The notes under the pieces are model-generated. The model was not told the DNA's origin. It searched no databases and saw only the letters and a program-made list of their open reading frames with translations. Shown here in pieces: positions 1-64,000 of a stretch of 64,000 nt of DNA. The number at the start of each line of letters is the position of its first letter. Positions within the stretch are counted from its first letter, which is position 1. Location: the NCBI GenBank assembly GCA_000564995.1, contig JDFH01000020.1, positions 43,820 to 107,819 on the forward strand, in the 5' to 3' direction. The stretch comes from Atopobium sp. ICM42b. Lineage in GTDB: Bacteria > Actinomycetota > Coriobacteriia > Coriobacteriales > Atopobiaceae. A program made the position numbers and the translations under genes.

Positions 1-2473
1 AGGTCCCCTTTTCTAGTTCAACAATCAACTCTAATAAAACAAGCCCCTTCTTACCTGGTGACATTTGTTTCAAATCGTCACCCTCATTTTTTACTACATA
101 ATGGATGTTATACCAATCATCAGATAGGACATTGACTAAGTCACGACTATTAATACCTTGACGCAGTTTAATCTCCTTGGAGGAGACGGGATTTACTACT
201 GCATCCCAAATCTGCATCAACAACTCTTTTCTAACATTATTAAATTCATCTTCATCTAGATTTTGAAGATCAAATTTAGTTTCTTTCCTAAATCCAGCCA
301 GACTTCTAAAATTAATAAGAGCACGAAGTCTCTCGATGAAATCGTTGAACTTCCAGATCGGTTCAGCGGAAAACTCCAACTCTTCAGATAGACCGCTTGT
401 GTCGCCTTTGACCACATCGCAATAACTTATATATGCCTGTCCTCTTAAATCGTGAGCAGACAAAATAGCCTTGCAACTCTCCTCTTGTTCTTTTTGGAGT
501 TCTTCAATGCGCTTTTCCCTTTCCTGCGCAGCTTTTAAACATTCCCTTTCCTTTGCAAGCCTATCTGCCGTCTTCTTTAGTAATTCATTCTGCTCTACTT
601 TAGGCCGGAGAGTTTCAATTCTTACTTTTAACGCTATACCTTCTTTAATAGTCTCCTGCAGTTTGACATTAATGTCAGTGTTAATTTGCGCAAGCTCTTG
701 CTTCCACATAGGCTGAACAGCCGAATTAATTTTATCGACTACCTGTTGAATTTGGTCTGCAACGCTAGGTGTAAGTTGAGTTAAGTTAGAATCGTCAATA
801 AGGGACTCGCCGATTGAGAGCGTTGGTGTGGGCAATGCATTTAGACCGTTAATATCATTACTAAGCCGCTTTACTTCGCCACGTTTCTTTTCAATTTCGG
901 TTAATAATCCGGCATATTCCTCTAATTCTTCTGGCGTAACAGACGAGGTGTCCATTAGCTGTTTTACTTGCTCTTCGAGGTCGTGTACCGTCTTTTTGAA
1001 TTGAGCTGAAGTACCCTCTTTTAGGCGCTCTTGTACAAGACATCCAATTTTTTCTTTTGTATCGAAATATTTATTTATTTCTACATTAACAGTATTGTTG
1101 ATAGCTGCCAGTTTCGAATTTAGCGTTTTGTAACTAGCTTCAACTTTCTCGTTTTGAAGAAGTACGTCACCAATGAGTTTACTTGCACCCTCATTTAATT
1201 CTGGGTTATCTACAGTACGGTTGAGATATGTTTGAGGCAAATAAATTATCTGTCGTGCTTCGCCACTCAGGCCATCTTTCCAAGTAACTGTAGAATCCGC
1301 TAGCATCCGTAGCGGCTCTAGAGATGAGTGTTTTTCCTGCTCTGCTGCATAGGTCGGATTAATTGCATGAGCAAGCTGACGTATAAGAAGTGATTTACCT
1401 GTAGATCTACCGCCAATTATGCAGGTCAGTCCCTCATTGAATACAACTTTCCTGCCTTTATAGTCTTCGCCATTAAGCGTTATTGACTCAATTATTCGAT
1501 GCGGGTCAGGAGCTGATGGGATGTATTTACCGATGTGCACCCTATCCTTAGGCTCGCACAGCACCTGTAATAAGCCCTCAAACGAAGTGTCGGCCTTTAT
1601 CCAGCAATAGCGACGTTCAGAAGGCTCAAACATGCGATCAAAACTATGAGCATCCGATCCCCAAATACAAGGCTTAATGGAGCCAAACTCTTTAATTCGA
1701 TCTTCTTCTTCGCCTTCTGCAAGTGCCCACTTGCGGGTTGCCTCATTCGATGTGAGATAGAAGTTGGACTGGTAATAGATACTCTTTCTTCTAAGGTAAT
1801 CTCTTCCATTCCATGGCACTTCTGCGAGATTCTCATCTACCGCAGTGGCAACTGCATACGAATCTTTAAAGTCATCACATGACTCCAGTAATTTGTGGAC
1901 TTCCTCATAGCTGATAGAAACATGCTTTAGACCAAGAGAATAGTCGTCTCCCTTTCCACCATTATTCTCTCTGACAGTCTTTCCTATTTTTTCGATTCCC
2001 TCATGAGTGAGTGGTTGCACACCTGGACTCACCTTAACCGTTAACTGATGCAAAAAGCTTTGTTCTATTGTTGTTGGATCAATTTCGTTGGAAAACAAGA
2101 CATGGATATCAATATTCTTTCTCCCTGAGTTCGTGCCTTCAATAAACGTATCGTGGCGTAACTCGATATTGGGAAACACAAAAATCTCTTTAATTCGATG
2201 TCGTATGTCCTCATCGGGAAAGAGCTCAGCAAGCTTTTCGTCATTATCGAGATAGTTATTTTTTAAGCACTTGTAACCGTCAATGGAAAAGTAATCCGTT
2301 ATACCGATTGCATAAACATCTTTTTCCAGAGCCTTTGAGAATAAAACTTGAACGTATTTATCAAAATCTTTAGGTTCCTCAGCGTTGCATCCAAATTTAT
2401 TGTTAAGAATCGAGTACGGAGTATGTACATGAAAATCCCACTTGCGCCAAATTGATCCATACGGACTGTTCAT
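1..2473 (-). CDS. trlF: TrlF-like PHP/AAA ATPase, 3' end outside window
   Basis: About 824 N-terminal residues are present; the frame is open to the left edge. The start is ATG at 2473 preceded by GAGG. Residues 13-21 read DFHVHTPYS, the first metal-binding motif of PHP phosphoesterases (H15, H17), followed by ITDYFSIDGY. A Walker A motif, GGRSTGKS, lies at about 353-361 (Lys360). A long Glu/Lys/Gln-rich stretch encoded at about 480-1200 looks like an SMC-type coiled coil. The last visible residues (SPGKKGLVLLEL) fit the start of the second ATPase lobe, so Walker B lies beyond the edge. PHP plus coiled-coil ATPase is the TrlF family, often found in defence islands; the substrate is unknown. 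It follows the helicase gene by 124 bp on the same strand and is probably co-transcribed with it. Confidence 0.8.
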   Translation of the reverse strand, partial: MNSPYGSIWRKWDFHVHTPYSILNNKFGCNAEEPKDFDKYVQVLFSKALEKDVYAIGITDYFSIDGYKCLKNNYLDNDEKLAELFPDEDIRHRIKEIFVFPNIELRHDTFIEGTNSGRKNIDIHVLFSNEIDPTTIEQSFLHQLTVKVSPGVQPLTHEGIEKIGKTVRENNGGKGDDYSLGLKHVSISYEEVHKLLESCDDFKDSYAVATAVDENLAEVPWNGRDYLRRKSIYYQSNFYLTSNEATRKWALAEGEEEDRIKEFGSIKPCIWGSDAHSFDRMFEPSERRYCWIKADTSFEGLLQVLCEPKDRVHIGKYIPSAPDPHRIIESITLNGEDYKGRKVVFNEGLTCIIGGRSTGKSLLIRQLAHAINPTYAAEQEKHSSLEPLRMLADSTVTWKDGLSGEARQIIYLPQTYLNRTVDNPELNEGASKLIGDVLLQNEKVEASYKTLNSKLAAINNTVNVEINKYFDTKEKIGCLVQERLKEGTSAQFKKTVHDLEEQVKQLMDTSSVTPEELEEYAGLLTEIEKKRGEVKRLSNDINGLNALPTPTLSIGESLIDDSNLTQLTPSVADQIQQVVDKINSAVQPMWKQELAQINTDINVKLQETIKEGIALKVRIETLRPKVEQNELLKKTADRLAKERECLKAAQEREKRIEELQKEQEESCKAILSAHDLRGQAYISYCDVVKGDTSGLSEELEFSAEPIWKFNDFIERLRALINFRSLAGFRKETKFDLQNLDEDEFNNVRKELLMQIWDAVVNPVSSKEIKLRQGINSRDLVNVLSDDWYNIHYVVKNEGDDLKQMSPGKKGLVLLELIVELEKGT

Positions 2474-2597
2474 ATTCCTCGCCCCTGTTCCATGAGATTA
2501 TCTTTCTTACTTCTTCATATTTTCAGCCTGCTCAAATACTTTCTAAAGCAAGCACATAAGCCCTCTAACGACTAAAAGTTCCATAGAACGGTTGCGT

Positions 2598-5500
2598 TCA
2601 CAGCTTCCCTCCAAACGCTTGTTCAACGAACTCAGCAAGCTTTCCTTCCTTAGCCAGCTCGGCAGAGTCTGCCTTCACGAAGTTCGTGTCACAGCCGCCT
2701 CCTACCTCACCGTTCGCACCCAGAATGTAGTTCGTTGCTATCTTGTAGATGATCTCGGTCGGCGCAATACCAAAGACCTGCTCTTCCAGGATGTGATTAA
2801 GTCTAGTTCGGTCATTCGGGAAAAGGTCACACATCTTTTCACTGTTAAACAAACGCTTTATAACCTCGGTAATGTAGAGACCACTCTTCATGTAGAGGTC
2901 AGCGAAGGTGTGATCAGGGTCGTCAAAGCAGCCTGGGTTTTCTTGCTCGAACAAGTCAACCATCTTCACAACCACTGCTCGAGGCGTGAAAATCTGGTTA
3001 GTCTTCTGCGGTGGCACGTAGTCGAAGATATCCTCGTCCTGACTGTCATCAAAGTAGTTGGCAAGCTTTCCGCGCAGGCTGATGAACTCGTGCACCGAGT
3101 CATCAAAAACAACGGGATCAAAAAGTTGTCCCTCAAAGTGAACTGTTTCTCCACTCTCGGGGTCGGTAACATCTCCTCCGTCGCGCAGCAAGCAGAACTG
3201 CTCCACAGTCACGCTTGTTACCTCGAAGAATACATCCTCTGGAATTATCTGATCAAAGTGGGCAAGCGTCGTATCTTCGTCACCGTAAGCCATCAGGAAC
3301 GACGGGATTGTGCGAGAGAATCCACGCAGGTGGTCGCGAATACTACCTTCAATGGTTTGCTTCTTGTTCTCCCTCTTGGCAGTTTCCACTTCGCGAACTA
3401 CAGTCTCGCCAGCACTCTTTACCAGTTCATCGCAAGAATCCTTAAGGTTCTCAACGAGGCTCTGTCGCGCGTTCTCAATCCTTTTATCGTGGGCTCGGTT
3501 AATCTCATCAGCTTCTTCCTGCGTCTGAGCAAGGTCAAGCTGACTTGCTCGTTCCTTCTCGATGCGATTCCTCTCGATGGTAAAATTACCCACCTCTCGG
3601 TGAAGTCTGATGTCTACATCCGCCTTGATGCGACGCTCTACCTTTTTCTGCTGGGAGGAGCGGAATTCATCGCCATATTTCTCATTCGCTGCCTCCACAA
3701 GAGGTTTGGCAATACTGTCCGAGAAGATCGACTGCAAATTATCAAGGAACACGTCATCAGAGTCACCGTCCTCATCAACAATAATGGTGTCGATAACATC
3801 ATCGAGCTCATCTGCAATGGAGCTGTAGACTTTTTCTCCAAATATGCCATTGGCGAGACCTATCACCTGTTCCTGTGGAATCTCCACCTCGCCGTTTTCA
3901 TTAAGATTAAGCTCGTCTGCCGTGTCCTCACGGACACCAAGTTCCTTGTTGGGAGCCTTATAGGGCTCAAGTTTTTGCAGCACATTGAGTACCTCGGCGG
4001 GTGCACGGAAGATGTTCGAGATGTTCTGGAAGAGGAAGTCACTCATGAAGCCGCGACGCACCACCTCACGCGAACGGATCTTGCGTGGAATAGAGAGTAC
4101 GCGCTCAGCATCGAGCTCAACCATCTCGCCGTTCTCGTCCTCGCCGATAACCGGGAAGAAATTGAGCAGCGTCCTCACGCGCTGCTTGCGGTCATCTGCG
4201 GTGCCACCACCTGAAGCAGTATCAGTGTAGAGGTCGTTCGCAAACTCCTCGAAGATGGTAAGCGTGCGAGCGGGGTCAAAGTCGAAAACATATGCGTTCT
4301 CTTTACGTAGGAACTTCCCGTTCCTGTTGAACAGACATGGATTCTGCGCACGAAAAGCCGCTTGCATGTAAAGTGCAGGACTCTTCATATTGGAAAGCAT
4401 GAGTACTGCTGTCCATTCAGGAATAGTAACGCCGGTAGTAAGTTGTCCCACCGAGAGTGTGATGGTGTAATCGTGTTCGGCTATGGCTTTGCAGACCTTG
4501 TCAAAGGCTTGAGCACTCACCTCATCGTCGTCCAGTTTACCGTCGCCTGCCGCAAGTACGATTTCGTAGTCTCTGAAGACAGGATGTTGTTTCAGTTTCT
4601 TCGCAAGCGCTTTAGCCGAATCCACTCGGTTGAGCATCCAGAGCGTGTGGCGCAGCTCGTCTCTAAGCTCGGATGTGGAAAACGGAAACTTCTTCTGTGT
4701 GGTAAGTGCGTCCAAAAAGCGGTTAACGTCATCGTTGTGCAGAAAATAGCCATTTTCGTTGGTAGCAAAGAACTCGTTTAGATCGAAGGTATACTCAACG
4801 TTCTCTCCGTCGATGTCTATGCCACGTTTAATTTCCCCTGCCACAATGTCGGACATCTGGTAAGTGAACATGTTAAGACGCGGAAGCTCTGCGTAGGGGT
4901 TTGGAAGTTCAGGGTTATCCCAATCTTTCTTGGCCTTCTGTTCGTCGGCGTAAGTCCAGTTGAAAATTGCATCCTCAGGGAACTTCTCATTAGCAATCGC
5001 TTTAAAGGGTGTACCTGAGAGATGCAAGGTGAACTTACGCTTAATGTGATCAAATGCCACATCAGTCTTGAAAGTATCTACACCCTCATGAGCCTCATCA
5101 ATAATAAGAACATCCCACTCAAGTTCTGCTACATGGGCAAGCTTGTCATACTTTCCACCAAAATCAATAGCACCTTTAAGATCTTGCAGGCTCACGAATT
5201 CAATAAAGCCCTTAGGAACACCGTTATTGAACCCTTTTCGATACTGCTCACGAGAAAGACAATATGGCTTTCCTTGAAGTGTGCTTATAGAACTGATAAA
5301 TGCTAACCCGGACTCAAACCCGACAAACTTTACATAGTCGTCGTACCAGGAATTTGCAATAGCAGGACGATTAGTAACAATAAGGATCTTTTGTGCACCG
5401 ATACGCTTACAAAAGTCGTACGAAGTAAGGGTCTTTCCGAAGCGAGGTTTAGCGTTCCATAGAAACTCACCACGCTCGTGAAGGTGTGCGTAATCGACCG

Positions 5501-5924
5501 TTTTTTCCGAAGCCCTCTCCTGCTCATCGCGCAGTCGATATTCAACGGGTGCAAGCGCATCGCCAACAATTCCATGATTTTCACGAAACTCATAAAAGCG
5601 CTGATGAGCAGGAGAGGGCTCTATTTCAAACCACTCAGTTCCTGGTTTGCTAACAATATCAAGCCTGCGAAGATAACCGTGAAAGTCAGTATCGTGAAAA
5701 GTCTCCCCTGTATCCTCATAAGTAGCATTTCCATGCCATTCAAGCTTGTATTCCACGTCTGCAGTGTGCATCTGCTGCTTAAGGCGTGTATCAACATTCT
5801 GCTCTGTATAGCCGATTTTGGTCCAACCATTATGGCGAGCAATCTCGGGCGTCGTATAAGCATAAATCTGTGGTAGTGCTGGATGTGATGTATTTACAAG
5901 CTTACTGATATCGGTGACGGACAT
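2598..5924 (-). CDS. GIY-YIG / DEAH helicase with C-terminal half-methylase
   Basis: 1108 residues. The N-terminus is a GIY-YIG (T5orf172-type) fold: YAY at 21-23, KIGYT at 36-40, Arg47 in the usual catalytic position and TEWFEI around 96-101. A superfamily 2 helicase follows: motif I AKPRFGKT (Lys164), DEAH near 275, HLSGTPF near 300. The last ~140 residues look like the SAM-binding half of an N6-adenine methylase (QIFTPRAVV near 976, degenerate motif I FADLYMKSGLYI near 1007) but end before any NPPY motif. It starts 2 bp after the methylase stop, so the two form one transcription unit and probably one restriction-modification complex: GIY-YIG nuclease, DNA translocase, and DNA recognition shared with the partner. 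Nuclease activity is inferred from the fold only. Confidence 0.75.
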   Translation of the reverse strand: MSVTDISKLVNTSHPALPQIYAYTTPEIARHNGWTKIGYTEQNVDTRLKQQMHTADVEYKLEWHGNATYEDTGETFHDTDFHGYLRRLDIVSKPGTEWFEIEPSPAHQRFYEFRENHGIVGDALAPVEYRLRDEQERASEKTVDYAHLHERGEFLWNAKPRFGKTLTSYDFCKRIGAQKILIVTNRPAIANSWYDDYVKFVGFESGLAFISSISTLQGKPYCLSREQYRKGFNNGVPKGFIEFVSLQDLKGAIDFGGKYDKLAHVAELEWDVLIIDEAHEGVDTFKTDVAFDHIKRKFTLHLSGTPFKAIANEKFPEDAIFNWTYADEQKAKKDWDNPELPNPYAELPRLNMFTYQMSDIVAGEIKRGIDIDGENVEYTFDLNEFFATNENGYFLHNDDVNRFLDALTTQKKFPFSTSELRDELRHTLWMLNRVDSAKALAKKLKQHPVFRDYEIVLAAGDGKLDDDEVSAQAFDKVCKAIAEHDYTITLSVGQLTTGVTIPEWTAVLMLSNMKSPALYMQAAFRAQNPCLFNRNGKFLRKENAYVFDFDPARTLTIFEEFANDLYTDTASGGGTADDRKQRVRTLLNFFPVIGEDENGEMVELDAERVLSIPRKIRSREVVRRGFMSDFLFQNISNIFRAPAEVLNVLQKLEPYKAPNKELGVREDTADELNLNENGEVEIPQEQVIGLANGIFGEKVYSSIADELDDVIDTIIVDEDGDSDDVFLDNLQSIFSDSIAKPLVEAANEKYGDEFRSSQQKKVERRIKADVDIRLHREVGNFTIERNRIEKERASQLDLAQTQEEADEINRAHDKRIENARQSLVENLKDSCDELVKSAGETVVREVETAKRENKKQTIEGSIRDHLRGFSRTIPSFLMAYGDEDTTLAHFDQIIPEDVFFEVTSVTVEQFCLLRDGGDVTDPESGETVHFEGQLFDPVVFDDSVHEFISLRGKLANYFDDSQDEDIFDYVPPQKTNQIFTPRAVVVKMVDLFEQENPGCFDDPDHTFADLYMKSGLYITEVIKRLFNSEKMCDLFPNDRTRLNHILEEQVFGIAPTEIIYKIATNYILGANGEVGGGCDTNFVKADSAELAKEGKLAEFVEQAFGGKL

Positions 5925-5926
5925 GA

Positions 5927-8002
5927 CTAATTCATCTCCTTCACGTGGGATTCAATGAAGTCGATTTCTTCTTTACTTAGTCCGTACTTCGCGTAAAGTT
6001 GCTTGTCAATCTCGGAGATAGACTTTGACCAGTCGATATCAGAGCCTTCAGTAAAATCCTGAAGAGGGATAAGGCGCCATACTGGTCGAGTATTATGTTG
6101 AGTAACTTTAAGGATTCCCAACATAGCGCGAGCAAATTTTGTTTTTATGTATTTAAGAATCGCCTCTGCTTCTTGCTTTGTATCAACTGCACCCACAGCA
6201 AGAAAAGTTTCAGTGAAGCCAATTGAAGGCATGCCGATTAGCGGTGTAGAAAGTGTTTCTCCTAAAGCACCACTTCCATTTGCTTCAGGAACCATTACTT
6301 TCCACTTGTTCAAATTATGATTCTTAGCGAGATAGTCTTTTCGCATCCAGCGATACTGTCTCTTTCCATGCGAGATGCCAAATATTTGAACATATTCACG
6401 TTGTTCATCGGGCTTTTCACAGGTAAAGAGCTTGGGAAATCTATCAAAAGAGCTTGAGAGAATACGACTATCAGTAATCTTTTTCATCTCTTCGGGCTCT
6501 TCGTCATATACCCGCTGTGAGAACCTATAAAGTCCACGGTTAGACACAATTGAATCTAATCCTACAAAATTTTTAGCGTTTACCTTCTGATAAATATTCG
6601 AAAGTTCAACAAACGGAATAAAGGTTTCTATTGGTCCTAAATTGCGTGTTGCATCACGCAAAGAGACTACGACTCCACCTTTAATGTCGGTATTGATAAA
6701 TACTTTAGAAGAATCCGCTTCGTAATATAGCACCTTAAAATGTGGGTCATTAAGTTTCTTTTCATTCCATTGCTTCGGGGTTCCACCTGCATTAACCAAA
6801 AAGCGTGCAGGAGTTATTAACTCAACTCGTTCAGAAACTTCTTCGGCGGCATCCATAAAAATGTTATATACAGGTTTTGCATATGATTTATTTCCATCAT
6901 CAGTAAATTCCTCCTGATATGGAGGATTACCGATTACCGCATAAAACTTCCTGTCCATAGAACATGCCTTGCCTTTCATAACTTGGAATTCGAAAGGTTC
7001 ATTTTCTTGCCAGTCATATATGATGCAGAAGGGTATCGTTTTGCCAAATTCCTCTTCTTTTTCTTCTTGAGTTGATTTGTCAAAGGATGCTTCATCTAAA
7101 AGGTCAAATAATGAGGGTTGCAGTGGTTCTGGCGCAGGCTCCTCATATCCGAAGAGAGTCGACTGCGCGACAGCATCCATCTTGTTGGTAGGTACTGCAC
7201 ACGTAAAACCATTCATCTGCCAGAAATTCCACGACACAATCCATGCCGCCTGATCCAATTCATCGTCTGTTATACCCATGCCCCAGCGCTCACGCAGATG
7301 CTCGCAAAACGTCTCGAACACGTTAATACGCGCAAGGAGCAAGTTATCACCCTGGTATTCGAAACCATAGGAGGCTTTGAGGGCACAGATTGCCCATTTC
7401 ACCCACTCGCGACGGGACTTGGTTTTTTTACTCACTACGAGGAGCTTGCGATCGAGAAACCCAATGCGCTTATCTACAGGTAACACATCACCAGTAACAG
7501 AATCGTAGCGGGAGCACACAAAAGGAGCTTCGCCACAGGTAATCTCTAGACGTGGGCTCTCAACATAAGCACGCCAACCGTATCCTCTTTTTTTGGGAAA
7601 GACAATTGGCTCCTGAGTGATGTGCCATGCTTGATTATCTTCTCTATTGAAAACATTTCGTCTACTGAACCAGACAGCGTCGATATCGTTATTCATCTGA
7701 TTACAAAGCCAGGAAGGTGTAAATACCTCGGCACGAGACTTTGTTCGCTTGGATTGATGTTCTTGTTCCTTGGCAATACGAGGCTTGATAACACCTGAGG
7801 AGAGACCGGTGATTTTCTCGACAGTAATCTCGTCGTCACCCATATATCCCTCGCCGAGCGCTTCATATTCATTATCTGCCCAGATAATATTACGACCGGT
7901 GGTGCGATCTTGAAGAAGTGTCTCTAGAATCCGTGTTGGATATCGAGAGTCAAAGCTCTCGATGAAGCCAGAACCTATAGTATGTTGTCCATTGGATTCC
8001 AC
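5927..8002 (-). CDS. Eco57I-like N6-adenine DNA methylase
   Basis: 691 residues starting at GTG 8002; an in-frame stop two codons upstream rules out a longer N-terminus. Methylase landmarks: AEVFTPSWLCNQM near residue 92 (motif X position), LEITCGEAPF near 155 where motif I is expected (non-canonical), and IGNPPYQE near 355, the catalytic NPPY of adenine-N6 methylases. The C-terminal half should hold target recognition. It would methylate adenines in a specific site to protect host DNA. First gene of the operon, directly followed by the GIY-YIG/helicase gene. Grouping with Eco57I-type enzymes rests on the NPPY context; a type ISP or BREX-like relative is possible. Confidence 0.75.
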   Translation of the reverse strand: MESNGQHTIGSGFIESFDSRYPTRILETLLQDRTTGRNIIWADNEYEALGEGYMGDDEITVEKITGLSSGVIKPRIAKEQEHQSKRTKSRAEVFTPSWLCNQMNNDIDAVWFSRRNVFNREDNQAWHITQEPIVFPKKRGYGWRAYVESPRLEITCGEAPFVCSRYDSVTGDVLPVDKRIGFLDRKLLVVSKKTKSRREWVKWAICALKASYGFEYQGDNLLLARINVFETFCEHLRERWGMGITDDELDQAAWIVSWNFWQMNGFTCAVPTNKMDAVAQSTLFGYEEPAPEPLQPSLFDLLDEASFDKSTQEEKEEEFGKTIPFCIIYDWQENEPFEFQVMKGKACSMDRKFYAVIGNPPYQEEFTDDGNKSYAKPVYNIFMDAAEEVSERVELITPARFLVNAGGTPKQWNEKKLNDPHFKVLYYEADSSKVFINTDIKGGVVVSLRDATRNLGPIETFIPFVELSNIYQKVNAKNFVGLDSIVSNRGLYRFSQRVYDEEPEEMKKITDSRILSSSFDRFPKLFTCEKPDEQREYVQIFGISHGKRQYRWMRKDYLAKNHNLNKWKVMVPEANGSGALGETLSTPLIGMPSIGFTETFLAVGAVDTKQEAEAILKYIKTKFARAMLGILKVTQHNTRPVWRLIPLQDFTEGSDIDWSKSISEIDKQLYAKYGLSKEEIDFIESHVKEMN

Positions 8003-8691
8003 TGTTTACTGCTCTTTCTTCATGAGAACTTTGATAATGCACATATTTATAAAAATACCGAACAAATGTCACGCAAATTTGAGGTCTTTTATCGCGCTCC
8101 CTTGAGGCTTCTTGGTGTGCATGTGCGAATGGTGATCATGTCACCGACAACAAGCTATTCCAGCAACACAGCCTTGACATCATCACTACTTACAAGCTCC
8201 GAATACTTAAACTCATGTATCTGTCTTTAATGAAATTCAAATGTGATTACATTTTACAGCAACACATTTACACATGAGCTAATTTCTGTCATATGCAGTA
8301 GAAATCAAGCTTTAGGCGATCTGCTCTTCTCATACACACAACTCACGAAATAGTGTTTAACAACTTCGGAGGAGATCAATTGCATCATACTTTCGCTTTG
8401 ATGGCATATCTTTTCATCCGAATCTCACAACTAATGAACTTATAGAGTAAATCCAGGTGCAGACGGTTGAAGAAAAGAGGCCGCAGATCAGATTTCTAGA
8501 CTTTTTGATTGGTTATTATTAGTAATATTAACGCTCAAATCAAAATCTTAATCCAATAATTGAATTTCCAAGTCCAAATGTAGCTGTGGCATTCACACTC
8601 AAAGACAGCCAAAACAGTTAAACAAAGTGGATTGATGGTAACAGCAATCCTCTACACTTGTTATATATAAAAAATTTTAACTAAGTTTCTA
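8003..8691. other. AT-rich intergenic region upstream of defence operon
   Basis: About 690 bp without a convincing gene. It must hold the promoter of the defence operon on the minus strand and is clearly AT-richer than the surroundings. No tandem repeat, terminator or RNA gene was recognised. A short stop-interrupted frame on the minus strand (8101-8230) could be a gene remnant but cannot be assigned. Confidence 0.5.
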
Positions 8692-8985
8692 CTACTCCCT
8701 TGTACCCGTAAACACAAAGTCTCGGTTAGCAATGTGGGCGATGCCTTGGATGGTGTCGCCCTCAACGGAGCCGCCGACGGCAAAGATAACGGGACCCACA
8801 AAAGACTCAAGCTTGCCACCAAAGGTAAACGAGTTGTCGGTAACCTTGCCGTTCTCAATATCAATCTGGACACCCATAGCAGTCAGAGAGCCAGTGAGTT
8901 TCTCGCCAGAGGTGATGAGGACAGCGGTACCCTCTTTGGCTCCAACGGGAGAATCCATTTGAATCTTGTATGTTCCGTCAATCAT
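8692..8985 (-). CDS. Small conserved-looking protein of unknown function
   Basis: 97 residues from ATG 8985, chosen over the upstream in-frame ATG at 9231 because GAGG sits 7 bp before it and the extension looks non-coding. No signal peptide or membrane segment. The sequence alternates short hydrophobic strands with Gly/Asp turns (MIDGTYKI, TFGGKLESFVGP, GDTIQGIAHIANRDF), suggesting an all-beta fold. I do not recognise the family. It is divergent from the 3-hydroxyacyl-CoA dehydrogenase gene, with 267 bp between the starts that should hold both promoters. Confidence 0.55.
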   Translation of the reverse strand: MIDGTYKIQMDSPVGAKEGTAVLITSGEKLTGSLTAMGVQIDIENGKVTDNSFTFGGKLESFVGPVIFAVGGSVEGDTIQGIAHIANRDFVFTGTRE

Positions 8986-9252
8986 GATGCCTCTATTCTG
9001 TCCAGGCGTCATACCTGGTGTTTTATTGGGTTGTAGCCAATGGACTGCGCTAAAACCAACTGCTTGGTACGTCTCTATTCTACCCAAGAACGATGAGGGA
9101 TAGATGTGGTTTCTCGCCAGGGGATAATTCGTAGGAATTGAATGAAAGTTGGAAATTTTCCGAACGAATGTTTGACGGAGAGTTTCTGGGGTATAGGGAC
9201 GGTAGATAAATCGCGCGGCACTTCTCGCCACGCTTGTAGAAAGGAACGTCCT

Positions 9253-10200
9253 ATGGACATTTCACAGGTTAAGAAAGTTGTAGTTGCTGGCGGCGGCGTT
9301 TTGGGCAGCCAGATTGCATTTCAGACCGCTTATCGCGGCTACGAGACCACCATTTGGCTGAGGTCCGAGGCTTCAATTGAGCGTGCTCGTCCAAAGATTG
9401 AGCACCTCAGAGAGGTGTATTTGAACACCCTCGAGGCAATGAAGACCGATCCTAAGGCTTACGCTTATGGCCTTATTGCCCAGGATGAGATTACTCCAGA
9501 GAAGCTCGACCAGCTGAAAGAGCAGGTAGAGCGCGCATATAGCAACCTCAAGCTCACTTCCGATTGGGATGAGGCTTTTGGTGACGCCGATTTTGTCATC
9601 GAGTCCGTTGCAGAGAATCCAGAGCAGAAGATTGAGTTCTATACCGAGCTGGCCAAGCACCTGCCCGAGAAGACTATTGTGGCAACTAACAGCTCAACCA
9701 TGATTCCAAGCATGTTCGCTGTAGCTACTGGTCGTCCCGAGAAGTACCTAGCACTCCACTTTGCTAACGAGATTTGGCGCAACCCAATCGGCGAGGTTAT
9801 GGGTCACGCAGGTACCGCTCAGGAGAACTTTGACATGGTCGTCGCTTTTGCAGCAAGCATCCGTATGATTCCGGTCAAGGTCCTGAAGGAGCAGCCTGGT
9901 TACCTGTTGAACTCCATGCTGGTACCTCTTCTGGTCTCCGCTGAGCAGCTCTGGGCAAACGGCGTTGGCAACGTCGAGGACATCGATAGGGCTTGGCGCA
10001 TTGGCACCGGCTCGCCAAAGGGTCCGTTCCAGATTCTGGACATCATTGGCCTGGTCACCGCATACAATGTCGCTCTGATGAACCCTGCAGCTAAGGATCC
10101 CGAGTCTGTACAGGGTCGCATTGTTGCCCAGCTCAAAGAGAAGATTGACAAGGGCGAGACCGGCGTTGCCGCTGGTAAGGGCTTCTACGAGTACAAGTAA
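9253..10200 (+). CDS. 3-hydroxyacyl-CoA dehydrogenase, NAD-binding
   Basis: 315 residues, the usual size for a single-domain-pair 3-hydroxybutyryl-CoA dehydrogenase. Start ATG 9253 follows AAGGAA; an earlier in-frame ATG at 9142 lies in the divergent promoter region. The Rossmann motif GGGVLG (13-18) binds NAD. ATNSSTMIPS and the ALHFAN...NPIGEVMG stretch match the catalytic Ser/His region of the 3HCDH family, and the C-terminal helical domain begins near QPGYLLNSM. It would oxidise or reduce 3-hydroxyacyl-CoA in short-chain fatty-acid fermentation, but no thiolase, crotonase or acyl-CoA dehydrogenase is adjacent, so the exact substrate is uncertain. A strong terminator follows. Confidence 0.85.
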   Translation: MDISQVKKVVVAGGGVLGSQIAFQTAYRGYETTIWLRSEASIERARPKIEHLREVYLNTLEAMKTDPKAYAYGLIAQDEITPEKLDQLKEQVERAYSNLKLTSDWDEAFGDADFVIESVAENPEQKIEFYTELAKHLPEKTIVATNSSTMIPSMFAVATGRPEKYLALHFANEIWRNPIGEVMGHAGTAQENFDMVVAFAASIRMIPVKVLKEQPGYLLNSMLVPLLVSAEQLWANGVGNVEDIDRAWRIGTGSPKGPFQILDIIGLVTAYNVALMNPAAKDPESVQGRIVAQLKEKIDKGETGVAAGKGFYEYK

Positions 10201-10227
10201 GGCGCGTACAGGTTGCAAGTGATTTCT

Positions 10228-10258
10228 ACCCGGCATCCATTTCGTGTGGATGCCGGGT
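10228..10258 (+). terminator. Rho-independent terminator after 3HCDH gene
   Basis: A perfect 12-bp stem, ACCCGGCATCCA / TGGATGCCGGGT, with a 7-nt loop is followed by TTCTTG. It starts 28 bp downstream of the dehydrogenase stop. Confidence 0.85.
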
Positions 10259-10339
10259 TTCTTGTGCGAAAGCGCCGCTGGTGGACGGGGTTTCTCGCCA
10301 GGCTGCGGGAGGGCGGCGCGGGCACGGCGTGCATCTGGC

Positions 10340-10417
10340 GGACGCCTAGCAGGGCGCCTTGAGGGCGCCTAGCGGGCGCCTAGGGGACGCCTTGAGGGCG
10401 CCTAGGGGCGCCTGATT
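10340..10417. repeat. 11-bp tandem array, GGGCGCCTAGC units
   Basis: About six and a half units of the form GG(G/A)CGCCT(A/T)G(A/C/G), period 11 bp, each centred on palindromic GGCGCC. The last unit runs into the left end of repeat module R1. No coding frame. Confidence 0.85.
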
Positions 10418-10528
10418 TCTGCAAAGAATCTGTAAATTTTGCCTAAAAGCATCAAAGAATCTGTGGATTTGCCTGATTTTACAAAAGAATCGGTAGCTCA
10501 AATACAGATTCTTTGCACATTTCAGGCG
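10409..10528 (+). repeat. R1 module, copy 1 (CAAAGAATCTGT word)
   Basis: 120 bp bounded by imperfect inverted ends: CGCCTGA at the left and TCAGGCG at the right, extending to a 25-bp match with about 3 mismatches. Inside, CAAAGAATCTGT occurs twice and AAAGAATCGGT once in direct orientation about 30 bp apart, separated by TTTGCCT spacers; the word then returns inverted as ACAGATTCTTTG before the right end. Related copies are at 16881-17000 and 51768-51887. Confidence 0.85.
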
Positions 10529-10572
10529 GACTTTTTGAACTCAAAGTTGCTTTTCATGAGCGCTCTTCGTGG

Positions 10573-10694
10573 AGCCTGATTTTCTCGCCATGTCTGAACG
10601 TTTTGCCGGAAAAGTGCACCAAGTCTGAGCTATTTGCCGGTTTTTCTCGCTATGTCTGAGTAAATTTACTCAGACATGATGTACTTTTCAGGCG
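10573..10694 (+). repeat. R2 module, copy 1 (TGTCTGAG word)
   Basis: About 120 bp with the same plan as R1: AGCCTGA at the left end, TCAGGCG at the right, three direct copies of a TGTCTGAG-like word about 30 bp apart separated by TTTGCCGG, ending in a perfect 22-bp palindrome made of GTCTGAGTAAA and its complement. The spacer also carries TTTCTCGCCA. Related copies: 16728-16847 and 51935-52057. Confidence 0.85.
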
Positions 10695-10798
10695 GGACGT
10701 GGCGGAACACGGCGGGACGCGGGATGACGCGAGACGCGGCGGGACGCGGCAGCATTGACGCACGCGAATGCCGTATCGGAACTTGCAGAGCTTACTTC

Positions 10799-11521
10799 TT
10801 ACAAACTCAGCTCGTAACGGCCTCCAACAAAGAAGTCTTTGCCAATGTAAACAGGCTTCTTTTCCTTATCCACAAAATAGGACTCGCTAACAATAAGCGG
10901 AGCTCCAACGGAGATATCAAGACGGCTTGACTGCTCTGTTGTTGCTCTTGCTGCATTAATTGTCCAGGAAGAGCTCTTAACTGGCTTTCTTCCAAGGATT
11001 TCAGCAACAGCCTTAAACATTGAGACGTTTTCAAGAGGATGCGTATAAAGATTTGAAGCCCACTCGTAGGGCAAAATAACACGCTCATCAACAATAGGAA
11101 GATCATCTGCATAGCGAATCCTGCGAATATAAAGAATTAAAGCACCTTCAGAAAGACCGAAGAACTTTATCTCATTTGGACGTGCGGGAATTATTTGCCT
11201 GTCTACTACCTCGGCTCTTGGAACAGCTCCGCAAGCGGCACACATCTCGGTAAAACTACGAGACTCTAAAGATTGTTCAAGTCTACGCTTGAGCTGCTTT
11301 GAACCTACAAACGTGCCCCTTCCCTGCTTTTTTGTAAGCAAGCTGTCAGCACAAAGATCTTCAATAGCACGACGGACCGTAATGCGACTTACGTTGTATT
11401 TCTCGCTTAATTCAGTTTCAGAAGGAATTTTATCGTCAACCTGATATACACCAGACTCAATATCACTCTTAATGTCATCATATATCTGTTGATATAAAGG
11501 TTGCACGTTTGATGTACTCAA
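10799..11521 (-). CDS. GntR/HutC-family transcriptional regulator
   Basis: 240 residues. Start is TTG at 11521, with AGGAG five bases upstream. The N-terminal winged helix (about 9-75) contains KIPSETELSEKYNVSRITVRRAIEDL, split here as SETELSEKYNVSRITVRR and AIEDL, the typical GntR DNA-binding signature. The rest (about 95-235) is a UTRA effector-binding domain, which in this subfamily senses phosphorylated sugars or amino acids. It sits just beyond the PTS/SIS operon on the same strand, with its own promoter region. Similar sequences around ACATTATAGACAT lie upstream of this gene, of the EIIAB gene and of the second SIS gene, so it probably represses all three and itself. Confidence 0.9.
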   Translation of the reverse strand: MSTSNVQPLYQQIYDDIKSDIESGVYQVDDKIPSETELSEKYNVSRITVRRAIEDLCADSLLTKKQGRGTFVGSKQLKRRLEQSLESRSFTEMCAACGAVPRAEVVDRQIIPARPNEIKFFGLSEGALILYIRRIRYADDLPIVDERVILPYEWASNLYTHPLENVSMFKAVAEILGRKPVKSSSWTINAARATTEQSSRLDISVGAPLIVSESYFVDKEKKPVYIGKDFFVGGRYELSL

Positions 11522-11534
11522 AACTACTCCTAAG

Positions 11535-11547
11535 ACATTATAGACAT
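11535..11547. promoter_or_regulatory. Candidate GntR operator upstream of gntR gene
   Basis: ACATTATAGACAT lies 14 bp upstream of the regulator start. The minus strand shows ATGTCT twice in direct repeat with 9-bp spacing. It aligns with sites at 15424-15436 and 16597-16609 with consensus AC(A/G)TTATA(G/T)A(C/T)(A/G)T. Confidence 0.5.
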
Positions 11548-11662
11548 CTCAATAATTTAAAACCTTTATAACAATAATACATCTTGTGGCGAAACTCTTG
11601 CACATATATATCTTGTCGAAGGTTTACTTCACAGCAAGAGGACAACTTTCCCGAATATGAAG

Positions 11663-11687
11663 AAAGGACAGGCAGAACCTGTCCTTT
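11663..11687 (-). terminator. Terminator of the PTS/SIS operon
   Basis: Perfect 10-bp stem AAAGGACAGG / CCTGTCCTTT with a 5-nt loop, 26 bp after the stop of the first SIS gene. The minus-strand sequence that follows is pyrimidine-rich (TCTTC), a weak U-tract. Confidence 0.7.
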
Positions 11688-11712
11688 CCTTAGCGTGATT
11701 TACATAATCAGC

Positions 11713-12696
11713 TTAGTACTCAATCTTCCACATATAGCGACGCATGGTCAGAGGATGCTTACGAGCCTCAGCGATCTTCTCGGCGTAAACACGCATGACT
11801 GCGGTATGAATGAACGGGTTGAAATAGCCGAGTACCTTGGAGGAAACAGCTCCTGCAAGACCGTAATCCTTTGAATCAATGACGGTTACCTTGGAGTTGA
11901 AGCGCTGCATAAAGGTAAGCGCACGTGCGTCCATTGGCCTTGTTGCACCCTCAGACATAAAGAGAAGATAAGGCTTTCCATCCTCAGTAAGCTCAAATGG
12001 TCCATGGAAATACTCACCTGTGTTGTAAGCTGCGGAGTCAATCCACTGCATCTCAGAGAACAGGAACATAGAGGTTGAGTAAGCAACCTTTGCAGATGCA
12101 CCAGAGCCCATCAGATAGATAAGCTGATCATCCTTGTAAGCATCTGCGAACTTCTGAGCCTCTGCTCCAGCACTCTGAGCAGACTTCTCTGCTAGCTCAT
12201 AAATGGCGTTGAGACCATCAATGACATCCTGGTAAAGTTCAGTGCCCTCTGTCTGCTGAAGAATCTCTGCTGCAAGTGCCAGGACATAGCCCATCTTCTC
12301 GATCTTTGCTGCATAGTTCTTCTCAAAACCGTGAACAATTACGTAGTCAGCTTCCTTTGTGAGCGCAGAATCTGCAACGTGTGTAACAGCAACTACAGGA
12401 GCACCGGCCTTCTTAGCAGTAGTATTGGCTGCAATAGTCTCTGGAGTACCTCCACCAAGAGAGCAAGTAATAACTAGAGTGTGCTCGCCAAGCCATGCAG
12501 GAGTATCGTAGTTGAACTCGTTAGCGGTAAAGAGCTGAACGTTAAGCTTGTTGGTGTTGTTTGCCAGGAAATACTTAGCTGGATACAGCTCAGACATGGA
12601 TGCGCCACAGCCGACAAAAGCAACATGAGTAATAGTGTGGTTCTCGACAATCTTAGAGATAATACTCTTAGGTTGATTCAGATCGATCTCGTACAT
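11713..12696 (-). CDS. SIS-domain protein, FrlB/GfrF-like deglycase
   Basis: 327 residues carrying two sugar-isomerase (SIS) domains: VAFVGCGAS at the start of the first (about 25-33) and IYLMGSGAS at the second. GEYFHGPFEL and the C-terminal RRYMWKIEY match the fructoselysine-6-phosphate deglycase (FrlB) type rather than GlmS, which would need a glutaminase domain. Such enzymes cleave 6-phosphorylated Amadori products into glucose-6-phosphate and the free amine or amino acid. It is the last gene of the PTS operon, 66 bp behind EIID. An AgaS-like aldose-ketose isomerase is the main alternative. Confidence 0.8.
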   Translation of the reverse strand: MYEIDLNQPKSIISKIVENHTITHVAFVGCGASMSELYPAKYFLANNTNKLNVQLFTANEFNYDTPAWLGEHTLVITCSLGGGTPETIAANTTAKKAGAPVVAVTHVADSALTKEADYVIVHGFEKNYAAKIEKMGYVLALAAEILQQTEGTELYQDVIDGLNAIYELAEKSAQSAGAEAQKFADAYKDDQLIYLMGSGASAKVAYSTSMFLFSEMQWIDSAAYNTGEYFHGPFELTEDGKPYLLFMSEGATRPMDARALTFMQRFNSKVTVIDSKDYGLAGAVSSKVLGYFNPFIHTAVMRVYAEKIAEARKHPLTMRRYMWKIEY

Positions 12697-12761
12697 TTTT
12701 TCTCCTCTTCAAATGGTTTACGCCGTTTATTAATGCCGTTTATCAATGCCGTTTTGATTTA

Positions 12762-13589
12762 TTAAGCGAGAATACCCAGTGCGGAAAGTGCAATTCCACC
12801 AAAGATTGCAATAGCAAGCAACCAACCTGTGTTGACGCCCTTCTTAACCATGTAGAACATTCCTGCAGTTAGAAGCAGTGGAATTGTCTGTGGAAGAATG
12901 CTATCCAAAACGTTCTGAAGGACAAGAGTTCCATCCGCAAAGACCAGAGGTGTTGTCAGTCCAATAAGAGATGCAACCATACTGCCAACAGCCATAAGAC
13001 CAACAATTCCGCAAACGTACATCAGTCGCTCCATGGTGACGCCATCCTGCAGCTTATGCAGGAACTGCTGGCCGCCCTGATAGCCAAGCTTTGCAGCAAA
13101 CCAGGTAACCAGAACAGAAGGAACAATGGAGATAAGCATTGCCAGAATTGGTCCCATGATTGAGCCTTGCTGAGCAAGAGCAACACCAAGTCCAAAGGCA
13201 ATAACACGAATGGTTCCCTGGAAGAACGAGTCACCAATACCAGAAAGAGGACCCATAAGGGAAGTCTTCATTGCATTAATGGAGTCTGGATTAACGCTAT
13301 CAGGATCTTCTGCGTATGCCTCTTCCATTGATGCAGCAAGTCCCAAGACAAAAGCACTTGTCTGAGGTGTGCAGTTGTAGAATGCCATGTGACGCTTATA
13401 AGCCTCTTTTTTGCGCTCTACCTGCTTTGGATCATTTGGATCTGGATAGCATCGATCAATAGTTGGAGCAATGCCATACATAAATCCCATGTTCATTTGA
13501 CGTTCGTAATTCCAAGAATCCTGAATTGCCCAAGAACGCCAGAAGAACTGTGAAAGCTTTTTATTTAAAGAAACCTTATTTTCAGCCAT
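12762..13589 (-). CDS. PTS mannose-family EIID membrane component
   Basis: 275 residues from ATG 13589, chosen over 13637 because AGGAAGGAAG precedes it. Residues beginning SQFFWRSWAIQDSWNYERQM are the standard EIID opening; MGPLSGIGDSFFQGT and the C-terminal membrane segments complete the family pattern. With EIIC it forms the sugar channel of a mannose-type phosphotransferase system in the cytoplasmic membrane. It lies 13 bp after EIIC. Substrate is inferred from the flanking deglycase genes as a glycated amine, not from this protein. Confidence 0.9.
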   Translation of the reverse strand: MAENKVSLNKKLSQFFWRSWAIQDSWNYERQMNMGFMYGIAPTIDRCYPDPNDPKQVERKKEAYKRHMAFYNCTPQTSAFVLGLAASMEEAYAEDPDSVNPDSINAMKTSLMGPLSGIGDSFFQGTIRVIAFGLGVALAQQGSIMGPILAMLISIVPSVLVTWFAAKLGYQGGQQFLHKLQDGVTMERLMYVCGIVGLMAVGSMVASLIGLTTPLVFADGTLVLQNVLDSILPQTIPLLLTAGMFYMVKKGVNTGWLLAIAIFGGIALSALGILA

Positions 13590-13602
13590 GATAACTTCCT
13601 TC

Positions 13603-14412
13603 CTACTCGTCATCCTCGAGCGGATCATGCGTGGCACTTACATGAGCTGACTGCAAAGTTCCAGCTCCTGCTCCACCACGACCAAATTTAATGCCGGAAA
13701 GAATAACTGCGAGCACCACTGCAAAGAGCGAAACTGCTGTTACAGAGAGGTGCAAATATGCAGAAAGCAAGAAACCAAGGAACAAGAAGCCCTCCATGCC
13801 CTTAGAGAGCATCATTGAAATCAGCAGTGCCAAACCAAATGCAGTCAAAATCTGAGCAGAAACATTTAAACCAGTGCTCAGCCATGCAGGAATTAGCTCA
13901 ACAACGGCCTTAACTGCATCTGTACCAAGGAAAACAGCAGCGAAGATAGGAATAAAATACATAAGAGAGTACAAGGTAGTGCCAACCACAATGTGCATAT
14001 TGGTTGCTTTCTTGAATTTACCCTCTTCAATTGCCTGGTCAGATACGTGAGTAAGTGCAGCAATAATCGAACGGAAAACAATACCAAAAAGCTGTCCGAG
14101 TACTGCAATTGGAATTGCAATAGTCATTGCAGTCTCAACACCTGCTCCTGTAAGGCAAGCAAATGCAGATGCAACAATACTGCCAAGAACCATATCAGGT
14201 GGTACGGCTGCGCCTACTGATACCAGGCCCATGCTTACGAGCTCGGTTGCAGCTCCAACAGCAAGACCTGTAGGAATATCTCCCAGAACAAGACCAACGA
14301 GTGTTGCGCCAATAAGTGGTTGCTCAAAGTTGAGTCGTCCGAGCAAACGAGAGTCAAGCATGCAGAAAATGCCAACGAGACCGACAAGAAGCGCACTAAC
14401 AAATGTACTCAT
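13603..14412 (-). CDS. PTS mannose-family EIIC membrane component
   Basis: 269 residues, highly hydrophobic with about seven membrane segments. The N-terminus (LLVGLVGIFCMLDSRLLG) and GLVLGDIPTGLAVGA...LVSMGLVSVGAAVPPD region are characteristic of EIIC of the mannose/sorbose family. The C-terminus ends in a polar, acidic tail (HDPLEDDE). Operon partner of EIID and EIIAB; 15 bp after EIIAB. It supplies most of the translocation pathway. Confidence 0.9.
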   Translation of the reverse strand: MSTFVSALLVGLVGIFCMLDSRLLGRLNFEQPLIGATLVGLVLGDIPTGLAVGAATELVSMGLVSVGAAVPPDMVLGSIVASAFACLTGAGVETAMTIAIPIAVLGQLFGIVFRSIIAALTHVSDQAIEEGKFKKATNMHIVVGTTLYSLMYFIPIFAAVFLGTDAVKAVVELIPAWLSTGLNVSAQILTAFGLALLISMMLSKGMEGFLFLGFLLSAYLHLSVTAVSLFAVVLAVILSGIKFGRGGAGAGTLQSAHVSATHDPLEDDE

Positions 14413-14427
14413 TTCTTCTCCCCTCTT

Positions 14428-15351
14428 TTATAGTGAATTTAAATTGACACGCTGATGGGTAGGTGTCTGCTGAACGTATACTTTGGTTCCAAGATCCAAA
14501 AGCTCCTGAGTATCTTTCTTACCTTCTTCGGTAAGGAATACGGAACTTCCAGATCCACCAATTTGCTCCGCACCATCTACATTGGCGGTTGCACCATAGT
14601 TGACCTCATCAAATTGATGCTGCTTTGAGAACTCCAAGAGCTCTTTTGTGTTGCCAAATACAAACATTACTGAATCACCAAGCGTGTCCAGCTTTGCCAA
14701 CTTTGAAAGAGCTTTTTCAACAGTGAAGATATTGAGATAAACGCCGGTGGGTTTAGCCAGCTTAAGAGCATTCTTTTTAATATCATTTGTTGCTGCATCG
14801 TTATCCACAATGATGATGCGGTTTGCGCCTACAGTATTAATCCAAGAGAATACAACCTGTCCATGAAGAAGCCTGTAATCCAGACGAGCGAGAACAACTT
14901 TGCTCTTTCCGCCCTTTCCTTGGACCGGCTGCTGCTGAGCAGCTGCAATGACAGCTTCCTCGAGCTCAGGGTGGCCACAGTCAACAATACCCTTACGGCT
15001 TTCTAGAATTAGCTGGTGAACCTGCTCTTGCGTAAGATCTTCTCCCTCAAGTGCAAGAGACAAAATAAGAGGCATGTTCATTCCAGCAATAACAACAATG
15101 TTTTCCTGCTGCTGCAACAATTCAACAGCTGAATTGTTGACACTGCTGCCTAACATGTCGGTAAGAACATAGACATGGTCATTCTTATCAAAAGTCTTAA
15201 TAAGCTCGACAATTTTGCCGGAAATTGATTCCTTATCCTCCCTTTGCAATGTAAGTGCGTGCACATTAGGAATTTCTCCCACAATCATGTGGACAGTGTC
15301 TAAAGCACCAACTGATAGATTTCCATGCGACGCAAGGATAACTTGATTCAT
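14428..15351 (-). CDS. PTS mannose-family EIIAB fusion
   Basis: 307 residues from ATG 15351 (AAGGAG upstream; an in-frame ATG at 15399 has no ribosome site). EIIA is about 1-125, with phosphorylated His9 in ILASHGNLS; EIIB is about 145-305, with His163 in RLLHGQV. A Gln/Gly/Lys-rich linker (QQQPVQGKGGKS) joins them. Phosphate passes HPr to His9 to His163 to sugar. Upstream of it is a 198-bp gap with a candidate GntR operator and a GC-rich hairpin, so it may have its own promoter. Confidence 0.92.
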   Translation of the reverse strand: MNQVILASHGNLSVGALDTVHMIVGEIPNVHALTLQREDKESISGKIVELIKTFDKNDHVYVLTDMLGSSVNNSAVELLQQQENIVVIAGMNMPLILSLALEGEDLTQEQVHQLILESRKGIVDCGHPELEEAVIAAAQQQPVQGKGGKSKVVLARLDYRLLHGQVVFSWINTVGANRIIIVDNDAATNDIKKNALKLAKPTGVYLNIFTVEKALSKLAKLDTLGDSVMFVFGNTKELLEFSKQHQFDEVNYGATANVDGAEQIGGSGSSVFLTEEGKKDTQELLDLGTKVYVQQTPTHQRVNLNSL

Positions 15352-15423
15352 AGACACTCCTTTCTTCCAGAGCAATTGTGTCAAACAGTAAAATTGCAAA
15401 ACTGAGTATACAATACATATAAG

Positions 15424-15436
15424 ACATTATATACGT
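15424..15436. promoter_or_regulatory. Candidate GntR operator upstream of EIIAB
   Basis: ACATTATATACGT sits within a larger inverted repeat, ATATAAGAC and GTCTTATAT separated by 9 bp, 73 bp upstream of the EIIAB start. Same core as the sites near 11535 and 16597. Confidence 0.5.
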
Positions 15437-15549
15437 CTTATATAAATTCGTGTGAACGGTACTTTTTGAACGGTAAACGGTACTCAGCGCAGGCTGCGCG
15501 TAGGTCTGAAAGTGCAGACCTGCACACGCGCAAATCCGCGTGCAACCGC

Positions 15550-16530
15550 CTAGTAAGGAACCTTCCACATATACGTGCGAGTCATATAGTCTTTGCCAGT
15601 TGCTTTTGAGAGTTCTCTCATAAAGACGTTGTTTAATATTGGCGAGAAAAGAACATGATTGAAGTACTCTGCTACATCTTCAGATAGCTGAGTAATGCCT
15701 AAATCTACAGCATCTAGCACAAAGGTTTTCTCGGCAGCATACGTTGAAAGAAAATTAACTGCGCGCATATCAGCTGGCCTACAACGTCCATAAGAAACGA
15801 GCTGGAAAATAGGATCTTCGTTTACAAGCACTTCAAAAGGACCATGGAAGAACTCACATGAATTAATTGTTGGCGAGCTTTTTTGAAGCATCTCTTCAAT
15901 ATTGCAGATGGAAAATATATAGGCCGATCCATAGGCAGGTCCGGAGCCCATAACATAAATAGTTGGAGCATCTTTCACTGATTGAGCCCAAGTCTGTGCA
16001 ATTGGAGTTGTGCGAACAACTGCCTCTCTATAAAGAGAATCGACCTGGTCAAAAGCCATTTCCATCTCATTCATACGAGCATAGCCTTCAGTTTGATTTA
16101 CTAAGTTGGCAGCAATCAAGAGGCCGACGCTTGAATTTACTCTCTCAGTTTTACTTTCATCGAGAGCGATAGACTCGTATTTGATTTTCTGATCACATAC
16201 CTCGGTTAACTGCGATTCCTCAACATAAATCGCAATTACATAAGCACCGTGGTCTTTTGCAATACGCGCAGCTTCACAAGTTTCTTTGGTTCCTCGCATC
16301 GAGCAAACGATACAAATTGTTGACTCTCCAAGCGTGGCTGGTGGAGCAAATACAAACTCGTTGCTGGTATGCATGCGAGAAGAAAGAACTGTTGCTTCGT
16401 GAGTCATAAAGTAGTCCGCTGGATAAAATCCACCATAAGAACCACCAGCGGCAATCCATTCAACGTGCTTAAAATCATGCTCTGAAATCGCCTTAGCGAC
16501 TGCTTGCTTTACCTCGTCTTGAATCTTCAT
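15550..16530 (-). CDS. Second SIS-domain FrlB-like deglycase
   Basis: 326 residues from ATG 16530 (GGGAG upstream; ATG 16584 has no site). Two SIS domains begin at WIAAGGSYGG and IYVMGSGPAYGS; CEFFHGPFEV and the terminal RTYMWKVPY parallel the other SIS protein of this locus but the two are clearly diverged, so they probably act on different 6-phosphates. A pair of deglycases next to a mannose-type PTS is the arrangement of the Salmonella gfr operon (GfrE for glucoselysine, GfrF for fructoselysine). First gene of the locus, with a candidate GntR operator 67 bp upstream. Confidence 0.8.
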   Translation of the reverse strand: MKIQDEVKQAVAKAISEHDFKHVEWIAAGGSYGGFYPADYFMTHEATVLSSRMHTSNEFVFAPPATLGESTICIVCSMRGTKETCEAARIAKDHGAYVIAIYVEESQLTEVCDQKIKYESIALDESKTERVNSSVGLLIAANLVNQTEGYARMNEMEMAFDQVDSLYREAVVRTTPIAQTWAQSVKDAPTIYVMGSGPAYGSAYIFSICNIEEMLQKSSPTINSCEFFHGPFEVLVNEDPIFQLVSYGRCRPADMRAVNFLSTYAAEKTFVLDAVDLGITQLSEDVAEYFNHVLFSPILNNVFMRELSKATGKDYMTRTYMWKVPY

Positions 16531-16596
16531 GTAACACTCCCTTTGCCAAAATCGAGCTTGATTGCCTTTTCCAAGCGCGTGCATAATTAGTACGTA

Positions 16597-16609
16597 ACGT
16601 TATAGATGT
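16597..16609. promoter_or_regulatory. Candidate GntR operator upstream of second SIS gene
   Basis: ACGTTATAGATGT, matching the consensus of the sites at 11535-11547 and 15424-15436. Located 67 bp upstream of the first gene of the operon. Confidence 0.45.
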
Positions 16610-16727
16610 TTATATTCTTTTAAGCAAGAAAATTCAAGAAGATGATTTTGGTTAGTCGGCAAATGGCTTAATGGTGCTTTTCAAAAAAACAGCTAGACAG
16701 TAATAAAGATAGGGAATAGGAAATTCG

Positions 16728-16847
16728 CCTGGAAAGTGCGCTATGTCTGAGCTATTTGCCGGTTTTTCTCGCTAAGTCTGAGCGATTTGCCTGTTTTTCT
16801 CGCCATGTCTGAGTACTTCTACTCAGACTAAGTGAGCATTTCAGGCT
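16728..16847 (+). repeat. R2 module, copy 2
   Basis: Same scaffold as 10573-10694: word TGTCTGAGC then TTTGCCGG, AAGTCTGAGC then TTTGCCTG, and a final hairpin GTCTGAGTA / TACTCAGAC with a CTTC loop. Right end TCAGGC; the left end is altered to GCCTGG. Here R2 precedes R1, the reverse of the other two loci. Confidence 0.85.
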
Positions 16848-16880
16848 CATGAATCCGGCATAATTGCTTTAACTTTCTCG

Positions 16881-17000
16881 CGCCTGATTTCTGCAAAGAA
16901 TCTGTAAATTTTGCCTAAATACATCAAAGAATCTGTGGATTTGCCTGATTTTGTTAAAGAATCGGTGGCTTAAATACAGATTCTTTGCACATTTCAGGCG
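16881..17000 (+). repeat. R1 module, copy 2
   Basis: Exactly 120 bp from CGCCTGA to TCAGGCG and nearly identical to copy 1, with two CAAAGAATCTGT words, one AAAGAATCGGT and the inverted ACAGATTCTTTG. It lies 85 bp upstream of the following membrane-protein gene. Confidence 0.85.
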
Positions 17001-17085
17001 GGTTTTGAAGTGTATCTGGTCATGAGTCGCCTCCCTGCCGTAGAATCGTTATAGTTTCGGTGCTGAAGTCCATGGGGGGGTGTAA

Positions 17086-17907
17086 ATGGTTGAGTCTTTA
17101 AAACTATTCGTTCGGACCTACGTGTATTGGGTAGGGCTCATCCTCGGCTTTGCGATAGTGCCCGGTTCCCTGCTCTTCATCGGTGGAGTCGCCCCGGTGA
17201 GCACCCCATTGTGGCTTGCCCCTCTAGCAGGACTGCTATTTTTTATCATTGATAGGCCATCAACATGGGAGACGCCGCTCTGTCGAGCATTACTGATCCG
17301 CGTATTGGGTACAGGGGTTGCGGCCATCGCGTTAGTCGCTTTTGATGCAGTTGCTTCCACCCAGTATGGATCTCAACATTGGAGTGAGACGCTCCTATCT
17401 CTCGGTCTCGGCTGGATTGCCTTCACGGTCATGGCAGGACGGATGCTCATGAGGAGCTCAGCCCGATTTGCCACGCCTACTTTCACGAACAGGGATGCGA
17501 TCCGTACGTACACGACATGGATTGGAATCTGCTTCGGGATTTTCTATATCCCCGCCACGGGGCTCGCTGCAGCTGGCACTCTTTTGATGGTACTTCCACT
17601 TTACGGAACGTTTCTCACCGGCCTGGTTCTTTTGATAGTTGACCCGCCACAACGATGGCCGCAACCGCGAGTGAAGGCACTGTGGATACGACTCTTGTCA
17701 AGCGGGGCAGCAGCATTACTACTTGCTGTCACGAACTCGTTCTATCGCAGTACTGACACACACGAGATTTTCGTTGGGGACTGGCTGGGAAACCTGCTCT
17801 TCTGCGTAGGCGCTTGGGCACTTTATGCCGCAGTGGCTGGGGCTGCGTATCTTATGCGTGGCCCCAGCCACGAAGCAGATGACAACTCAGTAGATGAATT
17901 CAGCTAG
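17086..17907 (+). CDS. Membrane protein with internal duplication, unknown function
   Basis: 273 residues, about eight hydrophobic segments, start ATG 17086 after a G-run ribosome site. The N-terminal half (about 8-125) and C-terminal half (about 140-262) are copies: each opens with (R)TY..W.G...G....P, continues with a Gly-rich membrane segment, then L(A/Y)xx(L)xGLxxxIxDxPxxW, then AL(L/W)IR(V/L)L..G.AA. This is an ancient tandem duplication. The GC content and codon use look richer than the flanking PTS genes. Family not recognised; a small-molecule transporter or a permease-associated protein is possible. It is monocistronic. Confidence 0.7.
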   Translation: MVESLKLFVRTYVYWVGLILGFAIVPGSLLFIGGVAPVSTPLWLAPLAGLLFFIIDRPSTWETPLCRALLIRVLGTGVAAIALVAFDAVASTQYGSQHWSETLLSLGLGWIAFTVMAGRMLMRSSARFATPTFTNRDAIRTYTTWIGICFGIFYIPATGLAAAGTLLMVLPLYGTFLTGLVLLIVDPPQRWPQPRVKALWIRLLSSGAAALLLAVTNSFYRSTDTHEIFVGDWLGNLLFCVGAWALYAAVAGAAYLMRGPSHEADDNSVDEFS

Positions 17908-18010
17908 AGCTTGCCCTTTGCGGTTCCTCCGTCGCTACACAGGTCGGAGTAATTGCAGTTGTTCGGCAGATCATTGGGAATGGTCAAACCTTGAAGTCCG
18001 CTGTGATTCT

Positions 18011-18044
18011 AAAGCCCTTCTCGCCAGATGACGAGAAGGGCTTT
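18011..18044. terminator. Bidirectional terminator with TTCTCG stem
   Basis: 13-bp perfect stem AAAGCCCTTCTCG / CGAGAAGGGCTTT with an 8-nt loop. It lies between convergent genes (membrane protein on plus, transketolase subunit on minus); TGTTTG follows on the plus strand. The stem carries the over-represented TTCTCGCCA word. Confidence 0.75.
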
Positions 18045-18121
18045 GTTTGTGCAACGTTGACGTGCAGTGATGCGCGGTTTGCGCGCAGATACGCGTCAGA
18101 GGACGAAGAAGCTCGAAGCGC

Positions 18122-19063
18122 TTACTTCAAGAAATCCTTGACGGATGCAAGGACGCTCGGGGTATCCAGGCCGTACTTAGCAAGAACCTGAAGTGCAGGT
18201 CCGGACTCGCCATAGGTGTCCTGAACACCGATGACCTTGACAGGAACAGGAGCGTTCTCGGAAAGTGCCTGGCAGACTGCACTACCCAGACCGCCGATGA
18301 CGGAGTGCTCCTCAATGGTCACAACCTTCCCGGTCTTTGCTGCAGAAGCAGCAATCAACTCAGTGTCCAGAGGCTTGATGGTGTGGATGTTGATGACCTC
18401 AGCGCTGACACCCCCTGCTGCCAGCTGCTCTGCAACCTCAAGAGCCACAGGAACCATAAGGCCACAAGCTACCAGCGTAACGTCAGTACCCTCCTTAAGG
18501 ACAATACCCTTGCCAAGCTCAAAGTGGTAATCAAGGTTGGTATTGAAGACAGGAACAGGAAGGCGACCAAAGCGCATATAAACAGGACCGTCGTGGTCGT
18601 AAGCGGCCTTGACGGCGGCCTCAGCCTCAACAGCGTCGGATGGGATGATAACGGTCATGCCAGGAATGGTGCGCATAACAGCAATATCCTCGTTGCACTG
18701 GTGAGTAGCGCCGTCCTCTCCTACCGAGAGGCCTCCGTGGGTAGCGCCAATCTTGACGTTTAGGTGAGGGTAACCCACCGAGTTTCTGATCTGCTCAAAG
18801 GCACGACCAGAAGTGAACATAGCAAACGAGGTTGCAAAGACTTTGTGACCAGTAGCTGCGACGCCAGCTGCCATACCAATCATGTTGGCCTCAGCAATTC
18901 CGCAGTCCACAAAGCGATCAGGATACTCCTCGCCATACTTGCCGGAGCGAGTAGCTTCTGCCAAGTCGGCGTCAAAGACGAGAAGATCATCATGCTCTTT
19001 ACCAAGCTCTACCAGGGCTTTTCCGTATGCCTCTCTGGTGGCAATTTTCTGTACGTCTGCCAT
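18122..19063 (-). CDS. Transketolase, C-terminal subunit
   Basis: 313 residues from ATG 19063, one base after the stop of the N-terminal subunit. It contains the pyrimidine-binding and C-terminal transketolase domains: DCGIAEANMIGMAAG with the catalytic Glu that activates thiamine diphosphate, and the IEEHSVIGGLGSAV stretch. With the partner subunit it would transfer two-carbon ketol units between pentose- and triose/hexose phosphates. Split transketolases are common in Gram-positives and actinobacteria. Adjacent to ascorbate-type PTS genes, it probably feeds xylulose-5-phosphate from that substrate into central metabolism. Confidence 0.9.
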   Translation of the reverse strand: MADVQKIATREAYGKALVELGKEHDDLLVFDADLAEATRSGKYGEEYPDRFVDCGIAEANMIGMAAGVAATGHKVFATSFAMFTSGRAFEQIRNSVGYPHLNVKIGATHGGLSVGEDGATHQCNEDIAVMRTIPGMTVIIPSDAVEAEAAVKAAYDHDGPVYMRFGRLPVPVFNTNLDYHFELGKGIVLKEGTDVTLVACGLMVPVALEVAEQLAAGGVSAEVINIHTIKPLDTELIAASAAKTGKVVTIEEHSVIGGLGSAVCQALSENAPVPVKVIGVQDTYGESGPALQVLAKYGLDTPSVLASVKDFLK

Positions 19064-19064
19064 G

Positions 19065-19886
19065 TTATGCCACCTCTCCCTCAAGCTCTTTCATAGCCTG
19101 CTCGTATTGCTCCTGGTTTGGAGCCTTGCCGTGCCAACCTACCTGGTTCTCCATGAAGGAGACGCCCTTGCCCTTTACGGTGTGGGCAACGATAACGGTT
19201 GGCTGACCCTTAATGGTACGAGCCTCAGCAAATGCAGCTGCAAGCTGGTTAAAGTCGTGTCCATCTGCCACCTCGATGACGTGGAATTTGAACGCCTTGA
19301 ACTTCTCGCCAATTGGCTGCGGAGTGTTGATCTGATCAAGCGAGCCGTCAAGCTGCAGGTTATTGTTGTCAACAATAAGCGTGAGGTTATCAAGCTGGTG
19401 GTTGCCAGCGAACATAGCAGCCTCCCAGACCTGGCCCTCTTCGATTTCGCCGTCGCCCAGAAGTGCGTAGACGCGGTAGTCCTTGTTGAACTTCTTGCCA
19501 GCAAGCGCCATACCAACAGCGGTAGAAACGCCCTGGCCCAGGGAGCCGGTACTCATGTCAACGCCAGGTGTGTCGTTCATGTTGGGATGACCCTGAAGGC
19601 GCGAGTTGAGCGCGCGGAAGGTCTTGAGCTCCTCCTTGGGGAAGAAGCCGCGCTCGGCTAGAACGCCGTAGAGCGCTGGGGTAACGTGACCCTTTGAGAG
19701 CACAAAGCGGTCCCTGCAAGGGCAGTTTGGCTTGGTGGGGTCTACGTGCATCTCCTTGAAGTAGAGATACGTCAGGATTTCTGTTGCAGAAAGCGAGCCA
19801 CCGGGATGGCCGGATTTGGCCGTAAAGACCTGCGTGAGAATGCTTTTGCGCACCTCACGAGCAACCTGTTTAAGGTCGACGTCCAT
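19065..19886 (-). CDS. Transketolase, N-terminal (ThDP-binding) subunit
   Basis: 273 residues; ATG 19886 is preceded by AAAGGAAA, and the in-frame ATG at 19937 falls in a tandem repeat. SGHPGGSLSATEILTYLYF and the GDGEIEEGQVWEA...NNNLQ motif (GDG...N, Mg-diphosphate binding) identify the N-terminal transketolase domain. Translationally coupled to the C-terminal subunit gene. Third gene of the ulaA-ulaB operon as read on the minus strand, separated from ulaB by a 46-bp tandem duplication. Confidence 0.9.
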   Translation of the reverse strand: MDVDLKQVAREVRKSILTQVFTAKSGHPGGSLSATEILTYLYFKEMHVDPTKPNCPCRDRFVLSKGHVTPALYGVLAERGFFPKEELKTFRALNSRLQGHPNMNDTPGVDMSTGSLGQGVSTAVGMALAGKKFNKDYRVYALLGDGEIEEGQVWEAAMFAGNHQLDNLTLIVDNNNLQLDGSLDQINTPQPIGEKFKAFKFHVIEVADGHDFNQLAAAFAEARTIKGQPTVIVAHTVKGKGVSFMENQVGWHGKAPNQEQYEQAMKELEGEVA

Positions 19887-19911
19887 GTAATTTCCTTTCA
19901 CGTATTTCGTA

Positions 19912-20007
19912 CGAGAAACGCAGCAGGTCGGCACCACGCGCGAGCCGGAGCTACGTGCGAGAAATGCAGCAGGTCGGCACCACGCGCGAGCCGGAGCTGC
20001 GTGCGAG
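19912..20007. repeat. 46-bp tandem duplication between ulaB and transketolase
   Basis: Two nearly identical 46-bp units (from CGAGAAACGCAGCAGG and from CGAGAAATGCAGCAGG), differing at two positions or so, fill most of the gap between ulaB and the transketolase start. They contain inverted GC-rich segments that could form hairpins within the operon mRNA. Confidence 0.85.
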
Positions 20008-20014
20008 TCAGCGC

Positions 20015-20299
20015 TTACAGACCGAACTTCTCGGTAAGCTTTTCCTTCATTTCATCCTTATCAAGGATGTTGGAGAGAACGATCTTCTCGTCTTCTGGAA
20101 TGCCGGCGATAAAATCCTCAAGGTCGCGAGCAACAATAAAGAGGTCAGCTGCGCCAGGAGTAACGTCGGAAACGGTTGAGTGCTCAACCTCAACGCCGCT
20201 CACGCCCAGCTCATTCAGGACGTCCTGGATCTGCATCTCAACCATAAGGCTGGAGCCAAGTCCACTTCCGCAACAACAAAGGATCTTCTGGATAGCCAT
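20015..20299 (-). CDS. ulaB: PTS ascorbate-type EIIB
   Basis: 94 residues from ATG 20299 (AAAGGGG upstream). The N-terminus ILCCCGSGLGSSLMVEMQI carries the phospho-cysteine loop CGSGLGSS (Cys10) of the SgaB/UlaB family; ELGV...VEHSTVSD and the Asp/Glu-rich second half fit the fold. It accepts phosphate from EIIA and passes it to the sugar at EIIC. No EIIA (ulaC) gene is in the operon, so phosphate must come from a component encoded elsewhere. Substrate may be ascorbate or another acid or pentitol. Confidence 0.88.
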   Translation of the reverse strand: MAIQKILCCCGSGLGSSLMVEMQIQDVLNELGVSGVEVEHSTVSDVTPGAADLFIVARDLEDFIAGIPEDEKIVLSNILDKDEMKEKLTEKFGL

Positions 20300-20453
20300 A
20301 AAAGCCCCTTTCAATTCACCACGTGTGATAGGTGGGTTACGTGGGTTAAAAAGTCGGGCCCCATCCAAGGACGAAGCCCGACCTAGATACCTAAATTCTA
20401 CTCGCATTTTCTGCAGCAACTGCGATGTTTAGCTGCAATTCTGTGAGCGGATG

Positions 20454-21923
20454 CTACTCGGCCTTCTTCTCTTCTGCCTTCTTAGGAGCAACAAGGTTGA
20501 AGAGAATTGGGAGGCAGAAGCAGACAACGCAGATGCCCGTGAGAACTGCACCCTGGACGTTCAAAGCAACGTTACCAAAGATCAGCGCCATGATGGAGAA
20601 GTCAGCGTCGGAGAAGGTAGCGGAGGTGAAGCCCATGAGAGTAAAGACTGGCATGCACAGTGCAGGCAAGAAGGTAATGAGCAGGCCGTGGACAAAAGAG
20701 CCAGCAATGCAGCCCTTGATGCCACCCTCTGCGTTACCAAAGACGCCTGCGGTTGCGCCGCAGAAGAAGTGAGGAACAACGCCTGGGAGAATCAGGGCAA
20801 TAGCTGCGACCTGTGCGTTAATGACACCCAGAATAAGCAGACCCAGGATGCCTCCAACGAAGGAACTCAGGAAGCCGATGATAACGGCGTTTGGAGCATA
20901 GGTGAATGCGATTGGGCAGTCAATTGCAGGCTTTGCACCAGGGACAAGCTTCTGAGCGATACCCTTGAATGCAGGAACAATCTCGCCAATGATCAGACGG
21001 ACACCGGACAGAATGATGTAAACACCACCAGCGAAGGAAAGGCCGCGGGTAAATGCCCAGACAATCCAGTTAGTGGTGGTCTCGGTACCAATATTCAGCA
21101 GGTCGCCGAGGTGCTGAAGGCCCGCATACTGTGGGTTAGAGGCAAACTCTGCAGCGGTAGTTCCTGCAGGTACCAGGGTTAGAAGGCCACGGCTGACGGC
21201 AACGCCGGTGATAACCAAGAACATAATGATCATGGTCAGACCAATAGAAACGGTGTTGTCGCGCAGGAAGATGAGGCGCTTGGAGAACTTGATATTCTCG
21301 GTGCTATTCTCGCGATCGGATGCAAAGAGCTTACCGACCATACCAGCAAGCCAGTAACCAGCGCCGCCAAAGTGGCCAAGTGCAACGGAATCGCTGCCGG
21401 TAACCTTGCGCATGGTTGGCTGGCAGTATGCAGGAGACAGAACCATGATCAGAGCAAGCAGGCATGCGCCGGAGATGTAGAGCATCCAACCGGAAAGGCC
21501 GCCGACGTGCAGGATGATGGCGAGCATAGCTGCCATGTAGAGAGTGTGGTGGCCGGTGAGGAAGATGTAGTTAAAGCGAGAAAAACGTGCGAGGACAATG
21601 TTCAGGACCATGCCGATGCACATGATGATTGCGGTTGCTTGACCAAACTCGCCAAGTGCCAGCGAGACGACGGCCTCGTTGTTTGGGACGACGCCCTGCA
21701 TGTCAAAAGCGAAGTTGAAGATCTCGCCAAAGGCAAGGAGGGAGCCAGTCTGCAAGAAACCTGCACCTGCAGAAAGAACGAGGAAGCCGACGATGGTCTT
21801 GAGGGTACCCCTGATGAGGTCCTCAACTGGCTTTCCCTGAAGTGCCAAACCTAGCAGAGCAACAAGGCCAACTAGGATGGCTGGTGTTGATAACACGTTT
21901 ACAAAAAACTCAACAACAGGCAT
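20454..21923 (-). CDS. ulaA: PTS ascorbate-type EIIC permease
   Basis: 489 residues with about eleven hydrophobic segments, the usual UlaA/SgaT length. Landmarks include GFLVLSAGAGFLQ, FNYIFLTGHHTLYMA, and GHFGGAGYWLAG. Start ATG 21923 follows AAAGGGG. The C-terminus ends in a Lys/Glu tail. First gene of the operon ulaA-ulaB-transketolase. A possible operator, TGAAC-ATTG-TGAAC on the minus strand (about 22070-22085), lies roughly 150 bp upstream. Confidence 0.9.
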   Translation of the reverse strand: MPVVEFFVNVLSTPAILVGLVALLGLALQGKPVEDLIRGTLKTIVGFLVLSAGAGFLQTGSLLAFGEIFNFAFDMQGVVPNNEAVVSLALGEFGQATAIIMCIGMVLNIVLARFSRFNYIFLTGHHTLYMAAMLAIILHVGGLSGWMLYISGACLLALIMVLSPAYCQPTMRKVTGSDSVALGHFGGAGYWLAGMVGKLFASDRENSTENIKFSKRLIFLRDNTVSIGLTMIIMFLVITGVAVSRGLLTLVPAGTTAAEFASNPQYAGLQHLGDLLNIGTETTTNWIVWAFTRGLSFAGGVYIILSGVRLIIGEIVPAFKGIAQKLVPGAKPAIDCPIAFTYAPNAVIIGFLSSFVGGILGLLILGVINAQVAAIALILPGVVPHFFCGATAGVFGNAEGGIKGCIAGSFVHGLLITFLPALCMPVFTLMGFTSATFSDADFSIMALIFGNVALNVQGAVLTGICVVCFCLPILFNLVAPKKAEEKKAE

Positions 21924-22275
21924 ACAAAACCCCTTTCAACAAAACGCGTGTGTGTGCAAGCGCGTAAGAACGACGGTGCGCGCGTTGCCTTAAACGTAGT
22001 GCTCTTCGTCTGATTGTAGCCTAATTGTGTTTATTTTGTGTCGATTTATTTATGTTTTTGTAGGCCTAAACGTTCACAATGTTCATTTGATAGAAAAATG
22101 AAGCTCAAAACAGTGAGGAAGTGTACTCATAGAGCTGTCATATAGATTTTTAAGGAACGGTTGATACAAGGTCCAGGCGATTATGTGTCCGCCTAACCAA
22201 AAACGTATAAACAGTCTCAAATATGCACGAAAACTAGTCAAGAAATTGATATGACAAATAGTGGGGTCTGATTTG
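21924..22275. other. Promoter region of the ula operon
   Basis: About 350 bp without a gene. The part next to ulaA is AT-rich with T-tracts on the plus strand. The direct repeat TGAAC-ATTG-TGAAC near 22070-22085 (minus strand) is a plausible regulator site. Nothing else was recognised. Confidence 0.4.
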
Positions 22276-22454
22276 GGTAAAAAACCCGTTTAGTTGGAGA
22301 TTTATTTTCTAGTTCGGCGTTTTGGCACTTGCGTTTTCCCAGTTGGGTTTTCTCATAAAAGTTTCAATCAAATTTGACCGAAGGTTTACACTGGTAGATG
22401 ACCTGCATAGAAAACGTATGATTTTGTATATTCCAACTAAACGCATTTTTTACC
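22276..22454. repeat. Inverted-arm element, diverged third copy
   Basis: Left arm (22276-22297, ending CGTTTAGTTGG) and right arm (22433-22454, starting CCAACTAAACG) are inverted copies with two mismatches, 135 bp apart. The right arm is identical to those of the two 313-bp elements near 40.7 kb and 45.6 kb, but the interior differs from theirs. It lies between ulaA and tRNA-Pro. Confidence 0.75.
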
Positions 22455-22520
22455 ACTTTGACTGCCAAAACGCTTATTTCGCGGCAAAAACGGTGGAAAT
22501 TCATTGATTATCAGGAAAAA

Positions 22521-22597
<77 letters not shown>

Positions 22598-22655
22598 TTA
22601 TGTTTTGCCTTGTCCGGCGGGTAAACCATCAAACATTTGCCGCTCTATGTTACCA

Positions 22656-23594
22656 CTACAACTTGCAGGTAGTGGAGAAGCCTCGCCAACCTTTTGCTTG
22701 AGCTGCGGCGGCAATTGCATCGGCAGCTTCTTGGGGCTCGCAAAGTGCAAAAGAGCTGCTACCTGAGCCAGAAACCTGAGCGCCAAGAACGCCAGGTTGT
22801 GCCTTTAGCCACTCCTCTACCTCGGCCACCTGTGGTTTTAGCGATTTTGCTGCTGGTGCAAGATTGTTGAAAAGTAGTTTTGACACCTGCTGGATGAATT
22901 GCTTGCTTGCAGCGGCATTGTCAGGGGCGGGTTCCATGCCTGCAGCACCCTGACCAGCGTCACGCAAAAGTGAGGACAAATTCTCGTAGGACTCCGGAGC
23001 AATTGGCGATGCGTCAAACTGGTCATAAGCTTCCTTGGTAACAACGCCAGTTTCTGCTGGTAAAACAATGGCAAGTGGAGCATCAACGGTGGACGCATAG
23101 GTTTCTACCAGCGTATCTCCGGCGCCAAGCATTAGCGATGGTTGTGGATCCAAGAAGAACGCCACATCTGCACCAACAGCTTTGGCTACCTCAACTACCA
23201 GCGGGTCTAGCGGATCAACACCCCAGCGCTGAGCCAACAGATAGAGTGTCGCGGCAGCATCGGCAGACGATCCGCCCAGACCGGCCTTCTCGGGAATGTG
23301 CACTTGCACGTCAATGGAAACATCTGGAGAAACACCCAGCTTATTAGCGAGAAGAACCGCGGCCTTCCAGGTTGTTGTTCGTTCGGGCAACACGCAGAGC
23401 TGCGGCTCATGCGTAACCGTGAGCTCCGGTGCGTCGTCAACAACAACCGTGTCGTACAGCGCAACGGGAACCATGAGCGAATCTACTTTATGGTATCCTC
23501 GCTGGTCCTTCTGGGTGTGAATGCCCAGGTGAAGATTGACCTTGCAAGGAATTTTGATGGTTTGGCGTCCAAATTTGGACGAAGAGGCGGTCAT
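22656..23594 (-). CDS. ispE: 4-diphosphocytidyl-2-C-methyl-D-erythritol kinase
   Basis: 312 residues, usual length. KIPCKVNLHLGI at the N-terminus and the GHMP-kinase ATP loop IPEKAGLGGSSADAA (about 99-113) identify IspE, which phosphorylates CDP-methylerythritol in the MEP isoprenoid pathway. The C-terminal GAQVSGSGSSSFALC is the third GHMP motif. The ribosome site before ATG 23594 is weak, and translation may depend on veg 39 bp upstream. The veg-ispE order is conserved in many Gram-positives. Confidence 0.95.
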   Translation of the reverse strand: MTASSSKFGRQTIKIPCKVNLHLGIHTQKDQRGYHKVDSLMVPVALYDTVVVDDAPELTVTHEPQLCVLPERTTTWKAAVLLANKLGVSPDVSIDVQVHIPEKAGLGGSSADAAATLYLLAQRWGVDPLDPLVVEVAKAVGADVAFFLDPQPSLMLGAGDTLVETYASTVDAPLAIVLPAETGVVTKEAYDQFDASPIAPESYENLSSLLRDAGQGAAGMEPAPDNAAASKQFIQQVSKLLFNNLAPAAKSLKPQVAEVEEWLKAQPGVLGAQVSGSGSSSFALCEPQEAADAIAAAAQAKGWRGFSTTCKL

Positions 23595-23633
23595 GAGAGT
23601 GAGCCTAGTCGAAGTAATGCGTGCGCTTCTGAA

Positions 23634-23924
23634 CTACTCTTCAAACTCAAAATCAAACAAACGCTCGCCGGTCTCGTAGTCAAAAAGCTCAACGGTGCCG
23701 GTCAGAACGTCAACGTACTGATAGGACTGGCGGGCGGTGCGACCGCGGCGCTCGCCGACCTCAACGATAAAAAGAGATGGATGGGCCATGACCAGAGTGC
23801 CTGTGCGCTCAACAATACGAGAACGGCCCATATTGGCCTTGACCTTGAGTTTTTGGCCCTGAAGTGCGCTGAGCTTCTCGTGAATCTCATCTACACGATT
23901 AACTGGTGGAATCTCGTTTTCCAT
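23634..23924 (-). CDS. veg: Veg family protein
   Basis: 96 residues. ATG 23924 is preferred, with GGAGG four bases upstream; a TTG directly before it overlaps the ribosome site. The sequence VDEIHEKLSALQGQKLKVKA followed by GRSRIVERTGTL matches the small Veg (DUF1021) family, a KOW-like beta-barrel implicated in biofilm formation in Bacillus. The C-terminus is acidic (DFEFEE). Located directly upstream of ispE on the same strand. Confidence 0.9.
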   Translation of the reverse strand: MENEIPPVNRVDEIHEKLSALQGQKLKVKANMGRSRIVERTGTLVMAHPSLFIVEVGERRGRTARQSYQYVDVLTGTVELFDYETGERLFDFEFEE

Positions 23925-24074
23925 CAATCCTCCAAGTCAATCAGTACGTTTGCGGTGCGACACGTTGATGTGTCGGAGATATGTACCGGTCGACAAACAA
24001 TAGTCAGAATTTCCGAAACTCCACTATACGAGGTAGAAAATAAAATCTCAAGGTTTTACGACAAATGTCACGGG

Positions 24075-24165
24075 AACAACATCAGTCGGTCGGTCAGCTT
24101 CGCGTCGGATTCGCGAGAAGATCGTGTCAGGTTTGCAACGACAGCGCGTCAGAACCCCAACAAAT
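24075..24165 (+). repeat. Degenerate GCGTCAG repeat upstream of membrane protein
   Basis: Several loosely spaced copies of TTCGCGTC(A/G)GA-like units (TTCGCGTCGGA, GTGTCAGG, GCGTCAGA). They are in the same family as the 11-bp array at 25990-26165 but in the opposite orientation. They lie 63 bp upstream of the 24228 gene. Confidence 0.55.
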
Positions 24166-24227
24166 TTATGACAAATAGGGGTCCTCTGATAAAATTAGTA
24201 ACTAACTTCAAAACACAAGGAGGCCCA

Positions 24228-24965
24228 ATGACTGAGACTCTGGGATACGCCATTAGCAAGACCTGGTATATCGTGCTTATTTTTGTTGCTCTTGCTATCG
24301 GAATCGCATTCCTTTCCAAAAAGAAATCATCTAAAGCTCTTGTTGCTTTATCAGCGCTTTGCCTGGTATTTAGCGTAGGGTCGTTCGCATTTGGTGGATT
24401 GACTGTTTCTGAAGCACAGTCCAAAGGTGCTTCATCTGACCAGCTCAATTCTATGAACATTATCGAGCTTGTTCAGGCAAACCAGGCCGCACCAGCTCAG
24501 ACCTCTGTTAATGATGTCAACGAGCTCTACAACAAGATCGTTTACGTCTATCAGTACGGCTCGCCTATTTCGCAGTCGCTCGCGAGCGACAATCCTTTTG
24601 TTCATCATGATCTACCTTGGGTAGCAGCGACTCTTCCTGAACTGAAGAAGCTGCTCGACAAAAACGAAGTAGTCTACGTGTCAACAAACAGTCAGATTTT
24701 CAAACAGTTGCACATTAACCCTGGTGAAAACGCCGTCGAGCCTTTTATATTCTTTGTTACTTCGGTTAATCCAGCCGGTAGAGTTTTCCCACTTACAACT
24801 GGCGATATGTCTCGTACTGGCAAAAAAGATGGCGATAAAATCACGGTTGGTGACAATCTTGAGTTTACGCTTCGCACGGTTCATACCGATCAGGGAGACT
24901 ATGTGCTTGGCCTTAACTACCAGGTCCTTTTGGCTATCAGCAGTTACTTCAAGGATTATAAGTAA
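24228..24965 (+). CDS. Predicted membrane-anchored protein, unknown function
   Basis: 245 residues from ATG 24228, which follows AAGGAGG; the open frame continues upstream but through repeat sequence and the veg/ispE antisense. Two hydrophobic segments (about 11-28 and 37-56) with KKKSSK between them suggest an N-terminal hairpin anchor. The remaining ~190 residues are polar, with VNELYNKIVYVYQYG, PWVAATLPELKKLL and a beta-rich C-terminal part (DGDKITVGDNLEFTLRTVH). I do not recognise the family. Monocistronic, followed by a strong terminator. Confidence 0.7.
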   Translation: MTETLGYAISKTWYIVLIFVALAIGIAFLSKKKSSKALVALSALCLVFSVGSFAFGGLTVSEAQSKGASSDQLNSMNIIELVQANQAAPAQTSVNDVNELYNKIVYVYQYGSPISQSLASDNPFVHHDLPWVAATLPELKKLLDKNEVVYVSTNSQIFKQLHINPGENAVEPFIFFVTSVNPAGRVFPLTTGDMSRTGKKDGDKITVGDNLEFTLRTVHTDQGDYVLGLNYQVLLAISSYFKDYK

Positions 24966-25034
24966 TTTTTGGTATTCCAATAAAGGAGTACAACTGACCA
25001 TGTGTCGCTGAACGCGCAAAATAAGCCGCAACAA

Positions 25035-25064
25035 AAAACTCCCATTCTCGTGAATGGGAGTTTT
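25035..25064 (+). terminator. Terminator after membrane-protein gene
   Basis: Perfect 13-bp stem AAAACTCCCATTC / GAATGGGAGTTTT with a TCGT loop, then GTTTTC. It lies about 70 bp after the stop and may also end nagB transcription from the other strand. Confidence 0.85.
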
Positions 25065-25129
25065 GTTTTCTCGACAAATGCTTTTAAAGCTATTAAGAAG
25101 CCTTTTGGATGCTTTGGACCAACCAAGTT

Positions 25130-25864
25130 TTACTCAGCTGGGCAGAGCGAGAGGGCGGCCTCGTCAGCAATAACGGTGCAGTTAGTATGAAGCTGCAGGA
25201 TAGAGGCTGGGCACTGAGGCGAAACGTTGCCGAAGCACATGTCGTAAACAGCCTTAGCCTTGTCCTCGCCGCTAGCCACAATCAGAATGCTGCGCGCGAA
25301 CATGATGGTCTGCGTGCCCATGGTGTAAGCCTGACGAGGGACGTCCTCCATGCGCTCAAACAGGCGGCTGTTTGCCTGAATGGTGCTCTCGGTGAGGTCA
25401 ACGCAGTGCGTACCCTTGGAGAAATGGTCGTCGGGCTCGTTGAAGCCAATGTGACCGTTGTGACCAATACCAAGAAGCTGCAGGTCAGGATAGCCAGCCT
25501 TAGCAACAAGCCTATCGTACTCGGCGCAAGCTGCCTCGACGTCAGGATTAGAGCCATCGGGCACATGAGTGTTCTCAAGATCAATATTTACCAGGTCAAA
25601 GAGGTTTTTGCGCATGAAATAGTGATAGCTCTGAGGATCGTCGTGAGAAAGACCGCGGTACTCGTCAAGGTTATACGTAGAAACCTGCGAGAAGTCCAGG
25701 TCTCCCCTCTTGCACCAATCAGCGAGCTGAGCATAGGTACCAATTGGCGTTGAACCAGTTGCCAGACCAAGAACGCAATTTGGCTTCAGAATGATTTGTG
25801 CAGAAATAACATTTGCAGCTTTTCTGCTCATGTCCTCGTAATCGCGGGTGCGAACAATCCTCAT
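25130..25864 (-). CDS. nagB: Glucosamine-6-phosphate deaminase
   Basis: 244 residues from ATG 25864 (GGAGG seven bases upstream; the ORF could extend to 25921 but without a site). GLATGSTPIGTY binds phosphate, STYNLDEYRGL carries the catalytic Asp, and LLGIGHNGHIGFNEP carries the active-site His. It converts glucosamine-6-phosphate to fructose-6-phosphate and ammonia. Monocistronic here; no nagA is in the window. A short allosteric C-terminus relative to E. coli is typical of Gram-positive NagB. Confidence 0.95.
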   Translation of the reverse strand: MRIVRTRDYEDMSRKAANVISAQIILKPNCVLGLATGSTPIGTYAQLADWCKRGDLDFSQVSTYNLDEYRGLSHDDPQSYHYFMRKNLFDLVNIDLENTHVPDGSNPDVEAACAEYDRLVAKAGYPDLQLLGIGHNGHIGFNEPDDHFSKGTHCVDLTESTIQANSRLFERMEDVPRQAYTMGTQTIMFARSILIVASGEDKAKAVYDMCFGNVSPQCPASILQLHTNCTVIADEAALSLCPAE

Positions 25865-25928
25865 GTCTACCTCCAAGACAGAAGTCACAGTTACATTTAG
25901 TTTAACATTTGAAGCAAGCAAAAAAGTA

Positions 25929-25968
25929 ACCGGTCGGCGAGAAGAACAAATATCTCGCTGACCGGTTT
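25929..25968 (-). terminator. Terminator of the rph-rdgB operon
   Basis: Stem of AACCGGTC plus GCGAGA paired with TCTCGC plus GACCGGTT around a 10-nt loop. On the minus strand it is followed by a T-tract (complement of the A-run at 25921-25926). It contains GGCGAGAA. Confidence 0.8.
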
Positions 25969-25989
25969 TGACCTGTTATATGGCGTGTT

Positions 25990-26165
25990 TCTGTCGCTAT
26001 TCTGTCGTGATTCTGACGTGAAGCTGACGCAAGTCTGACGCGGCGGTAGTTTTCTGTCTGGAATCTGTCAGGAATCTGTCGCGATTCTGACGCGAGTCTG
26101 ACATAGCGGCAGTTATCTGTCCGAAATCTGACGCAAACCTGACGCGAATCTGACGCGAAACCTAC
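25990..26165 (-). repeat. 11-bp-period array, TTCGCGTCAGA units
   Basis: Read on the minus strand, about 13 units of the form (T/A)TCGCG(T/A)CAGA follow one another mostly at 11-bp spacing, with two longer 30-bp units containing AACTGCCGC / AACTACCGC. Units end in (G/A)(T/A)CAGA. The array fills the gap between the rdgB stop and the operon terminator. Confidence 0.8.
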
Positions 26166-26172
26166 GCCGTGC

Positions 26173-26823
26173 CTATCCCAGAATCTGCTTGGAAAGATCC
26201 TGCAGAGCGTGGAAACGATGCGATATAGCGTTCTTCTCGTCAGGCTCAAGCTCTGCCATGGTTTTACCTGGAGCATCCTCTGGCCAGAAGAGTGGGTCGT
26301 AGCCAAAGCCGTTGTGACCCTTTGGCTCGTGGCCAATAACGCCCTCGCAGTCGCCCTCTCCTACCAGCACAGATCCGTCTCTGTAGACCAGAGCAACGGT
26401 GGAGTGGAAGCGAGCAGTGCGGTCCTCATCAGCAACGTTAACAAGCTCTGCGAGCAATTTCTGGTTATTTGCAGCATCATTGCCATGCTCGCCAGCATAA
26501 CGAGCAGAATAGATTCCAGGAGCTCCGTCCAGAGCGTCAACGCAAATGCCGGAGTCGTCTGCAATAGCTGCCACGCAATCTACCTCGTCAAGCGCAGCCA
26601 TTGCCTTGATCAGAGCGTTATCGCGGAACGTCTGGCCGTTCTCCTCTGGATCTGGGAAATCACCCAGCTGACCAAGCGCTACAAAGCTTATACCAGGCAT
26701 TACCTTAGAGAGGATAGCCTCAATCTCAACAAGTTTGTGAGCGTTGCCCGTTGCAACTACCACGGTTGTATTTGGATCAAAGGTCACAGCGTTAGAACCC
26801 TGATTTTCACTGTTTTGACTCAT
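26173..26823 (-). CDS. rdgB: XTP/dITP diphosphatase (RdgB/HAM1)
   Basis: 216 residues. VVVATGNAHKLVEIEAIL is the family's nucleotide-binding opening; DDSGICVDALDGAPGIYSARYAG and GHNGFGYDPLF follow in the expected order. It hydrolyses non-canonical purine triphosphates (XTP, ITP, dITP) to the monophosphates, keeping them out of nucleic acid. ATG 26823 is preceded by GGGAGT. The start lies 2 bp after the rph stop, an arrangement known from many bacteria. Confidence 0.95.
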   Translation of the reverse strand: MSQNSENQGSNAVTFDPNTTVVVATGNAHKLVEIEAILSKVMPGISFVALGQLGDFPDPEENGQTFRDNALIKAMAALDEVDCVAAIADDSGICVDALDGAPGIYSARYAGEHGNDAANNQKLLAELVNVADEDRTARFHSTVALVYRDGSVLVGEGDCEGVIGHEPKGHNGFGYDPLFWPEDAPGKTMAELEPDEKNAISHRFHALQDLSKQILG

Positions 26824-26825
26824 GG

Positions 26826-27701
26826 TTACTCCCTAAATCCAGTCACTTGATTTTGCAGGTCAACAAGGTGAGCGATGCCAGCTTGACCAAGATCGAGCAG
26901 CTGGTTGAGTTGCTCTCGATCAAACGGACCGCCCTCGCCTGTTCCTTGTACTTCAATTATCTGTCCAGTTTCTGTTCCAACAAGGTTCATGTCAATGTCA
27001 GCGTGAGAATCCTCGGGATAGTCAAGGTCCAGCAGCGGCTTGCCATTCACATAGCCCATAGAAATCGCAGCTACCTGACCTGTGAGAGGAAGTCTAGGGA
27101 GAATGTCCTTCTCGACAAGTGAATAGAGTGCGTCGTGGAGCGCCACCCATGCACCAGTGATGCTGGCGGTTCTGGTGCCGCCGTCTGCCTGAAGCACGTC
27201 GCAGTCCAGCGTGATGGTGTACTCGCCCAGGCGGTTGAGGTCAACAACGGAGCGTAGAGAGCGGCCAATTAGGCGCTCAATCTCCATGGAGCGACCCTTG
27301 CGGTTGGCGCGCTCTCGCTTGGTGCGACGGTTGGTTGACGCAGGTAGCATAGCGTATTCTGCTGTGACCCAACCCGCGCGAGAACTGCGTCGCCAGGCGG
27401 GAACGCCCTCTTCGACGGTAGCGGTGCACAGCACGCGCGTGTCGCCAAACGTGACCAGGCACGATCCGTCGGCGTTCTTCATAACGTTGCGCTCGAGGGT
27501 GACGGGGCGCATCTGGTCCCACGCGCGGTCGAACGAGCGCACGGGCTCCATGGCGGCTCCGGTCTGCGTGACGGCGTCGACCTGCGTAGCTGTATCGGTC
27601 TGCGTGACGGCTCCGGGTTCCGCGACAACTCCGGCCTGCGCGGCAACTCCGGCCTGCGCGGGCTTCTCGTCAGAAAACGCGCTTTCTACCTGGTTATTCA
27701 T
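26826..27701 (-). CDS. rph: Ribonuclease PH with repetitive N-terminal extension
   Basis: 291 residues from ATG 27701 (AGGAG four bases upstream). The conserved enzyme begins around residue 51-65 ([17 protein letters not shown]) and contains the family stretches [21 protein letters not shown] and [15 protein letters not shown]. It trims tRNA 3' ends phosphorolytically. Residues ~14-50 are a low-complexity Ala/Gln/Thr/Val segment encoded by ~18-bp GC-rich repeats and absent from the usual ~240-residue enzyme. A second start at ATG 27551 would give the standard protein, but the ribosome site favours the long form. It lies 50 bp downstream of tRNA-Val. Confidence 0.92.
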
Positions 27702-27751
27702 TGCACTCCTAAGAAAAAACGCGACACCCGAGGGCGCCGCGTGAGGTTCCA

Positions 27752-27827
27752 TGGTGGGCGATGAGAGATTTGAACTCCCGGCCTTGTGCGTGTAAAGCAC
27801 CTGCGCTAGCCGCTGCGCCAATCGCCC
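27752..27827 (-). tRNA. tRNA-Val (TAC)
   Basis: 76 nt including encoded CCA. Acceptor GGGCGAT pairs with ATCGCCC, the anticodon loop TTTACAC gives anticodon TAC, and the T-loop is TTCAAAT. The first anticodon-stem pair (G27-A43) is a mismatch. It is probably transcribed with rph and rdgB. Confidence 0.93.
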
Positions 27828-27873
27828 GTGACTGTAGAAGTTTATCACAGCTTCCACAATTCTTAAACAGCAA

Positions 27874-29253
27874 TTATGAATTCACGGGTTTCATTTGTTC
27901 AACTTCAGCACGGACCGCCACGCCATCTAGCTGAGCGAGTGGTATTGACGTCTGTTTTGCCAGAGCACATGCCGTACCCATAGCATCTCCCATATCAGTG
28001 ACCGTTGGAATAATGCGAACACTTGCCTGCATCAAAAACGTCGTAGAGATGCAGCGACCAATAACGCCTAGGTTATTGATGTGTTTGGTGACCATCGACC
28101 GGAATGGAATCTCGTAATAGTCACCCTGCTCGTAGGTGTTTTTGTGGAAGAGTCCGCCCTTATTGGAGTGAACGTCAATGTACCAATCGCCGCGAACAAG
28201 ACCGTCGTCAAATCGAGCCTGGTTGACGTAATCTTCCTCGGTAAGCATTGTCTGACCTTCAACGCGCCAGCTCTCACGAACACCTAACAATGAAGCCTGC
28301 TCCATAAGGTAGCTTTGCTCAAATCCAGGCATCATGCGCTGTAAAAACGTAACTAATCGGCGAATGCGAGCGTGCGCCTCAACTGTTGCGTTAGAACGCG
28401 CAGCTCCCGAGGTGTTTGTACGCATGCTTGCAATATGCGGACAGTTTAGCGCCATGCAACCTGGCTTTCCAGGAAGCGAGAAAATCTGGTAATAGCGCAG
28501 GTCCTCTTCTTCAAGAATGCCTGCTTCAATTCCCTCACGGAACTTTGGCTCCAGCTTAAAATTCTTACCTGCAACCATCGCGGACTCAAAGAAATATCCT
28601 TCGACCAATGGCGAGAAGTGATCATCAAGTGAGAGCACGTAATCTCTATAGCGCTCAACATCAATTCCACCCATGGTAAAACGCAAGCTGCAAACCTGAT
28701 TGATGCCGTCCTCATCACCAGCTGCAACTGGTACACCAGCGGCTCTAGACAAAACTGCATCGCCTGAAGCATCAATCCACGTTTGAGCTGATACAGCAAT
28801 CAAACCTTCAGTTGAAGCAAGAATTGCATATGTGATGGTTTTCTCGTCACCGGCATCAGATAGAACCGCAGCTACGAGAGACGTGTCATAGAGGATTTGT
28901 CCACCTTTAGTGGTGTAGAGCTGCTCATACACTTCTCCCAAACGCTCAGGAGCAAACCAGATCATGGTAGTGTAATCGTCACGCGTAGCGTCACCTGAAG
29001 CCAAGAGCTGCTGCTCGATGGTAGAAAGAACTGGCAGATGGCGCACATATGACGGCATCATAGGGCACACAAGCGCTCGTGTAGCAGAGCCCCCAAGCAG
29101 ATTTGACTTGTCCACAATAAGTGTAGAGAGACCCTCGTTGACGCAGCGAATTCCACAAGCAGATCCAGAAACGCCGCCGCCAATAATGACCACATCAAAG
29201 CTTCCAACAACAGGAATCTGTAGGTTGTTCCAGGTAATCTCTTTATGATTCAT
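27874..29253 (-). CDS. FAD-dependent oxidoreductase
   Basis: 459 residues from ATG 29253 (ACAGGAGG upstream), overlapping the end of the peptidase gene by 11 bp. The N-terminus [17 protein letters not shown] (about 19-35) is the FAD Rossmann motif, with [20 protein letters not shown] as the second dinucleotide motif; [18 protein letters not shown] and the C-terminal [11 protein letters not shown]...GTACALA fit the FAD_oxidored (PF12831) family. Substrate unknown. Because it is co-transcribed with a hydantoinase/oxoprolinase-type protein it may oxidise or reduce a cyclic amide or its product. Confidence 0.85.
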
Positions 29254-29878
29254 TGTTTCCTCCTGTGCCAGAAATGTTATGTAGCAATTCGTAGTAAGTA
29301 TTGGTAAACGCATGTGCTGCAATTTCAGATAGTGCGTGAATGCCTGTTTTTCCCAGCTTACAAGGACCAATAGTAATAAGCGGAACGGTGTATTCTTTGC
29401 TGGTTAATCCAAGTCGCGTCGTCTCCAAGACATGAAAAAACTCATGCATCAGAATGAGGTTTTGAGCTTCATGCGGCTCGAGTTGATTTTGTTTTGCCCA
29501 CAGCACGCACGACTGCTCATAGAGCGTAATTTCTTTTGTACCAGAAACATAATCGCTGAAATATCGCTGGTTTCCATACACACAATCAATATCTTTTTTT
29601 ATAATTGTCATGCCTGCATCTTTGCAGATTTTAAAGAAATCACTTTGACCGTTTGATTCTTCAAACACCATATGCGCAGCGCGCTCACCCTTTGACCAAG
29701 CCAAATCAATCACGCGCTCTTTATCCTCTTCAGGAATTCGAGCAGCAAAGCGATCCCACGAGAGCTCTTTACGTGCAAGCTCACGAGTTGGAAACGGAAA
29801 CCTTGAAGCAGAGCCAACAGTAGACTCTACTTCAAGGTTCACCGATTTTCTCGCCAAAGTGTGATCTGCGTTCTGCAT
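29243..29878 (-). CDS. Putative HExxH zinc metalloprotein
   Basis: 211 residues. HEFFH at 145-149 (in ILMHEFFHVLE) and a downstream Glu185 (ALSEIAAHAF) have the layout of gluzincin-type metallopeptidases. No signal peptide or membrane segment, so cytoplasmic. The N-terminal ~80 residues have no recognisable domain. It starts 6 bp after the hydantoinase stop and overlaps the FAD gene, so the three proteins probably work together; it may open or cleave an amide produced or consumed by the pathway. The start codon has a poor ribosome site and may be coupled to the upstream gene. Confidence 0.65.
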   Translation of the reverse strand: MQNADHTLARKSVNLEVESTVGSASRFPFPTRELARKELSWDRFAARIPEEDKERVIDLAWSKGERAAHMVFEESNGQSDFFKICKDAGMTIIKKDIDCVYGNQRYFSDYVSGTKEITLYEQSCVLWAKQNQLEPHEAQNLILMHEFFHVLETTRLGLTSKEYTVPLITIGPCKLGKTGIHALSEIAAHAFTNTYYELLHNISGTGGNNES

Positions 29879-29884
29879 GTGAGT

Positions 29885-32032
29885 TTAATCGCCTAAACGA
29901 AGTGTAGCAGCAATGATAACAGGCTCGTCGGACGGATAGCCGCCCAACTCCACTGCTGCAAGGCTCAAAATCTGCTCAAGAGAAGTCATTCCAGACAGAT
30001 CGATGATGCGCTTGCCAACTACCACATAGACGTTTGGCAGATTGGCTCCACCGTCGTTGTATACGGTCAAGTCCTCTACCAGGGCTGTTACTCCCTTGCG
30101 CCAAGAACTAATGGTCTCTTGGAGTACGTCAGCATTAGGACGCTGAAGTCTAATAACACCCTCGGAATCAATAAGACGAAAAGCTGTGCGTTTCTTGGTG
30201 AGAAGACCAAAGAGCTTCTTTTCTGTAGTTGTTGCAGTGTAAGCAAAGAGCTCAGCAGAGTGAGCAACCTCGGAAACATTTTCTGCACCCTCGCCAAGGT
30301 TCTCTACTACAAGTTTTTTAAGCTCGTCTGCACTCAGACGTGTAGCATTAACGTCTTTACTACGCAGCTCAGTGGCACCAACAGCAATCGCGCGGACAAC
30401 GTGGCGCTGGGTATCAACCTCAACAGTAACCTCAACAGTTCCAGGAGCTGCACCCATCTTAATAGCACGAGCTTCTGCCTCACGCCTGACACTGACAATG
30501 TCATCGTCGGTTGGGTTGGTAACACTGCGCTCAACCATGTCACGGACCATAGCAAGAGCAACGCCAATAGTTGAGATAACAGGAGCATTCTTAGCAATGC
30601 GGAACGTATGACCCATGGTCTTTGCCAAATGTGGCACTACCGTAGAAGCTCCGCCGCCACCGCCAACATAAACGGTTGTGCGAGGGTCCATGCCGTAGTC
30701 TTTCATAAGCTGTTCTGCTACAGCACCGTTCTTCTTTGCGGCAAAAGCAAGGACCTGAGCTGCTGCTTCTTCAACACTCATACCCATATTCTCTGCAAGA
30801 GGAGCCCACGCCGCACGAGCAGCTTCAACAGAGCCGTATGCATAATCTCCCTCAGGAACAAAGCCTGCAAGGTTTGCAGCGCCAGCCATGGTCAGACAAA
30901 CGCGAAGTCCACCATCGCACTCAATAGCTGCGTACTCAGGATCTCCATCCATAGGACGAACAGCAACCAGGCGTGGATTCACAATTTTTTCTGCGTCGGT
31001 GTATACCTCGTAATCCAAGTTAGCAATGTGAGCAGAACGAGGTCCCACGTCAACGGCCTTGCCATCAGAAATCTGCACCATAGAACCGCCACCAATACCA
31101 ACGGTTCTCACATCTAGCGAAGAGAGGTACGTCTTGTGGCCACCAACTTCTGCGTATTTGACCATAACCTTGCCGTCTTTAACGCAAGAAATATCGGTAG
31201 AAGTGCCACCAACCTCAAAGAATAGGCCGTCGGTAAGCTTCTCATACATCAAAGCGCCAGCTACACCAGCTGCAGGACCAGAAAGAATGGTTAGGATTGG
31301 ACGATGACGGACCTCATCAACAGTCATAACACCGCCGTCGCAGCGCATAACCATAAGTGGTGACTCAATGCCTGCCTCGCGAATACTCTTGTCAGTCATG
31401 TTTGCAGCTTCAAGCATCTTTGGCATGATGGAAGCGTTAACAACTGCTGTACGAGTACGAATAGCCAGGCCGTAAAGCTTAGAAATGTCATTTGTAGCCG
31501 TAGCAGGAAGTTCTCTATCAGAGCACTCTGCAATAACAGCATTCTCGTTAGTTGGATCGTCTACACTAAATGCCTCAGCGGCAACATAAGAAGTTGAACC
31601 ATCCGAGAAAAGCTGCTCAATTGCGCTCTTAATGCCAGCTTCAACATCAGAAGAGGTGTCTACAAAAGCATTTTTGGTACGCAGGAATTTACCGGCAGCG
31701 AGTTCAATATCGCCAACATTGGTGTCACTCTTGCTCTTGGCTCCCTGAAGACCACTACCAAGCGTTACGATACCAACCTGTGCAACATCGCCCTCAAGCA
31801 GGGCGTTTGTTGCTTGGGTGGTACCGTGAGCAATAAAGACAACATCTTCAGGCTTAATGTTGTGCTGCTCCATAACACCATGAAGCACCTGCACAATACC
31901 TGCTGCAACACCTGCTTCAGCGGTGTGCGTAGTAGGTGTTTTAACCGTGCCGATAATTTCGTACGTATCATTGTCGATGGCAACAGCATCAGTAAATGTT
32001 CCGCCAACGTCGATTCCAATACGAACTTTCAC
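29885..32032 (-). CDS. Hydantoinase/oxoprolinase family ATPase (HyuA-like)
   Basis: 715 residues starting at GTG 32032, with AGGAGG before it. The N-terminus VRIGIDVGGTFTDAV is the ATP-binding phosphate-1 motif of the HyuA/OplA group; AHGTTQATNALLEG and LFFEVGGTSTDISCVKDG follow, and GGGGGAS lies in the C-terminal part. The family hydrolyses cyclic amides (hydantoins, 5-oxoproline) or carboxylates ketones with ATP. No separate HyuB subunit gene is present; this longer form carries a C-terminal domain of its own. Its operon has a permease, an HExxH protein and an FAD enzyme, suggesting uptake and degradation of one cyclic compound. Confidence 0.85.
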   Translation of the reverse strand: MKVRIGIDVGGTFTDAVAIDNDTYEIIGTVKTPTTHTAEAGVAAGIVQVLHGVMEQHNIKPEDVVFIAHGTTQATNALLEGDVAQVGIVTLGSGLQGAKSKSDTNVGDIELAAGKFLRTKNAFVDTSSDVEAGIKSAIEQLFSDGSTSYVAAEAFSVDDPTNENAVIAECSDRELPATATNDISKLYGLAIRTRTAVVNASIMPKMLEAANMTDKSIREAGIESPLMVMRCDGGVMTVDEVRHRPILTILSGPAAGVAGALMYEKLTDGLFFEVGGTSTDISCVKDGKVMVKYAEVGGHKTYLSSLDVRTVGIGGGSMVQISDGKAVDVGPRSAHIANLDYEVYTDAEKIVNPRLVAVRPMDGDPEYAAIECDGGLRVCLTMAGAANLAGFVPEGDYAYGSVEAARAAWAPLAENMGMSVEEAAAQVLAFAAKKNGAVAEQLMKDYGMDPRTTVYVGGGGGASTVVPHLAKTMGHTFRIAKNAPVISTIGVALAMVRDMVERSVTNPTDDDIVSVRREAEARAIKMGAAPGTVEVTVEVDTQRHVVRAIAVGATELRSKDVNATRLSADELKKLVVENLGEGAENVSEVAHSAELFAYTATTTEKKLFGLLTKKRTAFRLIDSEGVIRLQRPNADVLQETISSWRKGVTALVEDLTVYNDGGANLPNVYVVVGKRIIDLSGMTSLEQILSLAAVELGGYPSDEPVIIAATLRLGD

Positions 32033-32080
32033 GTTTCCTCCTTGATTTACAGCAATCCATCAGCTGCAAAGATAAAACGA

Positions 32081-32114
32081 GGCGAGAAGACCACAACAAG
32101 AGGGTCTTCTCGCC
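32081..32114 (-). terminator. Intercistronic hairpin of the hydantoinase operon
   Basis: Perfect 12-bp stem GGCGAGAAGACC / GGTCTTCTCGCC with a 10-nt loop between the permease and hydantoinase genes. On the minus strand it is followed by TCGTTTTATC. It probably lowers expression of downstream genes relative to the permease. Both arms carry the over-represented GGCGAGAA word. Confidence 0.75.
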
Positions 32115-32127
32115 CCAAGGTCAGAAC

Positions 32128-33429
32128 TTAGAAGTACAGAACGCCAGACAGAATTACACCAAAGATGGAAACTGCCCAGAGGTAAGGAAGCATCTTACGA
32201 GTAACGGTGTTGACGTCAACCTCGCAGAAGTTTGCAGTCCAAACGTTCTGAGTGTTGGTTGGGTCGCCACCTGCCTGGATGCGCTCTGCAGCCAGGAATG
32301 CGCCCATAACAGCAAGTGGATTCAGGGTGTTCAGGCCAATGATAAGAGCTGCGATGCCAGAACCAAGACCAAACATGTTCATAGGTCCACGATACAGAGC
32401 CAATGGCGAGAGGACCGCAAAGAAGACGATGTATGCAATAAGGTTCTGTGGCATGATGCCAAGCAGGAATGGGTTAAGAACTGCCTTAACCGTTGGGTTG
32501 GTAACTGCAAGGTAAAGGATACCAATACCAACCATCAGGATAATTGCAGGACCAGCGTCGGTTACGCCGTCATAGCAAGTCTTTGCAAGAAGGTTCATTG
32601 CCTTGCTAAAGCTCTTGGAGGTAAACAGCAGGCACCACAGAATACCAACGGTAAATGCTGGGGTAACAGGAACCTTCAAGAAAGCAACAAGCACAATAGG
32701 AATGAGTGGAGTAAGCATTGCAAGACCACCAGCAACACCGGTGAGCTGCTTGGAGTTGCTCTGCTCAGCAACTGGAGCGCTGAAGGCAAACTTAATGCCA
32801 TTACGCTTGAACTCAACAACAATCATGATCAAAGTTGCAATACCAGTTGCAGCAGCAAGATAAACCTCAAAGCCCTGAACCTGAGCAATGTCTAGGTTGA
32901 AAAGCTTTGCGAAAGTTGTCCAGTTAGCAATATTGAGTGCCAGACCAGTGGTAAAGGACATCAAGAAGATACATGCTGCACTAGCTGCGGGAACACCAAC
33001 AGAAATCAAAATTGGCAGGACGATTGAGCCAACCATGATGATGGATCCCAAGCCAGAAAGTGTAGTAAAGAGGACAGCTACTGCAATAGACATAATCAAG
33101 GTGATTACCAGGGGCTTATCGCCACCAAGCTCTGCACTTTTCTTGATGATCGTCTCGGTAACACCAGTCTTGTTCATAAGCTGACCCAACCATGCGCCAA
33201 AAATAACAGCCATGATTGCGGCGCCCATGCGGACGGTGCCAGCCTCAAATACTGATGTCAACCAGCCAATTTCTTTTCCGTCGCCGTCTTTTCCAAACAT
33301 TGGAACGCCTGCGATGACACAAATCAAAATGGCCATCAGTGGCAGGGCAAGCAGAGTTGGGATCTTCTTAGTCATCATCAATGCAGCTATAGCCACAAAG
33401 ACCAAGAGGATCAAAATACCCTGAACCAT
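32128..33429 (-). CDS. Permease of the ion-transporter (CitMHS/GntP-like) type
   Basis: 433 residues with about twelve hydrophobic segments, including a Gly/Ser-rich re-entrant loop (LFTTLSGLGSIIMVGSIVLPIL) and a second pseudo-repeat (DAGPAIILMVGIGIL). The layout fits two inverted halves as in ion-transporter superfamily members. Start ATG 33429 follows AGGAGG. First gene of the hydantoinase operon; the likely cargo is the cyclic amide or carboxylate that the operon degrades. The exact family (CitMHS, GntP, SLC13-like) is not certain. Confidence 0.8.
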   Translation of the reverse strand: MVQGILILLVFVAIAALMMTKKIPTLLALPLMAILICVIAGVPMFGKDGDGKEIGWLTSVFEAGTVRMGAAIMAVIFGAWLGQLMNKTGVTETIIKKSAELGGDKPLVITLIMSIAVAVLFTTLSGLGSIIMVGSIVLPILISVGVPAASAACIFLMSFTTGLALNIANWTTFAKLFNLDIAQVQGFEVYLAAATGIATLIMIVVEFKRNGIKFAFSAPVAEQSNSKQLTGVAGGLAMLTPLIPIVLVAFLKVPVTPAFTVGILWCLLFTSKSFSKAMNLLAKTCYDGVTDAGPAIILMVGIGILYLAVTNPTVKAVLNPFLLGIMPQNLIAYIVFFAVLSPLALYRGPMNMFGLGSGIAALIIGLNTLNPLAVMGAFLAAERIQAGGDPTNTQNVWTANFCEVDVNTVTRKMLPYLWAVSIFGVILSGVLYF

Positions 33430-33604
33430 GTTTCCTCCTTAGGAACACATTGTTTGATAGCAAGTGCAGCTATCTCTCCTTCAAACAACCTACACGTACT
33501 TCTATAGATGCCTGAGCACCATGTTGACGACTTTGATGAGCAGACAAAGTCGAGAAACACCTTTGTTCCAGCGCGGCACATAGCGTACTACTTCCCTACA
33601 TCTA

Positions 33605-33659
33605 CCTTGCTGGCTTCTTACGCAAGCCTTGCTGGTTTCCTGCATATAACCTGCGTAAG
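33605..33659. promoter_or_regulatory. Candidate operator of the hydantoinase operon
   Basis: Between the regulator stop and the permease start there are inverted CTTACGCA (33617-33624) and TGCGTAAG (33652-33659), and a direct repeat CCTTGCTGG at 33605 and 33628. The region is 170-225 bp upstream of the permease gene. Confidence 0.35.
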
Positions 33660-33672
33660 TCTTACCGATTTA

Positions 33673-34734
33673 CTACGTAGAACTTACTGGACGCCAACCA
33701 GAAATAAGCGCCCGTTTCCAAAGCTGGACAGTTTCTGGACAAAGACAAGCAAACCTTAGAGCAGAAACAGCATCTATTAATAAGTTTCTTGAAGTCATTC
33801 TTGTTACGATTAGTTTTGGAAATGCTTCAAACTGAGCAAATTTTTGCGCCAAAAACGCAGGAGTAGACAACGCCTTATTTAGCGTATCTTCCTTAATCAA
33901 AGAAGTAGAGATATCTTCTTCGGGCACAGATACAACCACAGCATCAAGAGAAAATAGACTCTGAACCGTGCTGATAAGGTTCATTAACTTATCAAGTTGC
34001 AGGCCGTCTACGCTCACAAGTTGCTGAGTAACGTCTGCGTTTAATCCTTCTTTCATAGGAAGAGGGGTGTTATTGCTGACAACTTGAGCTACAACTCGAG
34101 TTCCAAATGAGAGATGCAAGTATGAAGAAACATCCTCAATGTTGTTTGAGCTTTCTACTTGAGAAAGAGCAAAGTCACTCTGCTCAAATTGCTTCACCAC
34201 TACCCTGAAGGAACTCTCTAACGCTTGTACCAGGGAAATTGTTGCCGAATCATGACCCGTTGAATACATGACGGAAAGCTCTGATTCAAGTACATCGCCC
34301 TCAAGCAGAACTCCAATTCCCTTAAGAATTGAGCCGTCAACAATAAACCTTGTAAGAGCAGTTTTAATACTTTCAAGTAGAGTTTCTCCCGAAGGAGCCT
34401 CTTCTGACAGCGTGGTACGAGCGTACTCGTTAAGAGCCATGTCAACGAGCACAAGTTCCTGACTCTGGCGAGAAACCCGAACGAGTCCCAAGAGACCAAA
34501 CTCTGGAGCAAGTTGCAGAAGCGTCTTTGATCTACCAGCGGTTACTACGCGCTCTGAGCTTTCTTCAACCATTTTTGACTGAAGCAAATCTTGAACAATA
34601 GTAGTAACGGTACTAGGAGAAAGAGATAATTCACGAGCCAATTCAACACGAGACAGAGCGTTTTTCTCGCACAATGCTTTAATAACGGCACGTTTATTGG
34701 AATATGCAATGTCTTTAGTGCTGACAATTGACAT
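33673..34734 (-). CDS. ROK-type winged-helix transcriptional regulator
   Basis: 353 residues from ATG 34734 (GAGGGG upstream). The N-terminus KRAVIKALCEKNALSRVELA followed by LSLSPSTVTTIVQDLLQSKMVEE is a winged helix of the NagC/XylR type. The remaining ~270 residues have ROK length, but the glycine-rich ATP loop and the zinc-binding Cys cluster (CxCGxxGC) are not visible, so it is probably a non-kinase sensor. It lies upstream of the hydantoinase operon on the same strand and is its likely regulator. Confidence 0.7.
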   Translation of the reverse strand: MSIVSTKDIAYSNKRAVIKALCEKNALSRVELARELSLSPSTVTTIVQDLLQSKMVEESSERVVTAGRSKTLLQLAPEFGLLGLVRVSRQSQELVLVDMALNEYARTTLSEEAPSGETLLESIKTALTRFIVDGSILKGIGVLLEGDVLESELSVMYSTGHDSATISLVQALESSFRVVVKQFEQSDFALSQVESSNNIEDVSSYLHLSFGTRVVAQVVSNNTPLPMKEGLNADVTQQLVSVDGLQLDKLMNLISTVQSLFSLDAVVVSVPEEDISTSLIKEDTLNKALSTPAFLAQKFAQFEAFPKLIVTRMTSRNLLIDAVSALRFACLCPETVQLWKRALISGWRPVSST

Positions 34735-34881
34735 ACGTGTCCCCTCCTCTCCATTTCTGTCTGTACTACCTTATTTCGACTCTCGAAATAAGTCCATCAA
34801 ACCTAGAAAGGAACGGGGCTAACGGTATGAAATTATCGCCAAATGGTCATGCTGAACAATTTGGTAAACGACGCCAGATCC

Positions 34882-35679
34882 TTACGCCAGCTCTTCCAGA
34901 ATTCGACGCATTTCTTTCTGGACGCCCTGCTCGGTGTTGGGTGCAATGACCTTGGAGGCAATCGTCTTGAGCGCGTAGCGAGCGTTGTCCATAACGTATG
35001 CAGTGCCCGCATAACGCAGCATAGCGTAATCGTTCATAGAATCGCCAAACACAGCAATCTCGTCACGAGAAATGCCATAGTACCTGCGAATCTGCTCAAG
35101 TCCTGTAGCCTTGTTCACACCACGAGGCACCACGTCAATCCAGGTCTCTCCAGAAGGCATGAACGAAAGTCTATCGCCCATCTCGCGCTCAAGAATCATA
35201 GCCATATCCATGGAGCGAGCCCTTGAATCGCAGCAAATAGCAGCCTTGATGATACTAACGTCAGGTGAAGGCGGATCAAACACGCGCTCGGCGTTTGGCA
35301 GGTCTTTGTCCAGCTCACGCACAAACGAACTCTGATCGTCCAGCAGATACGTATGCGTGCGGTCATAAACAACCAGGTGAATGCAATCAAACTCAGACGT
35401 CAACTCAAACAGCTTACGAATAGAAGCTGACGAGAAAACCTCGCGGTCGATAACCTCGTTCTCTACATAGACCTGCGTGCCAAGAGAGGCCACGTAGTCA
35501 ATCTTATCTGCGACCGGCTCAAACAACCAACGCAATGTATCGTAACGACGACCGGAACTTGCCACGAAGTGAACGCCGTGCTTGTACAGCTCTTCGATAA
35601 GCTCAAATGTCTCTGGCGGAACCTCGGAGTTCTGGTCCAGTAGCGTACCGTCCATGTCCGATGCAATGAGTCTAATCAT
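34882..35679 (-). CDS. Cof-type HAD phosphatase
   Basis: 265 residues. IASDMDGTLLD (about 5-15) supplies the nucleophile Asp and general acid, SSGR is motif II, and FGDSMNDYAML is the metal-binding motif IV; the insert in the middle is a type IIB cap as in Cof/YbiV phosphatases. These hydrolyse sugar phosphates, FMN or PLP. It starts one base after the stop of another HAD gene, so the two are translationally coupled and may form a pair with different substrates. Confidence 0.88.
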   Translation of the reverse strand: MIRLIASDMDGTLLDQNSEVPPETFELIEELYKHGVHFVASSGRRYDTLRWLFEPVADKIDYVASLGTQVYVENEVIDREVFSSASIRKLFELTSEFDCIHLVVYDRTHTYLLDDQSSFVRELDKDLPNAERVFDPPSPDVSIIKAAICCDSRARSMDMAMILEREMGDRLSFMPSGETWIDVVPRGVNKATGLEQIRRYYGISRDEIAVFGDSMNDYAMLRYAGTAYVMDNARYALKTIASKVIAPNTEQGVQKEMRRILEELA

Positions 35680-35680
35680 G

Positions 35681-36538
35681 CTAGTTCTCCATCATAAAAC
35701 GGGGAGTCTCCCCTGCTTTTGTTGCGCGTACCAGCTCAAGCAAGGCATGCGCAACGCCGTCATCTGCAGATGCACCTACGTGGTGCCTTGCTACCTGCTT
35801 GACCTCTGGAATTGCGTTTGCCACCGCCACCGAGTGCGGAACTTTACTTAAAATCTCAACGTCATTCTCGCCATCTCCAAAAACGAGCACCTCTTCTGGA
35901 GAAATGCCTGTTCTTTCCAGGAGTGTCTCAAAACCAGTCAGCTTGGACACACCCTTGGGAAGCACGTCAAACCACTGAGGGACAACCGACATGGTGTACA
36001 CGTCTGGACAAGCTGCGGCCACCTTTTGGCGACAGCGCTCCATGTCCTCCTCCGTGCCTGGGCACGCAATTGTTGCGGCGACAAAATCGACGTCGTCCGG
36101 GACTTGATCAACAATGCCCGAGACAAACACCAGTTTGCGCTCGTAATCGGCGAGAATGTCTTTGTCCAGCGGGCCGACAACATATGCCGGGTTAAAGAGG
36201 TTGGTCTTCTCTGGATAGCAGACCAAGAACATGTTCTTCTCGTCAGCAAGAGCATCTGCGACACCCTGCAATGTTTTATGGTCAAAGATGGAGAGCGAGA
36301 TAGTCTTGCCTTTGTACAGCACGCGCTTGCCTGTAGACATGACGCCGGTTTGCATGCACGCCTCATCGAGGCTGAAGAGGCGCATCAACTCAACGTAATC
36401 TCGGCCGGTACAGGGGCCAAAGGCGATATCTGTTTCTTCAAGGAGCGTATGGATTGCCTTGCGTGTAAAGTCCGACACGCGTCTGTTCCCAAAGGGTACC
36501 AGCGTATTGTCCATATCAGATAAAACAAGCTTAATCAC
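35681..36538 (-). CDS. Cof-type HAD phosphatase, paralogue
   Basis: 285 residues, start GTG 36538 preceded by GGGGGA. LSDMDNTLVPF has the nucleophile and acid Asp pair but Asn-Thr-Leu in place of the more usual Gly-Thr-Leu; TGRDYVEL is motif II; FGDGENDVEIL is motif IV. A C2-type cap lies between. It shares the overall plan of the next gene but is clearly diverged. The pair is followed by no other gene on this strand for about 150 bp. Confidence 0.85.
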   Translation of the reverse strand: MIKLVLSDMDNTLVPFGNRRVSDFTRKAIHTLLEETDIAFGPCTGRDYVELMRLFSLDEACMQTGVMSTGKRVLYKGKTISLSIFDHKTLQGVADALADEKNMFLVCYPEKTNLFNPAYVVGPLDKDILADYERKLVFVSGIVDQVPDDVDFVAATIACPGTEEDMERCRQKVAAACPDVYTMSVVPQWFDVLPKGVSKLTGFETLLERTGISPEEVLVFGDGENDVEILSKVPHSVAVANAIPEVKQVARHHVGASADDGVAHALLELVRATKAGETPRFMMEN

Positions 36539-36659
36539 AAACGTCCCCCGTTACTGCATGCTGCGCAGACTAGTGTGGACGTATCGTACGCCGAAGCTTT
36601 ACGTTGACGCAAGCGACGCGCCTCAGAGCTGATACAGTCCAAGCTGCATCTTTGTACTT

Positions 36660-37202
36660 CTATCTAGTTGAACTGTGCGCCAAAACGTCAAAACGATCAA
36701 TCTTGAGCAACACTTGGTCTAGTCCAATCATACCCGAGAGACGCACCTTTGACGCATTCGAAGTCAAAATTAGAAGATCTCTAAACCCGGAGCCCCGACG
36801 GCCGCCAACCCACTCCATACGCTTAATGTCCTGGTAGTTGATGGAAATTTCAGAGCCTACAAAGGGCACTACAACCATTTCATCATCAAAAAGCGAGACC
36901 TTATAACGGCTCAAGATATACCACGCCATAAACATAACAACCGAGAAGGACGCAAAAAACGCCATAACAATGTCTGGGTTTGGCGTAAACACGTTAACGT
37001 AGCAAAGCCAGCCGAGAATAACTGCGATTGCACTGACAAATGCCATATCAATAATGAGCGAACGTGTAAGCGCGGCGGGAGTTACGTAGGTATCGTGGTG
37101 GCTGTGGCGACGCTCGGAAATTCCAACGTTTCCCGAGTGCTCTAAAAACGCAGCTATGACGGGTGCCGCAACGACAACAATTCCAAAAAACACTGCGAGC
37201 AT
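36660..37202 (-). CDS. Membrane protein with C-terminal PH-like domain, unknown
   Basis: 180 residues. ATG 37202 is chosen because GGGAGG lies five bases upstream; ATG 37247 has only a distant GGAG. Three hydrophobic segments (about 1-22, 52-75 and 85-105) are followed by a ~75-residue beta-rich domain (RYKVSLFDDEMVVV, EISINYQDIKRMEWV) with the spacing of bacterial PH-like domains. Not assigned to a known family. The same plan, membrane segments then a PH-like domain, recurs at 41551-42174. Confidence 0.6.
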   Translation of the reverse strand: MLAVFFGIVVVAAPVIAAFLEHSGNVGISERRHSHHDTYVTPAALTRSLIIDMAFVSAIAVILGWLCYVNVFTPNPDIVMAFFASFSVVMFMAWYILSRYKVSLFDDEMVVVPFVGSEISINYQDIKRMEWVGGRRGSGFRDLLILTSNASKVRLSGMIGLDQVLLKIDRFDVLAHSSTR

Positions 37203-37283
37203 TGCGACCTCCCTTACTCCGTGAAAAAAAGAACAATAACCCTTCATAATTATGCTACGCTCCCGCACACCATTTATTGACAA

Positions 37284-37469
37284 GGGTGAACGGGAGCGTA
37301 GACGGTAGAAATCTAGCTATGAATGGCAAAGCAGCACGTCAAACGGTCGCGCGCGATGCAACGGCGCAGGTCGCGGGCAGTTCGAGCGCGGCACTAGCCG
37401 CGGCGGCGCGGCTCGCGTGCGATGCGAGCGCGACAGCGCTAGCTGCGTGCGGCGCAGTCAGCGCAGGTG
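37284..37469. other. GC-rich repetitive intergenic patch
   Basis: A strongly GC-rich stretch behind pepT with many GCGCG/GCGGC words and short imperfect repeats (GCGCAGGT, GCGAGCGCG). No gene, terminator U-tract or RNA was recognised. Confidence 0.5.
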
Positions 37470-38732
37470 TTAGCCGCGGGCAGCAAACTTGGCGACGAGC
37501 TTCTCCAGAAGGTCCACGGTGACCTCAAGGCTTGGCACGGGGACAAACTCACGTACGGAGTGGGCGTTATATCCGCCGGTAGCAATGTTGGGGCATGGCA
37601 ATCCGCGGAAGGTAAGCTGAGCGCCATCGGTACCGCCACGAGCGGCAACTGGCTTAGGCTCAATACCAACCTCACGATTTGCCTCAAGCGCATAATCAAT
37701 CAGGAACTCGTAGCCGTCGAACTTCTCGGCCATATTGCGATACTCCTGGTGAATCTCAACGCGGACGGTATTCTCGCCATAGCGCTTGTTCAAGAACGCG
37801 GCGATATCCTGCAGGACCTGCTGGCGATTGGCAAAGATCTGGGCGTCGTGGTCGCGGACGATGTAGCTAAGCTTGACCTCGGACGCGGAACCCTCGATGG
37901 CGATTGGGTGGTAGAAGCCCTCGTAGCCCTCGGTGTGCTCAGGGCGCTCGAAGGCGGGGACCATCTGCTGGAACTCGGAAGCCACGGTAATTGCGTTGAT
38001 CATGACGTCCTTGGCGCTGCCGGGGTGAACCATGACGCCCTTGAAGTAGACGTCGGCATGGGCGGCGTTGAAGCACTCGTAGTTGAACTCGCCGAGAGCC
38101 TCGCCGTCGACGGTGTAGCCGTACGCTGCGCCGAGTTTGTCCAGGTCAAGCAGGCTTGCTCCGTGACCGATCTCCTCGTCGGGAACAAACGCAATCTTGA
38201 GCGTAGGATGCGCGAGCTCGGGGTTGTCGCCCAGGCGCTTGAGCAGCGCGCAGATCTCAGCCACACCGGCCTTATCGTCAGCGGAAAGCAGCGTGGAGCC
38301 GTCGGAGCAAATGATGTCCATGCCCACAAAATCCTTGAGGTCAGGGACCTGCTCCTGGGTGGTTGCGATGGTCTTGCCGTTAACGACGCCGGCCACCAGG
38401 TCACCGCCCTCGTAGTGGACGACGTGCGGCTTGATGCCCGAGGCAGGCGCGTCGATGACGGAGTCCAGGTGCGAGCAGAGCATCAGCGCTGGAGCCGACT
38501 CGGCGCCCTTGGATGCGGCGAAGGTGCCGGTGACGTAGGCGTGCTCGTCGACGGTGACGTCGGTGCAGCCCAGCGCCTTGAGCTCCTCGCCCAGGTAGCG
38601 AGCCATCTCGTGCTGAGCGGGCGTGGAAGGGGTGACGGTGTCGTTGTCGGGGTTGGACTGGGAGTCAACCTGTACGTAGCGCATGAAGCGCTCGGCGACA
38701 TCGGGGAGCTGGTTAGTAGCGGTTTCAGACAT
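37470..38732 (-). CDS. pepT: Peptidase T (tripeptide aminopeptidase)
   Basis: 420 residues from ATG 38732, preceded by GAGG; an in-frame extension to 38924 is proline-rich repeat sequence and was excluded. MLCSHLDSV carries the first zinc His and Asp, the LSADDKAG stretch the bridging Asp, and FVPDEEIGHGA the catalytic Glu pair of the M20 family. GGTDGAQLTF and GGYNAHSVREF near the C-terminus are PepT hallmarks. It removes the N-terminal residue from tripeptides in the cytoplasm. Divergent from the GH32 gene with 214 bp between. Confidence 0.95.
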   Translation of the reverse strand: MSETATNQLPDVAERFMRYVQVDSQSNPDNDTVTPSTPAQHEMARYLGEELKALGCTDVTVDEHAYVTGTFAASKGAESAPALMLCSHLDSVIDAPASGIKPHVVHYEGGDLVAGVVNGKTIATTQEQVPDLKDFVGMDIICSDGSTLLSADDKAGVAEICALLKRLGDNPELAHPTLKIAFVPDEEIGHGASLLDLDKLGAAYGYTVDGEALGEFNYECFNAAHADVYFKGVMVHPGSAKDVMINAITVASEFQQMVPAFERPEHTEGYEGFYHPIAIEGSASEVKLSYIVRDHDAQIFANRQQVLQDIAAFLNKRYGENTVRVEIHQEYRNMAEKFDGYEFLIDYALEANREVGIEPKPVAARGGTDGAQLTFRGLPCPNIATGGYNAHSVREFVPVPSLEVTVDLLEKLVAKFAARG

Positions 38733-38946
38733 AGGTATCCTCTCTGGTTCAGGCAAGACCGGCGGGGCGGGTGGTGCAGGTCGCGGCGCGGGTGCGGGTG
38801 CAATCGGCGCAGGCGTTGCGGGTGCAATCGGCCTTGAATGTTGTATGCATTTACTGTACCGCAACTCAAAAAGAATTAAACCTACCTGCACGAACTTTGC
38901 GCGCACATGCCATAATAATTGCAAGAAACGCGAAAGACGGAGCGCT

Positions 38947-40605
38947 ATGACAAACGACTTTTGGACGCCACAATTTCACCTCTTCCCACCTCAGGGTTGG
39001 ATGAATGATCCCAACGGACTTTGTCAGTTTAAGTCTGTCTACCACGCGTTTTACCAGTACACTCCCGAGTGGCCTGCCAACGAGCTCCGCTTTTGGGGAC
39101 ATGCTGTGAGTAAGGATTTGCTCTCTTGGGAGACTCTACCTATTGCGATTTCTCCAGACGCAGCTTTCGATAAGGACGGCGTGTTTTCGGGTTCGGCCTG
39201 GATTGAGACGTGCAACGTGTCGGCCGGCGACTGCGGTCACGGCGGCGTTGTGGCAGCCGGCGACGGCAACGACGACGCCCGCGGCAGTGCAGCGGCCCGC
39301 GAGGTCATGCGGCTCTTCTACACCGGAAACGTTATGGACGAAACGCACCCAGAAGCCGACGGCATTGACGTCGGTCGAGAGGCCTATGAGGTTATGGTGA
39401 CCTCTGAAGATGGACTGAGTTTCTCGCCAAAGCGCGTTGTTTTGAAGCCGGCCGACTACCCCGATACCTGCACAAACCACGTGCGCGACCCGAAGGTTTG
39501 GGAGCAAGACGGGGCTCTCCGCATGCTGTTAGGCACTCGCGAGAGGGACACTGCGGCTGGTAACGCAAAAACCGCAGATGAACGCTGTGATTCGGGAGCG
39601 GTGTTGATTTACGACTCCAATGATTGCGGCGAGTCGTGGACGCTCCACTCGGTTATACGCGGGGCTAACGACCTGGGTCATCGTGAGGCGTTTGGCTACA
39701 TGTGGGAATGCCCTTTTTTGGTGCAGCTAGATGACCAGGAGTTTCTATCTGTGTGTCCGCAAGGGCTAAGTGAAGGCGCTAGTACGGAGCCAAGCGCTGG
39801 TACGGAGTCAAACGCCGATGCGGAACCAAGTGCTGGTACGGAACCAAGCGCCGATGCGTCCAAGGGATCGCGCTTGAGCGATTCCGCTAACTTGCAAGAG
39901 AATACTTCAAGCGAGCCTCTCGACAAGTGGCAAAACATCTGGCAGTCGGGCTATTTTCCGCTTCCAGAGGGCCAAAAGCTTATCAATGTTGAAACTGTTT
40001 CCACCGATAGCTTTGTGCTCTGGGATCATGGTTTTGACTTCTACGCACCTCAAACGTTCGTCGATGATTCTGGCCGAACCATTTTGATTGGATGGATGGG
40101 CATCATCGATCCGACTTACCATAGTTATCCTGAAGGCATTGAATTCTGCCACAACCTTACTCTGCCTCGAGAACTTTCGTTGTCTGGTGATGGTGTTATC
40201 CTGCAACATCCAGTTAAAGAGCTTGATGCTAAGCGACGAGAATGTGTGGAATTTGTCGCCGACGCTGTCGTCAAAATAGATCAACTATCTGCAGATATTG
40301 AGATTACGGACATATCCGGAGACGGAACTCTTACTCTCAACGACGCGCTTGTGCTTTCTTACTCCAAGGGCACTTTTACCCTGAAATTCATTGACGAGGA
40401 CACCGCTGCAGGCAGAACTCAACGCTCTATTAGGCTAAAGGAGCTTTTTGACCTGCGAGTTATTGTTGATGGGTCTACCGTGGAGATTTATCTGAATGAT
40501 GGACGTGCGGTTTTCTCGACACGCTGGTTCCCTGCATCTGAGCGACTAACCTTGAGCAGCACTTTTGTTGCTGCCAACTCACGGACATACAGCCTAATCG
40601 CGTAG
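38947..40605 (+). CDS. GH32 sucrose-6-phosphate hydrolase / invertase
   Basis: 552 residues. ATG 38947 is preceded by GGAG. WMNDPNG near the N-terminus holds the nucleophile Asp21; VRDPKVW near 180 is the transition-state stabiliser motif and WECP with Glu254 the acid/base. A C-terminal beta-sandwich domain ends the protein. It cleaves beta-fructosides, most likely sucrose-6-phosphate. Two regions depart from the family: a Gly/Asp/Ala-rich insert near 100-118, and a Ser/Thr/Glu/Ala repeat insert (about 274-315, based on TEPSAGTE) directly after the ECP region, both encoded by GC-rich repetitive DNA. No sucrose PTS gene is adjacent. Confidence 0.9.
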   Translation: MTNDFWTPQFHLFPPQGWMNDPNGLCQFKSVYHAFYQYTPEWPANELRFWGHAVSKDLLSWETLPIAISPDAAFDKDGVFSGSAWIETCNVSAGDCGHGGVVAAGDGNDDARGSAAAREVMRLFYTGNVMDETHPEADGIDVGREAYEVMVTSEDGLSFSPKRVVLKPADYPDTCTNHVRDPKVWEQDGALRMLLGTRERDTAAGNAKTADERCDSGAVLIYDSNDCGESWTLHSVIRGANDLGHREAFGYMWECPFLVQLDDQEFLSVCPQGLSEGASTEPSAGTESNADAEPSAGTEPSADASKGSRLSDSANLQENTSSEPLDKWQNIWQSGYFPLPEGQKLINVETVSTDSFVLWDHGFDFYAPQTFVDDSGRTILIGWMGIIDPTYHSYPEGIEFCHNLTLPRELSLSGDGVILQHPVKELDAKRRECVEFVADAVVKIDQLSADIEITDISGDGTLTLNDALVLSYSKGTFTLKFIDEDTAAGRTQRSIRLKELFDLRVIVDGSTVEIYLNDGRAVFSTRWFPASERLTLSSTFVAANSRTYSLIA

Positions 40606-40676
40606 TTCAGTGTACTTGCTTGGCATAGTCTGGCACCGACACCAAAGGAATACTGTTTGTAGGCACGGATTGAGGC

Positions 40677-40989
40677 CATTATGCACGAAATTGCATTTTT
40701 CATGCGTTTTATACGCAAAATTTTCACATGACTCGGAAAATTCCCGTTTTTAGAACCTCAGGCGGTAAAAAATGCGTTTAGTTGGGGATGAAGAAATTTA
40801 GTTCAACTTTTTATACTGATGTTTACCCAGGATAAGCGAAAAAGTTTTAACTATTTCTTTTACTAATAACGCCAAAACTGCTCATTTTTAAAATGAATAC
40901 ACCAACTAAACGCATTTTTTACCTTTTTGGGACCAAATTCGCCAAAAATGAGCCCCAAACCAAAGTTTGGGGCTCATTAACGTGCAAAT
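40677..40989. repeat. 313-bp intergenic element, copy A
   Basis: Collinear with 45595-45907 and of equal length. Perfect 22-bp inverted arms lie at 40764-40785 and 40902-40923 (left arm ends GCGTTTAGTTGG), 116 bp apart. The right part contains a 14-bp-stem terminator serving the galactitol-type PTS operon. Identity extends beyond the arms on both sides, so it is not a simple MITE. Confidence 0.85.
40947..40978 (-). terminator. Terminator of the galactitol-type PTS operon
   Basis: 14-bp perfect stem AATGAGCCCCAAAC / GTTTGGGGCTCATT, loop CAAA; on the minus strand the stem is followed by TTTTTGG. It lies about 100 bp after the EIIA stop and inside the 313-bp repeat. Confidence 0.85.
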
Positions 40990-41074
40990 CTCAATGGTCG
41001 TTGCAAGCAAGCGAACCTTCATGGCCGCTCGCGCATGGTCGTTCACGCTGGTCGCGCGCTCACGGTAGTTCGCG

Positions 41075-41548
41075 CTACTCGGAGAGGTACTTGGAGAACG
41101 CAGCGACCATGCCATCTGCGGTGGTCTGGCCAAAGACGTCGGCAGACTTTGCCTCGTCCATGAAGATTCCCATCAGGCTCTGGAGCATCTCTACCTGGCC
41201 GCCGTCACGCATAATACCCAGGTTAACGACGAGTTTTGCTGGAACAGTGTCGCCGTCGCCGCCCATTGGCTCAAAGTTGATTGGGCTGGAAGGCTTCACG
41301 ATTGCGATGTAAGGCTTTTCAAGATTGACAGGGTCGGTGTGTGGAATTGCAATCTCACCTGCAGGAAAAGCGAGTCCGGTTGGATAGTTCTTCTCGCGAG
41401 TTGAAATTGCGTCTTTCCAGGTGTTCTTGATGTAGCCGAGGTTGCTCAGGCGGGTCTCGAGCTGGTCAAACAGCTCAAAGGCGTCCTTAGCCTCAATGTC
41501 AAAGAAAACAAGCTCGGGCTTTAGGAGCTCAGCGTCGGTTGTAGCCAT
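41075..41548 (-). CDS. PTS EIIA, fructose/galactitol type
   Basis: 157 residues. The phosphorylated histidine is His70 in PAGEIAIPHTDP, characteristic of EIIA of the fructose-mannitol/galactitol class. LGYIKNTWKDAISTREKNYP is the usual helix-loop preceding it. It takes phosphate from HPr and passes it to EIIB (43792-44073). Last gene of the operon, starting 2 bp after the membrane-protein gene. Confidence 0.9.
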   Translation of the reverse strand: MATTDAELLKPELVFFDIEAKDAFELFDQLETRLSNLGYIKNTWKDAISTREKNYPTGLAFPAGEIAIPHTDPVNLEKPYIAIVKPSSPINFEPMGGDGDTVPAKLVVNLGIMRDGGQVEMLQSLMGIFMDEAKSADVFGQTTADGMVAAFSKYLSE

Positions 41549-41550
41549 TG

Positions 41551-42174
41551 CTACTCCCCTTTCTGTTGCTGGCGGCGCGCTCGCACGCGCAGTCCGTTGG
41601 GATCTAGTTTTGCCTCGAGGTCGAGCAGCAGCTTGTAGACCTCTCGGGCGTCGTTGCCCTGCGCATCGGTCATATCGCCGCAGGTCAGGTAGAAGCGACC
41701 TTGCAGCGGCGTGACCTTGTTGATGCGCACGTACGAGCGCAGTCCTTGCGGGGCCTCTCGCACGCGAATCTGTGTGATCTGGGACAACTTGTAGGTTGAT
41801 TTGTGTTTACCCGTTACAAATGTGATTGAGTCTGGGGCGAGAATAACCTGCTCAGGATAGGCATGCGCGAGAAACGCGTTGAGAATCGAGTACAGGCAAA
41901 CCACAACCAGAAAGAGCATTAACCAGCGGATAAACCCGAGCGCAAACAGCACGACTGCTGCAATGAACACGACTATCGAGACGTAGTTGGGCAGCAGCAC
42001 GTCGATGACGTAGCGGCGACGGTCGTACGTGTACGTGACCGGCTTGGCCGCGGCAGCAGCGCTAGTCACGGCGTCGGCGTCGGCGCTGGTCGCGGCGTCA
42101 GCACTGGTCACGACGTCGGCGCGGTCGTCGGCGGACAGGCACTTGCTGGTTGATGAGGACTTTGGAGTGGACAT
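41551..42174 (-). CDS. Membrane protein with PH-like domain inside PTS operon
   Basis: 207 residues from ATG 42174 (AAGGCGAG upstream; ATG 42261 has none). The first ~45 residues are Ala/Ser/Asp/Thr low complexity encoded by GCGTCGGC-type repeats. Two hydrophobic segments follow (about 62-80 and 83-102). The C-terminal ~100 residues (EQVILAPDSITFVTGKHKST, YKLSQITQIRVRE) are beta-rich with a terminal helix, resembling a bacterial PH-like or YcxB-like domain. No PTS role is known for such proteins. Position between EIIC and EIIA with tight spacing indicates co-expression. Confidence 0.65.
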   Translation of the reverse strand: MSTPKSSSTSKCLSADDRADVVTSADAATSADADAVTSAAAAAKPVTYTYDRRRYVIDVLLPNYVSIVVFIAAVVLFALGFIRWLMLFLVVVCLYSILNAFLAHAYPEQVILAPDSITFVTGKHKSTYKLSQITQIRVREAPQGLRSYVRINKVTPLQGRFYLTCGDMTDAQGNDAREVYKLLLDLEAKLDPNGLRVRARRQQQKGE

Positions 42175-42282
42175 GGTTTCTCGCCTTTGGAATCGAGCGG
42201 TAAACAGAGAGGCTCGCCAAGCGGAACCTGGACGAGCCTCCTTGCGATTTTCTGTAGGCAACGAGGCCTGCTCGGGACGGGA

Positions 42283-43707
42283 CTAAGCCTCCTGAGCCTC
42301 GTGCATTGCAGCAGCCTCCTTGAGGATGCGGCTACGGTTCCACACAGCAAGTGCGCAAGCGATTGCGCCGGTTACTACAACGCCAACGATTGGGTTGATG
42401 CTGGAGAACAGGACAAACAGGCCGGACAGTGGGCTGCCGCCGTCGGAAAGGACGGTGATCAGGGAAGAACCAGCAACGCCGGTGCTACCAACTGCAGCTG
42501 CGATGTCGAAGCCAGCCTGAGTTGCAGACTGTGTGATGAGTGGAGCAAGAGCGGTGGAGATTAGCAGGCCGATGATGACGGAAACAATGCCGATAATCAG
42601 GCCGCGGAAGCCGTTACCCTTGCAGACAGGAACTGCGACTGCGAGCATGTAGGTGCCAGCAGCAAGGTCAACGAATGGCAGAGTCTGGTTGCCAACTGGC
42701 TGAAGCAGAAGTGCAAACAGAACCATCAGAGGAATACAGATAAGAGCCAGGGACAGGGTTACTGGGTGGCCAACTGCAACTGCGGAGTCGAGGCCAATCC
42801 AGATGTTGCCGCGGTTCTTAACGCGCTGCTGGATGAAGTTAGAAGCTGCCTCGGAGATTGGCAGGAGGCCTTCCATCAGGAGAGCTGCCATACGAGGGAT
42901 GAGGATCAGGACGGAGCCAAGGGTGACGCCGATAGTCAGGATCTTGGTAATGGAGCCTGCAATGTCAGCAGCGTCGAAATATGCAACACAGCCGATGATG
43001 AGGCCGATAACGGTGCCGATGAACAGTGGCTCGCCGAAGACGCCAAAGCGCTTCTGCATGGACTCAACGTCAATGTCGATGTCGCGAACGCCAGGGATCT
43101 TATCGATCAGCCAGTTCAGGCCCATAGCAACAGGTGCGTAAGCAAGCGAGAAGCCCTGGGAGATAGAAACGCCTGGCATGTTAAGTGCCTTCTGGACGTC
43201 CTTTGCGGTTGCGTCAGCAAGAACAAGCAGGATGACCTCGTCGATGATTGCTGCAGCAAAGCCAAGCATGATGTTGTTGGTAACGTTTGCAACAAGGGAG
43301 CCGACGAATGCGTAGTGCCAATAGTTCCAGATGTCGACGTTGACCGTCTGGGTGAAGTTAACCAGGACAAGAAGCAGGTTAACGATAAGTGCCAAAGGAA
43401 TGATAACCAAACCAATGGTGGTGCCGAGTGCAATTGCTGCACCTGCTGGCCAACCGACGTCGATGACGTTGAGAGTCAGACCAAAGCGGTGAATCATCTC
43501 CTGAACTGCAGGTCCAATTGCGGTACCAAACAGCTGGTTGATGACGAGGTTAAGGCCGATAAAGCCAACGCCGACCATAAGGCCAGCCTTGAGGCTTTTA
43601 CCAAAGCCTGCTCCCAGAGCGCAACCGATGATGGTCAGGATGATTGGCATCATGACTGCAACACCGAGGCCCTGAAGGAACGAGAAGAATGAAATTACTA
43701 CTTCCAC
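42283..43707 (-). CDS. PTS galactitol-type EIIC permease
   Basis: 474 residues from GTG 43707, which follows AAGAAGG at five bases; an ATG nine codons earlier (43734) lies in the preceding hairpin region. About ten membrane segments. GVGFIGLNLVINQLFG, VDVGWPAGAAIALGT (read here as VIDVGWPAGA), and NYWHYAFVGSLV match the GatC family. It transports and phosphorylates a hexitol or related sugar. Operon order is EIIB, EIIC, PH-like protein, EIIA; no dehydrogenase or aldolase gene is present, so the substrate cannot be named. Confidence 0.88.
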   Translation of the reverse strand: MEVVISFFSFLQGLGVAVMMPIILTIIGCALGAGFGKSLKAGLMVGVGFIGLNLVINQLFGTAIGPAVQEMIHRFGLTLNVIDVGWPAGAAIALGTTIGLVIIPLALIVNLLLVLVNFTQTVNVDIWNYWHYAFVGSLVANVTNNIMLGFAAAIIDEVILLVLADATAKDVQKALNMPGVSISQGFSLAYAPVAMGLNWLIDKIPGVRDIDIDVESMQKRFGVFGEPLFIGTVIGLIIGCVAYFDAADIAGSITKILTIGVTLGSVLILIPRMAALLMEGLLPISEAASNFIQQRVKNRGNIWIGLDSAVAVGHPVTLSLALICIPLMVLFALLLQPVGNQTLPFVDLAAGTYMLAVAVPVCKGNGFRGLIIGIVSVIIGLLISTALAPLITQSATQAGFDIAAAVGSTGVAGSSLITVLSDGGSPLSGLFVLFSSINPIVGVVVTGAIACALAVWNRSRILKEAAAMHEAQEA

Positions 43708-43734
43708 ACTTACCTTCTTTCGAACAAAAAACAA

Positions 43735-43776
43735 ACACCCGCCGCCGTTGGCAAACAGCCGTTGGCGAGCGGGTGT
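43735..43776 (-). terminator. Intercistronic hairpin between EIIB and EIIC genes
   Basis: Inverted ACACCCGC / GCGGGTGT enclosing inner CGCC / GGCG pairs. There is no long U-tract, so partial termination or RNA processing after EIIB is more likely than a full stop. Confidence 0.5.
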
Positions 43777-43791
43777 AAATTACCGAACTAC

Positions 43792-44073
43792 TTACTTGAG
43801 GATGTCAAGAATCTGCTGCTCAGCAGCTGCCTTACCAATGGTAGTAAGGAAAGGAACGCCGCTGACATATGGGCAGGTAATGCTTGCAGGTGCCTCCGTA
43901 GTTGCAATGAGGATATCTGCATCTGCGCACTGGCCAACTGCCTCGCCAATGGAGCATTTAACAATGTTGTAAGTTCCAGCAAGACCGTTGGAATCGAGAA
44001 GATCCTTGACCTTTGCCTCAACAGCAGTAGAGGTTGCGATACCGGAACCACAAGCTACGACTACCTTTTTCAT
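43792..44073 (-). CDS. PTS galactitol-type EIIB
   Basis: 93 residues from ATG 44073 (AAGGAG upstream). KKVVVACGSGIATST carries the phosphorylated Cys8 in the CGSGIATST loop typical of GatB-like EIIB proteins. First gene of the operon; an intercistronic hairpin follows. Divergent from the LacI-type regulator with ~350 bp between. Confidence 0.9.
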   Translation of the reverse strand: MKKVVVACGSGIATSTAVEAKVKDLLDSNGLAGTYNIVKCSIGEAVGQCADADILIATTEAPASITCPYVSGVPFLTTIGKAAAEQQILDILK

Positions 44074-44420
44074 GTCTTCTCCTTCGAGACAGGACGGGGT
44101 TTCTCGTCCTAATATGTGGTTGATGCGCAAGCAGTTTCGCGGGACTGCGTGCGGGGCGCGCGATTGCCGTGCTGGTGGCTGCGTGCGGCTGCCGTGCTGG
44201 CGGCATCAACCGTTGTGCCGATGTTACCTGTTTATTGCCCGGGTTTCTCGGCGTTTACACACTTAACGTTGGTATTGTAAACAAATTAAACAAGATTGTC
44301 CACGTTGTTTTATCTATACAACTTTTATATAGTGGATGTATTAGTTTTATGAAGTACTTGCAGGTAAAACGTTTTTAACGTATTAGTTGAGTTGTTTATT
44401 TGACGTTTGAGGGGGACGCT
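44074..44420. other. Divergent control region of the galactitol-type PTS
   Basis: About 350 bp between EIIB and the lacI-type gene. The half next to EIIB is GC-rich and repetitive (CTGCGTGCGG, GCCGTGCTGG twice); the half next to the regulator is AT-rich with several AACG/CGTT palindromic words, including AAAACGTTTT, and should hold both promoters. Confidence 0.5.
44366..44375. promoter_or_regulatory. Candidate LacI-family operator
   Basis: AAAACGTTTT is a perfect 10-bp palindrome with the central CG typical of LacI/GalR operators, 45 bp upstream of the regulator start. Confidence 0.5.
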
Positions 44421-45431
44421 ATGACAAGGGTAAGCATCCGCGATGTAGCTGCTGAAACAGGCTACTCTCCTGCAACCGTCTCTAATGTCCTCAACGAAAA
44501 AGGCAACGTCGGAGCCAAGGCAACCCACATCATTCTGGAAGCCATTGCGCGCCTTGGGTACAGCCGCTCGGCCCAGATTTCTCGCATTATTTTTGCGATT
44601 GCGCGCGTCAACGGCCACATCGTCGACGAAAGCGCCTTTCAAGCAGGTGTTTATACCGGCATCGAACGCGCTGCTCGCAGGCTTGGACTGCCGTCGGCGA
44701 TGGTAACCTTGGACCTCCCCGACCCCCTTACTAGCAGGAAAAACATTGCTGAGCTGGAACAAAACGAGGGAGCTGGCGTCGTTCTTCTCGCCACCGAGAT
44801 TGTCTCCGACGATCAGTTTTCCTTGCTGGAGGAATTCAGCCTGCCGCTGGTGATTCTGGACAGCTGGAGCGACAAGCTGCCGTTTGACTGCGTGGTCACC
44901 GCTAACGAAACCGCAGCGTATCGCGCGTGCACGCTGCTGGTGGAGCACGGCCACGAGGCCATCGGGTACGTCGGCCACGTGGAGCGCTGCAAGAACTATC
45001 CCCTGCGTGAGCATGGCATGCGTCGTGTGCTGGACGACATGCGATTCCCGTTTGACGAGAACAACCGCGTGCTTGTCGACTCAACGCCCGAGGAGGCCTA
45101 TCGCCAACTGGTCGATTGGCTGGAACAGAGGCGCAACTCGCTGCCTACCGCATTTTTCTGCGAGAGCGATAGTCTGGCAGCCACCGTTGTTCGCGCCCTA
45201 CGTGAGCTGGGCATTGATGTTCCAGGTGATGTCTCGGTTGTGGGTTTTGACGACGACCGCATTTGCAAGCTGATCCAGCCGTCGCTTACCTCCGTGCACG
45301 TTCCCAAGCACGAAATGGGAGAAATCGCAGTTAAACGTCTCATTGACCAGACGACTGACGCCCATTACGCGCCATGTATTTCGCAACTCCACACCACCGT
45401 AGTTTCGCGCAAGAGCGTCAAGCAGTTGTAG
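44421..45431 (+). CDS. LacI-family transcriptional regulator
   Basis: 336 residues from ATG 44421 (GGGGG upstream; a TTG seven codons earlier is less likely). VSIRDVAAETGYSPATVSNV (about 4-23) is the LacI helix-turn-helix with hinge helix after it. The periplasmic-binding-like effector domain runs from about 60, with FFCESDSLAATVVRALRELG and VSVVGFDDDRICKLIQPSLT as the standard C-terminal landmarks. It probably represses the divergent PTS genes and binds the sugar or its phosphate. Confidence 0.92.
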   Translation: MTRVSIRDVAAETGYSPATVSNVLNEKGNVGAKATHIILEAIARLGYSRSAQISRIIFAIARVNGHIVDESAFQAGVYTGIERAARRLGLPSAMVTLDLPDPLTSRKNIAELEQNEGAGVVLLATEIVSDDQFSLLEEFSLPLVILDSWSDKLPFDCVVTANETAAYRACTLLVEHGHEAIGYVGHVERCKNYPLREHGMRRVLDDMRFPFDENNRVLVDSTPEEAYRQLVDWLEQRRNSLPTAFFCESDSLAATVVRALRELGIDVPGDVSVVGFDDDRICKLIQPSLTSVHVPKHEMGEIAVKRLIDQTTDAHYAPCISQLHTTVVSRKSVKQL

Positions 45432-45594
45432 CGCGTGAAGCGCAGGTAGATGGCTTATCTCTAGCCGATGGCGACCACGGGTACACACGAACCGCATGCT
45501 GTGGCGGACGAGTTGCAGGCGCTGGAACGCGTGATACTTGGGGATATGCAATGCTGTCACCGTAGCGATACGTCTTTTTCTCGGCTAGAAACGT

Positions 45595-45907
45595 CATTAT
45601 GCATGAAATTGCATATTCGTTACGCTATATACACAAAATAATTCGGTGACGTGAATAATTACCGTTTTTGGAGCCTCAAGTGGTAAAAAATGCGTTTAGT
45701 TGGGAATGAAGAAATTTAGTTCAAATTTTTATATTTATGTTTGCCCAGGATAAGCGAAAAAGTTTTAACTATTTCTTTTACTAATTGAGTTGAAATGGCT
45801 CATTTTTAAAATGAATACTCCAACTAAACGCATTTTTTACCTTTTTGGGCCCAAAATCGTCAAAAATGAGCCCCAAACAAAAGTTTGGGGCTCATTAACG
45901 TGCAAAT
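45595..45907. repeat. 313-bp intergenic element, copy B
   Basis: Matches 40677-40989 over its whole length. Inverted 22-bp arms at 45682-45703 and 45820-45841 are perfect and 116 bp apart, as in copy A. The terminator at 45865-45896 is part of it. Confidence 0.85.
45865..45896 (-). terminator. Terminator downstream of dehydratase/activase gene
   Basis: Same 14-bp stem as in copy A with an AAAA loop; minus-strand continuation TTTTTG. It lies about 190 bp behind the gene end, beyond a tandem duplication. Confidence 0.8.
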
Positions 45908-45939
45908 TACAACTTTGTAGCTGGCTGCGCACCAACTTC

Positions 45940-46041
45940 GCAGCCGATTACGCTGGTCGCGCGACCGGTCGGCGCTCGTTGCGCTTGCAGCCGATTACGC
46001 TGGTTGCACGACCGGTCGGCACGGGGTGCGCGCTCGCAGCC
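45940..46041. repeat. 47-bp tandem duplication
   Basis: Two units starting GCAGCCGATTACGCTGGT at 45940 and 45987, and a third partial start at 46036. The second unit differs at a few positions. Located directly behind the dehydratase/activase gene. Confidence 0.85.
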
Positions 46042-46086
46042 ACGCGCTCGCCGCAGCTCTACAGCCCGTTCGCCGCGTCGATCGCG

Positions 46087-49000
46087 CTACTTGACGCCGG
46101 CCTTCTTCTTGGCGCGCTCGATAGCAGCCATCTGCTCCTCGGAAAGCCTAATGGAACCGTAGTCTTTTCCGTGGTCAGGCGCGGTGCGACCAAGATCGCC
46201 CAGGTTAGCGCCGGTTGCTTCCAGCGCAGACATGTGGTGAGAAGAGCAAGAGTGGCCGCCCTCACGAACAACGGAATCCAGGCCAAACTTGTCGCGGCCG
46301 GTATACGGCATAGTTGCGTCGTTAGTAACTGGATCGTCAGCATTTTCTAGCTTGAACTCGCCATTTACGCCGTTCTTGTAGTTCTCCTTAGCAACCGAAA
46401 TCATCAGCTTGATACGGTTGAGCTGGTTAACCTCGGACGCACCTGGGTCGTAGTCGACAGCAACAATGTTAGACTCGGGGTGCATCTGGCGCAGGCGCTT
46501 GATGACCGCCTTACCAACGACGTGGTTAGGTAGGCATGCAAATGGCTGAGCGCAGACGATGTTTGGCGTGCCCGTCTCAATGAGGTCGCACATCTCAGCG
46601 GTGAGCAGCCAACCCTCGCCCATCGTGTTGCAGAGCGATAGAATCTGACCAGCTTTTTCGGCCAGCTCATCGATATTAGGGTATGGCTCAAAGCGCTCGG
46701 ACTTCTCCAGCATCTTGTTGATTGGCGCGCGCAGACCCTGAACCATCTTAATACCTGCGATGTGCGTCATGCGACTCTTGAACGAAGTACCAAGCTCCTT
46801 GTGTGTGTTGATCGCGTTGGAGAGGCCAAACAGGAAGAAGTCGACCAGACCCGGAACGTTAGCCTCGCAGCCTTCGGACTCGATGACCTTGACCAGCTCA
46901 TTGTTGGCCGTTGGGTGGAACTTAACCAGAATCTCGCCGACGACGCCGACGCGTGGCTTCTGGCGGTCATTGACCACGGGCAGGCTGTCAAACAGCTCGA
47001 TGGTACGCTGGCACTGCTTGTAGAATTCCTTGCGAGAAATTCCGTTGATCTTGGAGCGTGTATCGGCCATGAGCTGGTCATACAGCTCATTTGCGGAACC
47101 CTTGACTGCCTCGTAGGGACGAACACGATACAGCAGCTGCATAATCAGGTCGCCGTATAGCAGCGCGTAAACTGCCTTGATGAGCAAATCGGGCTTGAAC
47201 AGCTTGAATCCTGGGTTGTCCTCGTCAAGGCCGGAAGCGGCGGAGACGGAAATGACCGGAATCTCTGGATGACCTGCGTCTTTGAGCGCCTTACGAATCA
47301 GTGCAATATAGTTGGTTGCACGGCAGCCACCGCCGGTCTGCGAAATCAGAACTGCGGTCTTGGTCAGATCGTACTTGCCCGAGAGCACTGCCTCCATAAT
47401 CTGGCCTGTAACCAGGATGGATGGGTAGCAGATGTCGTTATTGACGTAGCGAAGGCCCATGTCAACGGCGCCCTGGTCGACCGAAGGCAGCAGCACAACG
47501 TTGTAGCCCGCACCCTTCAGCAGCTCCTCTACCAGCTCAAAGTGGATCGGCGCCATCTGCGGAGCCAGGATGGTGTAGCCCGCTTCCTGCATCTCCTTGG
47601 TGTAGCGAACCTTCTCGTAAGCTGCGGATTCTGCCTCGCGGTACACGGGCGCACGGCGAGAAGAACTAGCGCTCCTGGCCTTTTCCAGAGAACCATCGGC
47701 CATGCGAACGCCCTGTGGAACAGCCTCGGTAACCAGACCGGCAGCTGCAAGTCGCTCCAGCTCTGCCTGCTGCTCGTTCAGGGCAGCCATCAGGGAGCGG
47801 ATACGAATTCGCGCAGCACCCAAGTTGGAAACCTGGTCAACCTTGAGCATGGTGTAAATCTTGCCCGAAGCCTCAAGAATCTCCTGGACCTGGTCGGTGG
47901 TCAGTGCGTCAAGGCCGCAACCAAACGAGAAGAGCTGAATGAGGTCCAGGTCGTTTCGGGACGCAACAAAGCGAGCCGCACGGTACAGACGCGAGTGATA
48001 CATCCACTGGTCAACAATACGGATGGGGCGCTCAGGCATCATCTTATGAGCAATGGAATCCTCGGTGAGAACAGCAAAACCAAACGAAGAGACCAACTCA
48101 GGGATAGCGTGGTTAATCTCTGGGTCGTTGTGGTATGGGCGACCTGCAAGAACAATACCGTGAGCGTCGTGCTCCTCAATCCACGCAAGAGCCTCATCAC
48201 CTGCGCGGTGCATCTGGTCCTTGACGTTGATATCTTCCTGCCATGCAGCCTCAACAGCGGCGTCAATTTCGGCGCGCGTGATGTGCTCGCCACGGAAGCG
48301 ACCCTTACCTACCTGGGCGTCCTTCTCGCGCTGTTCGCTGATGAGCTCGTACAAACGACGCTTGAGCTCGTTCTTCTTGTCATACGGAATGAACGGAGCC
48401 ATGTACTGGATGGAAGGATCGGAGAGTTCGTCCACGTTGAGGCCCAGCGCCTGAGGGTAGCTCATGACAATTGGGCAGTTGTAGTGGTTGGTTGCGGAGT
48501 CGTCCTCCTTGCGCTCCCAACGAATACACGGCATCCAAATGAAGTCTGGGTCCTTGGCCAGCAGATTCATGATGTGGCCGTGGGAAAGCTTCGCGGGATA
48601 GCAGGCGGACTCAGAAGGCATGGATTCGATACCTGCGTCGTACGTCTTTGCGGTGGTCTGGTCGGACAAAATGACCGAGAAGCCCAGCTTAGTGAAAAAC
48701 GTGTGCCAGAACGGATAGTTCTCGTACATGTTCAGCGCGCGAGGAATGCCCACTGTGCCGCGAGGTGCCTCGTCTGCAGGAAGCGACTCGCGATCAAACA
48801 GCAGCTTGTTCTTGAACGCAAAGACGTTTGGTGCTTCGTTCTTCTTAGCACCACGCTTCTTACCTGCGCCTTTCTCGCAACGGTTACCGGTGATAAACCT
48901 GTGGCCGCTGCCAAAGTCGTTGATGGTAAGCATGCAGCTGTTAGGGCAGATGCGGCAGTGCGTGTTGGTAAGTTTGACCTGCAGGTTGTCGATGGACTCG

Positions 49001-50841
49001 CGGTCAAGCAGGGTGGATATGCCGTCAATACCTGCGCGGTCACGGGCGAGAAGAGCGGCGCCGTAGGCACCCATAACGCCTGCAATGTCGGGACGGATAA
49101 CGTCTCTACCGGTGAGCAGCTCAAAGGCACGGAGCGTTGCGTCGGACATGAAGGTACCACCCTGAACAATGCAGTGCTCGCCAATCTCGCTGAAGTCGCG
49201 GAGCTTAATGACCTTGAATAGGGCGTTCTTGATGACGGAGTACGAAAGACCAGCAGCAACGTCGCCGATGGTTGCGCCTTCCTTCTGCGCCTGCTTAACG
49301 CGGGAGTTCATGAAGACGGTACAGCGGGATCCCAGGTCAACAGGGAGTGTTGCCTTGGTCGCAGCGGTTGCAAACTCGCGGACGTCCATCTTCATGGAGT
49401 CGGCAAAGGATGCAATAAAGGAGCCGCAGCCTGCAGAGCAAGCCTCGTTCAGCATGATGTGCTCAATGACGCCATCTTTGACCTGCAGACACTTCATGTC
49501 CTGGCCGCCAATATCAAGAATGAAATCAACGTCTGGGACAAATGCCTTAGCGCCACGCAGGTGAGCAACAGTCTCAATCTCGCCCGAGTCTGCACGCAGA
49601 GCCTCAATCAGGATACCCTCACCATAACCGGTGGTAGTGACATGGCCAATGATGCAGTCGGAAGGCATCTCGTCGTAGATGGAGTCCATAATTTTGCGAG
49701 CGGTACCCAGGATATCGCCATTGTTATTGTCGTACCAGGTGTAAAGAAGCTCGCCCTTCTCGCCAACAACAGCAGCCTTCATCGTGGTAGAACCTGCGTC
49801 GATGCCAATGAACACGCGTCCGTGGTAGTTGGCCAGCTGGCCTTTGGGGACTACCTCCTGGTCGTGGCGGGCCTTGAAGTCGTCAAAGTCCTGCTGAGTA
49901 GCAAAGAGTGGGTCCAGACGAGCAACCTCGGAGCCCTGGATGTCCTTGAGGTTGTCCAGTGCCTCCATGACCTGCGTAAAGGTGATTGGGCGGTCGGACT
50001 CGCCCGCCAGAGCAGCGCCCGTTGCAACAAAGAGGTGGGCGTTCTTTGGCAAGACGATGTGCTCGTCGTCCAAGTTAAGCGTGATGTAGAAGCGACGGCG
50101 CAGCTCAGAGAGGTACTGCAGCGGGCCGCCGAGAAACGCGACGTAGCCGCGGATAGGGTGACCACAGGCCAGGCCCGAGACGGTCTGGTTTGCGACAGCC
50201 TGGAAGATGGAAGCGGCGATGTCGGCGGGAGCAGCGCCCTCGTTGAGCAGCGGCTGAACGTCGGACTTAGCAAAAACGCCGCAGCGAGATGCAATTGGGT
50301 AGATCTGCTTGACGTCTTTTGCCAGCTCATTGAGGCCAGTTGCGTCGGTCTTGAGGAGAGACGCCATCTGGTCGATGAACGCACCAGTACCGCCCGCGCA
50401 GGTACCATTCATGCGCTGCTCAATGCCGTTGTCAAAGTAGATGATCTTTGCGTCCTCGCCGCCCAGCTCAATGGCAACGTCGGTCTGAGGGATCAGCGTC
50501 TCAACAGCGCGCTTGGAAGCGATAACCTCCTGGACAAACTCCAGGTCAAGCCATTGCGCCAAGAGCATTCCGCCGGAACCGGTGATTGCGGCGTACATGG
50601 GTGTCTCGCCAATGTGCTTCTGAGCTTTAATAAACAGGGAGCGCGCGGTTGCGCGAACATCGGTGTGGTGACGCTCGTAGTTTGCGTAAACCAGCGTGCC
50701 GTCCTCGTCGATGACGGACAGCTTTACGGTTGTGGAACCAACGTCGATGCCCAGCATAAGGTGGGCCTGAGACAGGTCAAGTGGGACGTTTGGTGCCAGC
50801 TCGGCACCATTCTCTACCAGCTCAAACTTTGGACTAATCAT
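46087..50841 (-). CDS. Giant acyl-CoA dehydratase activase / dehydratase-like protein
   Basis: 1584 residues from ATG 50841 (GAGAGG six bases upstream). Two BcrA/BadF-type ASKHA ATPase domains lie in tandem: GIDVGSTTVKL near 32 and GIDAGSTTMKA near 340, each followed by a Gly-rich ATP motif and by the cysteines that hold the 4Fe-4S cluster in HgdC-type activases (GTCAGGTGAF; EACSAGCGSF). A Cys cluster CRICPNSC lies near 625. The DUF2229-type region follows (from about 700), then a C-terminal HgdB-like part (from about 1080, APQMAPIHFELVEELL). In related enzymes such parts reduce and dehydrate 2-hydroxyacyl-CoA; the target here is unknown. Long single-chain versions occur in many anaerobes. 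Confidence 0.85.
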   Translation of the reverse strand: MISPKFELVENGAELAPNVPLDLSQAHLMLGIDVGSTTVKLSVIDEDGTLVYANYERHHTDVRATARSLFIKAQKHIGETPMYAAITGSGGMLLAQWLDLEFVQEVIASKRAVETLIPQTDVAIELGGEDAKIIYFDNGIEQRMNGTCAGGTGAFIDQMASLLKTDATGLNELAKDVKQIYPIASRCGVFAKSDVQPLLNEGAAPADIAASIFQAVANQTVSGLACGHPIRGYVAFLGGPLQYLSELRRRFYITLNLDDEHIVLPKNAHLFVATGAALAGESDRPITFTQVMEALDNLKDIQGSEVARLDPLFATQQDFDDFKARHDQEVVPKGQLANYHGRVFIGIDAGSTTMKAAVVGEKGELLYTWYDNNNGDILGTARKIMDSIYDEMPSDCIIGHVTTTGYGEGILIEALRADSGEIETVAHLRGAKAFVPDVDFILDIGGQDMKCLQVKDGVIEHIMLNEACSAGCGSFIASFADSMKMDVREFATAATKATLPVDLGSRCTVFMNSRVKQAQKEGATIGDVAAGLSYSVIKNALFKVIKLRDFSEIGEHCIVQGGTFMSDATLRAFELLTGRDVIRPDIAGVMGAYGAALLARDRAGIDGISTLLDRESIDNLQVKLTNTHCRICPNSCMLTINDFGSGHRFITGNRCEKGAGKKRGAKKNEAPNVFAFKNKLLFDRESLPADEAPRGTVGIPRALNMYENYPFWHTFFTKLGFSVILSDQTTAKTYDAGIESMPSESACYPAKLSHGHIMNLLAKDPDFIWMPCIRWERKEDDSATNHYNCPIVMSYPQALGLNVDELSDPSIQYMAPFIPYDKKNELKRRLYELISEQREKDAQVGKGRFRGEHITRAEIDAAVEAAWQEDINVKDQMHRAGDEALAWIEEHDAHGIVLAGRPYHNDPEINHAIPELVSSFGFAVLTEDSIAHKMMPERPIRIVDQWMYHSRLYRAARFVASRNDLDLIQLFSFGCGLDALTTDQVQEILEASGKIYTMLKVDQVSNLGAARIRIRSLMAALNEQQAELERLAAAGLVTEAVPQGVRMADGSLEKARSASSSRRAPVYREAESAAYEKVRYTKEMQEAGYTILAPQMAPIHFELVEELLKGAGYNVVLLPSVDQGAVDMGLRYVNNDICYPSILVTGQIMEAVLSGKYDLTKTAVLISQTGGGCRATNYIALIRKALKDAGHPEIPVISVSAASGLDEDNPGFKLFKPDLLIKAVYALLYGDLIMQLLYRVRPYEAVKGSANELYDQLMADTRSKINGISRKEFYKQCQRTIELFDSLPVVNDRQKPRVGVVGEILVKFHPTANNELVKVIESEGCEANVPGLVDFFLFGLSNAINTHKELGTSFKSRMTHIAGIKMVQGLRAPINKMLEKSERFEPYPNIDELAEKAGQILSLCNTMGEGWLLTAEMCDLIETGTPNIVCAQPFACLPNHVVGKAVIKRLRQMHPESNIVAVDYDPGASEVNQLNRIKLMISVAKENYKNGVNGEFKLENADDPVTNDATMPYTGRDKFGLDSVVREGGHSCSSHHMSALEATGANLGDLGRTAPDHGKDYGSIRLSEEQMAAIERAKKKAGVK

Positions 50842-51541
50842 TGTTTTCCTCTCCGAGAACAAGAGTTGCAAGCGCAAATCGTGGAACGTCTAGCTTGATT
50901 GGTTTGCCGTACAGATCGCCAGGTGCAACAAACATGAGGCCGGTCATAAGGCCTGCCATCTGCTCGTCGCTCTCGCGCATGCCGCCGATTAACCAGCGGA
51001 TAAGGACGCCGACCTCGGCAGAAATTGCGAAGGTCAGATAGTAGTCAAAGAAGGGACCAAGTGCGCGCGGATCAAGATCGTGCAGGGCGCGCTGGGCGAT
51101 AACCTCGTGTACCAGGTGCTTTAGTTTGTCCTGAAACGCGGGATCGCCGCCGTTACCCAGCAAGGGGCGCAGGTAGAAGCCGTGCTTGCGAATGCTTCGA
51201 AGCATCTCCGTTGCGCCGGGGCATGGCTTGTAGGAGTCAATGGCCTTCTTGAGCTCGACAAGGTTCACGCGAGCGAGCTGCTCAACAGCAGGTCGGAGCT
51301 CTGCTAGCGCTTCCTTTTCGATGTGGAGCACCAGGTCAGGGATGTCTTTGTAGTGAGAATAAAAGGTTCGACGCGTGAGGCCAGCGCGCTCCGTTACGCC
51401 CGTGACGGTCACGGAAGTAAGGTCGCCGGTAGCGTCTATCTCTTCTGCCAGGGCTTTTCTGAGCGCCGCACGAGTTCTTGCGGTGCGTCGATCAAGCTTG
51501 CAAGCTGACAAAACAGCAGGTGCAGACAATGTTTGCGTCAT
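50834..51541 (-). CDS. TetR-family transcriptional regulator
   Basis: 235 residues from ATG 51541; the ribosome site is distant, and the in-frame ATG 51646 lies in repetitive sequence. TVTGVTERAGLTRRTFYSHY (about 48-67) is the TetR helix-turn-helix with the conserved FY.HY end. The C-terminal effector domain contains a hydrophobic stretch (AEVGVLIRWLIGGM). Its 3' end overlaps the dehydratase/activase start by 8 bp, so the pair is co-transcribed and the regulator probably controls that operon. Confidence 0.88.
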   Translation of the reverse strand: MTQTLSAPAVLSACKLDRRTARTRAALRKALAEEIDATGDLTSVTVTGVTERAGLTRRTFYSHYKDIPDLVLHIEKEALAELRPAVEQLARVNLVELKKAIDSYKPCPGATEMLRSIRKHGFYLRPLLGNGGDPAFQDKLKHLVHEVIAQRALHDLDPRALGPFFDYYLTFAISAEVGVLIRWLIGGMRESDEQMAGLMTGLMFVAPGDLYGKPIKLDVPRFALATLVLGEENND

Positions 51542-51767
51542 ACGTTTCTGAAGCCTCTCCTGGTTGCAGGTACGTACTGGGTGCGCGGGCGCGTGTGAGC
51601 GGCGCGGGTGGCGCGGCAGCACAACAACACAACAACACCGTAGCACCCGATTTATTGCACATACTGAGTATTATTACACACTCTGTGCAATAACTGCAAC
51701 CACGAGAAGAGCGATTTTCTCGCCAAGCCTGCTCTGTCTGCTGAGTTTCTATTTTGGCCTGCAAGCT

Positions 51768-51887
51768 TGCCTGATGTCTTCAAAGATTCTGTAGCTTTTG
51801 CCTGAAAACATAAAAGAATCTGTGGATTTGCCTGATTTCATCAAAGAATCGGTGTCTCAAACACCGATTCTTTACACTTTTTAGGCG
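51768..51887 (+). repeat. R1 module, copy 3
   Basis: 120 bp from TGCCTGA to TTAGGCG. Words: CAAAGATTCTGT, AAAAGAATCTGT, CAAAGAATCGGTG, with a final perfect inverted arm pair AAAGAATCGGTGT / ACACCGATTCTTT. The third word and its inverted partner both carry the CGGTG variant, so they changed together. Confidence 0.85.
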
Positions 51888-51934
51888 GGGTTTAAGGCGG
51901 GGTTTAAGGCGTGTCCGAGCTCACCCTTCCAGGG

Positions 51935-52057
51935 AGCCTGATGTTATCGTCATGTCTGAACAATTTGCCGGAAAAGTGCACCATATCTGAGCTATTTGCC
52001 GGTTTTTCTCGCCATGTCTGAGTAAATTTACTCAGACTTGATGCACTTTTCAGGCTC
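51935..52057 (+). repeat. R2 module, copy 3
   Basis: AGCCTGA at left, TCAGGC at right, words ATGTCTGAAC, ATATCTGAGC and ATGTCTGAGT separated by TTTGCCGG, ending in the same perfect 22-bp palindrome as copy 1. It contains one TTCTCGCCA. Confidence 0.85.
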
Positions 52058-52156
52058 ACGTAGCGTTTCTGGCGAGAAACCCCGCGCACTCCCCGCCGGC
52101 GCTTCGCGCGCTTGACCTGCAAGTTTGCCTGCACACGACGCTGTTACCACACAAAA

Positions 52157-52188
52157 AAACCGGCGCTCACCTGCGTGAACACCGGTTT
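52157..52188 (-). terminator. Terminator of the nucleoside operon
   Basis: Stem AAACCGG / CCGGTTT with inner TTCAC / GTGAG pairs; on the minus strand it continues as a run of T (complement of the A-run at 52153-52159). It lies about 40 bp after the pdp stop. Confidence 0.85.
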
Positions 52189-52224
52189 GACCTGCATGTT
52201 ATGTGGAGCTTGGACCCCGTACGC

Positions 52225-53550
52225 TTACGCGAAGCGCTCGACGCCGTCCTTGGAGACGCGCGCGAAGAACAGCGGTTCCAGCTCGGGAGCGTTCTCGCCA
52301 AAGACCAAAGCCTCGCGGAAGATGCGCTCACCCTCATCAAGACGGCTTTCATCGCCGGTCAGAAGCGTTGCAATGACATCGCCCTTCTCGACATAATCGC
52401 CGGTCTTGCGCTCGAGGATAATACCTGCTGCAGGGTCAATCGGATCGCCTTTCTTCTCGCGACCGGCGCCCAGAGCAACGGAGGAAATGCCCACCAGCTC
52501 AGCGTTCATGGAAGTGATATATCCGCTGGTCTCAGCCACAATGTCGCGGCGGAATGGCGCAGCTTCAAACTTGGTGGTGTCAAAGATGACCTCGTCGGTG
52601 CCGCCTTGAGCCTTAACCATCTGGGCCAGCTTAGCCAGGCCCTCGCCGTTTGCAATCTGCTGGCGAGCCAGTTTACGGCAGTTCTCAATACTTCCCTTAC
52701 CTGCGAGGTTAAGCATGTTTGCAGCAAGCTCAACGCAGACATCGGTCAGATCCTCAGGACCCTCACCCTTAAGCGTGGCCACTGCCTCGATGACCTCGAG
52801 AGAGTTGCCAACGTTTTTGCCAAGAGGACGATCCATGCCGGTAATCAGCGCTGCAGTGGTACGACCAACGTGCTCGCCAATAGAAACCATGGCATCTGCC
52901 AGCTCAATTGCGGAGTCAACGTCCTTCATAAAAGCGCCGGAACCGCACTTAACGTCCAGCAAAATGCAGTCGGAGCCGGAAGCGATCTTCTTGCTCATAA
53001 TGCTCGACGCAATCAGAGGCACCGAATCAACCGTTGCGGTAACGTCGCGCAGGGCGTAGAGCTTCTTGTCCGCGGGGACAAGATTGCCCGTCTGACCTGC
53101 TACGGCAACGCCAATCTCGGATACCTGCTTAAAGAAGTCAGGCTCGGAAATCTCAATGGAAAGACCTGGGATTGCCTCAAGTTTATCCAGCGTACCGCCC
53201 GTATGGCCCAGGCCACGGCCGCTCATCTTAGCAACCTTGACGCCAAGAGATGCAACAAGTGGGCCAACAACCAGCGTGGTCTTATCGCCAACGCCGCCGG
53301 TAGAGTGCTTATCAACCTTGATACCAGGGATTGCCGAGAGGTCCATCATGTCGCCGGACTCAGCCATTGCCATGGTCAGGTGAGCCGTCTCGTGCGCGGT
53401 CATACCCTTGTAGAAGATGGCCATCGCAAGCGCGGAGGCCTGGTAATCGGGAATATCCCCAGCTACATAGCCCGAGACAAAGTAGTCAATCTCGGCGTCG
53501 GTAAGCTCGCCGCCATCGCGCTTCTTTTCAATCACGTCGTACATGCGCAT
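52225..53550 (-). CDS. pdp: Pyrimidine-nucleoside phosphorylase
   Basis: 441 residues. KVDKHSTGGVGDKTTLVVGP is the phosphate-binding hallmark; SGRGLGHTGGTLDKLEAIPG and LYALRDVTATVDSVPLIASS follow, closely matching the Bacillus Pdp pattern. It phosphorolyses uridine and thymidine to base and (deoxy)ribose-1-phosphate. ATG 53550 follows AGAGG. Last gene of the nucleoside operon but separated from cdd by a terminator and a tandem duplication, so it may have its own promoter. Confidence 0.95.
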   Translation of the reverse strand: MRMYDVIEKKRDGGELTDAEIDYFVSGYVAGDIPDYQASALAMAIFYKGMTAHETAHLTMAMAESGDMMDLSAIPGIKVDKHSTGGVGDKTTLVVGPLVASLGVKVAKMSGRGLGHTGGTLDKLEAIPGLSIEISEPDFFKQVSEIGVAVAGQTGNLVPADKKLYALRDVTATVDSVPLIASSIMSKKIASGSDCILLDVKCGSGAFMKDVDSAIELADAMVSIGEHVGRTTAALITGMDRPLGKNVGNSLEVIEAVATLKGEGPEDLTDVCVELAANMLNLAGKGSIENCRKLARQQIANGEGLAKLAQMVKAQGGTDEVIFDTTKFEAAPFRRDIVAETSGYITSMNAELVGISSVALGAGREKKGDPIDPAAGIILERKTGDYVEKGDVIATLLTGDESRLDEGERIFREALVFGENAPELEPLFFARVSKDGVERFA

Positions 53551-53569
53551 AGTTGAACCTCTTTTCGCT

Positions 53570-53671
53570 GTTCGCGTTCGTTGCTGTTCGCGGCGCCGTC
53601 AGGCGCGTTCGTTGCTGTTCGCGTTCGTTGCTGTTCGCGGCGCCGTCAGGCGCGTTCGTTACTGTTCGCGG
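53570..53671. repeat. 47-bp tandem duplication upstream of pdp
   Basis: Units starting GTTCGCGTTCGTTGCTG at 53570 and 53617 are identical except one base, then a partial third unit at 53664. Built from the smaller word TTCGTTGCTGTTCGCG. It fills the pdp leader region. Confidence 0.85.
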
Positions 53672-53686
53672 AACTCTCTAGTAAAA

Positions 53687-53715
53687 GAGCCGGTAGCGAG
53701 AAACTCTACCGGCTC
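53687..53715 (-). terminator. Terminator after cdd
   Basis: 10-bp stem GAGCCGGTAG / CTACCGGCTC with a 9-nt loop, followed on the minus strand by TTTTACT. The loop carries TTTCTCG. Confidence 0.8.
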
Positions 53716-53778
53716 GCAATTTCATGCAACCTACCAGGTTATCTGCACCCGCAAGCGCAGGCTGCTTGATACCGCAGC

Positions 53779-54327
53779 TTACTGGTTGCCTCCGCCGTGC
53801 TCGCCGCACCCGCAGCCACAACCGTGCTCGTGACCACCGTCGGCACCCTTCACGGCGTCGTCACCCGATGCGCCAGCAGGACTGGACCCGCCCAGATCCT
53901 CGGGACCAAATCCCATAGGCAAGATGTCCTGGAGCAGATACTCGCGAGGAGCTGCATCTGCCTTGCCCAACACAATACGGAATGTTGCAGGGTCACACCA
54001 CTCGCGAATCACCTGCCTGCATACGCCGCAAGGAGTGCACCAAGCTGTTGGGGCTTCTCCCTCAGGGCCACCAACAACCGCAATGGCCACAAAATCCCTG
54101 CGACCCTCAAACACCGCGCGGAAAAACGCCGTGCGTTCAGCACAGTTAGAAGGCGTGTACGCAGCGTTTTCTAGGTTGGCGCCACCGTACACGGTACCGT
54201 CGGAGCACAAAAGCGCAGCTCCAACAGCATAGTGAGAGTACGGCACATAGGCGTGATTGCGCGCCTCAATAGCAAGCTGAACAAGCGCCTCGTTAGAAAC
54301 GTTGCAAGATCCCTTAACCTCAGCCAT
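53779..54327 (-). CDS. cdd: Cytidine deaminase with His/Cys-rich tail
   Basis: 182 residues, about 45 more than a typical tetrameric enzyme. Zinc ligands Cys62, Cys100 and Cys103 with catalytic Glu64 (NCAERTAFF; TPCGVC) are intact. It converts cytidine and deoxycytidine to uridine and deoxyuridine. The extra C-terminus (about 148-182) is Gly/Ala/Ser/Asp rich and ends GGHEHGCGCGCGEHGGGNQ, with three His and three Cys that could bind metal. The start overlaps the permease stop (TAATG). Confidence 0.95.
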   Translation of the reverse strand: MAEVKGSCNVSNEALVQLAIEARNHAYVPYSHYAVGAALLCSDGTVYGGANLENAAYTPSNCAERTAFFRAVFEGRRDFVAIAVVGGPEGEAPTAWCTPCGVCRQVIREWCDPATFRIVLGKADAAPREYLLQDILPMGFGPEDLGGSSPAGASGDDAVKGADGGHEHGCGCGCGEHGGGNQ

Positions 54328-55250
54328 TATGCACGACTTCCCTTGATGTATGGCACGCCATCTGCCTTAGGCGCAACGGATTTACCAACAAAGAGGACCA
54401 GCGTAATGATGGTGATGAAGTAAGGAAGCATTGCAATAATCTGGCTTGGAATTGGAGTTGCGCCGCCGCCAAGAAGAATTGCTAGTGCCTGGGTAAAGCC
54501 AAAGAGCAGGCAAGCTGCGTAGGTGTTCAGAGGCTTCCACTTACCAAAGATGACAGCTGCCAGTGCAATAAAGCCCTGACCAGAAATAGCTGTCTGAGTA
54601 AACTGGGAAATAATTGCCAGCGTTACGGATGCGCCGCCAAATCCTGCAAGCACACCAGAAACAATAACGCAGAGGTAGCGAGTCTTACGAACGCTAATGC
54701 CCAGCGTCTCGGATGCGTGTGGATGCTCGCCAACGGAGCGAATACGCAGGCCCCACTTGGTACGGTAAAGCACAAACCAGACGAGAAGGGCGGTCAAAAG
54801 TGCAAGCACCACAGTAATGTCGACGTTCAAGCTGGAATAAGGTGTGTCGTTAAAGGCACCCTCACCAAAGAGCTTTGGCAGCTTATTGACTGCTGGAGAC
54901 ATTGCAGCGCCATCAAACAAGAGACGGCAGGCAAACAGAGCAATGCCAGGTGCCAGCAGGTTAATTGCAACACCAGAAACTGTCTGGTCAGCGTTAAACG
55001 TAATAGATGCCATGGCGTGCAAAAGCGCAATAAGACCGCCTGCAATACCTGCACAAAGGAAGCCAATCCAAGGGTTTCCGGTGAGGTAGCTGCCTGCAAC
55101 GCCTGCAAAGGCGCCAACGCCCATCATGCCCTCAATACCAATGTTGACAACACCGGAGCGCTCGGAGACAACACCGCCCAGGGCACCAAAAATAAGAGGC
55201 GTCGAGTACATGAGGGTAACGGAAACAAGAAGAATCAGGTTAGTGAGCAT
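54327..55250 (-). CDS. Nucleoside ABC transporter permease (NupQ-like)
   Basis: 307 residues from ATG 55250 (AGGAGG upstream). About eight to ten membrane segments; VNIGIEGMMGVGAFAG and the GEHPHASETLGISV loop are typical of the second permease of BMP-dependent nucleoside ABC transporters. It overlaps the other permease gene by 11 bp and cdd by one base. Confidence 0.9.
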   Translation of the reverse strand: MLTNLILLVSVTLMYSTPLIFGALGGVVSERSGVVNIGIEGMMGVGAFAGVAGSYLTGNPWIGFLCAGIAGGLIALLHAMASITFNADQTVSGVAINLLAPGIALFACRLLFDGAAMSPAVNKLPKLFGEGAFNDTPYSSLNVDITVVLALLTALLVWFVLYRTKWGLRIRSVGEHPHASETLGISVRKTRYLCVIVSGVLAGFGGASVTLAIISQFTQTAISGQGFIALAAVIFGKWKPLNTYAACLLFGFTQALAILLGGGATPIPSQIIAMLPYFITIITLVLFVGKSVAPKADGVPYIKGSRA

Positions 55251-56442
55251 TGTTTGCCTCCTCCTGAGAAGGGTCGGACGCATCACTCACTTGAGCAGCA
55301 AGCTTTGCCTCTTCTTTCTTAGCCTTCTGGGCACGCTTGTGATCAAGACGGTCGGCAAGCATTGGAATAACGCCACCCAGAGCCATAAAGAACACGATGG
55401 TACCAATAACAATGTTGATAATCTCGGAAGGTGCACCAACCGTCTGCTGAACCGTCTGTCCACCATAAAGAAGGCCAGCAAACAGGAAGGACGCAGGAAT
55501 ACATGCCACAGGGTTGCAGTTGGCGATAAACGCAACGGACAGACCGTTAAAGCCGTTGTTCTCAAATGCTGCCAGTGTTGCAATACTGTGAGGAGCAATA
55601 CCGGTGATGGTCAGAGCACCTGCAAGTCCGCAGAGTGCACCAGAAATAGCCATGCAGAGCGTAATGTTTTTCTTAACGTTGATGCCGGTAAACTGTGCAG
55701 CGTCGCGGTTAAAACCAACAGCACGCATCTCATAACCAACCTTGGTGCGCATAAGCAGCCAGCCAATAAAGATAGCTGCGATAATAGCAACAAAAATACC
55801 AATGTTTACATCGGTACGCATAATAGCGTCGCCAATAACAGGAATATTGCGAATTGCCTCAGCACCGTCCTCGGAATTCTTCATGCCATAGAACAGTGTG
55901 GTGTAGCCAGACTCGTTAATAGAGTACGAAGAAGTTGAGTTTGGCTGGTGGAACTGTGGAAGAGAAACCACAAAGTTGCAGAGGTAGAGGCTGATCCAGT
56001 TAAACATAATGCTGGTAATAACCTCGTTGATGCCAAACTGAGCCTTAAGCCATCCAATAATGGCACCAATACCTGCGCCGCCTGCGGTACCAACCAAAAC
56101 AACTACAGGAATCTGCAGCACAGGAGGAAGATCAAGACTGTAGCCAACAATAACGGCGAGGATAGTACCTACAATGTACTGACCCTCAGCGCCAATGTTA
56201 AAGAGGCCAACGCGGAATGCAAAAGCAACAGCAATACCCGTAAAGAGCAAAGGTGTTGCCTTAATAATGACGTTAGAAATATATTTTGGCTTACCTACCA
56301 TGCCGCCAATAAGAGCCTCAAACGAGCTGATAGGGTCATAACCTGCAACAACCAAAATAATAGAAGCAACCAACAGGCCAACAAAAATAGCAACAATTGC
56401 TGACGTAATGGGCTTTCTCATTATCTTTGTAAGTGTACTCAC
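55240..56442 (-). CDS. Nucleoside ABC transporter permease (NupP-like)
   Basis: 400 residues; start GTG 56442, overlapping the ATPase stop as GTGA. FNIGAEGQYIVGTILAV and the AVGFNRDAAQFTGI loop mark the first permease of the BMP-type nucleoside transporter. A cytoplasmic Lys/Glu/Ala-rich tail ends the protein. Forms the membrane channel with NupQ-like permease. Confidence 0.9.
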   Translation of the reverse strand: MSTLTKIMRKPITSAIVAIFVGLLVASIILVVAGYDPISSFEALIGGMVGKPKYISNVIIKATPLLFTGIAVAFAFRVGLFNIGAEGQYIVGTILAVIVGYSLDLPPVLQIPVVVLVGTAGGAGIGAIIGWLKAQFGINEVITSIMFNWISLYLCNFVVSLPQFHQPNSTSSYSINESGYTTLFYGMKNSEDGAEAIRNIPVIGDAIMRTDVNIGIFVAIIAAIFIGWLLMRTKVGYEMRAVGFNRDAAQFTGINVKKNITLCMAISGALCGLAGALTITGIAPHSIATLAAFENNGFNGLSVAFIANCNPVACIPASFLFAGLLYGGQTVQQTVGAPSEIINIVIGTIVFFMALGGVIPMLADRLDHKRAQKAKKEEAKLAAQVSDASDPSQEEANNAH

Positions 56443-57968
56443 TCGGCGTCACCTCCTGCCATCAGCAGGCCAGCCTGCTCTTCAGTGATAGTACCTTGGT
56501 CAAACTCGCCAACATTCTTGCCGGCGTAAATAATTGCCATCTTATCGGCAACGTCCATAATCTCGTCCAGCTCAAAGGAAATCAGCAAAATTGCTGCTCC
56601 ACGGTCCCTCTCGCGAATAAGCGCTTTATGGACAAACTCAATAGCACCAACGTCAAGACCGCGCGTTGGCTGAATGGCAATGAGGACGTCTGGGTTGGAA
56701 GAAACCTCACGAGCAATAATAACCTTCTGCTGGTTACCACCGGAAAGTCCCGCAGCCTGATGATCTGCGCACTCTGCCGGACGAATATCAAACTCGTCAA
56801 TAAGCTTCTGAGAGAATTCTTTGATCTTTGCCAGGTCAAGTGCAATACCCTTGCCAAAGGTCTCCTCGTTGTGGCGCTCAAGTACCATGTTCTCGGCAAC
56901 CGTAAAGGGCAGAACCAGACCCCAACGATGACGGTCTGAAGGAATAGTTGCAACTGCGTGATCAATAACCGTCTTAGGGGTTGTGCCCTGAATCTCTTCA
57001 CCTTTAACGGTAATGGTACCCGACTCAGGTTTGACCAGTGCGTTTATGGCATCGGCAAGTTCTTTCTGGCCGTTGCCGTCAATGCCTGCAAGACCAACAA
57101 TCTCGCCGGCACGAATATCCAAATTAAAGCCGTTTACCTGCTCAATGCCGCGCTCGTCCTTGACGTGGAGGTCCTTAATAGAGAGAACAACCTCGCCAGG
57201 AGTTGCTGGCTTCTTTTCTACATGCAGGTTAACGTTTCTACCCACCATAAGTGTTGCAAGCTCGGTCTCGGATGTCTTGGAGACATCAACGGTGCTCATG
57301 TACTTGCCGCGACGAATAATGGTGCACTCGTCAGCAGAAGACATAATCTCTTTAAGCTTGTGAGTAATAACAATGATGGTTTTACCTTTGCTTACCAGGT
57401 CATGCATGATCTGAATAAGCTTCTCAATCTCCTGCGGTGTAAGAACTGCCGTAGGCTCATCAAGAATCAGCGTATCAGCACCGCGATACAGGGCCTTCAA
57501 AATCTCAACACGCTGCTGCATACCAACAGAAATGTCTTCAATCTTGGCGTCAGGGTCTACGTCAAAGCCGTATTCCTCAACAATCTCCAGGACCTTCTCA
57601 CGAGCTCGCTTTGGATCAAGGACGCCACCAGCCTTAGTGACCTCGTTGCCCAAAACAATATTTTCTGTAACAGTAAAGTTCTCGACCAGCATAAAGTGCT
57701 GGTGAACCATACCAATACCGTGAGCGATAGCATCGGTTGGGCCAGAAATGGATACACGCTCTCCGTTGAGGTAAACCTCGCCCTCATCAGCAGAATACAG
57801 GCCATACAGTACGTTCATGAGCGTACTTTTACCTGCGCCGTTCTCTCCTAAAATGGCGTGGACAGTTTGCTTGCGCACGTTAAGGTCTACGGCGTCAAGA
57901 GCTTTAAACGATCCAAAAACTTTGGTAATGCCATGCATCTGAACAGCGTAATCCGAACTGACTTCCAC
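56439..57968 (-). CDS. Nucleoside ABC transporter ATPase (NupO-like)
   Basis: 509 residues from GTG 57968 (GGAGG upstream). Two fused ATPase domains: first Walker A GENGAGKST, signature ISVGMQQRVEI and Walker B DTLILDEPTA; second has GIDGNGQKEL, signature LSGGNQQKVII, DVLIAIQPTRGLD. In the second domain Walker A and B are degenerate, usual for this sugar/nucleoside importer subgroup. It powers uptake with the lipoprotein and two permeases. Confidence 0.93.
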   Translation of the reverse strand: MEVSSDYAVQMHGITKVFGSFKALDAVDLNVRKQTVHAILGENGAGKSTLMNVLYGLYSADEGEVYLNGERVSISGPTDAIAHGIGMVHQHFMLVENFTVTENIVLGNEVTKAGGVLDPKRAREKVLEIVEEYGFDVDPDAKIEDISVGMQQRVEILKALYRGADTLILDEPTAVLTPQEIEKLIQIMHDLVSKGKTIIVITHKLKEIMSSADECTIIRRGKYMSTVDVSKTSETELATLMVGRNVNLHVEKKPATPGEVVLSIKDLHVKDERGIEQVNGFNLDIRAGEIVGLAGIDGNGQKELADAINALVKPESGTITVKGEEIQGTTPKTVIDHAVATIPSDRHRWGLVLPFTVAENMVLERHNEETFGKGIALDLAKIKEFSQKLIDEFDIRPAECADHQAAGLSGGNQQKVIIAREVSSNPDVLIAIQPTRGLDVGAIEFVHKALIRERDRGAAILLISFELDEIMDVADKMAIIYAGKNVGEFDQGTITEEQAGLLMAGGDAE

Positions 57969-57996
57969 GAGCCACCTCCTTTACACACTTGCGAGA

Positions 57997-58026
57997 GGTG
58001 AGGAGTGCCAAAGAGCACCCCTCACC
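57997..58026 (-). terminator. Hairpin between lipoprotein and ATPase genes
   Basis: GGTGAGGAGTGC pairs with GCACCCCTCACC with one mismatch and a 6-nt loop. No long U-tract. Such hairpins after a solute-binding-protein gene usually protect its mRNA or cut downstream transcription. Confidence 0.6.
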
Positions 58027-58116
58027 AGCAAATCCAAACTCATCAGCCTTTTGGGCCTGTCAGACGGCAAAACCATCTGGCGAGAAACCCCAGGGCTCAA
58101 AAAACTAAGTCAGAGC

Positions 58117-59190
58117 TTAGCTCAAAGACTTAACGTATTTGTCCAACTCATCCTTGTTTGTAGGAGGAACAACAGAGCCAGCCTTAATCTTGTCAAGAAG
58201 ATCAGTAGCAGCCTTGTAGGTGTCCTCGCCCATGAGGTGGTGCTCCTCAGAAATTCCGACAGCGTCCTCGGAAGCGCCCAGGGAAATGGTGGTGCCACCC
58301 TTCTGGCCGTCCTTCAGGATCTTCTCGGAAATCTCAACAATAGCAACGTTAACGCGCTTAAGAGCGGAGGTCAGAACGTTCTCTGGAGCAAGATATGCCT
58401 GGTCACGGTCAACGCCGATAGCAAGCTTGTTTGCGTCCTTAGCTGCCTCAATAACGCCAGTTCCTACACCACCAGCAGCGTGGAAGACAATGTCGCAACC
58501 ATCGGAGTACATGGAGTTAGCAATAGCCTTGCCCTTTGCTGCGTCAGAGAAGGACTCTGCATACTGTGCAGAAATCTCAACGTTGGTGCCCTTCTCCTTG
58601 TTTGCATAAGCAACACCGCCGCGGTAACCATACTCAAACTGGTCGATAAGTGCGGAAGAAATGCCGCCAACAAAGCCAACCTTGCCAGTCTTTGTGGTGC
58701 GAGCAGCAATGTAGCCAACAACAAAGGAAGGCTCCTGAGCGCGGAACATAACGCCCGTGAAGTTAGAAACCTGAGAATCGTTGCCGTTGTCGATGATAGC
58801 AAACTGGGTGTTTGGATTGTCCTTAGCAGCCTTAAGAGTTGCGTCTGCCATAGCAAAGCCAACGCCCCAAACAAGGTCGGACTCAGCGTCAACAGCCTTA
58901 TCAAGGTTGGTTGCGTAATCGGAATCCTGCTTGGACTCAAGGTAGCTGACATCCCAGCCGTTCTTGTCCTTGAGCTCGGTCATGCCCTCCCAAGCGGACT
59001 GGTTAAAGGACTGGTCATTGACACCGCCGGTATCGGTAACCATGGTGAGCTTCTTTTTCTTCTCACCTGATGCCTTCTGGCCACCATCGTCCTTCTTCTG
59101 GTTGCAGCCTGCAAGACCTGCAAGTGCTGCAAATGCGCCAACGCCGGTTGCGCCGGTCACAAAACTACGACGAGAAACGTTCTTGTTCAT
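58117..59190 (-). CDS. BMP-family nucleoside-binding lipoprotein
   Basis: 357 residues. The signal region has SRRSFVTGA at 6-14, a twin-arginine motif, then a hydrophobic stretch and lipobox LAGC with Cys29 as the lipidation site. A Lys-rich linker leads to the binding domain (VTDTGGVNDQSFNQSAWEG; HAAGGVGTGV), which matches the BmpA/PnrA family of purine-nucleoside receptors. ATG 59190 follows GGAG. It delivers nucleosides to the downstream ABC transporter. Confidence 0.92.
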   Translation of the reverse strand: MNKNVSRRSFVTGATGVGAFAALAGLAGCNQKKDDGGQKASGEKKKKLTMVTDTGGVNDQSFNQSAWEGMTELKDKNGWDVSYLESKQDSDYATNLDKAVDAESDLVWGVGFAMADATLKAAKDNPNTQFAIIDNGNDSQVSNFTGVMFRAQEPSFVVGYIAARTTKTGKVGFVGGISSALIDQFEYGYRGGVAYANKEKGTNVEISAQYAESFSDAAKGKAIANSMYSDGCDIVFHAAGGVGTGVIEAAKDANKLAIGVDRDQAYLAPENVLTSALKRVNVAIVEISEKILKDGQKGGTTISLGASEDAVGISEEHHLMGEDTYKAATDLLDKIKAGSVVPPTNKDELDKYVKSLS

Positions 59191-59353
59191 TCCGTGCTCT
59201 CCTTACCTCATGTGGCGGGAACGTCCAGCTTGTACGCTGGATCTTTATGAGAAGTTGACCAAACTCCCCTAACTTAAGCGGAAAATCCGCATGGTTCCAA
59301 AACAAACAGCAATGGCAAACTGCCTATCTGCGATGCTTTACGCAACAAATGCC

Positions 59354-60064
59354 TTAAGCAACAACAGAAAGAGCAACCTCCATCATCTGCGTAAAACTAG
59401 TCTGACGCTCTTCAGCAGTAAGTGCTTCTCCTGTAAGAGGCAAATCAGAGATAGTTAGCAGCGTAAGCGCATGCTTATGGGCGTACATGGCGTTGAGATA
59501 CAGGGCTGCCGACTCCATCTCAACGGCAAGAACATCCATGCTTGCCCATTTTGGAAGCGAGTTGTTTACGGTATAGAACACGTCGCTTGCCAGGATATTA
59601 CCAACGCGAACGGGATAACCCAGTTTCTCTGCACCAGCAATAGCCTTGCTCAACAGGCCAAAGTCTGCGGTAGGTGCAATGGTTCCAGGCATTCCGTACT
59701 GTGATGGATAATTAGAATCAGTGCTGGAAGACATGCCAATAACAATGTCTCTAAGCTTTACCTCAGGAGCAAGGCCGCCAGCGCTACCAATGCGGAGGAT
59801 GTTATCAACTCCGTAGAAATTAAAGAGCTCGTAAGAATAAATACCAATGGAAGGCATACCCATACCAGAACCCATAACGGAGACTGGCTGTCCCTTGTAG
59901 GTGCCGGTGTAGCCAAACATATTGCGAACGGTGTTGAACTGCTCAACGTTCTCCAGGTACGTGTCTGCAAGAAGCTTAGCGCGCAGAGGATCGCCTGGCA
60001 TGAGGACGGTCTTAGCAATCTGGCCCTCAACAGCAGCGTTATGGGGAGTTGGGGTAGTAGCCAT
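59354..60064 (-). CDS. deoD: Purine-nucleoside phosphorylase
   Basis: 236 residues, typical of the hexameric DeoD type. [21 protein letters not shown], and [10 protein letters not shown] with the catalytic region ISDLPLTGE near the end. It phosphorolyses purine (deoxy)nucleosides to base and (deoxy)ribose-1-phosphate. Start overlaps the deoB stop (TAATG). The 163-bp gap to the lipoprotein gene holds only a small hairpin, GCGGA-AAA-TCCGC. Confidence 0.95.
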
Positions 60065-61254
60065 TAGTTCTCCTTAAGAATCTCTGACAGGTGAGAAGTT
60101 CCAACACCAAGTTGCTCAACACCAAAATAATCAAGGATTGTCTCGGCCATATCGGCAAATGTGGTGGTTGTACCAAGGTTAGTGTTTGGCTTGACCTTTG
60201 GACCCGTGATAAGCAGTGGCACGTACTCACGAGAGTGATCAGTAGATGGTGTTACCGGGTCACAGCCATGATCTGCGGTAATAATGAACAGGTCGTCCTC
60301 ACGAAGACCCTCAATAATTTGAGGAATGCGCTCATCAAAATAAGAAAGAGCGTTGGAGTATCCCACAGGATCGTTACGGTGACCGTAAATCATGTCAGTA
60401 TCAACGAGGTTGGTGAAGCACAGACCGTTGAAGTCTTTGCTGGTAGCCTCAATAGTCTTCTGAATTCCGTCTGCATTGCAGGTAGTAAACTCAAACTCAG
60501 TCATGCCACGGTGAGCAAAGATGTCATAAATCTTGCCAATAGAAAGAACGTCAAAGCCGTTCTCTTTAAGGCGGTCAAGCATAGTTGGGCCCGTTGGCTC
60601 AAGCGAGAAGTCATGACGGCGAGAAGTGCGCTGGTATGGCCACTCCCCCTCAAAAGGACGAGCAATAACGCGAGCAACACCGTGCTCACCCTGCAGAATC
60701 TCGCGCGCAATGCGGCAATACTCATAGAGTTTCTCGGGACTTACCACGTCCTCGTGTGCAGCAATCTGGAAAACAGAATCTGCTGAAGTGTAGACAATCA
60801 GAGCACCGGTCTCTACGTGCTCTTTACCAAAGTCTCTAATAACATCAGTTCCGGAGTAAGGTTTGTTGCAGAGAACCTTACGGCCCGTCTTCTGCTCAAA
60901 CTCCTCAATAACCTCCTGTGGAAAACCATCAGGATAGGTTGGGAACTTCTTTGGAGAAATGACGCCTGCCATCTCCCAGTGACCAACCGTAGTGTCTTTA
61001 CCAGCGGATTTCTCCTGCATGCGAGCATATGCGCCCTCAGGAGACTCAATTGGTTTCAGATCAACGTCATAAACGGTATCAAGTGCTCCATCAATATTAA
61101 GAAGGCCCAACTTTGTCATATTTGGAATATTGAGAACACCACTTGTTGCGCATGCACAAAGGGTATTACTACCCTCATCTCCGTATGCCGCCGCATCAGG
61201 CTCTTCGCCGATGCCAAAACTATCAAGAACAACTACAAAAACACGTTTAGGCAT
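60064..61254 (-). CDS. deoB: Phosphopentomutase
   Basis: 396 residues from ATG 61254 (AGGAGG upstream; the earlier in-frame ATG 61305 has no site). [17 protein letters not shown] carries the metal-binding Asp; [13 protein letters not shown] holds the phospho-threonine; [21 protein letters not shown], split here as [11 protein letters not shown] and TPSTDHSRE, provides further metal ligands of the alkaline-phosphatase superfamily. It interconverts (deoxy)ribose-1- and 5-phosphate. First gene of the nucleoside operon, divergent from psuK. Confidence 0.95.
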
Positions 61255-61567
61255 ACTACCTCCTAAAACGCCCGAAACAAGCATTTGCGCACGATACATA
61301 CGCAAGCTAACTTATGTGGACGAGTCATTACTATTCATTAAATATATTATTACAGTTGCATAACGCTGACGCCCAATTTAGAGAGATTTTCACGATACAA
61401 CCGTTTGCAGATACTAAAATTCTGTAAACGGTACGCAGCAAATGCTTAGAAAAATCAAGCAGGTAAAACCAACATGGCGAGGAAATCTTTGAGTTCACCA
61501 GGGAAAAATTTAATGAATTCATTCTTTACAGACTCTAGCTGCTGTCTTATCGTTGTCCAAAGCAAGG
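61255..61567. other. Promoter region between deoB and psuK
   Basis: AT-rich intergenic DNA expected to carry the promoter of the nine-kilobase nucleoside operon. TTAATG / ATATATT-type boxes are present around 61335-61355 on the minus strand but no clear operator was recognised. Confidence 0.4.
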
Positions 61568-61630
61568 TTTAAGCACTAGCTTAAATAAGATAAGCACCTG
61601 TTTAGAAGTTTTATATAAGCACCTGTTTAG
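61568..61630 (+). promoter_or_regulatory. Candidate PsuK/regulator operators upstream of psuK
   Basis: A perfect inverted repeat, TTTAAGC-ACTA-GCTTAAA, at 61568-61585 is followed by two 16-bp direct repeats ATAAGCACCTGTTTAG at 61590-61605 and 61615-61630, 25 bp apart. The last one ends 31 bp before the psuK start, a position suited to repression. Confidence 0.5.
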
Positions 61631-61661
61631 TCGGATTCTATTTTTGCTGCTAGGAGGCCTG

Positions 61662-62744
61662 ATGCTCACCAATCGAGAACAGATGATTTTCAACTGGATT
61701 AAAGAGCAGCCTTCCATTACTCAGAAGGAAATTGCAGAGCGCGCAGGTATCTCGCGTTCTTCTGTTTCGGTTCACATCTCCAACCTTACTGCAAAGGGCG
61801 CAATTCTGGGCCGCCGCTACATTCTGAGCGAACGCCCCTACTTTATTGTGATCGGTGCCGCCAACATGGATATTGCTGGCCGCCCAGACGCTTCCCTTGT
61901 GGCTGGAGATTCAAACCCTGGCAAGGTCACCATGTCCTTTGGTGGCGTTGGCAGAAATGTTGCCCACAACCTGGCTCTTCTCGAGAGTGACGTTCGTCTG
62001 CTCACCGCTTTTGGCGAGGACTATCGTGCGCGCGAGCTCAAAGAGGGTTGCCTGGACTGCGGCATTGACATCGACGCTTCAATTACCGTGCCGGGCGCTT
62101 CCACTTCCACCTACCTCTTCATCATGGATGAGCACGGTGAGATGCAGGAAGCCATCAATGACATGCAGATTTACGAGTATGTCACCCCTGAGCGTATTGA
62201 GGAGCGCCTGGACGTTATCCAGCACGCTGCGGCCTGTGTAATTGACACCAATTTACCTCAGCAAACAATTGAGTTTATTGCCAAAAATGTGACTTGCCCT
62301 ATCTTCTGCGATCCCGTTTCTTCCATCAAGGCGCAGAAGCTCAAGAAGGTCCTGGGCAAAATTCACACGCTCAAGCCAAATCGCCTTGAGGCCGAGATGC
62401 TCTCGGGCATCAAGATCACTGACGATACCTCCCTTGAAGCCGCGGCTCACGAGCTACTTGCAACAGGCCTCAAGCGCGTGTTTATCTCCCTTAGCGAGAA
62501 GGGCCTTCTCTGTGCTGATCACGAGAAGACCGTCCGCTTGCCACTGCTTCCTGCAAAGCTGGTCAACATGACCGGTGCGGGCGATGCCATGATGGCAGGA
62601 ATTACCTGGGCGTATACTCAGGGCATGACGCTTGAGCAGACCGGCCTGATAGGCATGGCTGCTTCCAGCATGGCCATTGAGGGTGAGGACACCATCAACG
62701 GTGAACTCAACGTTGAAGAGGTCATCAAGCGCGCAGGTATTTAG
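61662..62744 (+). CDS. psuK: Pseudouridine kinase with N-terminal winged helix
   Basis: 360 residues from ATG 61662 (AGGAGG six bases upstream). Residues about 5-60 form a helix-turn-helix (SITQKEIAERAGISRSSVSV). A PfkB-family kinase follows: VIGAANMDIAG, SFGGVGRNVAHNLA (substrate glycines), and NMTGAGDAMMAG near 305 with the catalytic Asp. The next gene is psuG, which fixes the substrate as pseudouridine. The DNA-binding domain suggests the kinase also regulates its operon. Confidence 0.88.
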   Translation: MLTNREQMIFNWIKEQPSITQKEIAERAGISRSSVSVHISNLTAKGAILGRRYILSERPYFIVIGAANMDIAGRPDASLVAGDSNPGKVTMSFGGVGRNVAHNLALLESDVRLLTAFGEDYRARELKEGCLDCGIDIDASITVPGASTSTYLFIMDEHGEMQEAINDMQIYEYVTPERIEERLDVIQHAAACVIDTNLPQQTIEFIAKNVTCPIFCDPVSSIKAQKLKKVLGKIHTLKPNRLEAEMLSGIKITDDTSLEAAAHELLATGLKRVFISLSEKGLLCADHEKTVRLPLLPAKLVNMTGAGDAMMAGITWAYTQGMTLEQTGLIGMAASSMAIEGEDTINGELNVEEVIKRAGI

Positions 62745-62747
62745 CGC

Positions 62748-62797
62748 GTCTGCACGGCACTGCACGTCTGCACGGCACAGTACGTCTGCACGACACT
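62748..62797. repeat. 18-bp tandem repeat between psuK and psuG
   Basis: Units of CGTCTGCACGGCAC(T/A)G(C/T)A, about two and a half copies at 18-bp spacing, directly after the psuK stop. Confidence 0.75.
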
Positions 62798-62835
62798 ACT
62801 TTCGGTTCCATTAGTCGTTTACGATTGGAGTATAT

Positions 62836-63762
62836 ATGTCTAACCTGAAGGATTTTCTCGTTGTATCTGACGAGGTCAAAGAGGCTCTTGAGCAGAACAA
62901 GCCTGTTGTAGCTCTGGAGTCCACCATCATTTCTCACGGTATGCCTTACCCACAGAACGTCGAGACCGCTCTGAAGGTTGAGCAGATCATCCGCGACAAC
63001 GGTGCAATTCCTGCAACTATTGCAATTATTAACGGCCAGATGCGTGCCGGCCTTTCCGCTGACGAGATTGATTACCTGGGCAAGAAGGGCCGCGAGGTTG
63101 CTAAGGTTAGCCGCCGCGACCTCCCTGTTATCATTGCTGAGAAGAAGGACGGCGCAACTACCGTCACTACTACCATGATGATTGCTCACATGGCAGGCAT
63201 TGACGTCTTTGCAACCGGTGGCATCGGTGGCGTTCACCGTGGCGCTGAGACCACCATGGACATCTCCGCTGACCTTGAGGAGCTTGCACAGACTCCTGTT
63301 ATGGTCATTTGCGCTGGTGCAAAGTCCATTCTTGACCTTGGCCTTACCCTTGAGTACCTGGAGACTAAGGGCGTTCCTGTACTTGGTTACCAGACCGAGG
63401 AGCTTCCTGCGTTCTACACTCGTAAGAGTGGCTTTAGCGTTGACTACCGCGTTGACTCCCCTGCTGAGCTGGCAGAGATCTTCACTACCCAGCAGCAGAT
63501 TGGTATGAACAGCGGTCTTCTGGTTACCAACCCAATTCCTGAGCAGTACGCAATGGATAAGGACACCATCGACGCAGCTATCGAGAAGGCCCTTGCAGAG
63601 GCAGAGGCAAACGGCATCCACGGCAAGGAGTCCACACCATTCCTGCTGGCAAAGGTTGCTGAGATTACTGGCAACAACTCCCTTGAGTCCAACATCCAGC
63701 TGGTCTTCAACAACGTTGCTCTTGGTGCAAAGGTTGCTGCAGAGGTTTGCAACCGCAAGTAA
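62836..63762 (+). CDS. psuG: Pseudouridine-5'-phosphate glycosidase
   Basis: 308 residues, usual length. PVVALESTIISHGMPYPQN near the N-terminus carries the catalytic Glu, TTTMMIAHMAGIDVFATGGI and the GGVHRGAE loop follow, and VICAGAKSILDL carries the Lys that forms the covalent intermediate. It splits pseudouridine-5'-phosphate into uracil and ribose-5-phosphate. GGAG lies eight bases before the start. Second gene of the psuK-psuG operon. Confidence 0.95.
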   Translation: MSNLKDFLVVSDEVKEALEQNKPVVALESTIISHGMPYPQNVETALKVEQIIRDNGAIPATIAIINGQMRAGLSADEIDYLGKKGREVAKVSRRDLPVIIAEKKDGATTVTTTMMIAHMAGIDVFATGGIGGVHRGAETTMDISADLEELAQTPVMVICAGAKSILDLGLTLEYLETKGVPVLGYQTEELPAFYTRKSGFSVDYRVDSPAELAEIFTTQQQIGMNSGLLVTNPIPEQYAMDKDTIDAAIEKALAEAEANGIHGKESTPFLLAKVAEITGNNSLESNIQLVFNNVALGAKVAAEVCNRK

Positions 63763-63850
63763 GTACTCGCACGCGCTGCGTGAGCACCACGTAAGTACAC
63801 GTGCAAGCACCGCGTAAACATCGCATTTCTTTTGGCCCCTACGTCATTTT

Positions 63851-63894
63851 GAACTGCCTCTCATTTCTTGGACATAAGAAATGGGAGGCAGTTC
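63851..63894. terminator. Strong terminator after psuG
   Basis: Nearly 19 paired bases: GAACTGCCTC and CATTTCTT pair with AAGAAATG and GAGGCAGTTC around a 6-nt loop with one offset base. It lies 88 bp after psuG and faces a possible convergent gene, so it may act in both directions. Confidence 0.75.
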
Positions 63895-63937
63895 ATATGT
63901 GAGTGATTATGATTCTGCAGCGTGTTAGCGTCAGCTT

Positions 63938-64000
63938 TTAGGCCTGGCGCACAAAATAGCGCAGCTTTGGTAGGTTCTGCTGAAAAATTGACATGTTCTT
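63938..64000 (-). CDS. Possible C-terminus of a gene entering from the right
   Basis: An open minus-strand frame of 20 residues reaches the window edge and ends at TAA 63938-63940. Its content (SIFQQNLPKLRYFVRQA) looks protein-like, and a bidirectional-looking terminator lies 44 bp beyond. Too short to identify. Confidence 0.35.
   Translation of the reverse strand, partial: KNMSIFQQNLPKLRYFVRQA

Follow-up and report, generated by a model that had tools for sequence, protein, structure and literature searches.

Two families of repeat modules, R1 and R2, were found in the window (the whole 64,000-nt stretch of Atopobium sp. ICM42b DNA that was analyzed) and are read here, with about even confidence, as dispersed multi-site DNA recognition arrays that work with an EDxHD/Vsr-like partner, the word changing along with the protein. 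The feature is genuine and extends beyond what was first observed.

The window contains three R1 modules (118 bp) and three R2 modules (120 bp), paired at 10.4, 16.8 and 51.8 kb and all on the + strand; the one R1 and one R2 of the preliminary description were thus located at each of the three loci. R1 modules lie at 10410-10527, 16882-16999 and 51769-51886, and R2 modules at 10574-10693, 16727-16846 and 51936-52055. The R2 module at 16727-16846 is a variant (R2') whose first unit carries an A-rich spacer, and ends 35 bp before the neighboring R1; the same variant occurs in the nearest genome (G001) at C28:59320 and C22:5602, the latter adjoining a gene for a nuclease-like protein (described below). 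Each module consists of three direct units and one inverted unit of ~24-25 nt, spaced at 31/30 bp (R1) or 31/31 bp (R2). At 10.4 kb the R1 units are u1 (10410-10433), u2 (10441-10464) and u3 (10471-10494), direct, and u4 (10504-10527), inverted; the R2 units are 10574-10598, 10605-10629 and 10636-10660, direct, and 10669-10693, inverted. A unit is composed of GCC(T/G), a spacer, a word (CAAAGAATCTGT in R1, (C)ATGTCTGAG in R2) and a short linker with a TTT end. GCCTGA...TCAGGC together with the word at both module ends forms terminal inverted repeats, as in MITEs, and the u3/u4 dyad of R1 and R2 is an inverted doublet able to form a hairpin and dispersed between genes, as in REPINs. The layout first described was retained as to the shared scaffold but not as to TTTGCC(T/G)G: two R1 copies, those at 10.4 and 16.9 kb, have TTTGCCTA in its place at their first junction. 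The R1 u3 word is AAAGAATCGGT or similar in 17 of 26 copies, and R2 words vary at an A/T position.

The plan said to be common to R1 and R2 was confirmed by alignment. Modules of both families (13 R1, 12 R2) aligned almost gaplessly on a scaffold of GCC boxes and spacers (three single-base gap columns), with GCC boxes invariant and TTT nearly so in each direct unit; each direct unit also has a TCTG core whose T, C and G vary little or not at all between modules. These common boxes, the TTT and most of the core argue, at the level of the alignment, that the families are related and share part of the word, the remainder being family-specific. When relatives were searched with the scaffold pattern, 27 matches were obtained in the nearest genome and 0 with a reversed-pattern control; 26 of them were R1 or R2 modules by word (11 and 15, counted by hand). 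This result and the shared TCTG core do not bear out a chance likeness of two unrelated repeats. The idea that the word is set together within each module was not supported, since it is set per family: in a test that covered R1 and R2, word variants within a family were not coherent in modules (R1 p = 0.86, R2 p = 0.22). A fixed scaffold with a word constant inside modules and differing by family did recur, with small word changes, in three families and two genera.

The genome nearest to the window was G001, Atopobium sp. BS2; oral Atopobium of this kind we take to be Lancefieldella, a genus within Atopobiaceae. BLAST with R1 and R2 gave 20 and 29 matches in G001 (palindrome arms recounted), 10 and 2 in a second species (G003), 1 and 0 in G004, and none in G002 or G005. 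By hand count, 15 of the 20 R1 matches in G001 were preceded or followed within 200 bp by an R2 match of the same strand and contig, and 7 of 8 R2-then-R1 pairs were separated by 35-36 bp. All ten R1 modules of G003 occupy places that carry R1 in G001, eight identified by both flanks (one split over two contigs) and two by one flank (G001 contig end). The place at 51769-51886 is likewise occupied by R1 in G001 (C14) and G003 (168964), and that of its R2 neighbor by R2 in G001 C14; R2 was not found there in G003. The match in G004 is a single 57-bp half module where G003 has a full module, a change in unit number. At two loci compared in G002, G004 and G005, only 70-74% flank matches and no clean empty site were obtained.

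Searches were widened in steps of taxonomic range. A looser pattern matched 23 of 60 related genomes, with R1/R2 modules in G001 and G003 only. A mixed R1+R2 covariance model applied to 140 Atopobiaceae with stricter filters gave 25 matches in G001, 12 in G003, 1 in G004 (the half module) and 1 in G130. An order-wide pattern matched 24 of 395 genomes: 7 through R1, R2 or R3 arrays (G001, G003, G122, G125, G126, G130 and G139), 11 through another palindrome and 6 through unrelated strings (sorted by hand). A scaffold-pattern scan of named genomes gave, among the matches listed, many taxa besides BS2, as pattern matches only. R1-R2 DNA had no match in PLSDB or INPHARED, nothing was confirmed in IMG/VR with one conserved R1 string, one R2 string and protein P0013, and no report of R1, R2 or R3 repeats was found among open-licence papers. 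A term search of PMC12306157, covering its main text, returned no word beginning Atopob, Coriobact, Lancefield or Olsenella. The other palindrome, GCCTGATTTTCTCC...GGCCTTATTTTCGCC..., had one match per genome to the order-wide pattern, in 11 genomes from three families (loci L286, L287, L292, L297, L298, L299, L303 and L306); where in view among 9 of the 11 loci, it stood behind the end of a guaA-like gene and/or before an ATPase gene, and it looks like a separate integrating element.

The weak match of the mixed model in G130 (E = 3.6e-4) led to a third family, R3, with the word ATATGCGTG, in another Atopobiaceae genus (g4). BLAST with G130 DNA matched 10 of 31 g4 genomes, three of them (G110, G127, G128) via a flanking gene only, so that seven carry arrays: 47 matches in G130, 42 in G125, 33 in G126, and few in G120, G122, G131 and G139. 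A unit matrix detected 225 R3 units in 40 loci and none in one base-shuffled copy, and distinguished 71 arrays in the fetched loci, orthologues across genomes being counted separately (28 of type 3+1, 16 of 2+2, 8 of 4+1, 7 of 3+2 and 12 others). Each of the 71 contains a tail-to-tail pair; the dyad spans 57 bp in 72 of 72 tail-to-tail junctions, and same-strand spacing is 30 or 31 bp in 131 of 169 cases. Across 313 R3 units the GTGCC box and a TGCG core are nearly fixed and the spacer is variable. R3 has the phasing of R1/R2 and, like them, a tail-to-tail dyad whose words are 7-9 bp apart; its spacers, too, most often start with GATTT behind GCC(T/G). That the dyad is 57 bp in both R1 and R3 depends on the unit start chosen (GCC or GTGCC); measured GCC to GCC, it is 57 (R1), 58 (R2) and 53 bp (R3). 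Conservation across genera of the position types of A/T spacers was considered and rejected, the A-rich unit being u2 in R1/R2 and mostly u3 in R3 (18 of 28). Where G130 and G126 carry an R3 array, the corresponding gap in G125, G110 and G127 (L284, L262, L263) is filled with repeats resembling CAATTGGGGACAGTCCCC.

Many arrays in both genera are bracketed by an inverted (C)TTCTCG motif pair. At 51.8 kb the upstream motif is TTTTCTCGCC (51715-51724, +) and the downstream motif, inverted to it, lies at 52070-52079 (-; + reading TGGCGAGAAA). Motif counts over all Lancefieldella modules are inflated by neighboring R2 spacers, and reliance was placed on G003 and R3. Several other sequences were noted beside modules. 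Window 10204-10301 contains a terminator-like hairpin followed by GGGGTTTCTCGCCAGG, with copies of 82-93% identity near modules at several loci in G001 and G003; degenerate 10-bp tandem repeats (GGGCGCCTAG and alike) at 10320-10409 reach the R1 start and are unmatched in G001 there; and an intergenic stretch of ~145 bp at 52068-52214 has an 84% copy at G001 L026/L027 next to an R1-R2 pair.

In three genomes, drawn from the two genera, a gene that lies between two arrays (R2-type once, R3 twice) encodes a homologous protein. The C-terminal part of this protein carries E-D-H-D residues and is predicted to fold like EDxHD/Vsr-like nucleases; its N-terminal part varies most. The profile match to 3r3p reached only E = 0.023, and a weak AbiEi fold match covered the N-terminal part only. 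Single members of the family gave no usable match in Pfam, PADLOC or NCBIfam; no match was found in PLSDB with the G001 protein or in INPHARED with the G130 protein. The three nuclease-like genes have arrays at both ends; a role as an autonomous MITE-like partner, with transposition, would be putative. Arrays enclose other genes too, and the nuclease gene could therefore be cargo of the arrays. Some group A and group B frames (P0001, P0012, P0013) share a similar upstream extension of ~70 residues, despite only about 50% identity between the proteins, as if both genes occur behind the same leader. The earlier suggestion of a protein- or RNA-recognition array gained a candidate recognition protein, found between arrays in three genomes; its RNA half was left unsupported by comparison of pairing with shuffled sequences.

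Constraint was assessed as the deviation of G003 copies from the G001 consensus: 1/119 positions in GCC (0.8%), 20/440 in words (4.5%), 76/398 in spacers (19.1%), 19/130 in linkers and 25/90 in the loop. R1 copies of the two genomes are 86.4% identical, and their immediate flanks (61.3% and 58.7%) compare with 57.5% for unrelated flanks. Because box and word are conserved while spacers drift and flanks are saturated, the array sites are probably under selection. Over nine unsplit pairs, a G003 R1 copy resembled its ortholog no more than it resembled the other copies in G001 (mean difference -0.06 points). The pattern looks like that of binding sites held at an optimum, and gene conversion could add to it. 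In the 14-bp flanks of 26 R1 and 20 R2 modules, which are saturated, inspection by eye showed no constant-length direct repeat. Vertical descent now seems to be the main route by which the arrays are inherited, as for REPINs with RAYTs.

Recognition arrays with an EDxHD/Vsr-like partner would work as follows. Each unit would present a fixed box, made up of GCC and the bases after it, and a word particular to its family, and a repeat of 30-31 bp, about three helical turns, would set bound monomers on one face. The last direct and the inverted unit would form a fixed dyad with two monomers facing each other. The partner would most likely be the EDxHD/Vsr-like protein, its variable N-terminal part reading the word and its C-terminal nuclease domain nicking or cutting at the array, acting at the dyad. 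Repair or copying would then maintain, spread, homogenize and sometimes recombine the arrays and the genes between them. All units would have to fit the same protein, and a similar scaffold with one word per family would therefore result; a shift in protein specificity would carry all units of a module along. A more specific version is offered tentatively: an EDxHD family of Atopobiaceae may maintain phased arrays as a second, non-homologous REPIN/RAYT-like solution, in which word and N-terminus switch together and R1 and R2 are orthogonal in one genome, with partners in groups B and A.

The conservation of box and word beside saturated flanks, and the ten R1 places common to G003 and G001, would also suit sites bound by a host protein (for chromosome organization, supercoiling between convergent genes or transcription insulation), the nuclease being incidental cargo. 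Such binding has been proposed for some REP/BIME elements, and gene orientation agrees: R3 arrays with two scored neighbors lie between 25 convergent, 27 codirectional and 4 divergent pairs, versus 8, 30 and 13 for other gaps of at least 150 bp, as scored from crude ORF calls with 15 of 71 arrays dropped at locus edges and 38 overlapping a predicted ORF. We regard a host service as doubtful. Among the genomes searched, arrays are confined to part of one family; words differ in sister clades, and two words are present even in one genome; and the same protein family is found between arrays in two genera.

It is unlikely that R1 and R2 are MITE-like non-autonomous repeats, two subfamilies from two founders whose word coherence reflects common descent only. 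Terminal inverted repeats, a length of about 120 bp, a mostly intergenic position and 20 to 47 BLAST matches per query in rich genomes are as expected of such repeats, as is coherence between families and not within. Dead repeats should, however, lose words as fast as spacers, which the deviations above contradict; orthologous copies are no closer than others, as for sites at an optimum; and the 57-bp dyad is fixed in all 72 junctions despite varying unit number.

Recombination was considered in view of the genes at 10.4-16.9 kb. The segment between the two R1 copies (10528-16881) comprises R2, a GntR regulator (10799-11521), a SIS gene (11713-12696), PTS IID/IIC/IIAB (12762-15399), a second SIS gene (15550-16584), these genes all on the - strand, and R2', so that the PTS operon is bracketed R1-R2...R2-R1. 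In G001 one R1 joins window 10307 to 17000, and in G003 one R1 lies between the same outer genes, ORF 17086-17907 being also unmatched there. No match to operon DNA was obtained in G001, G003, G004 or G005; G002 has a relative at 64-71%. With a single R1 in G001 and G003 and the operon DNA unmatched there, the operon was therefore gained or lost at an array. In G130, 30 hand-listed array places include five pairs less than 3 kb apart versus 1.09 expected (P = 0.005; counted after the pairs had been noticed), and these pairs enclose three toxin-antitoxin-like pairs, the nuclease and a LuxR-PASTA gene. Both cases would fit arrays that are portable ends for cassette entry, by homologous or site-specific recombination, but this is judged quite improbable: most arrays are solitary, and no dedicated function is needed for such a pattern, which homologous recombination between repeats also produces. 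Toxin-antitoxin-like pairs enclosed by R3 in G130 and G126 (L317, L340, L327, L324) were Fic/VbhA, PIN/FitA-like RHH, and RHH with an 88-aa frame, the G126 Fic being assigned by sequence likeness only. One R1 copy of G001 is interrupted at its TTTGCC junction, and after it (L202:1500-2623) comes an IS30-like transposase, recognized by HTH_38 and weak rve matches in two open frames; four more G001 R1 copies (L199, L198, L001, L021), close to or at the end of a contig, are cut by apparent similar element ends.

Transcribed hairpins (terminator, processing or RNA-protein array) are very improbable, for although the palindrome is strong and pair changes between families keep pairing (25-sequence alignment), pairing within families was not above shuffles (902 of 2000 as high for R1, 234 of 2000 for R2), the frequent T-to-G change in R1 u3 leaves a G-A mismatch to u4 in 16 of 26 copies with compensation in one, and Rfam at gathering thresholds detected two tRNAs only in the window and no match at the modules.

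Should the recognition-array reading be true, long-lived repeat populations of the REPIN kind would have evolved alongside an unrelated protein, and nature would supply a series of DNA words paired with protein variants, all on a similar scaffold. The reason why bacteria long keep such repeats and nucleases would become testable by word and N-terminal swaps. It would also account for Lancefieldella intergenic hot spots that gain or lose IS30-like elements and at least one operon.

Among known systems, MITEs (Correia/NEMIS, RUP, BOX) are about 100-150 bp long, with terminal inverted repeats and intergenic positions. R1 and R2 resemble them in these three respects, and differ in that the terminal unit is repeated internally in phase and the word is swappable; no target-site duplication was seen by eye in their saturated flanks. 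I-Bth0305I is presumably of the EDxHD type; the protein encoded between arrays is like it, and like Vsr/DUF559, in C-terminal fold and E-D-H-D residues, but has an extra N-terminal part of ~190 residues, a gene not seen in an intron and, in place of a single target site, dozens of arrays in its genome. In the available text of PMC6083498, EDxHD is a homing endonuclease family. AbiEi antitoxin operators (available text of PMC7319586) differ in being one operator, in contrast to dozens of dispersed arrays, and the fold match is weak; no AbiEii-type toxin was noticed beside the nuclease-like gene in the loci viewed. REPIN/RAYT systems, as far as the available text of PMC3116915 and PMC8049555 goes, combine repeat families matched to protein variants, a gene next to repeats, and vertical persistence. 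R1, R2 and R3 share with them many short inverted-repeat elements between genes, an associated gene adjoining repeats, families probably matched to protein variants, and seemingly vertical inheritance. They differ in that units are not themselves palindromes, pairing being between units and not inside them; in phasing at 30-31 bp with a fixed dyad; and in a protein that is EDxHD nuclease-like and not a Y1 transposase. PF01797 (Y1_Tnp), searched in five genomes, matched only G001 (a 131-aa open frame on contig C13) and G005, and not G003 with its ten R1. Because the units are not palindromes and G003 has no Y1 match, the arrays are not a member of REPIN/RAYT. The preliminary claim that they are unlike REP or MITE elements was accordingly half right: the protein is different, and the behavior, probably including the way the arrays work, is much like that of a REPIN/RAYT population.
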